Source: Sulfurimonas sp. (GTDB lineage: Bacteria > Campylobacterota > Campylobacteria > Campylobacterales > Sulfurimonadaceae). Taken from it: a stretch of 50,073 nt of DNA. Each line of letters begins with the position of its first letter. Within the stretch, counting starts at the first letter, position 1. The notes beneath the pieces were generated by a model, which saw nothing but the letters and a program-made list of their open reading frames with translations, ran no database searches and was not told the origin of the DNA. The stretch lies in the NCBI GenBank assembly GCA_027068455.1, contig JAMOSN010000044.1:1-50073 (forward strand). Reading direction: 5' to 3'. The position numbers were made by a program, and so were the translations under genes. Below are positions 1 through 50,073 of this stretch, in pieces.

Positions 1-1021
1 GTTTAAGCAGTAACATCATCGGTTTTTTTGAAGGAGGATTTTGTGAAGGTGGGAAAAAACCAAAAATCTCATCCATATAGAGAATACTTTTTAGCGAAGA
101 TGTACCTCTTTGTTTTCTCATCCAACTGATATAAGCATTGAGCAGCAGTGTAACAAAAAACATTCGCTGTGTATCATTAAGATGAGCTATATTAAAAATA
201 GCGATCTTTGCCTTGCCCTCTTCATCATAGAGCATCTTTTGAATATCCAGTGCTTCACCCTCTATCCATGAAGAAAAAGAGATCGAAGAGATAACACCGT
301 TAAGCGCCATAGCAAGTTTCATTCTCTCTTTTTGCGGATAAAACTGTTTTAGCGATATAATTCCAACCTTCTCAAAAGGCGGTGAAGCAATATAGCCTAT
401 AAGTGCTTCAATAGAGAGAGACTCCCCTTTCATATAATAGTGATAGAAGATATTTGAAAGAAGCAGATGCTCTTTTGAACTCAAAGGATCCGCATCAATA
501 TCCAACAGAGCAAGCAAAGATGAAACCGTCGTATTTATCAATGAAGTCAAAGTATCACTATCATCTAAAACCTCAGCACTAGGAGCTTCAAAACTACCTA
601 AAATATTAACACCCACTCCTGCAGAACTGCCTGGTGTATAGATTGTTTTTTCAACAGCTGCAAATTTTTTTACCCGAGAAAGGTCCTGATAACTTGCCCG
701 TAAACCCTCACGCCACATCGTTGCAACTGCAACAGGATCTTTATTGGATTCAACCCACGGAGCAAACTCTTCAGCCGAGAGATTTTCAAAAGCAAGACAA
801 AGATTCCCCATATCGCCTTTTGGATCAATAACAAGTGAGGGAATATTATCAATAGCTGCTTCTTCTAAAAGATCAATACCAAGCCCCGTTTTTCCAGAGC
901 CTGTCATCCCTATAATCATAGCGTGTGTTGTCAAATCTTTTGATTTGTAGAGCACTAAGCCATTATTGTCACTCTTTGTACCCAGATAGAAAAGTCCAAG
1001 CTTTTCATATATCTCTTGCAT
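1..1021 (-). CDS. HerA/DUF87-like P-loop ATPase, C-terminus cut by window edge
   Basis: Reverse-strand translation from ATG at 1021 is open to the window edge: MQEIYEKLGLFYLGTKSDNNGLVLYKSKDLTTHAMIIGMTGSGKTGLGIDLLEEAAIDNIPSLVIDPKGDMGNL...; Walker A GMTGSGKT and VIDPKGD. Not in the ORF track because it is open-ended. Confidence 0.8.
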   Translation of the reverse strand, partial: MQEIYEKLGLFYLGTKSDNNGLVLYKSKDLTTHAMIIGMTGSGKTGLGIDLLEEAAIDNIPSLVIDPKGDMGNLCLAFENLSAEEFAPWVESNKDPVAVATMWREGLRASYQDLSRVKKFAAVEKTIYTPGSSAGVGVNILGSFEAPSAEVLDDSDTLTSLINTTVSSLLALLDIDADPLSSKEHLLLSNIFYHYYMKGESLSIEALIGYIASPPFEKVGIISLKQFYPQKERMKLAMALNGVISSISFSSWIEGEALDIQKMLYDEEGKAKIAIFNIAHLNDTQRMFFVTLLLNAYISWMRKQRGTSSLKSILYMDEIFGFFPPSQNPPSKKPMMLLLK

Positions 1022-1079
1022 ATATATTTTCCATTAAAAATTGTTATTGATAAATTATAGCACAAAGAAATAAATTAAT

Positions 1080-2435
1080 TTATGACAAAATCCATACAGA
1101 GAATCTTTTTGCTTTTATTTTTGAACTTTGAAGCTTTTGATATGCTATATCTATTTGGTTGTGTGCGATAGCCACATAAGACTGCTTTTCATATATGTTA
1201 ATTTTACCCACATCACTACCTTGAAGAGTTGCATCTTTTGTTAAAGCACCTAAAATATCCCCAGCACGCAACTTATCTTTCTTTCCACCCTCTATAACCA
1301 AAGTGACATATTCTGGCTGCATCTTCAAATCTTCTCTTATCACAAAAGCCTCATCAGCTTTAAGGACAACATTACGATCCTCATACTCTTGAAACTCCTC
1401 TTTCGATTCTACAAGTGTTAGAGCTATCCCTTCTGCTCCTGCACGTCCTGTCCTTCCTATTCTATGAGTATAAATCTCTTTTGTATTTGGCATATCAAAG
1501 TTCACAACCATAGAAAGTTCTTTTATGTCTATCCCTCGCGAAGCAACATCAGTTGCAATCAGCACACGACATGAGCCATTGCTAAACTGCACAAGTACGT
1601 CATTTCTGTCATACTGTTCTAAATCACCATGAAGAGCCAAAGCATCAACATCTCTTTTTTGCAATGTTTGTGCAAGCTGATCTGCTTGAAGTTTTGTATT
1701 GACAAAAACAATACAGTTTTTTGGATTATAACTACTCAAAACACCTAAAAGAGTCTGCTCTTTATCTTCACATATAGTAAATATTTCTTCTATCTCATTA
1801 GCGACCTCTTCTTCTTTCGTTGTAATTTGAAAAGGATTATTTTGAATTTTTTGACTTATTGCCATAATCTCATCATTATAAGTTGCAGAAAACAAAAGTG
1901 TCTGCCTCTTATCTGGAGCGAAGGAAAGAGCAGTTTGTACCTCCTCAATAAATCCCATATCCAACATTCTGTCTGCTTCATCTAAAACAATTGTTTGGAG
2001 ATGTTCTAGAGAGAGTGTACCTTTGTTCAGATGTTTAAGGACACGTCCTGGAGTACCCACTACAATATGTGCTTCATGAAAAAGGCTATTACATTGTTTA
2101 CCAAAAGACTCCCCACCACACAACATCAAAATTTTAATATTATGTTTAAATTTTGCAATAAGACGAAGTTCTGTTGCCACTTGATGTGCAAGTTCACGTG
2201 TTGGACATAAAACAAGAGACTGAATACGAAACTTTTTCACATTGAGATTCTCAAGCAGTCCTATACCAAACGCAGCTGTTTTGCCACTTCCAGTTTTTGC
2301 CTGGGCGATTACATCACCACCTTCAAGTACCAATGGCAAAACAGCCTCTTGAATAGGAGTCATTTTCCCATAACCAATAAACTCTAAATGCTGTGTCATC
2401 TCTAGACTTAGCGGAACTTTTCTATATTTTGTCAT
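1080..2435 (-). CDS. DEAD-box ATP-dependent RNA helicase, DbpA-like
   Basis: AQAKTGSGKT, PTRELAHQ, VLDEADRMLDMGF, LLFSAT, HRIGRTGRAG motifs; C-terminal DbpA-type RNA-binding-like region. Confidence 0.93.
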   Translation of the reverse strand: MTKYRKVPLSLEMTQHLEFIGYGKMTPIQEAVLPLVLEGGDVIAQAKTGSGKTAAFGIGLLENLNVKKFRIQSLVLCPTRELAHQVATELRLIAKFKHNIKILMLCGGESFGKQCNSLFHEAHIVVGTPGRVLKHLNKGTLSLEHLQTIVLDEADRMLDMGFIEEVQTALSFAPDKRQTLLFSATYNDEIMAISQKIQNNPFQITTKEEEVANEIEEIFTICEDKEQTLLGVLSSYNPKNCIVFVNTKLQADQLAQTLQKRDVDALALHGDLEQYDRNDVLVQFSNGSCRVLIATDVASRGIDIKELSMVVNFDMPNTKEIYTHRIGRTGRAGAEGIALTLVESKEEFQEYEDRNVVLKADEAFVIREDLKMQPEYVTLVIEGGKKDKLRAGDILGALTKDATLQGSDVGKINIYEKQSYVAIAHNQIDIAYQKLQSSKIKAKRFSVWILS

Positions 2436-2473
2436 TTTTTACCATTAACTTTCTGCAGTATGTCTGCATATTT

Positions 2474-3349
2474 TTAGCAAATACCATATACTTTGGCACG
2501 CTTTAGGATGTACTGAGAATAAGGCAGCATCGTATTTTTTTCTGCCATCATTCCATCTTGGGAAAACACTGCACTTTGTGCTTCAACTATCTCTTTTGCT
2601 CTTTCATACTCTTTGTGTGTTACTCTATAAAGCTTATTTGCCAACTCTATCTGATTGGGATGGATAATAGTCTTTCCAAAAAGACCCTCTTTTAAATCCC
2701 TCTCAACATCCTTTATAAAGCCATTTTTATCCTCAAAACAAGGATACACACCACCACTCACCATAAACCCCGCACTTTTCATCGTTGCTAAAAAATTTCC
2801 CAGTACATAATGGGTAACTGCAAAATCAAAAACTGACTCTTCACATTTTCTACGCATATTCAGAACTTTGAGCATATCTTCAAGCCCAAAACGAACTAAC
2901 ACAATGTTAGTTTTAGCTGTTAGCAATATATCTTTAAGCTTTTGGAGTTGCGTGTTGCTAAAGAGTTCCTCTCCTTCAATAGAAGGCATAATTTTAAAGT
3001 CTGTTTTTGCAAGCAGTTGTAAATACGCATCTGCATTGTTAAGAGAAAACTTTGGCAATACGAAGCCATCGAGTTGTTCTATTTTTTGCAGTTGCAGAAG
3101 CCTTAAAAGCATATCGGGATTTTTTGGGCGTAAAAAAACAAGTGGTGATATGTTTGTTATAGAACCAAGATGTTGTTGTAAATCCTCCAAAGCACTCTCA
3201 AGAGCAGATACTTCAAGACCATCTTCAAAATCGATCACTATGCTCTTGAGTTCTTTATACTTTTCTCTCCTAAGAATAGTATGAAGATTTTTATGGGAAG
3301 CGGGCACAAACAAAGTTGCACCAATATCTACACCATCACACTCTCTCAT
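2474..3349 (-). CDS. HpcH/HpaI aldolase / CitE-like citrate lyase beta family protein
   Basis: LFVPASHK..., VIDFEDGLEVSALESAL, LVRFGLEDM, IIHPNQIELAN pattern typical of the CitE family. Confidence 0.8.
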   Translation of the reverse strand: MRECDGVDIGATLFVPASHKNLHTILRREKYKELKSIVIDFEDGLEVSALESALEDLQQHLGSITNISPLVFLRPKNPDMLLRLLQLQKIEQLDGFVLPKFSLNNADAYLQLLAKTDFKIMPSIEGEELFSNTQLQKLKDILLTAKTNIVLVRFGLEDMLKVLNMRRKCEESVFDFAVTHYVLGNFLATMKSAGFMVSGGVYPCFEDKNGFIKDVERDLKEGLFGKTIIHPNQIELANKLYRVTHKEYERAKEIVEAQSAVFSQDGMMAEKNTMLPYSQYILKRAKVYGIC

Positions 3350-3948
3350 ACCTTATCTATCCGAAACCATCCAGCTATGGAGTGACGTGTTTTATTTGCA
3401 GGCAAAACTTCATGAGGAAACTCTTCACTTAAAAAAACTACTAAAGTGTTGCGTGTTGGAAGCAGTTTTTCCAAAACTGTATCGTTTTTGTCATAAATAA
3501 CAAGCTCACCACCATCACTCTGTTGCCAAGTATCATTGAGATAGTATACAGTTGTAACAACTCTGTTTTTGGAGTTTTTAAAAGCATCAAGATGTTTTTC
3601 GTAAAAATCACCCACTTCATATTTTGCAAAATGTGCTTCATAATAATGTAATCCTAAAAAAAGGGAACGGTTTAGATACAAACGTAAACCTTCTGCAAAC
3701 TCTAAAAAACTTTTTTCTACTGCATTATCATCCTCTAACCAATGAATTTTATCACGACGACGATTTTTATCGATATGAAGCTGCGTGTTTGCAGAGATAC
3801 CTGCTTCTTTATAATTTTGCAAAGAGGTTGCGTGTTGGGCTAAACGTTGTATTGTACTAGGAGAAAGAGCATTCTCTATAACAGCATAACCCTTTTGCAC
3901 CAAAGACTCAGTAATTGTTTCGTAAAGATGTTTGTATGAAGTTTCCAT
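3346..3948 (-). CDS. 2OG-Fe(II) oxygenase (prolyl 4-hydroxylase-like)
   Basis: YEKHLDAF..., VVTTVYYLNDTWQQSDGGELVIYD, FPHEVLPANKTRHSIAGWFR: HxD...H...R jelly-roll dioxygenase pattern; 4-bp overlap with the downstream gene. Confidence 0.85.
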   Translation of the reverse strand: METSYKHLYETITESLVQKGYAVIENALSPSTIQRLAQHATSLQNYKEAGISANTQLHIDKNRRRDKIHWLEDDNAVEKSFLEFAEGLRLYLNRSLFLGLHYYEAHFAKYEVGDFYEKHLDAFKNSKNRVVTTVYYLNDTWQQSDGGELVIYDKNDTVLEKLLPTRNTLVVFLSEEFPHEVLPANKTRHSIAGWFRIDKV

Positions 3949-3998
3949 AAGAGAAGTATATACTTACACCCCCAAGGGTGTCAAGTATAAAAGAAAAT

Positions 3999-4979
3999 TT
4001 AGATAGGTAAAACTCTAATTTTTTTAGAAAGTTTCTCTTTTAAAGTACTCTCAATTGCATAAAGTGTTCCTGTTGCACTTGAAGCACAACCATTACATGC
4101 ACCAAGATAACGGATATAGATATCGATGTAATCATCAGATTTTTTAATATCTATAATCTCCATATCTCCACCATCCATAATCAAGAATTGACGAACATTT
4201 TCATCAATGATAGCATCTACTGCTTTGATTTGTTGTACAAGTGTCATCTCTTCAAACGGAACATCACCAGTTGCTTGAGCATCTGCTGCTTTTTTCATCT
4301 TCTCTTCATCCATCTCTTTGCGAGTCTGTTCTAGAATATCAACAAGGTACCATTCTCTATCTTCATGTCCACCTGGTTTGATACAAGATTTACAAAAACC
4401 ACCAGCTTTTGTATAATCTGTAATCTCTTCAACAGTTTTAAGGTCATTTAACTTGATAACCTCTTTAATAGTGTTGAGTGATACACGAGCACACTCACAT
4501 ACGATAATCTCATCTTCAAAACTCTCTTCATCAACACCCAAGTATAATGAAGCTGCTTTTTTGATAACATCGTATGCCATAACTGAACAGTGCATCTTTT
4601 GTGGTGGAACTGCAGGAGTATCTGGATCATCACGCAATGCTTTTTCAACATCGATATTTGTTATCTTTACTGCTTCTTGGACAGTTTTGCCGATACAAAG
4701 TTCCGTCATAACATCAGAACTTGCAATAGCAGTACCACAACCAAAAGATTTAAAACGAGCATTTACAATTTTATCTGTTTTTGGATCAATCTCCCAGTAC
4801 AAACGAACTGCATCTCCACAGCTCTCAGCACCAAAGTCAGCAACAATAAGCTTGTTGCCATGAGCTTCTGCCTCTTCTGGAGTAATCTCCCCTTGGTATC
4901 TTGGGTTATTCATTAAAGTTGTTACTTTATTTGAGTACGCATCCCAAAGTGATGCGCCTAATAAATCATCTTTTGCCAT
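3999..4979 (-). CDS. nifU: NifU Fe-S cluster assembly scaffold (IscU-like + BFD [2Fe-2S] + NifU C-terminal domain)
   Basis: FGAESCGDAVRLYWE, FKSFGCGTAIASSD, VCECARVSLNTI, GGFCKSC, YLGACNGCASS motifs. Confidence 0.94.
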   Translation of the reverse strand: MAKDDLLGASLWDAYSNKVTTLMNNPRYQGEITPEEAEAHGNKLIVADFGAESCGDAVRLYWEIDPKTDKIVNARFKSFGCGTAIASSDVMTELCIGKTVQEAVKITNIDVEKALRDDPDTPAVPPQKMHCSVMAYDVIKKAASLYLGVDEESFEDEIIVCECARVSLNTIKEVIKLNDLKTVEEITDYTKAGGFCKSCIKPGGHEDREWYLVDILEQTRKEMDEEKMKKAADAQATGDVPFEEMTLVQQIKAVDAIIDENVRQFLIMDGGDMEIIDIKKSDDYIDIYIRYLGACNGCASSATGTLYAIESTLKEKLSKKIRVLPI

Positions 4980-5012
4980 CTTGATATATTCCTTTATCTT
5001 TTTTCTGTTATT

Positions 5013-6248
<1,236 letters not shown>

Positions 6249-6403
6249 TTAAATTGGGTTAAATTTTTAAATGAGACAAATTTTGTCCTCTTTTTAGTAT
6301 TGACATAATAATAGCTTTGACATTATGATTAGCTTAAGCAAAACTGATTTTATATTTGCTTTAAGGATGAAAACAGTTATAATTGCATCAAAGGATATAA
6401 ATT

Positions 6404-6913
6404 ATGTGTAATTTTAACAACCAAAGCCCAGAGACACAAGAACTACTTCACCTCTTTATGCAAAAAGCAGCAAAAGAACTCGGTGGAGTTAATTTTTTAC
6501 TTTCTCTTATAGAAGCGATACGCTCAAAAAAACCTCATCCACTTATGATCAAAGAGACCAAAATAGCTTCTAACAACTCTATTATAAAGTGGAATAAAGT
6601 GATTTTTAAAGATAAAGTTGATCTTTTGGAGTATATTTTAGTAGCACATAAAGATGCTCAAGAGAAAGATTTTAATATTTTAGAAGAACCAAACAGTAAA
6701 AAAAAGAAAAATATTATCAATATGGTAAAAACACTCTCCCCCATCGAGTTTGTAACTACACCCCAAAATCCAAACGATGGAAACGGTTTTAGTTTTGGTG
6801 TTTTTGATACGGTTGATTTTGAAAATGACACAGTAAAGCTCAACCCTATTTTCGTTGCTATCTTTTTTTGTTCTCCAGAATTTACAAAAAAAGCGCTTAA
6901 ACACACCATCTAA
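6404..6913 (+). CDS. Hypothetical protein
   Basis: 169-codon ORF with a TATAAT-like -10 at 6378-6383; divergent from nifS; family not recognised. Confidence 0.65.
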   Translation: MCNFNNQSPETQELLHLFMQKAAKELGGVNFLLSLIEAIRSKKPHPLMIKETKIASNNSIIKWNKVIFKDKVDLLEYILVAHKDAQEKDFNILEEPNSKKKKNIINMVKTLSPIEFVTTPQNPNDGNGFSFGVFDTVDFENDTVKLNPIFVAIFFCSPEFTKKALKHTI

Positions 6914-6978
6914 AAAACTCATTTTAAACCTCTTATGGTATAATCGCGCCACTAATTATATTTTAAAGGTTCATCATT

Positions 6979-8250
6979 ATGGGTCAAACTATTACAGAAA
7001 AAATATTTTCCGAGCATGTCGGTCGCAAGGTATATGCTGGTGAGATTGTCCGTTCACCAATCGATATGGTTATTGGTAACGATATTACAACCCCTATCTC
7101 AATCAAAGCATTTGAAGAAAGCGGTGCTACAAAACTTGCTAATCCAGATGGATTCTCTATCGTTTTAGACCACTTTATCCCTGCAAAAGATATTGCATCA
7201 GCAAATCAGGCACGTATCAGCCGTGACTTTGCAAAAAAACACAACTTAAAAAATTTCTTTGATGAAAAAGATATGGGAATTGAGCATGCTCTTTTACCAG
7301 AAAAAGGGCTTGTTGTTCCTGGTGATGTTATCATCGGAGCTGATTCTCATACATGTACCCATGGTGCACTTGGCGCATTCTCAACTGGAATGGGTTCAAC
7401 TGATCTTGCTTTTGCCATGATTACAGGAGGCAACTGGTTTAAAGTTCCTGAATCTATCAAAGTGGTTCTCTCAGGAAAACCTGGAAAATACACAACAGGA
7501 AAAGATATCATCTTGGAGATCATCCGTATGATTGGTGTGGATGGTGCTTTATATAAAACTTTAGAGTTTACAGGAAGCACTATAGAGCACTTAACAATGG
7601 ATGACAGATTTTCTATGTGTAATATGGCTATCGAAGCAGGTGCAAAAAGTGGTATCGTTGCTGTTGATGATATCACTCGTGAATTTTTAGCAGACAAAGA
7701 TTTAGCACGAGAACCAAAAGAGCATTTTTCAGATGAGGATGCTTCTTATGTTCAAGTTCTTGAAATTGATGTTGCAAACCTTGATCCTGTAATTGCATAC
7801 CCATTTTTGCCATCAAACGGTCACTCAATCAATCAAGCAGTTGCGGACAAAATCAAGGTAGATCAAGCATTTATCGGAAGTTGTACCAATGGTCGCTTAG
7901 CAGACTTAAAAGTTGCTGCTGAAATTTTAAAAGGGCAAAAAGTACATCCAGATGTTCGCCTTATTGTTACACCAGGTACACAAAAAATCTTACGTGAAGC
8001 AAACCACTTAGGTTACATCGACATCATCGTAGATGCTGGTGGTGTTGTCAGCAACCCTACATGTGGTGCTTGTCTTGGTGGTTATATGGGAATCTTAGGT
8101 GACAATGAAGTGGCAATCTCTACAACAAACAGAAACTTTGTTGGTCGTATGGGAAGCCGTTCATCAAAAGTTTACCTTGCAAATTCTGCTGTCGCGGCAT
8201 ACTCAGCAATTACAGGTTTCATTAGTGATCCAAGAGATATAAAACTCTAA
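6979..8250 (+). CDS. leuC: 3-isopropylmalate dehydratase large subunit (aconitase family)
   Basis: GADSHTCTHGALGAFSTGMGSTD, GSCTNGRLADL, NPTCGACLGGYMGILG. Confidence 0.93.
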   Translation: MGQTITEKIFSEHVGRKVYAGEIVRSPIDMVIGNDITTPISIKAFEESGATKLANPDGFSIVLDHFIPAKDIASANQARISRDFAKKHNLKNFFDEKDMGIEHALLPEKGLVVPGDVIIGADSHTCTHGALGAFSTGMGSTDLAFAMITGGNWFKVPESIKVVLSGKPGKYTTGKDIILEIIRMIGVDGALYKTLEFTGSTIEHLTMDDRFSMCNMAIEAGAKSGIVAVDDITREFLADKDLAREPKEHFSDEDASYVQVLEIDVANLDPVIAYPFLPSNGHSINQAVADKIKVDQAFIGSCTNGRLADLKVAAEILKGQKVHPDVRLIVTPGTQKILREANHLGYIDIIVDAGGVVSNPTCGACLGGYMGILGDNEVAISTTNRNFVGRMGSRSSKVYLANSAVAAYSAITGFISDPRDIKL

Positions 8251-8307
8251 AAGCTCACTTTTTTCTCCTATAATTACAAAAATTTTACTCTATAAAGGTT
8301 AAGTAAT

Positions 8308-9597
8308 ATGAAAAAAATTCTTCTTAGCGCAGCACTGTTAGTAGCAAGTGCTACAATGGCACAAGATTACAAATATGAACTTTCTCCTATGATTGGTTAC
8401 AACATAGCAGAAGGCAATCTCAATATGAAACATAATGGATATTTCACGGGTGGTCTTGAACTTCAAATCAATTCTGACTCCAAAATAGCACCTGAGTTTT
8501 CTATCTATTTTGCACCAAAAGCAGACTATGAAACAACTGGGGATACGAAGGTTACACGTGGTGCATTCAACGGTGTTTATACTTTTGATGCGATAGATAG
8601 CATGATACCATTTGCAAAACTTGGTGCTGGTCTTGAAAAAATATCAACTGAGAGATACGGCAATGAAGATGGTTTCTTTTTAGATGCTGGTGCTGGTTTA
8701 AAAGTACCATTTACAAAACAGTTGGCATTCAAAGCAGAAGCTATCTATATGGCAAAAATTGGTCATGAACATGCAGGAAATGCAGACAGTAACTTAATGG
8801 CTCTTGTTGGTCTGACATACTCTTTTGGTGCTACTGCACAAAAAGCTGCACCTAAAAAAGAAGTAGTAGTTGCTACTGTTGTTGACGGTGATGATGACAA
8901 CGATGGTGTTTTAAATTCAAAAGACAGCTGTATCGATACACCTGCAAATACTCCAGTAGATGCTTTAGGATGTGCACTTCCTCAAGACAGTGACCATGAT
9001 GGTGTTTTAAACAATGCAGATAAATGTCCAAATACACCTGCTGGAACAAAAGTTGATGCACAGGGATGTAAACTTGCATTTGATGCAGACAATGATGGTG
9101 TAGCAGACAAGATGGATCAATGTCCAAACACACCAGCTGGAACAAAAGTTGATGCAAATGGTTGTGATATAGATATGGATCATGATGGTGTTTTAAATGC
9201 AAATGACATCTGTCCAAATACTCCACTTGGAGAAGCTGTAAACAGTGATGGTTGTCCTGCAACTATCGATTTACATATCAATTTCGAAAACAACTCTTAC
9301 AAAGTGAAAAAAGAGTCTTTTGAGAATGTTTATAAATATGCGAAATTCCTTAAAGATCATACAAACTACAGTGCGAAAATTGTAGGTTACACTGACAGTA
9401 TGGGAAGTGCAGCATACAACCAAAAACTTTCAGAGAAAAGAGCTAATGAAGTAAAAAGAATGTTAATTGCAAGTGGTGTTAATCCTGCTCAGCTTACAGC
9501 TGAAGGTAGAGGTGAAGCAAACCCTGTTGCAAGCAATGATACTGCTGAAGGTCGTGCACAAAACAGACGTATAGAAGCAGAACTTATCAGACATTAA
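8308..9597 (+). CDS. OmpA-family outer membrane protein with thrombospondin type 3 repeats
   Basis: Signal peptide MKKILLSAALLVASATMA; four DxDxDGVxxxxDxCPNTPxGxxVDxxGC repeats; OmpA C-terminal GYTDSMGSAAYNQKLSEKRANEVKRML. Confidence 0.92.
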   Translation: MKKILLSAALLVASATMAQDYKYELSPMIGYNIAEGNLNMKHNGYFTGGLELQINSDSKIAPEFSIYFAPKADYETTGDTKVTRGAFNGVYTFDAIDSMIPFAKLGAGLEKISTERYGNEDGFFLDAGAGLKVPFTKQLAFKAEAIYMAKIGHEHAGNADSNLMALVGLTYSFGATAQKAAPKKEVVVATVVDGDDDNDGVLNSKDSCIDTPANTPVDALGCALPQDSDHDGVLNNADKCPNTPAGTKVDAQGCKLAFDADNDGVADKMDQCPNTPAGTKVDANGCDIDMDHDGVLNANDICPNTPLGEAVNSDGCPATIDLHINFENNSYKVKKESFENVYKYAKFLKDHTNYSAKIVGYTDSMGSAAYNQKLSEKRANEVKRMLIASGVNPAQLTAEGRGEANPVASNDTAEGRAQNRRIEAELIRH

Positions 9598-9604
9598 CAC
9601 CTAT

Positions 9605-10189
9605 ATGATACAAATTCCTTGTGTCATCTTTGCGGGTGGTAAAAGTTCTAGAATGGAAGAGGATAAATCTCTTCTTCCATTTGGCTCCTATCCAACACTT
9701 GTAGAATATCAACACGCAAGACTCTCCAAAATTTTTTCAAAAGTTTATATCTCTTGTAAAGAGAAATCCAAATTTGATTTCGATGCACATTTTATTGAGG
9801 ATAAACCCACTTATAATGTTTTTGCTCCTACTGTTGGATTTGTATCTATTTTTGAAACACTCTCTATGGAAAAACTCTTTATCATAAGTGTTGATTCTCC
9901 CTTTGTCACACAAAAGGAGATAAAACAACTATTTGTAGAAGATAAGAACTCCTATGATGCAACCATCGCCAAAACAGAAGATGGTGTACAGCCATTATGT
10001 GGTATCTATCACAGAAGTATGCTTCCTTATTTTTACAATATGCTCCAAAGCGATACCCATAAACTTACAAAAACACTTTATAAAGTAAATACAAAATTTG
10101 TTTTCTTTAATGACAAACAACCCTTTTTAAATCTAAATTATCCACATGAATACCAAGAAGCACTCAAACTTGTAAACACTTTGTTATAA
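9605..10189 (+). CDS. mobA: Molybdenum cofactor guanylyltransferase
   Basis: IPCVIFAGGKSSRMEEDKSLLPFG nucleotidyltransferase signature; later DGVQPLCGIYH. Confidence 0.88.
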   Translation: MIQIPCVIFAGGKSSRMEEDKSLLPFGSYPTLVEYQHARLSKIFSKVYISCKEKSKFDFDAHFIEDKPTYNVFAPTVGFVSIFETLSMEKLFIISVDSPFVTQKEIKQLFVEDKNSYDATIAKTEDGVQPLCGIYHRSMLPYFYNMLQSDTHKLTKTLYKVNTKFVFFNDKQPFLNLNYPHEYQEALKLVNTLL

Positions 10190-10271
10190 TAAAAGAGATT
10201 TGCCCTAAAAACTCACTAAATTTTTTTATAATTAGCTTTTAGACTCTAAAACTTACCAAAAGGTATCTACC

Positions 10272-11645
10272 ATGAAAAAACTTCTTCTGTCTCTTTTACT
10301 TATAAGCACAATTGCAACAGCCGAACATAGATATAACTATGAAATTACTCCTATGATAGGCTATAATCTAGCGGAGGGAAATATCAATGTTGATAACTAT
10401 CTTTCCTATGGAGCAGAGATACAGTGGAACAATATATCTCCAGCTATTAAACCTGAACTCTCATTTTTTCAAGCATCTACTGACTACGATGCACCTACCT
10501 CGCTCTCTGGTACTTCTACAGATATCACGCGTATAGCTCTTAATGGTGTTTACGATTTGGATTTTTCTGAAGTTATTGTTCCTAGTATCAAACTAGGTTT
10601 GGGGTATGAAAACTTTTCAAACCCTTCTAACTCAGGAAACCATAACAGTATTTATGCAGATACAGGAGTCAGTTTAAAGTTTTTTCTCCTGCCATCTGTT
10701 GCATTAAAAGCAGAAGCTCTTTATCTCCTTAAAAATAATAAAAATCGTTACGACAATAACCTGCATATCCTTTTAGGAATCACTTTTGCCATAGACCAAC
10801 GTATATACAAAAGAGAACTTCAACCAACACAGGAACTTGCACCCCAAGATGATGACCAAGATGGTGTTATTAACGATAATGACCTGTGCCCAAATACTCC
10901 AATGGGGGTCAGTGTTGATGAACAAGGATGTGCACTTGATGATGATAACGACGGTGTTACAAATTATAAAGACAAATGTCCAAATACTCCATATGGTGCT
11001 GATGTTGACAATGAAGGTTGTGAACTTGATTCAGATAAAGATGGAGTGGTTAATTCAAAAGATGATTGTCCTCAGACTCCATATGGAGAAGATGTAGATA
11101 AGCATGGATGTTCACTCGATAGTGATAACGATGGTATTTTAGATGTTGATGATCTCTGTCCGCATACACCAGAGGGTATAAAAGTTGATGCAACAGGATG
11201 TGAGCCTGACAGTGATGGAGATGGTGTTGTTGATTCAAAAGATTTATGTCCAAATACACCTCAAGAGGTTAAAAAAGTGGACAAAAATGGATGTTTTACA
11301 ACACGTAATCTCCATATTAACTTTAAAACTGGTTCATCTCAAATTGATGTAAACTCTTTACCAAAGATTGAAGAGTTTGCCAATTTCTTAAAATCTGTTC
11401 CACTTTACAATGTCACAATTGTTGGACATACAGATAATGTTGGTACAAGAGCAAATAACCTCAAACTCTCACAACGAAGAGCAAATCGTGTCAAAGATCT
11501 CCTTATTGAAGAGGGTGTCGATGCAGATTCCATTACAGCTATTGGCAAAGGTGAGGATAATCCTGTAGCATCAAATAACACAGCCCAAGGTCGCGCACAA
11601 AACAGACGTATAGAAGCGATACTTCAAGAAAAAAACAATCAATAA
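10272..11645 (+). CDS. OmpA-family outer membrane protein with thrombospondin type 3 repeats (paralogue of 8308-9597)
   Basis: Signal peptide; YEITPMIGYNLAEGNINV matches the paralogue's start; five TSP3 repeats; OmpA domain GHTDNVGTRANNLKLSQRRANRVKDLL. Confidence 0.92.
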   Translation: MKKLLLSLLLISTIATAEHRYNYEITPMIGYNLAEGNINVDNYLSYGAEIQWNNISPAIKPELSFFQASTDYDAPTSLSGTSTDITRIALNGVYDLDFSEVIVPSIKLGLGYENFSNPSNSGNHNSIYADTGVSLKFFLLPSVALKAEALYLLKNNKNRYDNNLHILLGITFAIDQRIYKRELQPTQELAPQDDDQDGVINDNDLCPNTPMGVSVDEQGCALDDDNDGVTNYKDKCPNTPYGADVDNEGCELDSDKDGVVNSKDDCPQTPYGEDVDKHGCSLDSDNDGILDVDDLCPHTPEGIKVDATGCEPDSDGDGVVDSKDLCPNTPQEVKKVDKNGCFTTRNLHINFKTGSSQIDVNSLPKIEEFANFLKSVPLYNVTIVGHTDNVGTRANNLKLSQRRANRVKDLLIEEGVDADSITAIGKGEDNPVASNNTAQGRAQNRRIEAILQEKNNQ

Positions 11646-11655
11646 ACTTCCCATA

Positions 11656-11675
11656 AAAAGGCTTTTACGCCTTTT
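11656..11675 (+). terminator. Rho-independent-like hairpin after second OmpA gene
   Basis: AAAAGGC ttttac GCCTTTT, perfect 7-bp stem, flanked by TCCC/GGGA that can extend it. Confidence 0.65.
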
Positions 11676-11765
11676 GGGAACTCCTCTTACTTCTTTCTCT
11701 TATGCTACACAAGTCTCAAAAAGCAAAAAAATTTATGATATAATAATCTCAAAAAGAGTATATTT

Positions 11766-12239
11766 ATGGCAAACTTAACACACTTGGATGAAAACCAAAG
11801 ACCTAAAATGGTCGATGTAAGCGAAAAAAACAATACAACGCGCGTTGCGGTTGCAAGCGGTATCATTGAGATGAGCCCAGATGCTTATGATGCTATTGTC
11901 AGTGAGAAGACAAAAAAAGGTCCTGTATTGCAAACAGCAGTGATTGCAGCAATTATGGGAACAAAACAAACAAGTAACCTTATACCGATGTGTCATCCAC
12001 TTAATTTAAGTGGTATTAACTGTGATGTGGCAGAACTTCCTGATTTACCAGGATTTCAACTCACTGTCACAGCAAAACTTACAGGGCAAACTGGTGTTGA
12101 GATGGAAGCCCTTACAGGTGTGAGTGTTGGGTTGCTGACTATTTACGATATGGTCAAAGCGATTGATAAGGCGATGGTTATACGTAATGTACAACTCGAA
12201 TCTAAATCAGGAGGTAAAAGTGGAGACTTTAAACGATAA
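11766..12239 (+). CDS. moaC: Cyclic pyranopterin monophosphate synthase
   Basis: [68 protein letters not shown]. Confidence 0.96.
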
Positions 12240-12495
12240 ACTTGATGGTAAAAAACTTGAACTTGAATATCCGTGTAACTGGTGTTACAAGGTTATCGCA
12301 AGTGAGAAAGAGGCTCTTGAAAAAGCTGTCAAGGATGTAGTAGAGGAGAGAACACACAAACTTTCCCATTCCAATAGTTCAAAAACAGGAAAGTATGTAA
12401 GTATGAATCTTGATATGTTAGTACATAATGAAGATGACAGACAATTTATCTATGATGCTCTTAAAAAACATCAAGATATCAAAATGGTACTGTAG
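12220..12495 (+). CDS. DUF493 (YbeD-like) protein, GTG start, overlapping the moaC 3' end
   Basis: AGGAGG 5 nt upstream of GTG at 12220; [37 protein letters not shown]...[23 protein letters not shown]. Confidence 0.82.
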
Positions 12496-12504
12496 GAGTC
12501 CACA

Positions 12505-13545
12505 ATGCAAACACTTAGCCAACGTATTCAAGAAGTATATAACAGAAGAATAAAAAGTACAAAAAAAAGAGTCATTACAGCTTTGGAAAAAGCAGAGATA
12601 GATCTTGAAAAACTACCAGAACAAGAGCTCAAAGAGGTCACTACCACTTTTATAGAAGAGGAAACTAAAAAACTCACAAAAGAGGTGGATGAGCTCTTAG
12701 CAAAGAAAGAAGCTATTGAAAGGGAACTGGAAAAAAAATCTGAAGCACTTCAAGATATCAAATATGAGGTGTTTCATGTATTAGAAGAAAAAGTCGCACC
12801 ACAAAGCCAGACACTCATTAAACTGCATCAACTTAAACTTCAATCGATTGACCTCTACGACATCCTAAGTGAGATGGTAGAATCAGCAATCATCACCGCT
12901 TTGGAAAAAGACACTGATGGTGATATACTGGAATACACTTCTGAAGTTATTAAAGAGATTACTTATGAAGCTATTAAAGAAGGTTCTCTTAATACTATAC
13001 GTGTTAGAAAAATTCTCTCTACAATCCTTGCAACTGCTATTGATGTTGCAGAAGCATCACCAAACAGAGCACAGGATATTCTTCAATCAACTCTCAAAGG
13101 GATGAGAAGTGGTCTTATCAAATCTATAGACAGATTTAAAAAACGGATTGCCTTCATGCCTGTAGAAGCAAAACATATCCTCATTGAAGATTATGACACT
13201 ATTATAGAAGATCTTAACCAAACAGATACACTCTTCTCTCAAGTTATCATTGTTCAAGCATCTGAAAGTTCTCAAACAATCAGAACAATCTTGATGGATC
13301 TCAATAAAGAGATGCGTTATGATTTAGAAGAGCTTATATTGATATCAAAAGAAACAGCAGACATAATCAAAGAAAGATTTTCACACTTCGCGAAACTTGC
13401 AGCAAAAAAAGCAAACTTTGCATTAAAATCAGATAAAGCACAAGAAGCCAAAAGGATGGGAATCCAAGCACTTGAAGTTGCTAAAGAAGCTCTAGGGAGT
13501 GCATTAAAATCAGCAAAAGATGTCATGGATAAAAAAGGAAACTAA
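12505..13545 (+). CDS. Predicted helical/coiled-coil protein, function unknown
   Basis: 346-codon ORF rich in E/K/A heptads; RBS GGAG upstream of ATG. Confidence 0.75.
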   Translation: MQTLSQRIQEVYNRRIKSTKKRVITALEKAEIDLEKLPEQELKEVTTTFIEEETKKLTKEVDELLAKKEAIERELEKKSEALQDIKYEVFHVLEEKVAPQSQTLIKLHQLKLQSIDLYDILSEMVESAIITALEKDTDGDILEYTSEVIKEITYEAIKEGSLNTIRVRKILSTILATAIDVAEASPNRAQDILQSTLKGMRSGLIKSIDRFKKRIAFMPVEAKHILIEDYDTIIEDLNQTDTLFSQVIIVQASESSQTIRTILMDLNKEMRYDLEELILISKETADIIKERFSHFAKLAAKKANFALKSDKAQEAKRMGIQALEVAKEALGSALKSAKDVMDKKGN

Positions 13546-13637
13546 AAAAGTTCTTAAAATAAAGTATTATTATACTTAAATTAAATTAAGCAATCTGTTT
13601 TGTATTATAATTGGTGATAAAAATTAAAGGATTTACT

Positions 13638-14228
13638 ATGATGTTACACCCAGCAAGTGTTCATTTTGCAATGGTATTACCTCTTGTTGCTGCGACATTT
13701 GGAGTTGTATATCTTGTTATAAAAACAGAATCTATGTCAAAGATCTCTTCACGACTTACATTAATTGCAGCGATTGCAATGATTGGTGTCTGGTACACAG
13801 GAAATCAGGCTGGTCCACAAATATATGAATATTTAAGTGAGGCTGGCAAACATGAACTATTGGAGCACAAAGAGTTAGGACTTTATCTTGCCATTGCTAT
13901 GGGAATTATTGCAATACTTAAAATCATCGGCTGCAGAATGAAAAAATTTGCTCTTGAAGCCTTGGCAGTAGTTCTTCTTCTTGGTGTAACGGCAACAACA
14001 TTTCTTCAAGGTAAAGATGGCGGAGAGATTGTTTACAACTACGGTATGCCATTTAAAGCCTATATGATAGAAGACACTTTAAAAGAAGCAGCAGCAACTG
14101 CCCAAAAGGAAGAGGAGTGTGATGCTCAAGTTGAAGCGTATGAAGATGCTCTTGACACAATTGACTCTATCAGTGAAGAGGTGGATACTATTTATGGTAA
14201 CACTCCACATGATGATAACAATGAATAG
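13638..14228 (+). CDS. DUF2231-like integral membrane protein
   Basis: MMLHPASVHFAMVLPLVAATFGVVYLVIK..., multiple TM segments; AAGGA RBS supports start at 13638. Confidence 0.75.
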   Translation: MMLHPASVHFAMVLPLVAATFGVVYLVIKTESMSKISSRLTLIAAIAMIGVWYTGNQAGPQIYEYLSEAGKHELLEHKELGLYLAIAMGIIAILKIIGCRMKKFALEALAVVLLLGVTATTFLQGKDGGEIVYNYGMPFKAYMIEDTLKEAAATAQKEEECDAQVEAYEDALDTIDSISEEVDTIYGNTPHDDNNE

Positions 14229-14240
14229 AGTGTAAATACT

Positions 14241-14384
14241 ATGAATGTTCAAGTAAATGAAATTGCCAAAGAAAAGATGAAGAAAGCACTACAACAGTAT
14301 AAAGAAAACAAAAAACCATTAAAAGAGTTCTACACACTTATGCAGGAACTTGATTTATGGCTTAAACAAAAGGTTGACAAATGA
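14241..14384 (+). CDS. 47-aa small protein, unknown
   Basis: ATG...TGA: MNVQVNEIAKEKMKKALQQYKENKKPLKEFYTLMQELDLWLKQKVDK; ATGA overlap with the next ORF at 14381. Below the length cutoff of the ORF track. Confidence 0.55.
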   Translation: MNVQVNEIAKEKMKKALQQYKENKKPLKEFYTLMQELDLWLKQKVDK

Positions 14385-14650
14385 TCATTTTGGCAACTGA
14401 TACATTCCAAGAGCAACTCAAAAATATTTTAGAAGGGTTTGCACAAAAAGATATAGCGGCAACTAAAAATTTTAAAATGTACCTAGATACGATTATTATC
14501 AATATGCCGACAAAAGCAAAAAAATATAAAAAATCTATCTATTTTAATGATGAAAATATCAGAGATATTGAACATCAAGGTTTTCTCATTCCATTTTTAA
14601 TGGATGAAACAGAAGATAAATATATATTATTGGGTATTGTAGAAAAATAA
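14381..14650 (+). CDS. Hypothetical protein (89 aa)
   Basis: ORF translationally coupled (ATGA) to the preceding small ORF. Confidence 0.6.
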   Translation: MIILATDTFQEQLKNILEGFAQKDIAATKNFKMYLDTIIINMPTKAKKYKKSIYFNDENIRDIEHQGFLIPFLMDETEDKYILLGIVEK

Positions 14651-14924
14651 TTTTTTACAATAAAATAATCTTAAATTATTATAAAAATTACTTTTAAATA
14701 TATAACTAATGGTTATATTTATTATAATGTTTCAATTGGTAACTACTCCCCTTATTTAGGGGCTTTCCATCACATTTTTATCTCACTTTCTAGTATAATA
14801 CTAGTTGCTGTATATTTCAAGTTAAGCATAGTGTGGCATAATACAAATGTAAACTCTTTGTATTGTCTAAACAGAGTGAAATATTGAACATATAATAAAC
14901 AACAACCTAACAAAGGAGAAGATT

Positions 14925-16301
14925 GTGGATATTAAAAAATCTCAACAAGACTTAGACTCTGTATCTAACGATACTAAGAGCAATAGTATTGACAGAAGAG
15001 ACTTTTTCAGAAAAACAGCTGCTCTGTCTGTTGGTGCTCTTGCATCAACGGCTGCGCTTGCATCTGAAGAAAAAGGCGATCCTGCTATACTAGAGCCTCA
15101 AGAGTGGGGAACAAAATGGGGTGACCCAGTCACTAAAAATCTATATGGTATGCCTTCAAAATATGAGCATAACGTTACAAGGAGATATACAAAACTTCTT
15201 GCTTCAGGTAACTTTAGAGCTTCTATCACTGTAACTCCTATCCAAGAATCAAGTGGTATCATCACTCCAAATGGACTTTTCTTTAGCCGTTCTCATGGTG
15301 GTGTTGCACATATTGATCCAAATGAGCACAGACTAATGATTACAGGGCTAGTTGAGAAACCTATCGTTTTAACGATGAAACAACTCAAGCGCTATCCAAG
15401 TGTAACTCGTACACACTTCATTGAATGTCCTGCAAATGGTGGTCAAGAGTGGAGAGGTCCACAATATAACTCTTTACAGTTCGCAAAAGGTTTTATGTCT
15501 TGTGCTGAATGGACGGGTGTATATATAAAAACTATTTTGGAAGATTTAGGTCTAAAACCAGAAGCTAGATGGATGCTTGCTGAAGGTGGAGACTCTTCTA
15601 AGATGGGAAGAACTCTTCCAATAGAAAAAGTTCTTGATGATGCGATGATTGTTTGGGGTCAAAATGGTGAAGCATTACGTCCAGAACAAGGATATCCTGT
15701 ACGTTTACTTGTTCCAGGTTGGGAAGGTAACCTATGTGTTAAATGGCTACGCCGTTTAGACTTTGCAAGCGAGCCATGGTATTGTAAAGAGGAAACTTCT
15801 AAATATACAGTACTTAAACCAACTGGAAAAGCTATTCAACATTTCTATGCTAATGAAGTAAACTCAACAGTAACTTCTCCATCTCCAGAAATCGACTGGT
15901 CAGATTTAGAAGATGGTGATATTGTAGAGATCGAAGGTCTTGCATGGTCTGGTATGGGTACAATCACTGGTGTTGACATCTCATTTGACGGTGGTAAGAA
16001 CTATGTTGAAGCACAACTCAAAGGTCTGGTACTTCCTAAATGTTGGACTCGTTGGAGCTATATGCATACATACAAGAAAGGTCAAGAGCTTCTTCTTACT
16101 TCTCGCGCTATGGATGATGCTGGTTATATCCAACCAACAGTGGATCAAGAGATTTTAAAAGTTGGTGTTGAAGCTGTTTATCACAGAAATGCGGTTGAAA
16201 CATGGAAAGTTGAAAAAGATGGTAAAGTAACTCATGTGGAAGTTCGTTCACAATTGGACCGTAAACCAAACGGTGAGTTAGTTATCGAAGGGAAGGCATA
16301 A
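14925..16301 (+). CDS. soxC: Sulfite dehydrogenase SoxC (molybdopterin oxidoreductase, Tat-exported)
   Basis: GTG start; Tat motif DRRDFFRKTAALSVGALASTAALA; THFIECPANGGQEWRGPQ with Moco-ligating Cys; followed by di-haem-type cytochrome, SoxY and SoxZ. Confidence 0.93.
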   Translation: MDIKKSQQDLDSVSNDTKSNSIDRRDFFRKTAALSVGALASTAALASEEKGDPAILEPQEWGTKWGDPVTKNLYGMPSKYEHNVTRRYTKLLASGNFRASITVTPIQESSGIITPNGLFFSRSHGGVAHIDPNEHRLMITGLVEKPIVLTMKQLKRYPSVTRTHFIECPANGGQEWRGPQYNSLQFAKGFMSCAEWTGVYIKTILEDLGLKPEARWMLAEGGDSSKMGRTLPIEKVLDDAMIVWGQNGEALRPEQGYPVRLLVPGWEGNLCVKWLRRLDFASEPWYCKEETSKYTVLKPTGKAIQHFYANEVNSTVTSPSPEIDWSDLEDGDIVEIEGLAWSGMGTITGVDISFDGGKNYVEAQLKGLVLPKCWTRWSYMHTYKKGQELLLTSRAMDDAGYIQPTVDQEILKVGVEAVYHRNAVETWKVEKDGKVTHVEVRSQLDRKPNGELVIEGKA

Positions 16302-16303
16302 TA

Positions 16304-17449
16304 ATGTTTAAATTAAATAAAAAATTATTAATCTCAATCTCTGCTGCTACTGCTCTGTCTTTAGGACTTAGTGCATGTATGGAAAGCGCTGCACCAACTC
16401 AAAGTGCTGCTCCTGTAAAAGCATCGATTGATGGTGGTGTAAGCTACCCTGTAGTTGATGGCAAAACTGGTCCATACTATGTCAATACACAGTTTCAAGG
16501 TGTAAAGATTAACAATGGACGTGCTCCAACACATGCAGAATATGAAGAGTGGAACTCTGATATAATGCCTGATGGAACAGGTTTGCCAGAGGGTGAAGGT
16601 TCTGTTGAAGAGGGTGAAGAGATTTACGAAGCTCAATGTGTAATGTGTCACGGAGACTTTGGTTCAGGTGGCGGTGGATATCCAGCACTCTCTAAAGGAA
16701 ATGCCCAAGAGTTACATGAGTCATTAACATACCAAAGAATTAAACCAGACACTGATGGTCCTGTACGTGTTTTTGGTACATACTGGCCACAAGCAAGTAC
16801 ATTATGGTGGTATATCAAAGATGCTATGCCGCATCCATTAACTGACTCATTAACTGATGATGAAGTATATGCACTAGTAGCTTATATCTTAAATGTCAAT
16901 GAGATGGAGATTGATGGACAAGAAGTTGATGATGAGTATGTACTTAATCGTGAAAAATTCTTAAAAATCAAAATGCCAAACGTTGATGCTTTTGAACCAA
17001 AAATTGATGGTCCAAACGGTCCAGAAAATGTTCGTAAATACTTTGCAAACCCAGATAACTTTGGAGCACAAAAAGTAAAACCATCTGAGCGTTGTATGAC
17101 AAACTGTCAAGAACCAACTGCAAAAGTTGTCTATATTCAAGGTGCTGGAATCAGTGATTTCCATCCACCACTTTCTGCGGTAAGAGATCTTCCAGTAGAG
17201 AAAAAAGAGACTAACTTTGATGCTAAGAAAGCATATGCTGACAACTGTGCCATGTGTCATGATACTGGTGCTGCTCCAGCACCAGGTGACAAAGCTGGAT
17301 GGTCAAGTATTTTAGCTCGAGGTATCGATACTGTTTATAAAAACGGTATAGAGGGAACTGATACAGGAATGCCTCCAATGGGTGGTTCTTCACTGACAAA
17401 AGAACAGTTTAAAACAGTTGTTGACTACATAGTCAACCAAAGCAAATAA
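16304..17449 (+). CDS. soxD: c-type cytochrome SoxD
   Basis: Two CxxCH haem sites (CVMCH, CAMCH); lipobox-like LSLGLSACM; directly after soxC. Confidence 0.88.
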   Translation: MFKLNKKLLISISAATALSLGLSACMESAAPTQSAAPVKASIDGGVSYPVVDGKTGPYYVNTQFQGVKINNGRAPTHAEYEEWNSDIMPDGTGLPEGEGSVEEGEEIYEAQCVMCHGDFGSGGGGYPALSKGNAQELHESLTYQRIKPDTDGPVRVFGTYWPQASTLWWYIKDAMPHPLTDSLTDDEVYALVAYILNVNEMEIDGQEVDDEYVLNREKFLKIKMPNVDAFEPKIDGPNGPENVRKYFANPDNFGAQKVKPSERCMTNCQEPTAKVVYIQGAGISDFHPPLSAVRDLPVEKKETNFDAKKAYADNCAMCHDTGAAPAPGDKAGWSSILARGIDTVYKNGIEGTDTGMPPMGGSSLTKEQFKTVVDYIVNQSK

Positions 17450-17471
17450 ATTTCAAAAGAAGGATAAACAA

Positions 17472-17924
17472 ATGGAAAGAAGAAAATTTTTAAGTATGAC
17501 ATTAGGTGCTGTAGCTTTAGCTGCTGTACCTGCTAGTGTAAAAGCAGAAGACTTTAGAAAATCTAAACCTACAGTATGGACTGCTCATACTGTTGATGAT
17601 GCAATCAAAGCAATGTATGGTTCTAACAACTTAGTAATGGAAGGTATTAAGTTAAAAGCTCCTGATGTTGCAAGTAATGGTGGTGCTATCCCTGTTAATT
17701 TCTCAACTGATAAAGATGTTAAAACTATCGCAGTTTTCCAAGATGCTAACCCTGAAGCTGCTGTTTTAGTTGTTGAAACAAACAAATACAGTGTTAACAA
17801 ATACTCTGTTAAAATCAAAATGGCTAAATCTGGAACAATCACTATCGTAGCTCAAGGTAATGATGGTAAGCTTTATGCTGCTAAGAAAACTTTAGATGTT
17901 GCTCTTGGTGGATGTGAAGGTTAA
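17472..17924 (+). CDS. soxY: Thiosulfate-oxidation carrier SoxY
   Basis: MERRKFLSMTLGAVALAAVPASVKA signal; SoxY-type sequence ending DVALGGCEG. Confidence 0.88.
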   Translation: MERRKFLSMTLGAVALAAVPASVKAEDFRKSKPTVWTAHTVDDAIKAMYGSNNLVMEGIKLKAPDVASNGGAIPVNFSTDKDVKTIAVFQDANPEAAVLVVETNKYSVNKYSVKIKMAKSGTITIVAQGNDGKLYAAKKTLDVALGGCEG

Positions 17925-17971
17925 TCCCTTTTTCAACGAAAAAATTACAGAAAAAATATAAGGAATAATAA

Positions 17972-18286
17972 ATGGCTGGTATCAAAGTAAAAGCAAAATT
18001 AAAAAACGGTGTAGTTAATGTTAAAGCTATGGCTAAACATGCAATGATGACATATAATATGGCAGAGAAAAAAACTGGAGATAGAGAAAATGCTAACTTC
18101 ATTACTCATATCTCTGCAACTGTAAATGGTGAGACTGTTTTTGATATGTCAACTTCTCAGTTTCTTTCTAAAAACCCTATCTTCAAATTTGCATTCAAAG
18201 GTATTGGTGCAAAAGGTGACAAAGTTGAAATGGTTGCAGTTGATAGAAAAGGTAAAACCTACAAAGGTAAAGGTAAAATCAAGTAA
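17972..18286 (+). CDS. soxZ: Thiosulfate-oxidation protein SoxZ
   Basis: IKVKAKLKNGVVNVKAMAKHAMMTYNMAEKKTG...NFITHISATVNGETVFDMSTSQFLSKNP. Confidence 0.92.
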   Translation: MAGIKVKAKLKNGVVNVKAMAKHAMMTYNMAEKKTGDRENANFITHISATVNGETVFDMSTSQFLSKNPIFKFAFKGIGAKGDKVEMVAVDRKGKTYKGKGKIK

Positions 18287-18309
18287 TTATTACTTGACTT
18301 ACCACTCCT

Positions 18310-18328
18310 AAGGGAGTTTTACTCCCTT
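18310..18328 (+). terminator. Terminator-like hairpin after soxZ
   Basis: AAGGGAGT ttt ACTCCCTT, 8-bp stem; following tract TCCTCT is only weakly T-rich. Confidence 0.55.
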
Positions 18329-18359
18329 TCCTCTACTCCATAACACGCAAGGCTTTTAT

Positions 18360-18566
18360 ATGCTAAAATTTTTAATCTCATCACTTTTTATTTTTTCCAT
18401 CTCAGTATTTGCACAAACAATAGATCTTGATGTAACTATACGAAAATCTGATAACATACAGTTCACTTTTGATGATGTTAAAAACTTTATCAATATAACA
18501 GCAGACCATGATATACTTGCTATAAAATACTCTCTTTTAGTCAAGATAAATATAAAAAATGGATAA
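18360..18566 (+). CDS. Small secreted/periplasmic hypothetical protein
   Basis: MLKFLISSLFIFSISVFAQ signal-peptide-like N-terminus. Confidence 0.55.
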   Translation: MLKFLISSLFIFSISVFAQTIDLDVTIRKSDNIQFTFDDVKNFINITADHDILAIKYSLLVKINIKNG

Positions 18567-18569
18567 ATA

Positions 18570-19013
18570 ATGGAAGGAAAAGTACTCAAACTGTTTATTA
18601 CAAAGAAAAATATCCAAAAAACACGAGAAAAACAGTCTAAAATTACAGTTGATTCTGATGGAATAGATGGTGATAAGTTTTATGGCAAAAATCCTCAACG
18701 TGCTATACTTATTACCACCGTAGAGAGTTATACATTGGCAAATGAAAACGGGATTGATATAGAATATGGCATGTTGGGAGAAAATATACTTATAGATATC
18801 AATCCTTATCATCTCCAAGCTGGTGAACAGTTACAAATTGGCAATACAATTTTAGAAATAACACAAAACTGTACCCTTTGTAAAGGTCTATCGACAATTA
18901 ACTCTAAGTTACCAAAACTTTTAAAAGATGACAGAGGTATATTTGCAAAAGTAGTTCAAGGTTCATCACATATACATATAGGGGACACTGTCTCATTAGG
19001 AGAAGGAAAATAG
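18570..19013 (+). CDS. MOSC-domain protein
   Basis: GIDGDKFYGKNPQRAILITTVESY..., GMLGENILIDI..LQAGEQLQIGNTILEITQNCTLC. Confidence 0.85.
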   Translation: MEGKVLKLFITKKNIQKTREKQSKITVDSDGIDGDKFYGKNPQRAILITTVESYTLANENGIDIEYGMLGENILIDINPYHLQAGEQLQIGNTILEITQNCTLCKGLSTINSKLPKLLKDDRGIFAKVVQGSSHIHIGDTVSLGEGK

Positions 19014-19981
19014 TGAAAAATATACTTTATATCTTTGGAGTATTGCTAATACTTCTCAATGGTTGTACGCCACAAAAACCAACTATTCCTCTTAGAAAGA
19101 ATAATACTGTTCATACTATCCAAGATATACAGGTTTTTAGTGCTCCTAATGCAGATGGTGCCATAACACCAAAAACAATAGAGGATGCTTTTGAGTCAGT
19201 TGGACTCGGTGTTGCTGGCAATAATGATATGAATAAGCCTTTTATAAAGCGCTTTGGTACTACACATTATAAAATATATAATTTAGCAATGTTTGCCAAC
19301 GATGATCTTACCTTTAAGCTTGTCAAAAAATATCCACAATTTGGAGCCCTTACACCACTGACTATGTCTATTTGGTCACAGGGAGATAGTATCAATATTG
19401 CAACACTCTCCATCCATGGTATGTCTCGAGCAGTAGATATTCCAGAGTTAGACAAAGATCTTCAAACTTATGCAACACTCATTCAAAAAGCACTCAAGAA
19501 AGCACTTCCAAATGGAAAATTTCAACAACTCCATTTCCATAGAACAGATAAAGCACTTCAGACAACATTTACAATGGATGTAGATTTGGAAGACAAATCG
19601 ATTGATGAGTATATAGAAGATTTTGAAGCTGAATTTGAAGGGGAACTTGAACCACTGGGTTTTTTACTTCCAAACTATACAAATTTACAAGAGGAGATAT
19701 TTGATGATAGAAACTATCATGAATATGACTTTTTTCATACATATTCCATTTGTAAATTTGATGTAATATTTCCTGTAAGCAAACTCCATCCAGAAGCTGG
19801 AGCTTGGGCACCATGCTCCTTTTATCTTTACAAGAAAAAAGATGAACAAACAATGCACATGGGCTTTTTATCGGTTGAGAACTGGATAACATCACTTGAT
19901 ATTAAAGATGAAGAATCTATTAAACCTCTTAGAGAGGCACAACAAATGATAGAAAACATCTTAAAAGAAATGACTAACTAG
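19013..19981 (+). CDS. Putative lipoprotein
   Basis: Lipobox MKNILYIFGVLLILLNGC; GTG start overlapping the previous stop. Confidence 0.75.
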   Translation: MKNILYIFGVLLILLNGCTPQKPTIPLRKNNTVHTIQDIQVFSAPNADGAITPKTIEDAFESVGLGVAGNNDMNKPFIKRFGTTHYKIYNLAMFANDDLTFKLVKKYPQFGALTPLTMSIWSQGDSINIATLSIHGMSRAVDIPELDKDLQTYATLIQKALKKALPNGKFQQLHFHRTDKALQTTFTMDVDLEDKSIDEYIEDFEAEFEGELEPLGFLLPNYTNLQEEIFDDRNYHEYDFFHTYSICKFDVIFPVSKLHPEAGAWAPCSFYLYKKKDEQTMHMGFLSVENWITSLDIKDEESIKPLREAQQMIENILKEMTN

Positions 19982-19996
19982 CATAAGGATATTTAT

Positions 19997-20746
19997 TTGA
20001 ATTTACACGATTTTTTATGGGAATATGGCGAAAAAGTCCCTGGATACGATGTAACTGTTATCAATGAAAGAGAAGCAAGAGCAGCAGCAGGTATATTGGC
20101 AACTCTTGGCATGATTGTAATCTTTGTCGGTATAGGGTACAACCATATCATTGTTGCAAGGGTTTACTTGGCATTTTTATTTATCGATTTTACAGCAAGA
20201 GTTATCAGCCCAAAATACTCCCCATCACTGCTTTTAGGAAAATTTATTGTCCGCAATCAAAAACCTGAATATGTAGGCGGACTGCAAAAACGTTTTGCCT
20301 GGACACTTGGATGGCTCGTATCTTTTCCTATGCTTTACTGGTTTGTACTGAACTGGGATATTACATTCTATAAAGTAATGATCTGTGTTCTTTGTCTTAC
20401 TCTTATGACACTAGAGAGCGCTTTTTCTATATGTATAGGCTGTATGATATACAAAGCACTTATTGATAGATCACCCAAACACTGTCCAGGTGGAACATGT
20501 GAAATCAAGAAAAAAGAGCCTATACAAACCTTTAATCCACTACAGGCAATTATTGCTGCATCTACAATAATAGGACTTATTATCGGTATTTACCTCTTTC
20601 TTGCAAAAACAGAATCAAAAACTTTTTTTGGTGAATTCCTTCATGAAGCTGTTTTAACAAAAGAGCAATTACAAAAAGAGAAAGATGAAGCATATCAACG
20701 AGAGCTAGAAAAAGAGTTTGGAGATGATGAGGATGACGATTTTTAA
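19997..20746 (+). CDS. DUF4395-like membrane protein
   Basis: INEREARAAAGILATLGMIVIF..., RFAWTLGWLVSF, several TM segments. Confidence 0.75.
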   Translation: MNLHDFLWEYGEKVPGYDVTVINEREARAAAGILATLGMIVIFVGIGYNHIIVARVYLAFLFIDFTARVISPKYSPSLLLGKFIVRNQKPEYVGGLQKRFAWTLGWLVSFPMLYWFVLNWDITFYKVMICVLCLTLMTLESAFSICIGCMIYKALIDRSPKHCPGGTCEIKKKEPIQTFNPLQAIIAASTIIGLIIGIYLFLAKTESKTFFGEFLHEAVLTKEQLQKEKDEAYQRELEKEFGDDEDDDF

Positions 20747-20778
20747 ATATTATAACGCGCTTATGCGTTATAATATTT
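20745..20778. terminator. Bidirectional terminator between convergent genes
   Basis: AAATATTATAACGC gcttat GCGTTATAATATTT: perfect 14-bp inverted repeat, 6-nt loop, spanning both stop codons. Confidence 0.85.
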
Positions 20779-21837
20779 CACTACACCTTCCATTTTAGAA
20801 CCCATATTTAACAGTACCATATCTGCGATAACAAGTGCAGCCAATGCTTCACATACAACAGTACCACGAATAGCCACACATGGGTCATGACGACCTTTTA
20901 AAGAGAAATCAACTTCCTCATTGCGTGTTGTTAGAGTATGCTGCTCCTGAAAGATGGAAGGTGTAGGTTTAAAATAGACATTAAGCACTATATCTTCACC
21001 ATTACTGATACCACCCAAAATACCACCAGCATGATTTGTTTCAAACCCATCAGCACGAATAGCATCATTGTTTTGTGAACCTTTGGAACGGGCAGACAGC
21101 ACTCCATCTCCTATTTCAACAGCTTTGACAGCATTAAGACCCATCATGGCATCAGCAAGAACACCATCAAGTTTATAATACAAAGGCTGTCCAAGTCCAA
21201 CAGGTACACCTTGAATCACAACACGAGAAACACCACCAACAGAATCATGTCTGTTTTTAGCATCTAAAATAGCTGCTTTTTGAGTCTCTTCTTGTTTTGG
21301 ATCCAAAGCGTAAATTATACTTGTTTTTGCATATTCATAATCATACTCTTTGGCTGCTATGCCATCCACTTCACAGATACCACTAATAACACTGATACCA
21401 AGTTCTCTGAGCATCAGCTTTGCAATAGCCCCAGCAGCAACACGGGCAGCTGTTTCTCTTGCAGAACTGCGTCCTCCACCGCGATAATCACGGATACCAT
21501 ATTTATGAAAATAGGTAAAATCAGCATGACCTGGACGAAAAATATCTTTAATATTCGAGTAGTCTTTTGATTTTTGGTTTGTATTAAAAATCACCATAGC
21601 AATGGGAGTTCCTGTACTTTTACCCTCAAACACACCACTTAAAATTTCAACTCTATCAGCCTCTTTACGTGCTGTTTCAAATTCACTTTTACCAGGTTTA
21701 CGACGATCAAGTTCACTTTGAATATAAGCTTCATCTATCTCTAATCCTGCAGGCACTCCATCCAACACGCAACCAATAGCTTTTCCGTGTGATTCACCAA
21801 ATGTTGTGTAACGTAACTTCATTCCAAAACTGTTCAC
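20761..21837 (-). CDS. aroC: Chorismate synthase
   Basis: [61 protein letters not shown]. Confidence 0.97.
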
Positions 21838-22517
21838 TATTTTTCCCTCTTTAACATCTCTACTGCTATTTTTGCTGCTTCTTGCTGTGCTATTTTCTTA
21901 CTTTTACCAACAGCACGTGCATACTCTTTATCTTCTATATAAACACCAACTTCAAACTCTTTTTGGTGATCTGGTCCTCGTGAAGCAAGCACTTTATACT
22001 CAGGAGTAATTCCAAAACGGGCCTGAGTCAACTCTTGCAGTGTTGTTTTAAAATCTCTAAAAAGAGAATCTAAAGAGATCTCTTTATGGTTCTCTTCTAT
22101 TAACTTAATCGCTATCTCTTCTACTTTTTTGAGTCCAGCCTCTAAGTAAATAGCTCCCATAATCGCTTCAAAAGCATTTGAGAGCAATGATGACTTTTCA
22201 CGCCCTCCGTTATTGTCTTCTGCATTGGAAAGCAGTATATAGTCTCCAAGATTTAAAGAGCGTGCCAGTTTGTCAAAACCTGTTTCATTTACCAGTGAAG
22301 CTCGAATTTTAGAAAGTTTTCCCTCATCTGAAGTGCGAAACTTTCTAAAAAGATACTCCCCTACAACAAGATCTAAAACTGCATCACCCAAAAACTCCAA
22401 ACGTTCATTATCGTAGGGCTGTTTATAACTTTTATGTGTCAGCGCTTCGATAATGAGCTTTTTATCCTGAAATTTATAACCCAACTTTTTTTCAAGTGTT
22501 TCTATCGTCTTATGCAT
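21837..22517 (-). CDS. rnc: Ribonuclease III
   Basis: [21 protein letters not shown] signature and C-terminal dsRBD. Confidence 0.96.
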
Positions 22518-22535
22518 TGCATCCTCACTTTACCA

Positions 22536-22967
22536 TCATCCAAGCCTATCTTTAACTGCTTGAGCCGCTTCTCTTGCCAAAATATCACACCGTTCATTCT
22601 CTTCATGTCCATCATGTCCTCGCACCCAAATAGCATGGATTTTATGAGGCTTTGCCACCTCTATATACTCTTTCCATAAATCGGGATTTTTCACTTTTTT
22701 AAAATCTTTTTTTATCCAGTTTTCAAGCCACTCATTAATCCCTTTCACCACATAAGAGGAGTCAGATACTATATCGACTTCACATGGCTCTTTTAAAGCT
22801 TTTAAGCCCTCTATCACCCCTTTGAGTTCCATTCTGTTATTTGTGGTATGCTCTTGTGAACCAAAAAGCTCACGCTCTTTATCTTTATAACGAAGAATCA
22901 CTCCATACCCGCCAGGACCTGGGTTTCCTAAAGCACTGCCATCACTGAAAAGAGTTATTTTCTTCAC
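22536..22967 (-). CDS. rnhA: Ribonuclease HI
   Basis: LFSDGSALGNPGPGGYGVIL, NRMELKGVIEGL, SDSSYVVKGINEW, VRGHDGHEENERCD. Confidence 0.96.
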   Translation of the reverse strand: MKKITLFSDGSALGNPGPGGYGVILRYKDKERELFGSQEHTTNNRMELKGVIEGLKALKEPCEVDIVSDSSYVVKGINEWLENWIKKDFKKVKNPDLWKEYIEVAKPHKIHAIWVRGHDGHEENERCDILAREAAQAVKDRLG

Positions 22968-23988
22968 TAAAATCCTTAATATAATCTCTTGTAAGGCTCC
23001 ATTCTATCCGTTGCGTGTCTATCTCATGACACACACTACAACGATGAAAAGCAAAAGGGTACACCCCTTTACAAGATTCACAAGCATATTCAAAACTTAA
23101 AGTTGCATTTGCTTTTGCCTGAAGTTTAATTAAAACATCAAATTCAAATACTGAACTTGATTCTGCCAAATTCAGATATCCTTTTGCGGTATAAAGCTCA
23201 CGCAAGTATTCACTTTGTGAAATTATATCTAAATTCAAATCTTTTAAATCCAAGTTCCATAAAATATCCACTAAAATCTCACTTTTTGAAACATCCAAAT
23301 ATCTCCAAGCAAACTCTTTGTCCACTCGGAAGAGATACTCAAAAATCATATAGCCCAACATCTTTTTTTCATTATAGATAGCAAGAAGCTTCTCTTTTTT
23401 CTCATCCATATCGATTTTTGTATCATGAATAAGAATGAGAGCCTGAAGATATAAGCTCTCCAATGCTATATCCTCTTCAAGTTCATCCAAGGGTTCTAGC
23501 ACATCTAAAGCAGATTGGTAATCACGCATATACTCATATACTAAAAGAAGATAATGTAAAGCCTGCGGTGATCTAGGGTTATTTTTCAAAATCTCTAAAA
23601 ATATCTGTTTGGATCGCTCTAAAAAACCAGCTTTAAAATAGGTCTTTCCTAATAAAAACATTATCTCTTTTACATTTGAAGGACTACCTCTTTGAAGCAT
23701 CTCCTTATATATCTCTATGGCTTTTTCATAATCACCATTCTTATAATATGAGTTAGCCAGCAAAAACCACAGTTTATCAGAAAGACCTCCATTGGCAACA
23801 AGGACTTTTATCTCATTTTCAGTTGGTAAAGTTCTAAACTGTCTTAAAAATTTATTGAGATGTTTATAATCCTCTTTACGCTTATATCTCCCCCACCAAT
23901 AGGAAAAGAATGTAATAATAAAAATAATAACAAAAAAGATGATTATAGAAAAAAGTGGGTCTCTGTATTCTATGAAAAAGATATCCAT
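22942..23988 (-). CDS. Tetratricopeptide-repeat membrane protein (LapB-like architecture)
   Basis: N-terminal TM helix, TPR repeats, C-terminal CESCKG...CSVCHEID zinc-ribbon-like motif. Confidence 0.75.
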   Translation of the reverse strand: MDIFFIEYRDPLFSIIIFFVIIFIITFFSYWWGRYKRKEDYKHLNKFLRQFRTLPTENEIKVLVANGGLSDKLWFLLANSYYKNGDYEKAIEIYKEMLQRGSPSNVKEIMFLLGKTYFKAGFLERSKQIFLEILKNNPRSPQALHYLLLVYEYMRDYQSALDVLEPLDELEEDIALESLYLQALILIHDTKIDMDEKKEKLLAIYNEKKMLGYMIFEYLFRVDKEFAWRYLDVSKSEILVDILWNLDLKDLNLDIISQSEYLRELYTAKGYLNLAESSSVFEFDVLIKLQAKANATLSFEYACESCKGVYPFAFHRCSVCHEIDTQRIEWSLTRDYIKDFSEENNSFQ

Positions 23989-24455
23989 CAGTCGTACACC
24001 ACAATTCCATAATCATTTTTAATATTATAAAAAACGCTCTCTTGTGTTATCTCTAAATCTTTGAGTTTTCCAAGTTGTATAATAGAGTTTTTCTTCACCT
24101 GTATCCCATTCTCTTTAAAAAATTTTCGTATATTGACAAATTTCACATCCTCTACAAATTTATACTCAAACTCCTTGTGCAGGAACATCTTTTCACTTGT
24201 GAACAAATGTTCATTGACATGAAGTTTATCAGATGCATACTTGATTGGCAAATATCCCGAAAGATCTGTTAGTATCTCCTGTATATAAAGATGTTTGGAA
24301 GGAAGGGAGTTTTTTTGGATAAAAAGATATTTGTTGTTAAGTTTAAGTGTTGGTGTATTTTTCCAGTATCTGTAAGCTGGATTAGAGATACCAAGCTTGG
24401 TATATACCTCTTTCCAAAGCCAATAAGAGTTCAATGTATTTGGAAGATGAGACAT
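23988..24455 (-). CDS. Hypothetical protein
   Basis: 155-codon ORF abutting the TPR gene. Confidence 0.6.
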   Translation of the reverse strand: MSHLPNTLNSYWLWKEVYTKLGISNPAYRYWKNTPTLKLNNKYLFIQKNSLPSKHLYIQEILTDLSGYLPIKYASDKLHVNEHLFTSEKMFLHKEFEYKFVEDVKFVNIRKFFKENGIQVKKNSIIQLGKLKDLEITQESVFYNIKNDYGIVVYD

Positions 24456-24540
24456 AAAAAACCAACCCCTTTGTATCTTGTTTTACAAGATTATATACTC
24501 TTTTTTTAAAGAGTTTTATTAAAAAAGGGAAGGTTCGATT

Positions 24541-25605
24541 TTAAAATACTGCTGTTACTGCTTTTGTAACCACAAAACCACCAACTACAAGCCATACAAA
24601 CATAGCACCCGCAGTATAAAGTGGAGCAAGACCTAAGCCTTTAAATTTTGAAAAGATTGTTCCCATACCAAGTGCTGTCATAGCCATAGTCAAAAGGAAA
24701 GTATCTATCTCATTGATAACATTTACTATATCTTGAGGTACGATTTGAAGAGAGTTAAACCCAGCCATACCAATAAAATATACTGCAAACCAAGGGATAA
24801 CAAGTTTTACACCACCTGTTGCAGAGCCTGTTTTTTTCGCTTGCATTGAAAGATAGATACCTAGAACAATAAGCATCGGTGCAATCATAATAACTCTTGT
24901 CATTTTTACAATCACAGCTGAGTTTGCCATCACTTCAGGAGCACCAGGAATCGAAGCAGGAACCGCAACAACCTGTGCAACTTCATGGATTGTACCACCA
25001 ACATAGATACCAAACTGCTCTGGTGTCATATGTAAAAATCCAGTTGCAGGGTCAATGATTGCTGAATATAAAACAGGATATAAAAACATTGAAATAGTAC
25101 CAAAGAGTACAACCATAGAAACAGCAACTGCTGTTTTATGACCTTCAGCTTTAAGTACTGGTTCTGTTGCCAAAACCGCAGCAGCACCACAAACAGAAGC
25201 TCCACTAGCTGTAAGCATTGCTGTATCTTTGTCCATTTTAAAGATTTTATACCCTAAATACGAACCTAAAATAAAGGTTGTTGAAAGCATAATAAGTGAA
25301 ACCATAAATCCACTCATTCCAACATCCATAATCTGCTGGAATGTGATTCTAAATCCGTAAAAAACAATCGCAAAACGAAGAATTTTTTTCCCTGAGAATG
25401 TAATCCCTGTACCCCATTCACTCGGGATATGGTTATGAAGTGTATTGGCATAAAATATACCCATCACAATACCAATAACAAGTGGAGATATCCCTAAAGC
25501 TTTAACAGGAGCCAAGCCTGCAATCATAGTTGCTGCAGCTGCAAAGATTGCAACAAATATTATTCCAGAGATGGTACCTTTTCTATTTTCTGGTGAAAAT
25601 GCCAT
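24541..25605 (-). CDS. YeiH/PSE-family putative sulfate exporter-like transporter
   Basis: Multi-TM; FYGFRITFQQIMDVG, TASGASVCGAAAVLATEPVLKAEGHKTAVAVSMVVLFGT, GTIHEVAQVVA. Confidence 0.88.
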   Translation of the reverse strand: MAFSPENRKGTISGIIFVAIFAAAATMIAGLAPVKALGISPLVIGIVMGIFYANTLHNHIPSEWGTGITFSGKKILRFAIVFYGFRITFQQIMDVGMSGFMVSLIMLSTTFILGSYLGYKIFKMDKDTAMLTASGASVCGAAAVLATEPVLKAEGHKTAVAVSMVVLFGTISMFLYPVLYSAIIDPATGFLHMTPEQFGIYVGGTIHEVAQVVAVPASIPGAPEVMANSAVIVKMTRVIMIAPMLIVLGIYLSMQAKKTGSATGGVKLVIPWFAVYFIGMAGFNSLQIVPQDIVNVINEIDTFLLTMAMTALGMGTIFSKFKGLGLAPLYTAGAMFVWLVVGGFVVTKAVTAVF

Positions 25606-25649
25606 AAGTAACCTTTATAATAAATTAGAGGGCGAATTATACCAAAAAA

Positions 25650-28600
25650 TTATTTAACATCTGCTACATTTATTTCGAGTTTTGTCATCACACCATCATC
25701 TTCATCAGAGATTCTACTCTCTTTTGCTGCTTTTAGACGATGTGCAGCAACATGTTTTTCCTCTCTTAAATAGGCAACAACAGCCTCTGCTCTATTATAT
25801 GCTAGATTTTCCAACTCCTCTTTGCTGACTTTTTGAAGTTTGATACATCCATCAACAAGTCTTTTTTGATATGCACGTTTCAAGTCATCTTCGTTATCTT
25901 TATACTCCTCTTGAAGTTTCGTTTGTAATTTCTTTAACGACTCCTCCCCTTTTGCCTGAGTATAAATGAGCTCTAACATCTCAACAGTGATTGCACTCTC
26001 ACTTTCTTTGATGTTTTTATCACCACTTTTTTGAATAACCTGTGCGATAAGTTTTGCTTTTTGCAGTGCCAAAGTATCTTTGTCTTGATCATATCCTCCA
26101 ATAACACGCAACTGTAATTTAGGACGTTTTAACATCATTTTTACTAAATGATCAAGCTTTTCTCTTTGTGGAGGAGCTATATGAACACTTCCAGCTTCAA
26201 AAGCAACAAACTCCAAATCCTCTCCATCCATACCAAGCATGGAACCTAGGAACTTAAAAGGTGATGTTACTGCTTTTGTAATAAGATTTCCCAGTGTTTT
26301 GAGAACCAAAGCCCCATATTTAAAATCGGGCTGATTCAAGTCACCCTCCACTGGCATATCTATATCTATAATACCGTCACTGTCTTCTAAAAGCCCTATG
26401 ACAAATCCAAGTGGCAGATGTGTCACATTCTCATCTTCTATCTCATCACCAAGTTTTATTTTTTTGATTATGATAGAGTTACTTCCGTGAAGCTGAGAAT
26501 TTTTTATATCATATCCCAAATCGAGATAAAGTTTCCCATCATCTATTTTATACCCTGCAAACTCTGCACTGTACCCACTAAGTGAACTAAGTGCGAGGTT
26601 TTTGAAGTTAAAATCAATATCTGTATATTTTTTAGGATCTCCACTATCTAAACTTCCCTGCAACAGGGTTGATCCGTACTTATCAACCTCTCCTGCTATT
26701 TTAAGATAGGTTGTCTCGTTTGGTGTATTGCTCAGTGCATACATCACACCGTTTAGATCATGAATATCTGTTTGAAATTTGATAGGGATCGAAAAATCAC
26801 TAAATTTCGCACTTCCGTTTTTCACATTCACTTTCACTATTGTCACAGGAAAAGCTGGTTGCTCTTTTTTCTTCTGAAGCGTATCCTCTTGCGTGTTGTT
26901 ATTCTCAGGAGAGGTTTTTTTCACCAATGTTGAGAAGTTAAGCACTTTGTTTTTATCTATTTTAGCATTAACATAAAAAGAATCAATATTTACCTCATCA
27001 ACATAGAGTCTATTTGGCATAAGCTCTAAAGTATATGATTGAATATAAAACTTGTTCATAGAAAATAAAAAGCTGTTGTCTTGCGTGTTATTGACAAAAA
27101 GGGAGTCAATGGTAAAATCACCTGTAACACGCAAGTCTGGATACTTTTTACTTGGAGCATACTGTGTTTGCCCTTTCATACTGATGCGTCCATCATCTAT
27201 GGCTATATAGGTACTCTCTTGCAGATACGGTGTTAAAACACGCAAGTCAAGATTTTTCAAATCAAAACTTCCCATCTCTTTAAGAGGCGTGTGGCGAAGC
27301 TTCCCTTGAGTGTAGAGTTTTGCACTTTTGTTAATTCGCATATATGTTTTATAGTTAAGCCATGTACCCTTATTGGAATCTATATTTTTCAATGTTATAT
27401 AGACCCTGTCAAGTGAGTGTTTTTGCACTTTTGGCAAAGCTCTGTCTTTAAAAAGAATCTTTGAGTCTTTGAGTCTAAACTCTTTGAGTTTGATATGGTA
27501 GGGTTGTGAGTCTGTTGCGTGTTGCGATGCTTTTTTTGGAGGTTGTTTTTTTGCAACTACTATACCATCAACATTGAGTTTTTTGTTTTTATACCTCTCC
27601 AAATGTAAAGCAAGTTTCTCAACAATCACTTTCTCTACGTTAACATCTTTTTTAACAGTATCCACTTTGACATTGTGTATTTGAAAACTTTTCATATTTA
27701 GTAATGGTGTATGGGTTGAGTTTTTAGCAACTTTGAGTTTATCCAAGCTCACATTGGCATCTTCTACCATCGCTATTACACTGCCATTGTTCTCATAAAG
27801 GTGGGTTTGGAGAGAAATATTTGTATATGCTTTTTGCAAGTCGATATCAAACACTGCCAAGTTCTCTTTTGCAGCTTTGTTTATATAAGGCTTATAATGC
27901 ACAATATCAAAATCATCACACTTCGTTTTGGTAAAGATATCCAAACTGTTCCATTTGAGTGTACCATCTATCTCACAGGTTGCGTGTTTATTAAGAGATG
28001 TTTGTACAAAATAGGAAAAAGGTGTCTTTCCTAAAGTATTGACATTTTCAATAAGAATATGAAGCTTCTCTACACTACTGACAACAGCAGGAGTTATTGC
28101 TTTGTCATCAAATGATGCTGCAATATTGTGAAGTTCAATACTTTTTATATCAATATCCCAAGGAGCAGCAGTTGTGGTATTTGTATCGTTACTTTTTTTC
28201 TCTGGCAGTTGCGTGTTGATTTGTGTATATTCACTCCAGTCTATCTTACCGTCACGTTTGCGGATAGCTTCCACTTCTAAAGTATCTAAAAGGATATGCT
28301 CCACCTTCCCTTGTTGTTGCAATGGCTTTAGAAGAGAACTTTGAAATTCTAGTTTTTTAAGACGAAGAATATCGTGTTCTTTGTTTTTTGGTTTAATACG
28401 TAAATTTTGTAATACTACCTGCGTGTTTATAATTTTTGTATTGTTGATATCATCTATGGCAAATGCAAACTCTGAATGAAGCGATATTTTTCCATCAGCG
28501 ACTTCAAGCTTTAACATATCTTTGAGATATCGCCACTGGGTATAGAGTTTACTTGCTTCAAAATCGAGTGAACCATGGAGTGTTAAAGGCTCAAACCTAT

Positions 28601-29225
28601 CAAGGGTTGTTTGAAGATCTATAAAGCCACCATCGCCGAGTGTAGCATACAATCGAACACTACCATCGTTACTCTGTGTATCGTGTGTATCAAAATGCTC
28701 GATGCTAAATCCTATATTTTCAAATGTAAAGTCAAATGCACTTTCATGAGTAAAATCATGATATTTTACAATCCCATCTCGTATTTTCAGTTCATCTAGT
28801 ACAATATGAGGTAATGGTGATGAAGTAGAGTTTTCATCTTTTTGTTGCGTGTTGTTTGTATCTTTGAGGATGGATAGAAGATTTAGTGATTTATCTTTAT
28901 AAAGAACTACAGAAACAACAGGCTTTTGCAATGTAATACGCTTAAGATGGATTGTACCTGTTACAAGGGAGTGAGGCTCAAAATTAAAACAAAATGATTC
29001 AAAACTGACTAAATCACTACCATTGACATCTTGTAAAACAAAACCATCAAGTTCCATTTTAAAAACAAACGGATTAAAATAAACAGATTCTACAAAGGCT
29101 TTTGCATGGGTCTGTTGATCAATAATTTTAACAAGTTGTGATTTTACAAGAAGAGGAAGGATAAAAAATCCAAAAATAGTATAAAAAAGTAAAATATAAA
29201 AAAGTGTTTTTTTAATTGCAGACAC
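25650..29225 (-). CDS. DUF748/AsmA-like large envelope protein
   Basis: N-terminal TM, long AsmA-like beta-rich repeats, C-terminal region with LQLRVIGGYDQDKDTLALQKAKLIAQV and NRAEAVVAYL. Confidence 0.8.
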   Translation of the reverse strand: MSAIKKTLFYILLFYTIFGFFILPLLVKSQLVKIIDQQTHAKAFVESVYFNPFVFKMELDGFVLQDVNGSDLVSFESFCFNFEPHSLVTGTIHLKRITLQKPVVSVVLYKDKSLNLLSILKDTNNTQQKDENSTSSPLPHIVLDELKIRDGIVKYHDFTHESAFDFTFENIGFSIEHFDTHDTQSNDGSVRLYATLGDGGFIDLQTTLDRFEPLTLHGSLDFEASKLYTQWRYLKDMLKLEVADGKISLHSEFAFAIDDINNTKIINTQVVLQNLRIKPKNKEHDILRLKKLEFQSSLLKPLQQQGKVEHILLDTLEVEAIRKRDGKIDWSEYTQINTQLPEKKSNDTNTTTAAPWDIDIKSIELHNIAASFDDKAITPAVVSSVEKLHILIENVNTLGKTPFSYFVQTSLNKHATCEIDGTLKWNSLDIFTKTKCDDFDIVHYKPYINKAAKENLAVFDIDLQKAYTNISLQTHLYENNGSVIAMVEDANVSLDKLKVAKNSTHTPLLNMKSFQIHNVKVDTVKKDVNVEKVIVEKLALHLERYKNKKLNVDGIVVAKKQPPKKASQHATDSQPYHIKLKEFRLKDSKILFKDRALPKVQKHSLDRVYITLKNIDSNKGTWLNYKTYMRINKSAKLYTQGKLRHTPLKEMGSFDLKNLDLRVLTPYLQESTYIAIDDGRISMKGQTQYAPSKKYPDLRVTGDFTIDSLFVNNTQDNSFLFSMNKFYIQSYTLELMPNRLYVDEVNIDSFYVNAKIDKNKVLNFSTLVKKTSPENNNTQEDTLQKKKEQPAFPVTIVKVNVKNGSAKFSDFSIPIKFQTDIHDLNGVMYALSNTPNETTYLKIAGEVDKYGSTLLQGSLDSGDPKKYTDIDFNFKNLALSSLSGYSAEFAGYKIDDGKLYLDLGYDIKNSQLHGSNSIIIKKIKLGDEIEDENVTHLPLGFVIGLLEDSDGIIDIDMPVEGDLNQPDFKYGALVLKTLGNLITKAVTSPFKFLGSMLGMDGEDLEFVAFEAGSVHIAPPQREKLDHLVKMMLKRPKLQLRVIGGYDQDKDTLALQKAKLIAQVIQKSGDKNIKESESAITVEMLELIYTQAKGEESLKKLQTKLQEEYKDNEDDLKRAYQKRLVDGCIKLQKVSKEELENLAYNRAEAVVAYLREEKHVAAHRLKAAKESRISDEDDGVMTKLEINVADVK

Positions 29226-29284
29226 AGATAGACTCCATAATCATAAGATTATGAAGTGTACCTTACATTGTGTTAAAAACAGTT

Positions 29285-30736
29285 TTAATGTGCTGCTTTT
29301 AACATACTCTCTTTAGGGAAAACGAAAGTTGAATGACGAATAACTGAAATTTTTTCACTCGGCTTACCATCTTTATCTAATGCATACGCATGGATAGTGA
29401 TAGGGATGATAGTGTCTTTTCTTGGATTATCTACCAAGATATCATGTGTTCTAAGTGTTACAATTTTTTTCTTTTTCACACCAGGTACAACTCTAAAAGG
29501 CTTTGTTGGTTTAGCAATAAAAATTTTACCTTTTATATCTTTTGGTTGTTCAACATCAAAGAAAAATTTCATAGGCTCATTTTCAGTGTTTTGTAACAAG
29601 AAAATATAAGAGTTATCTACCTGAATTTTACCATCTGATAATTTTTTCACAGAATACAGTCTTGTTTCTTTATTGATATTGAGTAACATATGCTCTTTTG
29701 TACTACCCATAAAGCCTAGGATTACAGTGATTAAAACAAGTAAAACACCATAAGCGATAACTTTAGGACGGAAATATTTTGTCTTACCTTTACGCTCAAC
29801 GATTTCATATTCACTCGACCATGTTACAAGTGAAGGCTTGCCAAGTTTACCCATAACAGTGACACAGGCATCAACACACTCTAAACAGTTGATACACTCT
29901 AACTGTAAACCTTTACGAATATCGATATGAGTAGGACACACCGTTACACACTTTTCACAAGCTGTACATTCTGCATCTGGATCAATAGCTTTCAAATCTT
30001 TTTGACTGTTTACAAGTTTATGGTGCTCTTCATCATAGATTTTACCACCACGATGCTCATCATAAATCGCCATAACCGTATGTTCATCATAGAGAACCGA
30101 TTGTACACGAGAGTAAGGACACACATAGATACAAAAATTCTCTTTTAAAAATACAATATCGTAAATCAAAAATGCTGCAACACCGATAACAAAACCAATC
30201 ATTGTCATATGTTCTGTTGGATTGCTAAGATATTTAAAGAAATCTTCTGGAGGAATAAAATACCACATAAAATCTGCACCAGCAATTAAAGCAAGTACTG
30301 TCCAAATCGTAATCGCTATTGCTTTTTTTGCCTTGTTTTCAGGCTTAGACATATCTGGTTCTTGCTGTTTGTTGCCAATTCGTTTACGTAGTTTTAAGAG
30401 TTTTGTTTCAATTAAATCTCTGTAAATAACACGAAAGACAGTCTGAGGACATACCCATCCACAAAACACACGACCACCAACAACAGTCATACCGAAGATA
30501 CCTAAGAAAAGAAGCATCAGTAAAAACGGCATCAAGTATAACTCTTGCATATCAAACTGAACAAATGCAAGATGCAGTTTCATTTTATCAAAGCTCAGCA
30601 GAAAGAAATGGTTTCCATTTACTTTAATCCACGGTAATACCAAAGCTACTACTGTAGCAAAAGCATACATATAATAACGCTTTATTCTCCAAGGTGTAGG
30701 GATTTTTAATCCCTTTGTTTTTTTCTCTTCACTCAT
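29285..30736 (-). CDS. ccoG: Cytochrome c oxidase accessory protein CcoG
   Basis: RVFCGWVCPQTVFR, CIYVCPYSRVQ, CTACEKCVTVCPTHIDIRKGLQLECINCLECVDAC ferredoxin motifs; GGGAG RBS supports ATG at 30736. Confidence 0.93.
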   Translation of the reverse strand: MSEEKKTKGLKIPTPWRIKRYYMYAFATVVALVLPWIKVNGNHFFLLSFDKMKLHLAFVQFDMQELYLMPFLLMLLFLGIFGMTVVGGRVFCGWVCPQTVFRVIYRDLIETKLLKLRKRIGNKQQEPDMSKPENKAKKAIAITIWTVLALIAGADFMWYFIPPEDFFKYLSNPTEHMTMIGFVIGVAAFLIYDIVFLKENFCIYVCPYSRVQSVLYDEHTVMAIYDEHRGGKIYDEEHHKLVNSQKDLKAIDPDAECTACEKCVTVCPTHIDIRKGLQLECINCLECVDACVTVMGKLGKPSLVTWSSEYEIVERKGKTKYFRPKVIAYGVLLVLITVILGFMGSTKEHMLLNINKETRLYSVKKLSDGKIQVDNSYIFLLQNTENEPMKFFFDVEQPKDIKGKIFIAKPTKPFRVVPGVKKKKIVTLRTHDILVDNPRKDTIIPITIHAYALDKDGKPSEKISVIRHSTFVFPKESMLKAAH

Positions 30737-30752
30737 AGTGTGTTCTCCCATT

Positions 30753-31388
30753 TTAATTTGGACAAGTTATCTCACTAATAACTTTCTCTTCGGCATCTTT
30801 TGGTGTTTCATATACCAACGAACCAAATGCCACCTGTTTTAGCTCTCTAGATTCAATGTAGTCCTTTAAAGAACTACGACTCACTCCCAACAAACGAGCC
30901 ATCTCACTTACACTTTTGTTTTCTCGAATATATCCAATAATCTCATTAACATATTTATCAAATTTCGAGCTTGAACGGCTGCCTTTTGGACGACCTATCA
31001 CTCTTTTTGCATCATTATGCAGTTTTTGACGTAACTGATCCATAAGTCCAAGAACCAACATTGCTGGACTTTGTTGCGTCATTACTACAGATTGTTTGAT
31101 AAAATGGACATTAAATTCATTTTTTAAAAGGCAAGAAAACATTTGGATCAAATCTTCCATATTGGTCGTTAAAACCCAAACATCACAAACTAAGAGAGTT
31201 GCTTTTTGTTTAGATTGAAAGTACTGTGTAACCTCAGCTCTTTCATCTAAACGTTTATTTTGAGAAGTATGATCGATAAACTCATCATCAATAATAAGAT
31301 TATTCGCAATAGCATAAGAATTTATATGTTGCAACTGTTCATGCGCAAGTGCGAAATTCTTATCTGGGCGGATATATGCAAGTACCAT
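30753..31388 (-). CDS. Serine-recombinase-like protein (resolvase-like N-terminal domain + HTH), catalytic residues apparently lost
   Basis: N-terminus LAYIRPDKNFALAHEQLQ aligns with YIRVST...Q; C-terminal GRPKGSRSS...SVSEMARLLGVSRSSLKDYIESR helix-turn-helix. Confidence 0.8.
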   Translation of the reverse strand: MVLAYIRPDKNFALAHEQLQHINSYAIANNLIIDDEFIDHTSQNKRLDERAEVTQYFQSKQKATLLVCDVWVLTTNMEDLIQMFSCLLKNEFNVHFIKQSVVMTQQSPAMLVLGLMDQLRQKLHNDAKRVIGRPKGSRSSSKFDKYVNEIIGYIRENKSVSEMARLLGVSRSSLKDYIESRELKQVAFGSLVYETPKDAEEKVISEITCPN

Positions 31389-31439
31389 AACGACTAAACC
31401 TCACTTATTATTGATTTTCATCGTCATTATACACTAGTT

Positions 31440-31478
31440 TGACGAAATAAGTCAATATATTTTTTGATTATTTCGTCA
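31440..31478. promoter_or_regulatory. Perfect inverted repeat overlapping the predicted promoter of the recombinase-like gene
   Basis: TGACGAAATAA (31440-31450) - 17 nt - TTATTTCGTCA (31468-31478). Minus strand reads TTGACT-18 nt-TATAAT, a sigma70-like promoter. Confidence 0.7.
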
Positions 31479-31498
31479 TTTCTGTTATTTTTTAGTTT

Positions 31499-32680
31499 TT
31501 ACCATCCTAAACCAAGACCAACCATATAGCGTCTATCTTCAATCTGTCCAACTTCAGCTCCAAGCTGTTCTTGATATGTAGCAATTTGAAGTTTTAGAAG
31601 CGTTAACTGTAGATCCAAACCAGCAGTATATGCTCCTTGGTATAACCCAGCATTAAGTGTTGTTGTCACCCAAGAGTTATCAAAGATACCCATACTGACA
31701 CCGGCACGTAAATGCTGCATAGAATCATTGGTAATATCAACACTGTCATATTGGTCTTCTGCGCGATAAGGATTATAATTTCGCACGCGCGCCTGTTGAG
31801 CATTTGTAATATCTACATAATCAACTGCTACAGTAAAAGAATTTAAGAATGGTACCTCTGGGGATACAGAAACACCAACATTAACTGTCATAGGCTGTGC
31901 ACCATACACATCATCAAAGTCTAATCCTCCAATATTCATAACACTTAAACCGATAGCAGGATTCCATCCATCTAAGATATATGGTTCATAAAGTATCCCT
32001 ACATCCACTCCAATTCCTGAGTTACTAACCTCATAGGTATCTTGCATATACGTATCTAAGTCATCATTGTGTGCTGTTACTTCACCCTCATCAAGACCTG
32101 CTTCATACGATTTTTGTGTAATATATTTTACACCCAAACCAACTGTTAAATCTCCGCCTATTACATTGTTGTACTTTTGTGCAGCACCTAACACTATACC
32201 ACCATACGTTCTTGCATGCACCTCTAAAAGTCCGTTTGCTCCACTATATGCATGAGGAAAGAGATTTACATCGGATGCAGCAAGCAAACCGATAGAGAGT
32301 GCCAAATCCCCCTCTGTATGATACGATACTGATGTATAATTAGAGATATTGATATTATATACTTCACCTGCGTGTTGTTTTACTACATCAATAGTTTCTT
32401 GATCTGTATCTGCATTGTCTAAATCATCTGCAAATGACTTAACATTTTCAGATCCAGTAATATTAAGACCTAAAATCTCCACTTCAAAACCATGCTCTTT
32501 TTTGATTTTTATAAGTCCTGCAGGATTGTAAAATACCGCTGTAGAATAACCACCAACTGCTGTATTTGCAGCACCCATCCCCATAATGCGAGAATCTTTG
32601 TACAAAAACTCCTGCGTTGACATATCAGCATAGAGTAGTGAACCTAATGCCGCTAATGATAATGGTAATAATCTTTTCAT
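31499..32680 (-). CDS. TraF-like/OmpP1-like predicted outer-membrane beta-barrel protein
   Basis: Signal peptide; MGMGAANTAVGGYSTAVFYNPAGL; ends VGLGLGW. Confidence 0.75.
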   Translation of the reverse strand: MKRLLPLSLAALGSLLYADMSTQEFLYKDSRIMGMGAANTAVGGYSTAVFYNPAGLIKIKKEHGFEVEILGLNITGSENVKSFADDLDNADTDQETIDVVKQHAGEVYNINISNYTSVSYHTEGDLALSIGLLAASDVNLFPHAYSGANGLLEVHARTYGGIVLGAAQKYNNVIGGDLTVGLGVKYITQKSYEAGLDEGEVTAHNDDLDTYMQDTYEVSNSGIGVDVGILYEPYILDGWNPAIGLSVMNIGGLDFDDVYGAQPMTVNVGVSVSPEVPFLNSFTVAVDYVDITNAQQARVRNYNPYRAEDQYDSVDITNDSMQHLRAGVSMGIFDNSWVTTTLNAGLYQGAYTAGLDLQLTLLKLQIATYQEQLGAEVGQIEDRRYMVGLGLGW

Positions 32681-32698
32681 TGAATTGCTCCTCGCATC

Positions 32699-33814
32699 TT
32701 ATTTATTTAAATAGTTTAAAATATCAGTAATACTAATATTTACATCTTTTGATGTCGCATTTGGATTTCCAGTAATATCCTGAATAAACTCATCAATGCT
32801 CTCTTGAATATCTTCATCATCTGCTACATTGACTAAAACATCTGTTCCTCCATTTAATGTATCTACCAATAACTCTGCAATACTTTGTGTATTATTACCA
32901 TCAACAGTAACAGGACAAGCATAACATATATTTGCTGGTGCTGCAGTTGGGCTGCTAATCTCTCCTGTTGTAGGATCTTCTATACCAGTACATGCTGTTT
33001 TATTTCCATCTGATGTACAATACCCATCAGTAATAACTGTAGAGTTTGTAACCCCTTGTGTCATATTTTGTGCAAGTCTGAAGAAAGTATGCGTAACATT
33101 ATTTGTATCGTTAATATCAACATTCAAATGAGCATAATTCACCCCTTTGATAGTTACACCAGTAGCACTAACAACAGAGTTATTTGGTAGAGGTGATGTC
33201 CCAGTAGCCCATGCCAACGCATCTAAACTAGCTTTCATATCAAGAGGGGTCTCTGTTGTATTAGTAGTGTCATTTAATGAATTCACTAACGTATCTACAT
33301 CATTTGTTAAATATGTAATAGTCGTTGTAGCTTGAAACGTTTGGTTGAATCCTACATAAAAACAAGCATTTTCAACTCTAGAATCAGTAACATTGGTATC
33401 ACACATACTTGTTGAAAGTGTACTTACATTTGCATCTGGTTTAATGGAAAGTAAAAAGTATGTTTGTGCTTTATCCAAAAGCTCTAATGATTGATCATTC
33501 TTATTTTCTGAAACACTACGTGTTAAAGTAGAGAAAGCATCATCATTACCATCATTGGAGTCAAGTACCATATTTACAACATCAATAGCCCCAAAACCAG
33601 CTTTTCCCATGTATGCTGTTGCTAGGTTAAAGTTTCTGTCACTCGCACTAAAAGAACTCGCACATGCACCATCAAGTTTGGCTATAGCTGCATCAAAATT
33701 TCCTAAATCCATATCATTTTGAACATCAAATCTACAACTTGCGCTATCTTCCCCACATCCCGTAAAAAACAGAGATGCTGCAACCATTGAAGTTGCCAAT
33801 ATTTTCTTATACAT
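32699..33814 (-). CDS. Putative lipoprotein
   Basis: Lipobox MVAASLFFTGCGED; directly upstream of the beta-barrel gene. Confidence 0.7.
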   Translation of the reverse strand: MYKKILATSMVAASLFFTGCGEDSASCRFDVQNDMDLGNFDAAIAKLDGACASSFSASDRNFNLATAYMGKAGFGAIDVVNMVLDSNDGNDDAFSTLTRSVSENKNDQSLELLDKAQTYFLLSIKPDANVSTLSTSMCDTNVTDSRVENACFYVGFNQTFQATTTITYLTNDVDTLVNSLNDTTNTTETPLDMKASLDALAWATGTSPLPNNSVVSATGVTIKGVNYAHLNVDINDTNNVTHTFFRLAQNMTQGVTNSTVITDGYCTSDGNKTACTGIEDPTTGEISSPTAAPANICYACPVTVDGNNTQSIAELLVDTLNGGTDVLVNVADDEDIQESIDEFIQDITGNPNATSKDVNISITDILNYLNK

Positions 33815-33996
33815 ATAAAACTCCTTATCTTTTCTCTGATTTCATTATATCGTGTTAATTTTAGATAATTCTAAAAGTTTGCAGAGCTATTTTTTAAAAC
33901 AAGACTTATATCTGTAACATCGTAACAACGAACAAAGAGAGTTTTATGCTCTATTTCGATAAAATAACAAATAATTTATTCTAAAGATATGAGCCT

Positions 33997-36900
33997 ATGA
34001 CAACACAAGAATATATACGCCAAACCATAAAAAAACGCCCACTTATCATTGATGGAGCTATGGGTACACAACTCCAACAACGTGATGACAAGATCCCAAA
34101 AGAAGCTTGGGAAGGGAATGAAGGGTGTAATGAACTGTTAAATGTCACCGCACCCGAAGTTATGAATGAGATTTTTCATGCCTATTTGACAGCTGGTGCC
34201 GATTTTATCACTACCAATACCTTTGGCTCCTTTAGCTGGGTTCTTGATGAGTACCAAATAGGGCATCGTGCTTATGAACTCACTCGTGCCGGAGCAGAAC
34301 TTGTGAAAAAACAGTGTGAAGCATTTTCCACTCCCGAGCATCCACGCTTTTGTCTTGGAAGTATAGGTCCTGGTACAAAACTCCCCTCTTTGGGACATAT
34401 CACTTATGATGAGATGTTTGAAGGATATACGGAGTTTTGTTTGGCACTTATTGATGGTGGCGTTGATGTTTTCTTACTTGAGACCTGTCAAGATCCACTC
34501 CAGATTAAAGCAGCACTTCATGCATGCCAAGAGGCAAACACGCAACGAGGCACAAACATACCAATTATGGTCTCTGTAACAATTGAGCTTAGTGGAAGTA
34601 TGCTTATCGGTACCGATGCCCAAACTATTGCTACCATTATGGAGCCTTTTGATATCCTCTCCCTTGGTTTTAACTGTGGAACGGGACCCGAACAGGTTGA
34701 AAAACATGTCAAAACCCTCTCTGAACTTTGGGGCAAACCTATCAGTGTACACGCAAATGCAGGACTGCCTCAAAATCGTGGAGGCTACACCTACTATCCG
34801 ATGGGACCAGATGAGTTTGCTACCAAACAGGAAAACTTTTTAAAATATGATGGAGTGAGTTTCTTGGGTGGATGTTGTGGTACTACACCGCAACATATCC
34901 GTGCTCTTGTTGATAGAGTAAGTTCTATCACACCAAAAACCCCATCTGGAAGCCAAGAAAATTCTCTTGCATCCCTTTTTGGTACCGTACCTCTTATGCA
35001 ACAACCCGCTCCTCTGCTTATGGGTGAGCGAAGCAACGCAACAGGTTCCAAAGCGTTTCGAGAACTTCTTTTAGCTGAAGATTATGAGGGAACACTCTCC
35101 GTTGCACAGCAACAGGTACGGGCTGGGGCACATGTCATTGATGTCAATGTCGGCTTTGCAGGGCGTGATGAAACAAAAGATATGAATGCTGTTATGGGGA
35201 TGTATAATCAAAAGATTCCTATTCCGTTGATGCCAGATTCTACCCAGACAAAAGGGCTGGAAACTGCTTTAAAAAACATAGGTGGTCGCCCAATACTCAA
35301 CTCTGTCAACCTTGAAGACGGCGAAGAGAAGTTTGATGCAGTATGTCAGCTTGCCAAAAAATTTGGTACGGCACTCGTGTGTTTAACGATTGATGAAGTT
35401 GGAATGGCAAAAACAGTTGAAAATAAACTCGCCATCGCTGAGCGTATTATCAAACTTGCCACTGAGCGTCACGGACTTAAAAAAGAGGATCTTGTCTTTG
35501 ATGTTTTAACCTTTACTTTGGGTAGTGGTGATGAGGAGTATCTCGATGCGGGAATCAATACCATCGAAGCGATTCGAAAATTACGTCGTCGCCATCCCGA
35601 AGTGGGAACAACACTAGGGCTTTCAAACATCTCCTTTGGGCTTGATAAAGATGCACGACCATACCTTAACTCGATGTTCTTGCACCACTGTTTGGAAGCT
35701 GGACTTACCTCGGTAATTATCAATGTAAAACATATCATCCCTATTAACAAGATAAGCAAAGAGGATCAAGAGATATGTGATAACCTTATCTTCAACCGTG
35801 GAGAGGAACCTCTTTTTAAATTTATAGAACATTTTAGCATAAAAGAAGCGGTTGATAATGATGCGGAGGATGCAGAGTATTTGGCAATGAGTGATGAGGA
35901 AAAAATCGCCAAGCTTCTTATGGATGGAGATAAGGAGCGTATAATTCCACTTGTGGAGGAGGTTCGCCACCGCATAGCACCTGAGAGAATCGTTAATGAG
36001 ATCTTAATCGATGGGATGAAAGTTATCGGTGAGCTCTTTGGCTCAGGACAGATGCAACTTCCGTTTGTACTCCAATCTGCTGAGACAATGAAAAAAACGG
36101 TTGATTATCTTAACCCCTACTTGCCAAAGGTTGAAAAAGCGGTTGATACAACACTCGTACTTGGAACAGTAAAAGGGGATGTACATGATGTGGGGAAAAA
36201 CCTTGTTGATATTATCCTCTCCAACAACGGCTACAAAGTAAAAAATCTTGGTATCAAAGTAGAGCTTGATCAGTTTTTAGAAACACTTGATAATCCAAAT
36301 ATCTCAGCAATTGGAATGAGCGGACTCTTAGTAAAATCAACGCAAGTGATGCTTGAAAATCTTAAAACGCTAGAGGAAAAAGGAATTACAATTCCTGTTC
36401 TACTCGGTGGTGCAGCACTAACACGCAGCTTTATTGATGATTTTTGTCGCCCAGCATACTCTGGACCTATCTTTTACTGTAAAGATGCCTTTGATGGTGT
36501 TACAGCGATGAGTCGCATCGAAGCTGGCAATATGGACACAAACCTCCATCCTGATGTTCCAGAGATAGAGAAAAAAGAGGAAAAAGAGCTCATTATCCCA
36601 CCTTTTAAAGAGATAAAAATGCCCTCTCGTGATGTAAAAGTTCCTACACCTCCATTTTGGGGACGACGTGAGATAAAACTTACACAACAACAAGTTGAAA
36701 TGGCTTTTAAGTGGATTAACCATAAACTCCTTTTTAAATCGCGTTGGGGATACACATCCAAAGGGATGAGTAAAGAAGCATATGAAAAACAACTCGATGA
36801 AGTGGTTTGGCCTGCGTATGAAAAACTCAAACAACGCTTTTTAGAAGAGAAACTTTTTGAGCCAACCATCCTTTATGGTTACTGGCCATGCCGCAGTGAT

Positions 36901-37482
36901 GACAACTCTTTGCTTATCTTTGATGAAAATGAGGGGTGGCATAGTGATGATGAGATAAACCGTGAAGAGCTTAAAGATATTATAGGTCGTGCAAAAGAGG
37001 TATTTACCTTTCCAAGACAGCGAAAAAAACCCCACAGAGCACTGAGTGACTTTTTCCATTCAGACAGACATGATGTGGTCGCCTTTACCTGTGTGAGTGC
37101 CGGAAGTAAACTGAGTGAGGTTGAGCGTGAAATCTATGAAAGAGGTGATTATACAGAGTATTATCAGTTCCATGGACTCGGTGTTGAACTTGCTGAAGCA
37201 CTTGCAGAGATAGCACATAAACAGATTCGTCTTGACCTTGGTATTATCGCTGAAGATGAGGGGGCTACACTCTCAGATGTACGCATGAATCGTTACCAAG
37301 GGAGTCGCTACTCTTTTGGATACGCTGCGTGTCCAGATTTGGAACTGAATCGTCCACTCTTTAATCTCTTAAAACCTGAGGAGTATGGCATAGAACTAAG
37401 TGAAACTTTTCAGATACATCCAGAACAATCAACTTCAGCACTTGTGGTATATCACCCTGAAGCTACCTATTACAATGTTTAG
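33997..37482 (+). CDS. metH: Cobalamin-dependent methionine synthase
   Basis: IDGAMGTQLQ, GGCCGTTPQHIRAL, GERSNATGSKAFRELL, GTVKGDVHDVGKNLVDIIL (B12 binding), C-terminal activation domain. Confidence 0.97.
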   Translation: MTTQEYIRQTIKKRPLIIDGAMGTQLQQRDDKIPKEAWEGNEGCNELLNVTAPEVMNEIFHAYLTAGADFITTNTFGSFSWVLDEYQIGHRAYELTRAGAELVKKQCEAFSTPEHPRFCLGSIGPGTKLPSLGHITYDEMFEGYTEFCLALIDGGVDVFLLETCQDPLQIKAALHACQEANTQRGTNIPIMVSVTIELSGSMLIGTDAQTIATIMEPFDILSLGFNCGTGPEQVEKHVKTLSELWGKPISVHANAGLPQNRGGYTYYPMGPDEFATKQENFLKYDGVSFLGGCCGTTPQHIRALVDRVSSITPKTPSGSQENSLASLFGTVPLMQQPAPLLMGERSNATGSKAFRELLLAEDYEGTLSVAQQQVRAGAHVIDVNVGFAGRDETKDMNAVMGMYNQKIPIPLMPDSTQTKGLETALKNIGGRPILNSVNLEDGEEKFDAVCQLAKKFGTALVCLTIDEVGMAKTVENKLAIAERIIKLATERHGLKKEDLVFDVLTFTLGSGDEEYLDAGINTIEAIRKLRRRHPEVGTTLGLSNISFGLDKDARPYLNSMFLHHCLEAGLTSVIINVKHIIPINKISKEDQEICDNLIFNRGEEPLFKFIEHFSIKEAVDNDAEDAEYLAMSDEEKIAKLLMDGDKERIIPLVEEVRHRIAPERIVNEILIDGMKVIGELFGSGQMQLPFVLQSAETMKKTVDYLNPYLPKVEKAVDTTLVLGTVKGDVHDVGKNLVDIILSNNGYKVKNLGIKVELDQFLETLDNPNISAIGMSGLLVKSTQVMLENLKTLEEKGITIPVLLGGAALTRSFIDDFCRPAYSGPIFYCKDAFDGVTAMSRIEAGNMDTNLHPDVPEIEKKEEKELIIPPFKEIKMPSRDVKVPTPPFWGRREIKLTQQQVEMAFKWINHKLLFKSRWGYTSKGMSKEAYEKQLDEVVWPAYEKLKQRFLEEKLFEPTILYGYWPCRSDDNSLLIFDENEGWHSDDEINREELKDIIGRAKEVFTFPRQRKKPHRALSDFFHSDRHDVVAFTCVSAGSKLSEVEREIYERGDYTEYYQFHGLGVELAEALAEIAHKQIRLDLGIIAEDEGATLSDVRMNRYQGSRYSFGYAACPDLELNRPLFNLLKPEEYGIELSETFQIHPEQSTSALVVYHPEATYYNV

Positions 37483-37504
37483 TTATTTTATGATATAATT
37501 TCAC

Positions 37505-37602
37505 CATCAAAGCGTGGTTGCTTTGTGTGTGTAAGTTCAAATGTCATGTGGTACTTACAACAATAAGCCTCATCAATCTTTATGATTGGTGGGGCTTTTT
37601 TG
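37505..37602 (+). ncRNA. Candidate small RNA (about 100 nt; 5' hairpin, seed-loop hairpin, intrinsic terminator)
   Basis: Extended -10 TGATATAAT at 37491-37499; hairpin CAAAGC-gtggtt-GCTTTG (37508-37525); hairpin GTAAGT-16 nt loop-ACTTAC (37531-37558); terminator 37565-37597 followed by TTTT. Confidence 0.6.
37565..37601 (+). terminator. Intrinsic terminator of candidate sRNA
   Basis: AAGCCTCATCAATC tttat GATTGGTGGGGCTT: 14-bp stem with two G-U pairs, followed by a T tract. Confidence 0.8.
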
Positions 37603-37649
37603 GTTTAATGGTTGGGCTATGTGGGTTAGATTGTTTGTAGGAAAACCAC

Positions 37650-37721
37650 ATGACACTGGATTTACACACCGTAGGCTATCTGATTATAGCAGCTATCTAT
37701 ATAGCTTTTGCTATAAAGTAG
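37650..37721 (+). CDS. 23-aa hydrophobic micropeptide (toxin-like single TM)
   Basis: ATG at 37650 preceded by TAGGA SD with 7-nt spacer: MTLDLHTVGYLIIAAIYIAFAIK*. Its start region pairs with the candidate sRNA. Confidence 0.5.
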   Translation: MTLDLHTVGYLIIAAIYIAFAIK

Positions 37722-37730
37722 TAACTACGA

Positions 37731-37755
37731 CCTAAGGGACTAACCACCCCTTAGG
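37731..37755. terminator. Hairpin between micropeptide ORF and comM stop
   Basis: CCTAAGGG actaaccac CCCTTAGG, perfect 8-bp stem overlapping the comM stop codon. Confidence 0.5.
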
Positions 37756-39265
37756 CTTCTCGTCTTCTATAGGAGAGTGCTTCTAAAATATGCTCTTTTT
37801 CAATTGTATCACTTTGTACTAAGTCTGCAATAGTACGTGCTACTTTTTGCACCTTTTTTATACTGCGAAATGAGAGACGAAAACGCTCTACAGCCATACT
37901 TAAAATATTTTCTGCTTCTTCATTTAAGGTGCAATACTTTGCTATATCTTCATCACTGAGTTTTGCATTAAACTCTTTTTGCCCTCTCTCTTTGGCAAAA
38001 ATATGAGCACTTACCACCATCTTGTGCATCTCTTTGGAACTCAAGCTTGATTTATCATCACTTCTGATATTTTGCATCACAACATAGAGATCAATTCTAT
38101 CTAAAAACGGATCGGAAAGTCTGTTTTTATATCGCTGTATCTCCAACTCATTGCAACGACACTCTTTATGTTCATCCAAAAGATTACCACAAGGGCATGG
38201 GTTCATAGCTCCTATAAAAACAAAATTTGCAGGATATTCTATTTTTGCATTCACTCGCGAAATACGTATCTTATTATCTTGCAAAGGCTCACGCAATGCT
38301 TCTATCACACCTTTTGAAAAATGTGGCAATTCATCAAAGAACAGTACTCCATTATTCGCTAGTCCCACTTCCCCTATACGAGCTTTATAACTCCCTCCAC
38401 CAAATATAGAAGCAGTAGTAGCACTATGGTGTGGGGATTGTAATGGTCTATGGGGTTTAAAGCTTGGCTCTTTGCCATCTAATACTTCAAGTTTTGCTAA
38501 ATCCAAAATTTCACTCTCTTGCATTGGTGGCAATATATAGCGAAGTCGTTGTGCTATCATACTTTTTCCACATCCTGGACTCCCTTCCAAAATAATATTA
38601 TGAAATCCAGCAGCGGCAATAACAGCTGCTCTTTTTGCAATCTCTTGCCCTTTTACATCTAAAAAATCCTCTTTATATTCTTTAATGTAGTAGTATTTCA
38701 CCCCATCTATCTCATAATAATCATACCCTAAAGGAATCTCCTGTGCAAACTGTTGCGTTGTTGTCTTGTTTTGCAGTACCTCTATCGCCTCTTGTAAAGT
38801 TTTAACCCCATAAAAAGCTATATTTGGAATTTTTGATAGTTTATCAAGTGCATCATAGGGGACAATTGCTTTGGAGATACATTTTTGTTTTGCCAAAGAG
38901 AGGATAAGAGGATAGAGTTGGATGTTCTCTTTTACACTTCCATCAAGACCAAGTTCACCAAAAACAAACCACTCATCAAAGTTTTCTTTTGATTCATTAA
39001 GAACAATAAGTAGTGCCATACATAAATCAAACTGCGTACCCGATTTTGTAAGTTCAGATGGAGCAAGGTTGATAGTAATACGTTTTGGAGGAAAACGAAA
39101 CTCATTACTTAAAAGTGCTGATTTTACACGCTCTTTTGCTTCTGAAATGGAGCTAGAGACCATCCCTACAATTGAAAATGAGGGTAAACCTTTCGTCAGT
39201 GTTGCCTCAACATCAACAACTTTTGCATCAAACCCTTCATAGGTAGCACATCTGAGTGTCTGCAT
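37751..39265 (-). CDS. comM: YifB/ComM-family Mg-chelatase-like AAA+ ATPase
   Basis: VEATLTKGLPSFSIVGMVSSSISEAKERVKSAL, LEGSPGCGKSMIAQRL, GGGSYKARIGEVGLANNGVLFFDELPHF; GGAGG SD supports ATG at 39265. Confidence 0.92.
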   Translation of the reverse strand: MQTLRCATYEGFDAKVVDVEATLTKGLPSFSIVGMVSSSISEAKERVKSALLSNEFRFPPKRITINLAPSELTKSGTQFDLCMALLIVLNESKENFDEWFVFGELGLDGSVKENIQLYPLILSLAKQKCISKAIVPYDALDKLSKIPNIAFYGVKTLQEAIEVLQNKTTTQQFAQEIPLGYDYYEIDGVKYYYIKEYKEDFLDVKGQEIAKRAAVIAAAGFHNIILEGSPGCGKSMIAQRLRYILPPMQESEILDLAKLEVLDGKEPSFKPHRPLQSPHHSATTASIFGGGSYKARIGEVGLANNGVLFFDELPHFSKGVIEALREPLQDNKIRISRVNAKIEYPANFVFIGAMNPCPCGNLLDEHKECRCNELEIQRYKNRLSDPFLDRIDLYVVMQNIRSDDKSSLSSKEMHKMVVSAHIFAKERGQKEFNAKLSDEDIAKYCTLNEEAENILSMAVERFRLSFRSIKKVQKVARTIADLVQSDTIEKEHILEALSYRRREA

Positions 39266-39348
39266 AACCAACCTCCAAAACTTTTTTGGAAATCAGTATA
39301 GCTATTTTAATAATTTTGGAGAGATTATATGACAAAATGCCATATTAT

Positions 39349-39879
39349 TTAAGAAGATTTTTTAGCTTTTCGCTCTTTTTGAAGTTTTTTATACTCTTTT
39401 TCAAATTTTTTACGACGTGCATAAGAGAGTTTATCTATAAAGAGTATCCCCTCCAAATGATCCATCTCATGCTGAATGGCAATGGCTAAAAGCCCATCAG
39501 CTTCAAGGCTCTTGGTATTACCATCTCTATCTTGATAGTTGATTTTTACTTTTTCATGTCGCTTAATATCTTCATAAAACTGTGGTACACTCAAACAACC
39601 CTCTTGATAAACTGTCTCACCTTCAGCCTCAATAATAACAGGATTGATAATCTCTAACAGATTTTCAGGTGGTTGTTCACCATCTTCATCAGGAATATTT
39701 AAAATAAGTGCGCGAATCGGGTGTGCTACTTGAATAGCTGCAAGTCCTATTCCATTCGTATTTATCATGATAGGATTCATTGCATCAAGAAGTTTATGTA
39801 AGTTTTCATCAAACTCTTTAACCTCTTTTGACTTTTGGCGTAATCTCTTATCTGGGTATTCTACTATCTGTAATTGCAT
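39349..39879 (-). CDS. def: Peptide deformylase
   Basis: [38 protein letters not shown]. Confidence 0.97.
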
Positions 39880-39894
39880 AATTTATCCAATATA

Positions 39895-40986
39895 TTAACT
39901 TCTTAAAGATATAGCATAATCATGATTTTTATCCATATATGCTTTTTCAATTCCATCCATAGCACTTACTACAATCTCTTCTACGCTGTAGTTTGGATCA
40001 ATAGTAGTCACTCCTATTGAGATTTTTAGCTGTATCTCTTGGTCTGCAAGGAAAAAGTTGGAGTTTGATACAAGATCACTAAGTCTTTCACTCGCTTTCT
40101 TTGCACTCTCTATATCAGTATGTTTTAAAAGCATAGCAAACATACCATTGCCATAATGTGCGACAATATCACTACGACGAGATGTTTTTAACAAAAGTCT
40201 TGCAATTGTACGTGTCATTAGATGAATAGCTTTTTCATTTTTTACGCGCTGTTTTAAATCTCGAGAAAGCTCAATCATTATCAATGAACTTTGATGATTA
40301 AATTTTTCAATTAAATCAATCTCTTTTTTTATTTTTGAGAGTAAATAACGTTTATTGTAAACACCAAATTGGTTATCAAAAATAGTTTCATTCTCAACAC
40401 TCTTAACAATTTTAGCAGTATCATCATAGATACCTTTCATTTTTGTTGTTTGAGTTTTCAAAATAGAACTAAGTTTTACTACATCATTTTCTAAATTATC
40501 AACAACTTTTAAAGCATCACGTATCTCTGGATTCTCTTCAAGTTCATGCTTTCTTTTCTCTAAAATCTTCATCATTAAAGAGATGTTTTTATAGAGGTTT
40601 GCAGTCACACCCAAAATATTTTTTACAGATGAAAATCCTTGCTTTAAGCGATGTTCAAGTTCAATGGTATTTTCAGCATCATTACTCTCTTCAAGTTCTA
40701 AAATAGCTTGAATCTGCTTACGTAAGCTCTCACTTTTATCTTCTAAAAGTCTATCAAAATATAAAGAGTAGTTGTTTGGTGTAGGGGGAAGATTGTCTGC
40801 AATCATGGCATTAAGAACCTCTTTTGCATAAATCTCCGTATCACTTGCAGGATTTTCTTTATCTAAAACTTTAAAAGGAGGCTTTTGTGCTGCTGGAGGA
40901 GTCTCCTCAACCATTACAGCATCAAGATCTCTTCGTTTTTTCTTTTTTCCTGCTTCTGCCATACTTCTACCCTTACTCTTTATCAC
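39895..40986 (-). CDS. GGDEF-like domain protein with degenerate signature
   Basis: C-terminal GGDEF-fold pattern; signature position reads [37 protein letters not shown]. Confidence 0.85.
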
Positions 40987-41563
40987 TTTTTACTAAAACT
41001 TCATCTATCATACCATACTCTTGAGCTTCTTGTGCACTCATAAAGTTATCACGATCTGTATCTTGTTCTATGGTCTTTACATCTTGACCTGTATTACTTG
41101 CCAAAATCTCATTAAGCTCTTTTTTCATACGCAAAATCTCTTCTGCCTGAATAGCAATATCAGTTGCCTGACCTTGTGCTCCGCCTAATGGTTGATGAAT
41201 CATAATTCTTGCATGTGGAAGGGCATAACGCTTCCCTTTTTCACCACTTGAGAGTAAAAAAGCACCCATAGAAGCAGCTTGACCTATACAGATTGTTGCA
41301 ACATTTGGACGGATATAGTTCATAGTATCATAAATAGCCATACCAGCAGTTACTACACCACCTGGAGAGTTGATGTAAAAATAGATATCTTTTTCTGGAT
41401 CTTCTGCTTCTAAAAATAAGAACTGAGCAACAATAGTAGAGGCAACCTGATCATTGACCTCACCACTGAGCATAACAATTCTGTCTTTTAAAAGACGAGA
41501 GTAGATATCATAACTTCTCTCTCCTCGTCCTGTTTTTTCTACTACATAAGGGATATAGCTCAT
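40973..41563 (-). CDS. clpP: ATP-dependent Clp protease proteolytic subunit
   Basis: [45 protein letters not shown]. Confidence 0.97.
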
Positions 41564-41564
41564 A

Positions 41565-42860
41565 TTACTCTTCTATTTTTTTGTTTAATAGAGTTGTTAA
41601 AACTCTATCTTCTACCATTGACATTTGAATCGCTGGTAAATATCCTGCATCTTTATACTGATCGTATGCTTTTTGAGGATCTTGACCCATTTGCATCGCT
41701 TCGAAGTAGATTGTTTGCATAACTTCTTGCTCATTTACAGAGATACCCATCTCTTGGGCGAGTGCATCGATGATAAATGTCGCTTTTACACTGCGTGTTG
41801 CCTCTTCACGGAAAGATTCACGAAGCTCTTTAAGTTTATCTGCATCTTCACGAAGCTCTTTAATTTCATCTTCACTCATTGATGCAGCTTTTTTATTGAC
41901 AGCCATATCGATCTCTTGCTCAACTACGAATTCTGGCAAATCAAATTCGATATTATCAACCAATGCTTCTAAAAGTTTTGGTTTTAACTCTTCATTGTAA
42001 AGTTTTGCAAGTTTTTCTTGCTCGATAGCTTTTTTAACTTCAGATTTCAACTCTTCAACAGTCGCATCCTCTTTGTTAAGGATTTTTTGAGCAAGTTCAT
42101 CATTAACCTCAACATCCTCTTTTACTTTGATCTGATTTACTTTTACTTTAAACATTGCATCTTTACCTGCAAGCTTATCAGAACCATAGTTCTCTGGGAA
42201 AGTAACGTTAATCTCTACCTCTTCATCACGCTTAACATCGATAAGCTGATCTTCAAATCCTGGAATAAACTGACCTGAACCAAGTGTAAGTTCAAAATCT
42301 TTACCAGCACCACCCTCAAACGCTTCACCATCGATGAAACCTTCAAAGTCGATAACAGCAACATCACCCTCTTTCATTTTACGGTTACGCTTGATATCAA
42401 CTAACGGAGCTTGAGACTCTGCTATCTCTTTAATACGAGCATCAATCTCTTCCTCAGTCACTTCTGGCTTTGTAAAATCTGGAACTAAAGACTCTGCTTT
42501 GCTTACATCAATCTCTGGACGCATTGCTACTTTGATAGCAACTTCGATTTTGTCATCAGTTTTGTCAAATTTTGTAATTGACGGTTCACCAATCAAAGAA
42601 TCGTTTGCAATACCTAATTCATCTAAACCTTTATTAAGTACTTCACGAAGTGCTTCAGCTTCAGCATCTTCAACAAGTTTTTGACCATATTGCTTTTTAA
42701 TGATAGCTACTGGAACTTTCCCTTTTCTAAAACCTTGAATATTTGCAGTTTTTGCCAGTTGTTTAGCAATTTTTTCTACATTTGCATTCACTTCATCCAT
42801 AGAGATTGTAGCAGTAATCTCAGCATTAGCACCATCGATTTTATTTGATTTGATTTCCAT
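41565..42860 (-). CDS. tig: Trigger factor
   Basis: [19 protein letters not shown], PPIase-like [35 protein letters not shown]. Confidence 0.96.
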
Positions 42861-42944
42861 CAATTTCCTTTGTTTTTTGTTTATTTGTATAGTATTTTTA
42901 CTATTATTTTGGGCAATAATACCAAAAATCTACTTGTTTTTCGA

Positions 42945-43400
42945 TTAATTCTTACACAGGTGTGGTTTAAAATTTAAAAGCAGCAACCAAGCAACAGCAA
43001 AATCTATCATTACATCAGCAAAATTAAATACTGCAAAATCAAAACCGCAATGCCAGTAAACCATATCAACAACACCTTCATGGATAAAACGGTCATATAT
43101 GTTGGAAAACGCACCACCTAATAAAATACCTACAGGAAGAGCATAGCAAATCTTTTGCATCCAAACAACATAAACCAAAACACCTGTTACCAAAATCAGT
43201 TGTATATATTTTAAATACTCATCCAAAAAGGCAAACATTGAAAATGCCACCCCTTTGTTATATACAAGGATCAAATCTATACACTCAGTATAGTAACGAA
43301 ATCCCTCTACAAACAAAGATTTGATATTTTGGTCTATAATAAAAATCCCTGCTATAGCAAAAAAAAGAACCGTAAATAATCGTAATGTATGATTAGTCAT
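42945..43400 (-). CDS. lspA: Signal peptidase II
   Basis: [53 protein letters not shown]. Confidence 0.94.
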
Positions 43401-44733
43401 TGAGCACTTTTTTGAAAAAAGAAACAAGTTCTTCCATTTTTGTCTGCATCAACTTTGCATCCTTGCATTCCAAAAGAACACGCAACTTGTTCTCAGTTCC
43501 TGAGTAACGGATAAGGTGACGCATATCACACGCATCAATCTCTTTAAGCAAAGCATCAAGCCCTTTAATCTCATCAAGAGGCTTCTTTGTATTTACATTA
43601 ACATTCACCAATTTTTGTGGATAAAGTTCAAAAGGGCGTAGCACCTCTGAAGCTTTTTGATTTTTTGCAATTAAAAGTGAAAGTACTTGCAGTGCAGCTA
43701 CAAGTCCATCACCAGTTTTTGCAAAATCGTGCATGATGATATGACCACTTTGTTCACCACCAAAGTTGATCCCCTCTTTTTTCATTACCTCAAGAACATT
43801 TTTATCACCAACATCAGAACGGAACAGTTTTAAACCATTTACTTTTAAATAATCATCCAATGCAGCATTACTCATAACAGTAGAGACAATGCCCCCACCT
43901 TTTAGTAAGCCATTTTTGTGAAGATTCACACCCAAAGATCCTAAAAGCTGGTCTCCGTCAACAACTTCCCCTTTTTCATCAACAACAACAAGTCTGTCCG
44001 CATCTCCATCAAGAGCTATTCCCAAATCAGCACGATATTTGACAACATTGTTGCAAAGTTCCTTTGTATGGAGTGCACCACAATTTTCATTAATATTAAA
44101 TCCATCAGGTTTGTTGGAAAGCACTATTACCTCTGCACCAAGCTCTTCCAAAACAGTTGGTCCTACTTTATAAGCTGCTCCGTTTGCAGTATCGAGAACA
44201 ATTCTCATTCCTTGAAGTGTCATCTCTACTGGAAAAGAGTTTTTTAGTTGAATAATATAACGACCGATAACATCATCTATACGTTTGGCTTTACCAATCT
44301 TTCTGCCTGTCACCTGAGCTTCCAGTAATCGCTCTTCATCATAATAGATCGCTTCAATCTCCGCTTCAACCTCTGAGGGGAACTTGTCCCCATGACCATC
44401 AAAAAGTTTAATTCCATTATCTTCATAGGAGTTGTGGGAAGCTGAAATCATAATACCCGCATCACAACGCATATTTTCTGTAATAAAAGCGATAGCAGGT
44501 GTTGGCATCGGTCCCACTTGTACAACATCATATCCAACAGCAGTTAACCCACTCACTATTGCATTTTCTATCATATAGCCACTTCGTCGAGTATCTTTGC
44601 CAACAAGAATTTTATCGGTAACGGCATTCTTTTTTAAATAAATTCCAGCAGCCATTGCAACTTTCATAGCCATCTCTGCTGTTAAAAATTTACCAGCTTT
44701 TCCTCGTACTCCATCTGTCCCAAATAGTTTCAT
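43393..44733 (-). CDS. glmM: Phosphoglucosamine mutase
   Basis: [62 protein letters not shown]. Confidence 0.96.
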
Positions 44734-44839
44734 ATTACACTTCCACACATTTTTTACACCATTTTACCACCCTTTAACTTAATTTTAATTATCTTTAAGC
44801 TATTATTGCGCACTTATTTCCAAAAAAGGACACATTAAT

Positions 44840-45100
44840 ATGGCAAATCACAAGTCATCAATTAAGAGAATTCGCCAAACAATCGTTCGTACAGAACGTA
44901 ATCGTTTTTATAGAACTCGTCTTAAAAATATCGTTAAAGCAGTACGTTCAGCTATCGAAGCTGGTAACAAAGAAGAAGCACAAGCAGCATTTAAAGTAGC
45001 TAACCAACAAATCCACAAATTTGTTAGCAAAGGTATCCTTAAAAAAGAAACTGCTGCAAGAAAAGTAAGCAGACTACACAGAGCTGTAAACGCTATATAA
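44840..45100 (+). CDS. rpsT: 30S ribosomal protein S20
   Basis: [29 protein letters not shown]. Confidence 0.97.
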
Positions 45101-45113
45101 AGGCTAACACATT

Positions 45114-46181
45114 ATGTTAGCAGATAAACTTACTCCGTTTATCAACCGCTATAATGAGCTTAGCGAATTGCTAAGCTCTCCTGACATCACCTCTGACATC
45201 AAAAAGATGACAGAACTTTCCAAAGAGCAATCTTCCCTTTTACCTATTGTTGAAAAAGCAAAAGAGTACAAAAATCTTTTAGAAGAGATTAGTGATTCTA
45301 AAGAGATGCTTAGTGACCCAGAGATGGGAGAGATGGCAAAAGAGGAGCTCAAAGAGCTTGAACCTCAGGTTTCTGTTTTAGAAGAGGAGATTAAGATGCT
45401 TCTTCTTCCAAAAGATCCTAATGATGACAGAAATATCATTGTTGAGCTTCGTGCTGGAACTGGTGGAGATGAAGCAGCTATCTTTGTTGGAGATTTGTTT
45501 AATGCTTATACTCGCTATGCAGACTTAAAGGGGTGGAAAATTGAGCTTATCTCAACTTCTCCCTCTGATGCTGGAGGATATAAGGAGCTTATAGCTCTTA
45601 TTAAAGGTGAACAGGTTTATAGCAGGTTGAAATATGAAGGTGGAACACACCGCGTTCAGCGTGTTCCACAAACAGAAAGCCAAGGGCGTGTTCACACCTC
45701 TGCTATTACCGTTGCGGTGATGCCAGAGGTTGATGATGTTGAGATTGAGATCAACGATAATGATCTTAAAATCGATGTTATGCGTTCAAGTGGTTGTGGT
45801 GGTCAATCGGTAAACACTACCGATTCAGCGGTTCGTATTACCCACTTGCCAACTGGTATCGTTGTTACCAACCAAGACCAAAAATCGCAACATAAAAATA
45901 GAGAAAAAGCGATGAAGGTGCTTAAAGCAAGACTTTATGAGCTTGAGATGCAAGAGCAACAATCTGAAAATGCAGCAGAGCGTGCAGCACAGGTTGGAAC
46001 AGGGGATAGAAGTGGTCGTATTCGAACATACAACTATCCACAAAACCGTATAAGCGATCATAGAATAAACTTAACACTTTATCGTCTCAATGAGATTATG
46101 AGTGGTGGTTTACTTGATGAGATTATCGATCCGCTTATCGCTGATACTCAGGCTAAAGTTGTAGAAGCAGCTGGCCTTTAG
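45114..46181 (+). CDS. prfA: Peptide chain release factor 1
   Basis: [61 protein letters not shown]. Confidence 0.97.
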
Positions 46182-46195
46182 TTATATATTCTCAA

Positions 46196-46220
46196 CTAAC
46201 ACGCAAGAGTTGCGTGTTAG
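46196..46220. terminator. Bidirectional terminator-like hairpin made of an inverted pair of the TTGCGTGTT motif
   Basis: CTAACACGCAA gag TTGCGTGTTAG, perfect 11-bp stem, 3-nt loop, between convergent prfA and dapF. Confidence 0.8.
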
Positions 46221-46978
46221 TTCTCCCACGTAGTTTCAAAACTCTTTTTTACACGACCTTTAAAAGTGATGGTTCTTTCATTAACACCCAAATAAAGTGT
46301 ATCACCACTTGTTGGATACACCTCAATATTGTTAGAGACTTTACCCTCTTTATAAGCACGATAAAAACACGCAGCCATACCTGTACCACAAGCAAGTGTT
46401 TCATCCTCAACACCACGTTCATACGTTCTAACACGCAAGTTACCATCTTCTAATACTTTTACTATATTGACATTGGCATTATATTTATAACGCATCGCTC
46501 TAGCTTCCTCTTTATCAAAAATACCAATATCATCAACAAACTTTACAAGATGGGGTACTCCAGTATTAAGTAACCACCATGAGACTCCATTTTCTACAAT
46601 CAAATCATCTAAAATCTCTGGTGGAGTCAGTTCACTCAGTACCATACCACTTTTTGGAGTATTTTCCTCTACTTCAGCATGGATAACACCAGCACCTGTA
46701 AGAAAATCCATTTTCTGAGGAGCAAGATTATTGTTATATGCATAATGGGCACAGGCACGGCTTCCATTACCACACATATCTGCATGACTGCCATCAGCAT
46801 TATAAAATTCCCATTCAAAGTCATATTTATCATGTGGCACAACAACTATAAGTCCATCAGCCCCTATCCCCTCTTGGCGGTGACATAACTCTTTTGCTAA
46901 CTCACTTCTGTTTTGTTTGTTATTATCATGAAAGATGACAAAATCGTTTCCATTTGCACTATATTTTGCTATTTTCAT
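46217..46978 (-). CDS. dapF: Diaminopimelate epimerase
   Basis: MKIAKYSANGNDFVIF, ADMCGNGSRACAHYA, YERGVEDETLACGTGMAA. Confidence 0.96.
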   Translation of the reverse strand: MKIAKYSANGNDFVIFHDNNKQNRSELAKELCHRQEGIGADGLIVVVPHDKYDFEWEFYNADGSHADMCGNGSRACAHYAYNNNLAPQKMDFLTGAGVIHAEVEENTPKSGMVLSELTPPEILDDLIVENGVSWWLLNTGVPHLVKFVDDIGIFDKEEARAMRYKYNANVNIVKVLEDGNLRVRTYERGVEDETLACGTGMAACFYRAYKEGKVSNNIEVYPTSGDTLYLGVNERTITFKGRVKKSFETTWEN

Positions 46979-47571
46979 TTTTTATATATCTCCTTGATTT
47001 TACCAACAAAGAATTCAACCTCATTTTGAAGATGTTTAAGATTTTTTGAGTTGTCTATGACCCATGTAGCTTTTTCTTTTTTCTCATCAATTGGAAGTTG
47101 TGAAGCTATCCTTTTGAGTGATTCCTCTTTGGAATATCCATTTCTTTTCATAAACCTCTCAAGCTGAATATCTTGAGGTGTATACACAACAACACTCTCT
47201 TTGATAGGATAATTATTGTTTTCAAAAAAGAGAGGAATATCTATAAGATAAGGAAAAGCAAATTTGTCTTGTGTCTCTGAACGTTTTTCTATCTCAGCAC
47301 GAATCTTTGGGTGAAGGTATGCCTCAAGCATCTTTTTAGCCTCAGCATCAGAAAAGATATGAGAACCAAGTTTTGAGCGATTTACTTTTGTACCACTGAG
47401 ATACTCTTTGCCAAAGGTCTCTTCCACCCATAAAGCAGAGTTGTCCAATATCTCATGAGAGATAGTATCTGCATCGATAACACGCATACCGTTAAGCGCC
47501 AAAAGAGATGCTACAGTGCTCTTACCTGTAGCAATACTTCCAGTGAGTGCTATAGCATACTCATACGCCAT
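46975..47571 (-). CDS. coaE: Dephospho-CoA kinase
   Basis: ALTGSIATGKSTVASLLALNGMRVIDADTISHEIL. Confidence 0.95.
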   Translation of the reverse strand: MAYEYAIALTGSIATGKSTVASLLALNGMRVIDADTISHEILDNSALWVEETFGKEYLSGTKVNRSKLGSHIFSDAEAKKMLEAYLHPKIRAEIEKRSETQDKFAFPYLIDIPLFFENNNYPIKESVVVYTPQDIQLERFMKRNGYSKEESLKRIASQLPIDEKKEKATWVIDNSKNLKHLQNEVEFFVGKIKEIYKK

Positions 47572-48116
47572 TAGTTTTTAATGATACCTAAGTATGTTTT
47601 TCTAATATTGTTTCCCATGGCAAAAGCAGCTGGATGGACATCAGAGTTATAATACTCCAAACCATCTGTTAAATCAGCACGCTGTAAAATGATGTCAGCT
47701 GTAGGATGGTACTCTTTTGAAGCTAAAAGTGCAGTAGAACAATTACCTAAGTTATATGGCATCACAATCTTTGTATATTTACCAATAATTTCCATCATAG
47801 TTTTGTTCTCATCTACATTATCCAAAGATGGATGTTTCATTACAAATAAGCCATCCTCTTTAAGTACACGGTTAATATGTGCAATCACAACAGCATCCCC
47901 ATCTAGTTCAGAAATAACAACATCATAAGTATTATCCTGTGCATCACGAAGCAAATCAAGGTTTGCGGAAATTACATCACAGCTAATATCTGTATGTTTT
48001 TGTATCTCAGCTACAAAAGCACCAGCATCATTACTGATTATAAGTACATTTTGTGGTTCTTTATGGGTACATAATGGTACATGAACCATCATTTCATTAT
48101 AGATAAAATCTTTCAT
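47571..48116 (-). CDS. Spermidine synthase-like SAM-dependent protein
   Basis: YNEMMVHVPLCTHKEPQNVLIISNDAGAFVAEIQKH...YDVVISELDGD; short spermidine-synthase-like fold. Confidence 0.75.
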   Translation of the reverse strand: MKDFIYNEMMVHVPLCTHKEPQNVLIISNDAGAFVAEIQKHTDISCDVISANLDLLRDAQDNTYDVVISELDGDAVVIAHINRVLKEDGLFVMKHPSLDNVDENKTMMEIIGKYTKIVMPYNLGNCSTALLASKEYHPTADIILQRADLTDGLEYYNSDVHPAAFAMGNNIRKTYLGIIKN

Positions 48117-48243
48117 TCTTTGCTATCCTGTATAACGGTATTTTTTGAAATACCTAAATTAATTATCTGGGATTTTAGCATAATTGGATTAATTTTACTT
48201 AATATGGATATAATTACAAAATATTTAAGAATAAGGGTATAAA

Positions 48244-48438
48244 ATGGATTACAATAAAATCAGAAAGATTTGTAGACCTATTCGTATAGTTGTAGGACTT
48301 GCTTTAATTGCTACTGGATTTATTACAGGTAATGCTTGGTTCTATCTTGGTGTAGTTCCACTCATAGCTGGGATTGCAAATTTCTGTCCACTTTGTATTA
48401 TTACAAAAAAATGTGATTTACCACAAAATCAGGAATAA
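48244..48438 (+). CDS. DUF2892-like small membrane protein
   Basis: RPIRIVVGLALIATGFITGNAWFYLGVVPLIAGIANFCPLCII. Confidence 0.8.
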   Translation: MDYNKIRKICRPIRIVVGLALIATGFITGNAWFYLGVVPLIAGIANFCPLCIITKKCDLPQNQE

Positions 48439-48440
48439 AA

Positions 48441-49436
48441 ATGAGTCAAATTTCTTATAAAGATGCAGGTGTTGATATAGATGCAGGAAACAGTTTTGTT
48501 GAAAACATTAAACCATTAGTAAAAGCTACTAGGGTTGATGGTGTTCTAGGGGGTATTGGTTCTTTTGCAGGTGCATTTGAATTACCAAAAGGTTTTAAAG
48601 AGCCTGTAATGCTTGCAGCAACTGATGGTGTAGGAACAAAACTCAAACTTGCTATTGACAGTGGTATCCATCATACTGTAGGTATTGATTTGGTTGCAAT
48701 GTGTGTTAATGATTTAATATGTAACTTTGGTACACCATCATTTTTCTTAGACTATTATGCAACAGGAAAACTTGATGTAAATGTTGCTACAAATGTAGTT
48801 GCAGGTATTGCAGAGGGTTGTAAACGTAGTGAATGTGCTTTAATTGGTGGTGAAACTGCTGAAATGCCAGGGATGTATTCTGAAGATGATTACGACTTGG
48901 CTGGTTTTGCAGTCGGTGTTGCTGAAAAAAGTGAAATGGACAGAGTAAGCCTTGTAAAAGCTGGACATAAACTTATCGCTTTACCATCATCGGGTCTGCA
49001 TTCAAACGGTTTTTCTCTTGCTAGAAAAGTCTTATTTGAAAAAATGGGTATGAAATTTGAAGATGATTTTCATGGCAAACCACTTATTGAAACACTACTA
49101 GAACCAACAAATATCTATGTAAAAACATTTAAATCTCTTAAAAATGAGATTGTAGCAATGGCGCACATCACGGGTGGCGGTATTGTAGAAAACCTTCCAC
49201 GTGTACTTCCTGAGCACCTTATGGCTGAAGTGCAGCAAGATGCTATAAAAGTACTTCCAATCTTTGAGCTTATGAGCGAGCATGTAGCTCGTGATGAAAT
49301 GTTTAGAGCATTTAATATGGGTGTTGGTATGATACTGGTTGTTGCAGAAGAAAATGTAGAAAAAGTACTCGCAGAAACTGACGGCTATCTCATCGGGGAA
49401 ATCAAAGAAGGAAAACGCGAAGCCAAAATGGTGTAA
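48441..49436 (+). CDS. purM: Phosphoribosylformylglycinamidine cyclo-ligase
   Basis: YKDAGVDIDAGNSFVENIKP, ATDGVGTKLKLA, GGETAEMPGMY, HITGGGIVENLPRVLP. Confidence 0.97.
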   Translation: MSQISYKDAGVDIDAGNSFVENIKPLVKATRVDGVLGGIGSFAGAFELPKGFKEPVMLAATDGVGTKLKLAIDSGIHHTVGIDLVAMCVNDLICNFGTPSFFLDYYATGKLDVNVATNVVAGIAEGCKRSECALIGGETAEMPGMYSEDDYDLAGFAVGVAEKSEMDRVSLVKAGHKLIALPSSGLHSNGFSLARKVLFEKMGMKFEDDFHGKPLIETLLEPTNIYVKTFKSLKNEIVAMAHITGGGIVENLPRVLPEHLMAEVQQDAIKVLPIFELMSEHVARDEMFRAFNMGVGMILVVAEENVEKVLAETDGYLIGEIKEGKREAKMV

Positions 49437-49604
49437 ACCACTCACTCTCTCAGAACCCAGGTTTTAACCTGGGCAAAATAACTGCCAAGCTTATTCAAAT
49501 CCAAAATTTCCAGTACAAAAATCTAAGCTATAAAAAAGGGTATGAAGATTAAAGAAAATGCCGCCCAAAGGCGACATTGTAAAAGAAAGGAGAATATTTT
49601 TTTT

Positions 49605-50073
49605 CTAAAAATTAAATTTAAGAGCTATTGTAAGTGCCTGTTGTGAGTGTTTTGTTGTAATATTACCAACTCCAACTGTTGCTGCACTAACCGTATCACT
49701 TACCTCTGGAGCATATGTATATGCAGCATTTAGAGCAAGATTATTAGAAAATGAATACCCTCCACCTATTGTGATTGTAGATTCAACTGTTGCAGGGAAC
49801 ATTGCATAATTAAATAAGTTCATTGTATCACCGTCAGTGTTAGCTCCACCAGCTACACTAACAGTACTTGTATTATTAGGTACCGGATTTTCTCCATAGT
49901 TATACCCTATACCTGCCCAGTAAGATGTAGCTGTATATTTCACACCAAGCGCATATACAGTCTGATCATCCCAACCAAAGTCTTTATATCCCTTCGCATC
50001 AGACCATTTTATCTCTTTAACATCAGCTGTCATTGTCAATGTATCCATATCATACGATACACCCAACCCATAC
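49605..50073 (-). CDS. Outer-membrane transport protein, OmpP1/FadL-like, N-terminus beyond window
   Basis: Beta-barrel repeats, C-terminal ALTIALKFNF; reading frame appears to continue past the window edge. Confidence 0.7.
   Translation of the reverse strand, partial: YGLGVSYDMDTLTMTADVKEIKWSDAKGYKDFGWDDQTVYALGVKYTATSYWAGIGYNYGENPVPNNTSTVSVAGGANTDGDTMNLFNYAMFPATVESTITIGGGYSFSNNLALNAAYTYAPEVSDTVSAATVGVGNITTKHSQQALTIALKFNF

Follow-up and report, generated by a model that had tools for sequence, protein, structure and literature searches.

A putative same-strand type I toxin–antitoxin module in Sulfurimonas, with relatives across the Campylobacterales

The window analysed here is a stretch of 50,073 nucleotides from a Sulfurimonas sp. 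contig (JAMOSN010000044.1), and it contains a compact module of approximately 260 bases on the forward strand. Upstream lies a gene that we take, from reading its ORF, to be metH (+ strand, stop at 37482); downstream is an ORF on the other strand (37751–39271, − strand) that reads as a gene of presumably the YifB/ComM type. The module consists of a putative small RNA (sRNA) gene, its intrinsic terminator and a short ORF for a hydrophobic peptide, with these features:

37491–37499, + strand: extended −10 element TGATATAAT, the putative sRNA promoter, read in the window sequence
37506–37602, + strand: putative antitoxin sRNA, its start inferred 7 nt past the −10 and its end lying in the T tract
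37508–37525, + strand: first hairpin (HP1), loop GTGGTT at 37514–37519
37531–37558, + strand: second hairpin (HP2), GTAAGT/ACTTAC with a 16-nt loop that holds the seed TGTCATGTGGT at 37542–37552
37553–37564, + strand: ACTTACAACAAT, the right arm of HP2 and the next bases, which in the co-fold pair imperfectly with the ribosome-binding region of the mRNA for the peptide
37565–37601, + strand: intrinsic terminator, a 14-bp stem (37565–37597) and T tract, giving the sRNA 3′ end
37607–37641, + strand: 5′ leader of the peptide mRNA, G-rich and conserved according to leader comparison (GGTTGGGCTATGTGGGTTAG...), with an sRNA target ATTGTTTGTAGG at 37630–37641
37645–37669, + strand: sRNA target over the start codon and codons 4–7 (ACCACATGACA at 37645–37655; TTTACACAC at 37661–37669)
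37650–37721, + strand: ORF for a 23-aa hydrophobic peptide MTLDLHTVGYLIIAAIYIAFAIK, the putative toxin, from family alignment and dN/dS
37731–37755, + strand: 3′ hairpin of the peptide mRNA, with AACCAC as its loop (37742–37747)

We identified 54 complete modules in environmental Campylobacterales and on two viral contigs, with a common layout of antitoxin RNA, terminator and peptide ORF that occupied one strand in every module read. Type A, to which the window RNA belongs, has HP1 first and then its seed in the loop of HP2, and its peptides have 23–27 aa with the core HTVGYLLIATIYIVFAFK. In type B the seed lies near the 5′ end of the RNA and is followed by a hairpin such as GAGG-CTGATTA-CCTC, and the peptides have 18–21 aa (for example MLLRLVVLLIIAGYFTRLL). 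A third type, C, has the same scaffold with a peptide of approximately 31 aa (for example MDYLNFSIAVIAVIITLFREEIREVLFKLGK) and comes from a different family of this order (G049: L119, L144); a genome of yet another family (G227, L143) has a copy that seems to have lost most of its ORF. Outside the genus, type A was also found in a second genus of the same family (L077) and in members of two other families (L079, L080, L084, L081). Both viral contigs, L106 with ORFs that we read as portal, capsid and protease-like and L107 with one that we read as terminase-like, contain complete modules.

Further genomes of the genus that have the element were identified by a DNA search, and at these loci differences in the loop go along with differences in the ORF start. 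Within the 135 genomes of the genus, the A-type covariance model (R1) has matches in 35, with a maximum of five per genome, a count that includes weaker matches needing to be read one by one; the B-type RNA model has matches in 44, some of which are type A, and the A peptide is matched in 15. Several draft contigs end in or beside the RNA gene (L095, G018:C212; L103, G133:C78; L063, G001:C49; L125, G128:C75), as would be expected if repeated copies break assemblies, and the counts per genome are therefore probably too low. Collections of plasmid and phage records gave no match. Weak peptide matches in G473 and G041 proved on reading to be parts of ordinary genes, and a quick look at weak RNA matches (L116–L118, L141, L142, L146) revealed no module. 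In one genome (L088, G123:C48, approximately 300–570) an insertion of approximately 240 bp, MITE-like and with inverted-repeat ends GTAAGAGAACACAAATAACTTCATAG, splits the leader of the peptide mRNA; a perfect 14-nt seed match is retained in this copy despite the insertion.

The original prediction, made from the window alone, had described a compact three-hairpin RNA behind an extended −10, with GTAAGT/ACTTAC and a 16-nt loop in the middle and a 14-bp terminator with a T tract at the end. Each of these parts was located as listed above, and every helix has compensatory changes among the relatives. Model R1 matches the window with 118.5 bits at 37489–37603, the window RNA being itself a member of the model. 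Two-sided changes occur in 23 of 26 helix pairs of the A-type alignment and in 12 of the 14 pairs of the terminator stem, and the covariation score is 0.386, compared to 0.198 in shuffled alignments and no more than 0.105 in slid ones. This alignment was fitted to the model and has 35 rows, two of them reverse-strand matches to the palindromic terminator; two modules were entered twice, although the tool gives identical rows a single count. At the position of the putative sRNA promoter, 51 of the 54 modules have a −10 with 5–6 of the 6 consensus letters, and a terminator stands behind the sRNA in the module loci read. The Rfam search that had been proposed as a check was run and returned no family at gathering score in the window or in ten representative loci. 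OrzO-P scored 14.1 bits against a required 60, which is chance level.

It had also been proposed that the HP2 loop presents the core of a pairing with the start of the downstream ORF. The match is real, but the perfect run comprises 11 nt rather than the 12 named: TGTCATGTGGT in the loop pairs with ACCACATGACA, which spans the ATG of the ORF, and the seed has no other 11-nt match anywhere in the 50-kb window. Pairing extends in both directions, GTGTGTAA with TTTACACAC over codons 4–7 and ACTTACAACAAT with the ribosome-binding region, such that sRNA and mRNA co-fold into one long interrupted duplex. The energy of the whole duplex is −50.6 kcal/mol, compared to a mean of −27.8 in dinucleotide shuffles, none of which was as strong (0 of 1000). 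A run of 11 nt alone was matched in 15 of 1000 shuffles, and the window locus by itself is therefore only suggestive.

The relatives allow a stronger comparison, in which we scored the body of each RNA with the start region of every module of the same type and assessed significance by permutation. Among the 23 modules of types A and C, the perfect run averages 10.9 nt with the cognate start and 6.6 nt with others (−46.4 versus −29.1 kcal/mol), and among the 31 B-type modules 10.4 versus 6.1 nt (−33.9 versus −23.7 kcal/mol), with p=5e-5 in each case. The paired sequences vary between modules, yet in each type the RNAs favour the start of their own ORF. One module (L047) pairs poorly at the seed, its cognate start ranking second in an earlier module set. 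These permutation tests, like those of the second contact below, assume that related modules are exchangeable.

A second contact, which the original prediction did not include, joins the variable loop of the hairpin 3′ of the peptide ORF to the loop of one sRNA hairpin, HP1 in types A and C and the GAGG-CCTC type hairpin in B. The two loops are complementary, module by module: GTGGTT:AACCAC in the window (HP1 loop and 3′ hairpin loop), and elsewhere GTAGC:GCTAC, TGATTA:TAATCA, TAACCA:TGGTTA, GTGATGA:TCATCA(C), TAACTAA:TTAGTTA and GGTAAA:TTTACC. The mean perfect loop–loop run is 4.7 for cognate and 3.6 for non-cognate pairs in A and C, and 5.2 versus 3.2 in B (p=5e-5 each); with every loop pair entered a single time, p is 1.5e-4 (A and C) and 5e-5 (B). 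In four modules (L060, L064, L067, L075) the loops were missed by automatic folding and were set by hand ahead of this test, and two others (L068, L072) have little match at this contact. With cognate covariation at both sites, the complementarity of antitoxin RNA and toxin mRNA that is required of a type I system is satisfied. Besides the covarying partner of HP1, the comparison adds to the first description a conserved family of hydrophobic peptides and a mobile pair resembling a toxin–antitoxin (TA) system.

The peptide evolves, judging from its codons, under purifying selection, since the core has a median dN/dS of 0.19 and dN is smaller than dS in all 120 computable pairs. Across the modules the peptides have 18–31 aa, with a mean GRAVY of 1.24 in type A and 2.00 in type B, and this size and hydropathy fit type I toxins. 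Neither Pfam nor NCBIfam gave a match to the peptides at E values up to 10, including to Fst or any other known type I toxin family, and together with Rfam they hold no family that covers the RNA or the peptide. A single weak match to the window peptide, of unknown function, was found in PHROGs (E=0.028). No sigma70 promoter was recognisable ahead of the toxin ORF, where the best −10 scores about as well as shuffled sequence, and the peptide mRNA may come either from an unrecognised promoter or from read-through past the terminator. The leader contains a G-rich motif, GTTGGGTTATGGGG in type A and GTGTTGGGTGGGAGTGC in type B. In general form (approximately GTTGGGTNNNGGGG, window 37607–37630) this motif is kept in types A, B and C while seed and loops vary.

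The two halves of the module are not retained equally. Among 28 strong A-type sRNAs of the genus, 19 are accompanied by a peptide and 9 are not. Conversely, every one of the 19 peptides that could be evaluated has an sRNA, two more being at contig ends where this could not be judged. Solitary sRNAs keep their promoter and terminator, and behind several of them (L005, L046, L054, L071) remnants of the mRNA, either leader or 3′ end, remain. That the peptide is lost first is the expectation for a toxic peptide, although toxicity is itself inferred. In one case (L084, G469:C132) the peptide ORF is shortened to 17 codons by an early stop, and the neighbouring A-type module (L080) is intact.

The possibility that the element is no more than the 3′ terminator of metH, with a complementarity due to chance, draws on its position immediately 3′ of that gene (stop at 37482) and on the shuffles that attain the 11-nt run (15 of 1000). 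It is refuted by the relatives, which occur in unrelated gene contexts, have their own −10 and covary in their pairing across 54 modules, and we give it practically no weight. The view that this is a regulatory RNA and not merely a metH terminator is thus supported as far as sequence tests can reach, since the element keeps its −10 and terminator in contexts without metH and the terminator cannot be said to serve that gene alone. With no Rfam family matched either, neither of the refuting conditions of the original prediction that sequence can address is fulfilled. A cis-acting leader would dispense with a separate sRNA altogether: there would be a single transcript, and after read-through past the terminator its upstream arm would fold over the start of the peptide, attenuating or sequestering it. 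The single strand, the lack of a clear promoter ahead of the ORF and the very stable joint fold (−92 kcal/mol) all suit such an arrangement. However, strong terminators with tracts of T8–T9 separate the halves in almost all copies, the repeat-like insertion in G123 parts RNA from ORF without loss of the 14-nt match, and the solitary sRNAs keep both promoter and terminator. We therefore consider a cis-acting leader unlikely.

We think it equally unlikely that the peptide is a small membrane protein without toxicity, a physiological helper of some membrane complex tuned by the sRNA as an ordinary antisense regulator. The peptide sequence is well conserved and there are no data on toxicity, both of which leave room for this role; against it, the modules are patchy, multi-copy and mobile (an A peptide in only 15 of 135 genomes of the genus, and copies on viral contigs), the sRNA outlives the peptide but not the reverse, and the dissimilar peptides of types A, B and C share one scaffold. 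Very probably, the window contains a compact type I TA module, with the sRNA as upstream antitoxin and the 23-aa peptide, a single hydrophobic helix, as downstream toxin, both on the + strand. What can be read directly from the sequences are the two pairings and their covariation, the structure of the sRNA, selection on the peptide and the retention of the RNA after peptide loss; a TA role is favoured by this order of loss and by the patchy, multi-copy and partly viral distribution, with toxicity at the membrane, as well as transcription, being inferred.

Under this type I reading, the loop of the sRNA 5′ hairpin would kiss the loop of the mRNA 3′ hairpin, and the HP2 loop with its flanks would zip across the ribosome-binding site, the start codon and the first codons, so that translation would be blocked; the resulting duplex would probably invite RNase III. 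Both the order of binding and the fate of the duplex are inferences. Since modules differ in their seed and loop sequences, a single genome could contain several of them with little cross-talk. The nearest parallel to this mode of recognition in our comparison is par_pAD1 of Enterococcus, whose RNA II makes its first contact as a kiss with the terminator loop of the fst mRNA and afterwards covers the start site (PMC7472228); both have a small hydrophobic toxin, a kiss at a 3′ hairpin loop and a second region over the start site. The genes of par_pAD1 are convergent, with a bidirectional terminator and direct repeats in common, which makes their complementarity automatic, whereas the RNAs of the modules described here come from separate sequences on the same strand, with separate hairpins, that co-evolve; these modules do not have the Fst layout.

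An adjacent, non-overlapping antitoxin sRNA with short complementarity is also known from tisB/istR-1, shoB/ohsC, zor/orz, dinQ/agrB and timP/TimR. In these systems the antitoxin is divergent and on the opposite strand, and the four from E. coli have no overlap with the start site (PMC7667032, PMC4147584). Our modules do not meet that description, having an antitoxin upstream on the same strand that covers the start codon and makes a second, 3′ contact. AapA/IsoA of Helicobacter, a type I system that also belongs to this phylum, has a hydrophobic peptide of approximately 30 aa; IsoA is antisense to aapA, and the full-length aapA1 mRNA folds into an inactive form until its 3′ end is processed (PMC8322730). 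A comparable 5′–3′ pairing within the toxin mRNA was dropped, because cognate pairs did not outperform shuffled ones (p=0.30 and 0.64) and the module mRNAs thus lack the cognate signal; it is with the sRNA that the 3′ loop covaries. The B-type peptides (18–21 aa) resemble, we believe, E. coli Ibs in size and composition. Sib RNAs are encoded opposite ibs and overlap it, in contrast to the same-strand order without overlap seen here.

Gene order is shared with type III TA systems although the mechanism differs. ToxN is a ribonuclease that is neutralised by RNA binding the protein directly, and its antitoxin consists of tandem repeats; a 23-aa hydrophobic ORF and an sRNA of three hairpins, not a repeat array, do not answer to this. 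In ToxIN the antitoxin RNA, an intrinsic terminator and the toxin follow one another on one strand, and the toxin mRNA of type III systems arises by read-through (PMC4147584). Type I antitoxins are usually defined, as in a recent paper, by being encoded opposite the toxin strand (PMC12390103), a criterion that our modules fail, and they should therefore be seen as a variant layout rather than as standard members of type I. One search method handles overlapping pairs only (PMC12390103). Since type I searches rely on opposite-strand antitoxins, a same-strand family would be missed. The literature searched yielded no type I system from Sulfurimonas and none of this layout, but coverage was incomplete and an earlier description is not excluded. 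In the absence of expression or toxicity data, our best reading is an apparently new type I TA family that combines a mechanism like that of par_pAD1 with the same-strand order of type III.

A wider reading, which we hold tentatively and put a little short of an even chance, is that same-strand type I modules of the Campylobacterales form a superfamily, in which one two-contact scaffold (a kiss at the 3′ loop and a zipper at the start site) is combined with at least three dissimilar peptide toxins. The contacts would diversify together as an orthogonal code, allowing about five modules in a genome, and the two RNAs of a module may come from one promoter with a leaky terminator. The paired arms are inverted repeats in DNA, and template switching may therefore maintain their complementarity. 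The many divergent, internally matched modules represent a natural data set on how antisense pairs switch specificity without loss of function, and loop swaps in a laboratory strain would put the two-site code to a direct test. In one genome (L073, G094:C10:25700–28900) three B-type modules stand in tandem, approximately 300 bp apart, each with its own pair of seed and loop, an array that we count, like the complete viral copies, in favour of the type I module. Two solitary antitoxin RNAs (L042, L044) lie directly 5′ of an ORF that resembles a small DNA-binding type II antitoxin.
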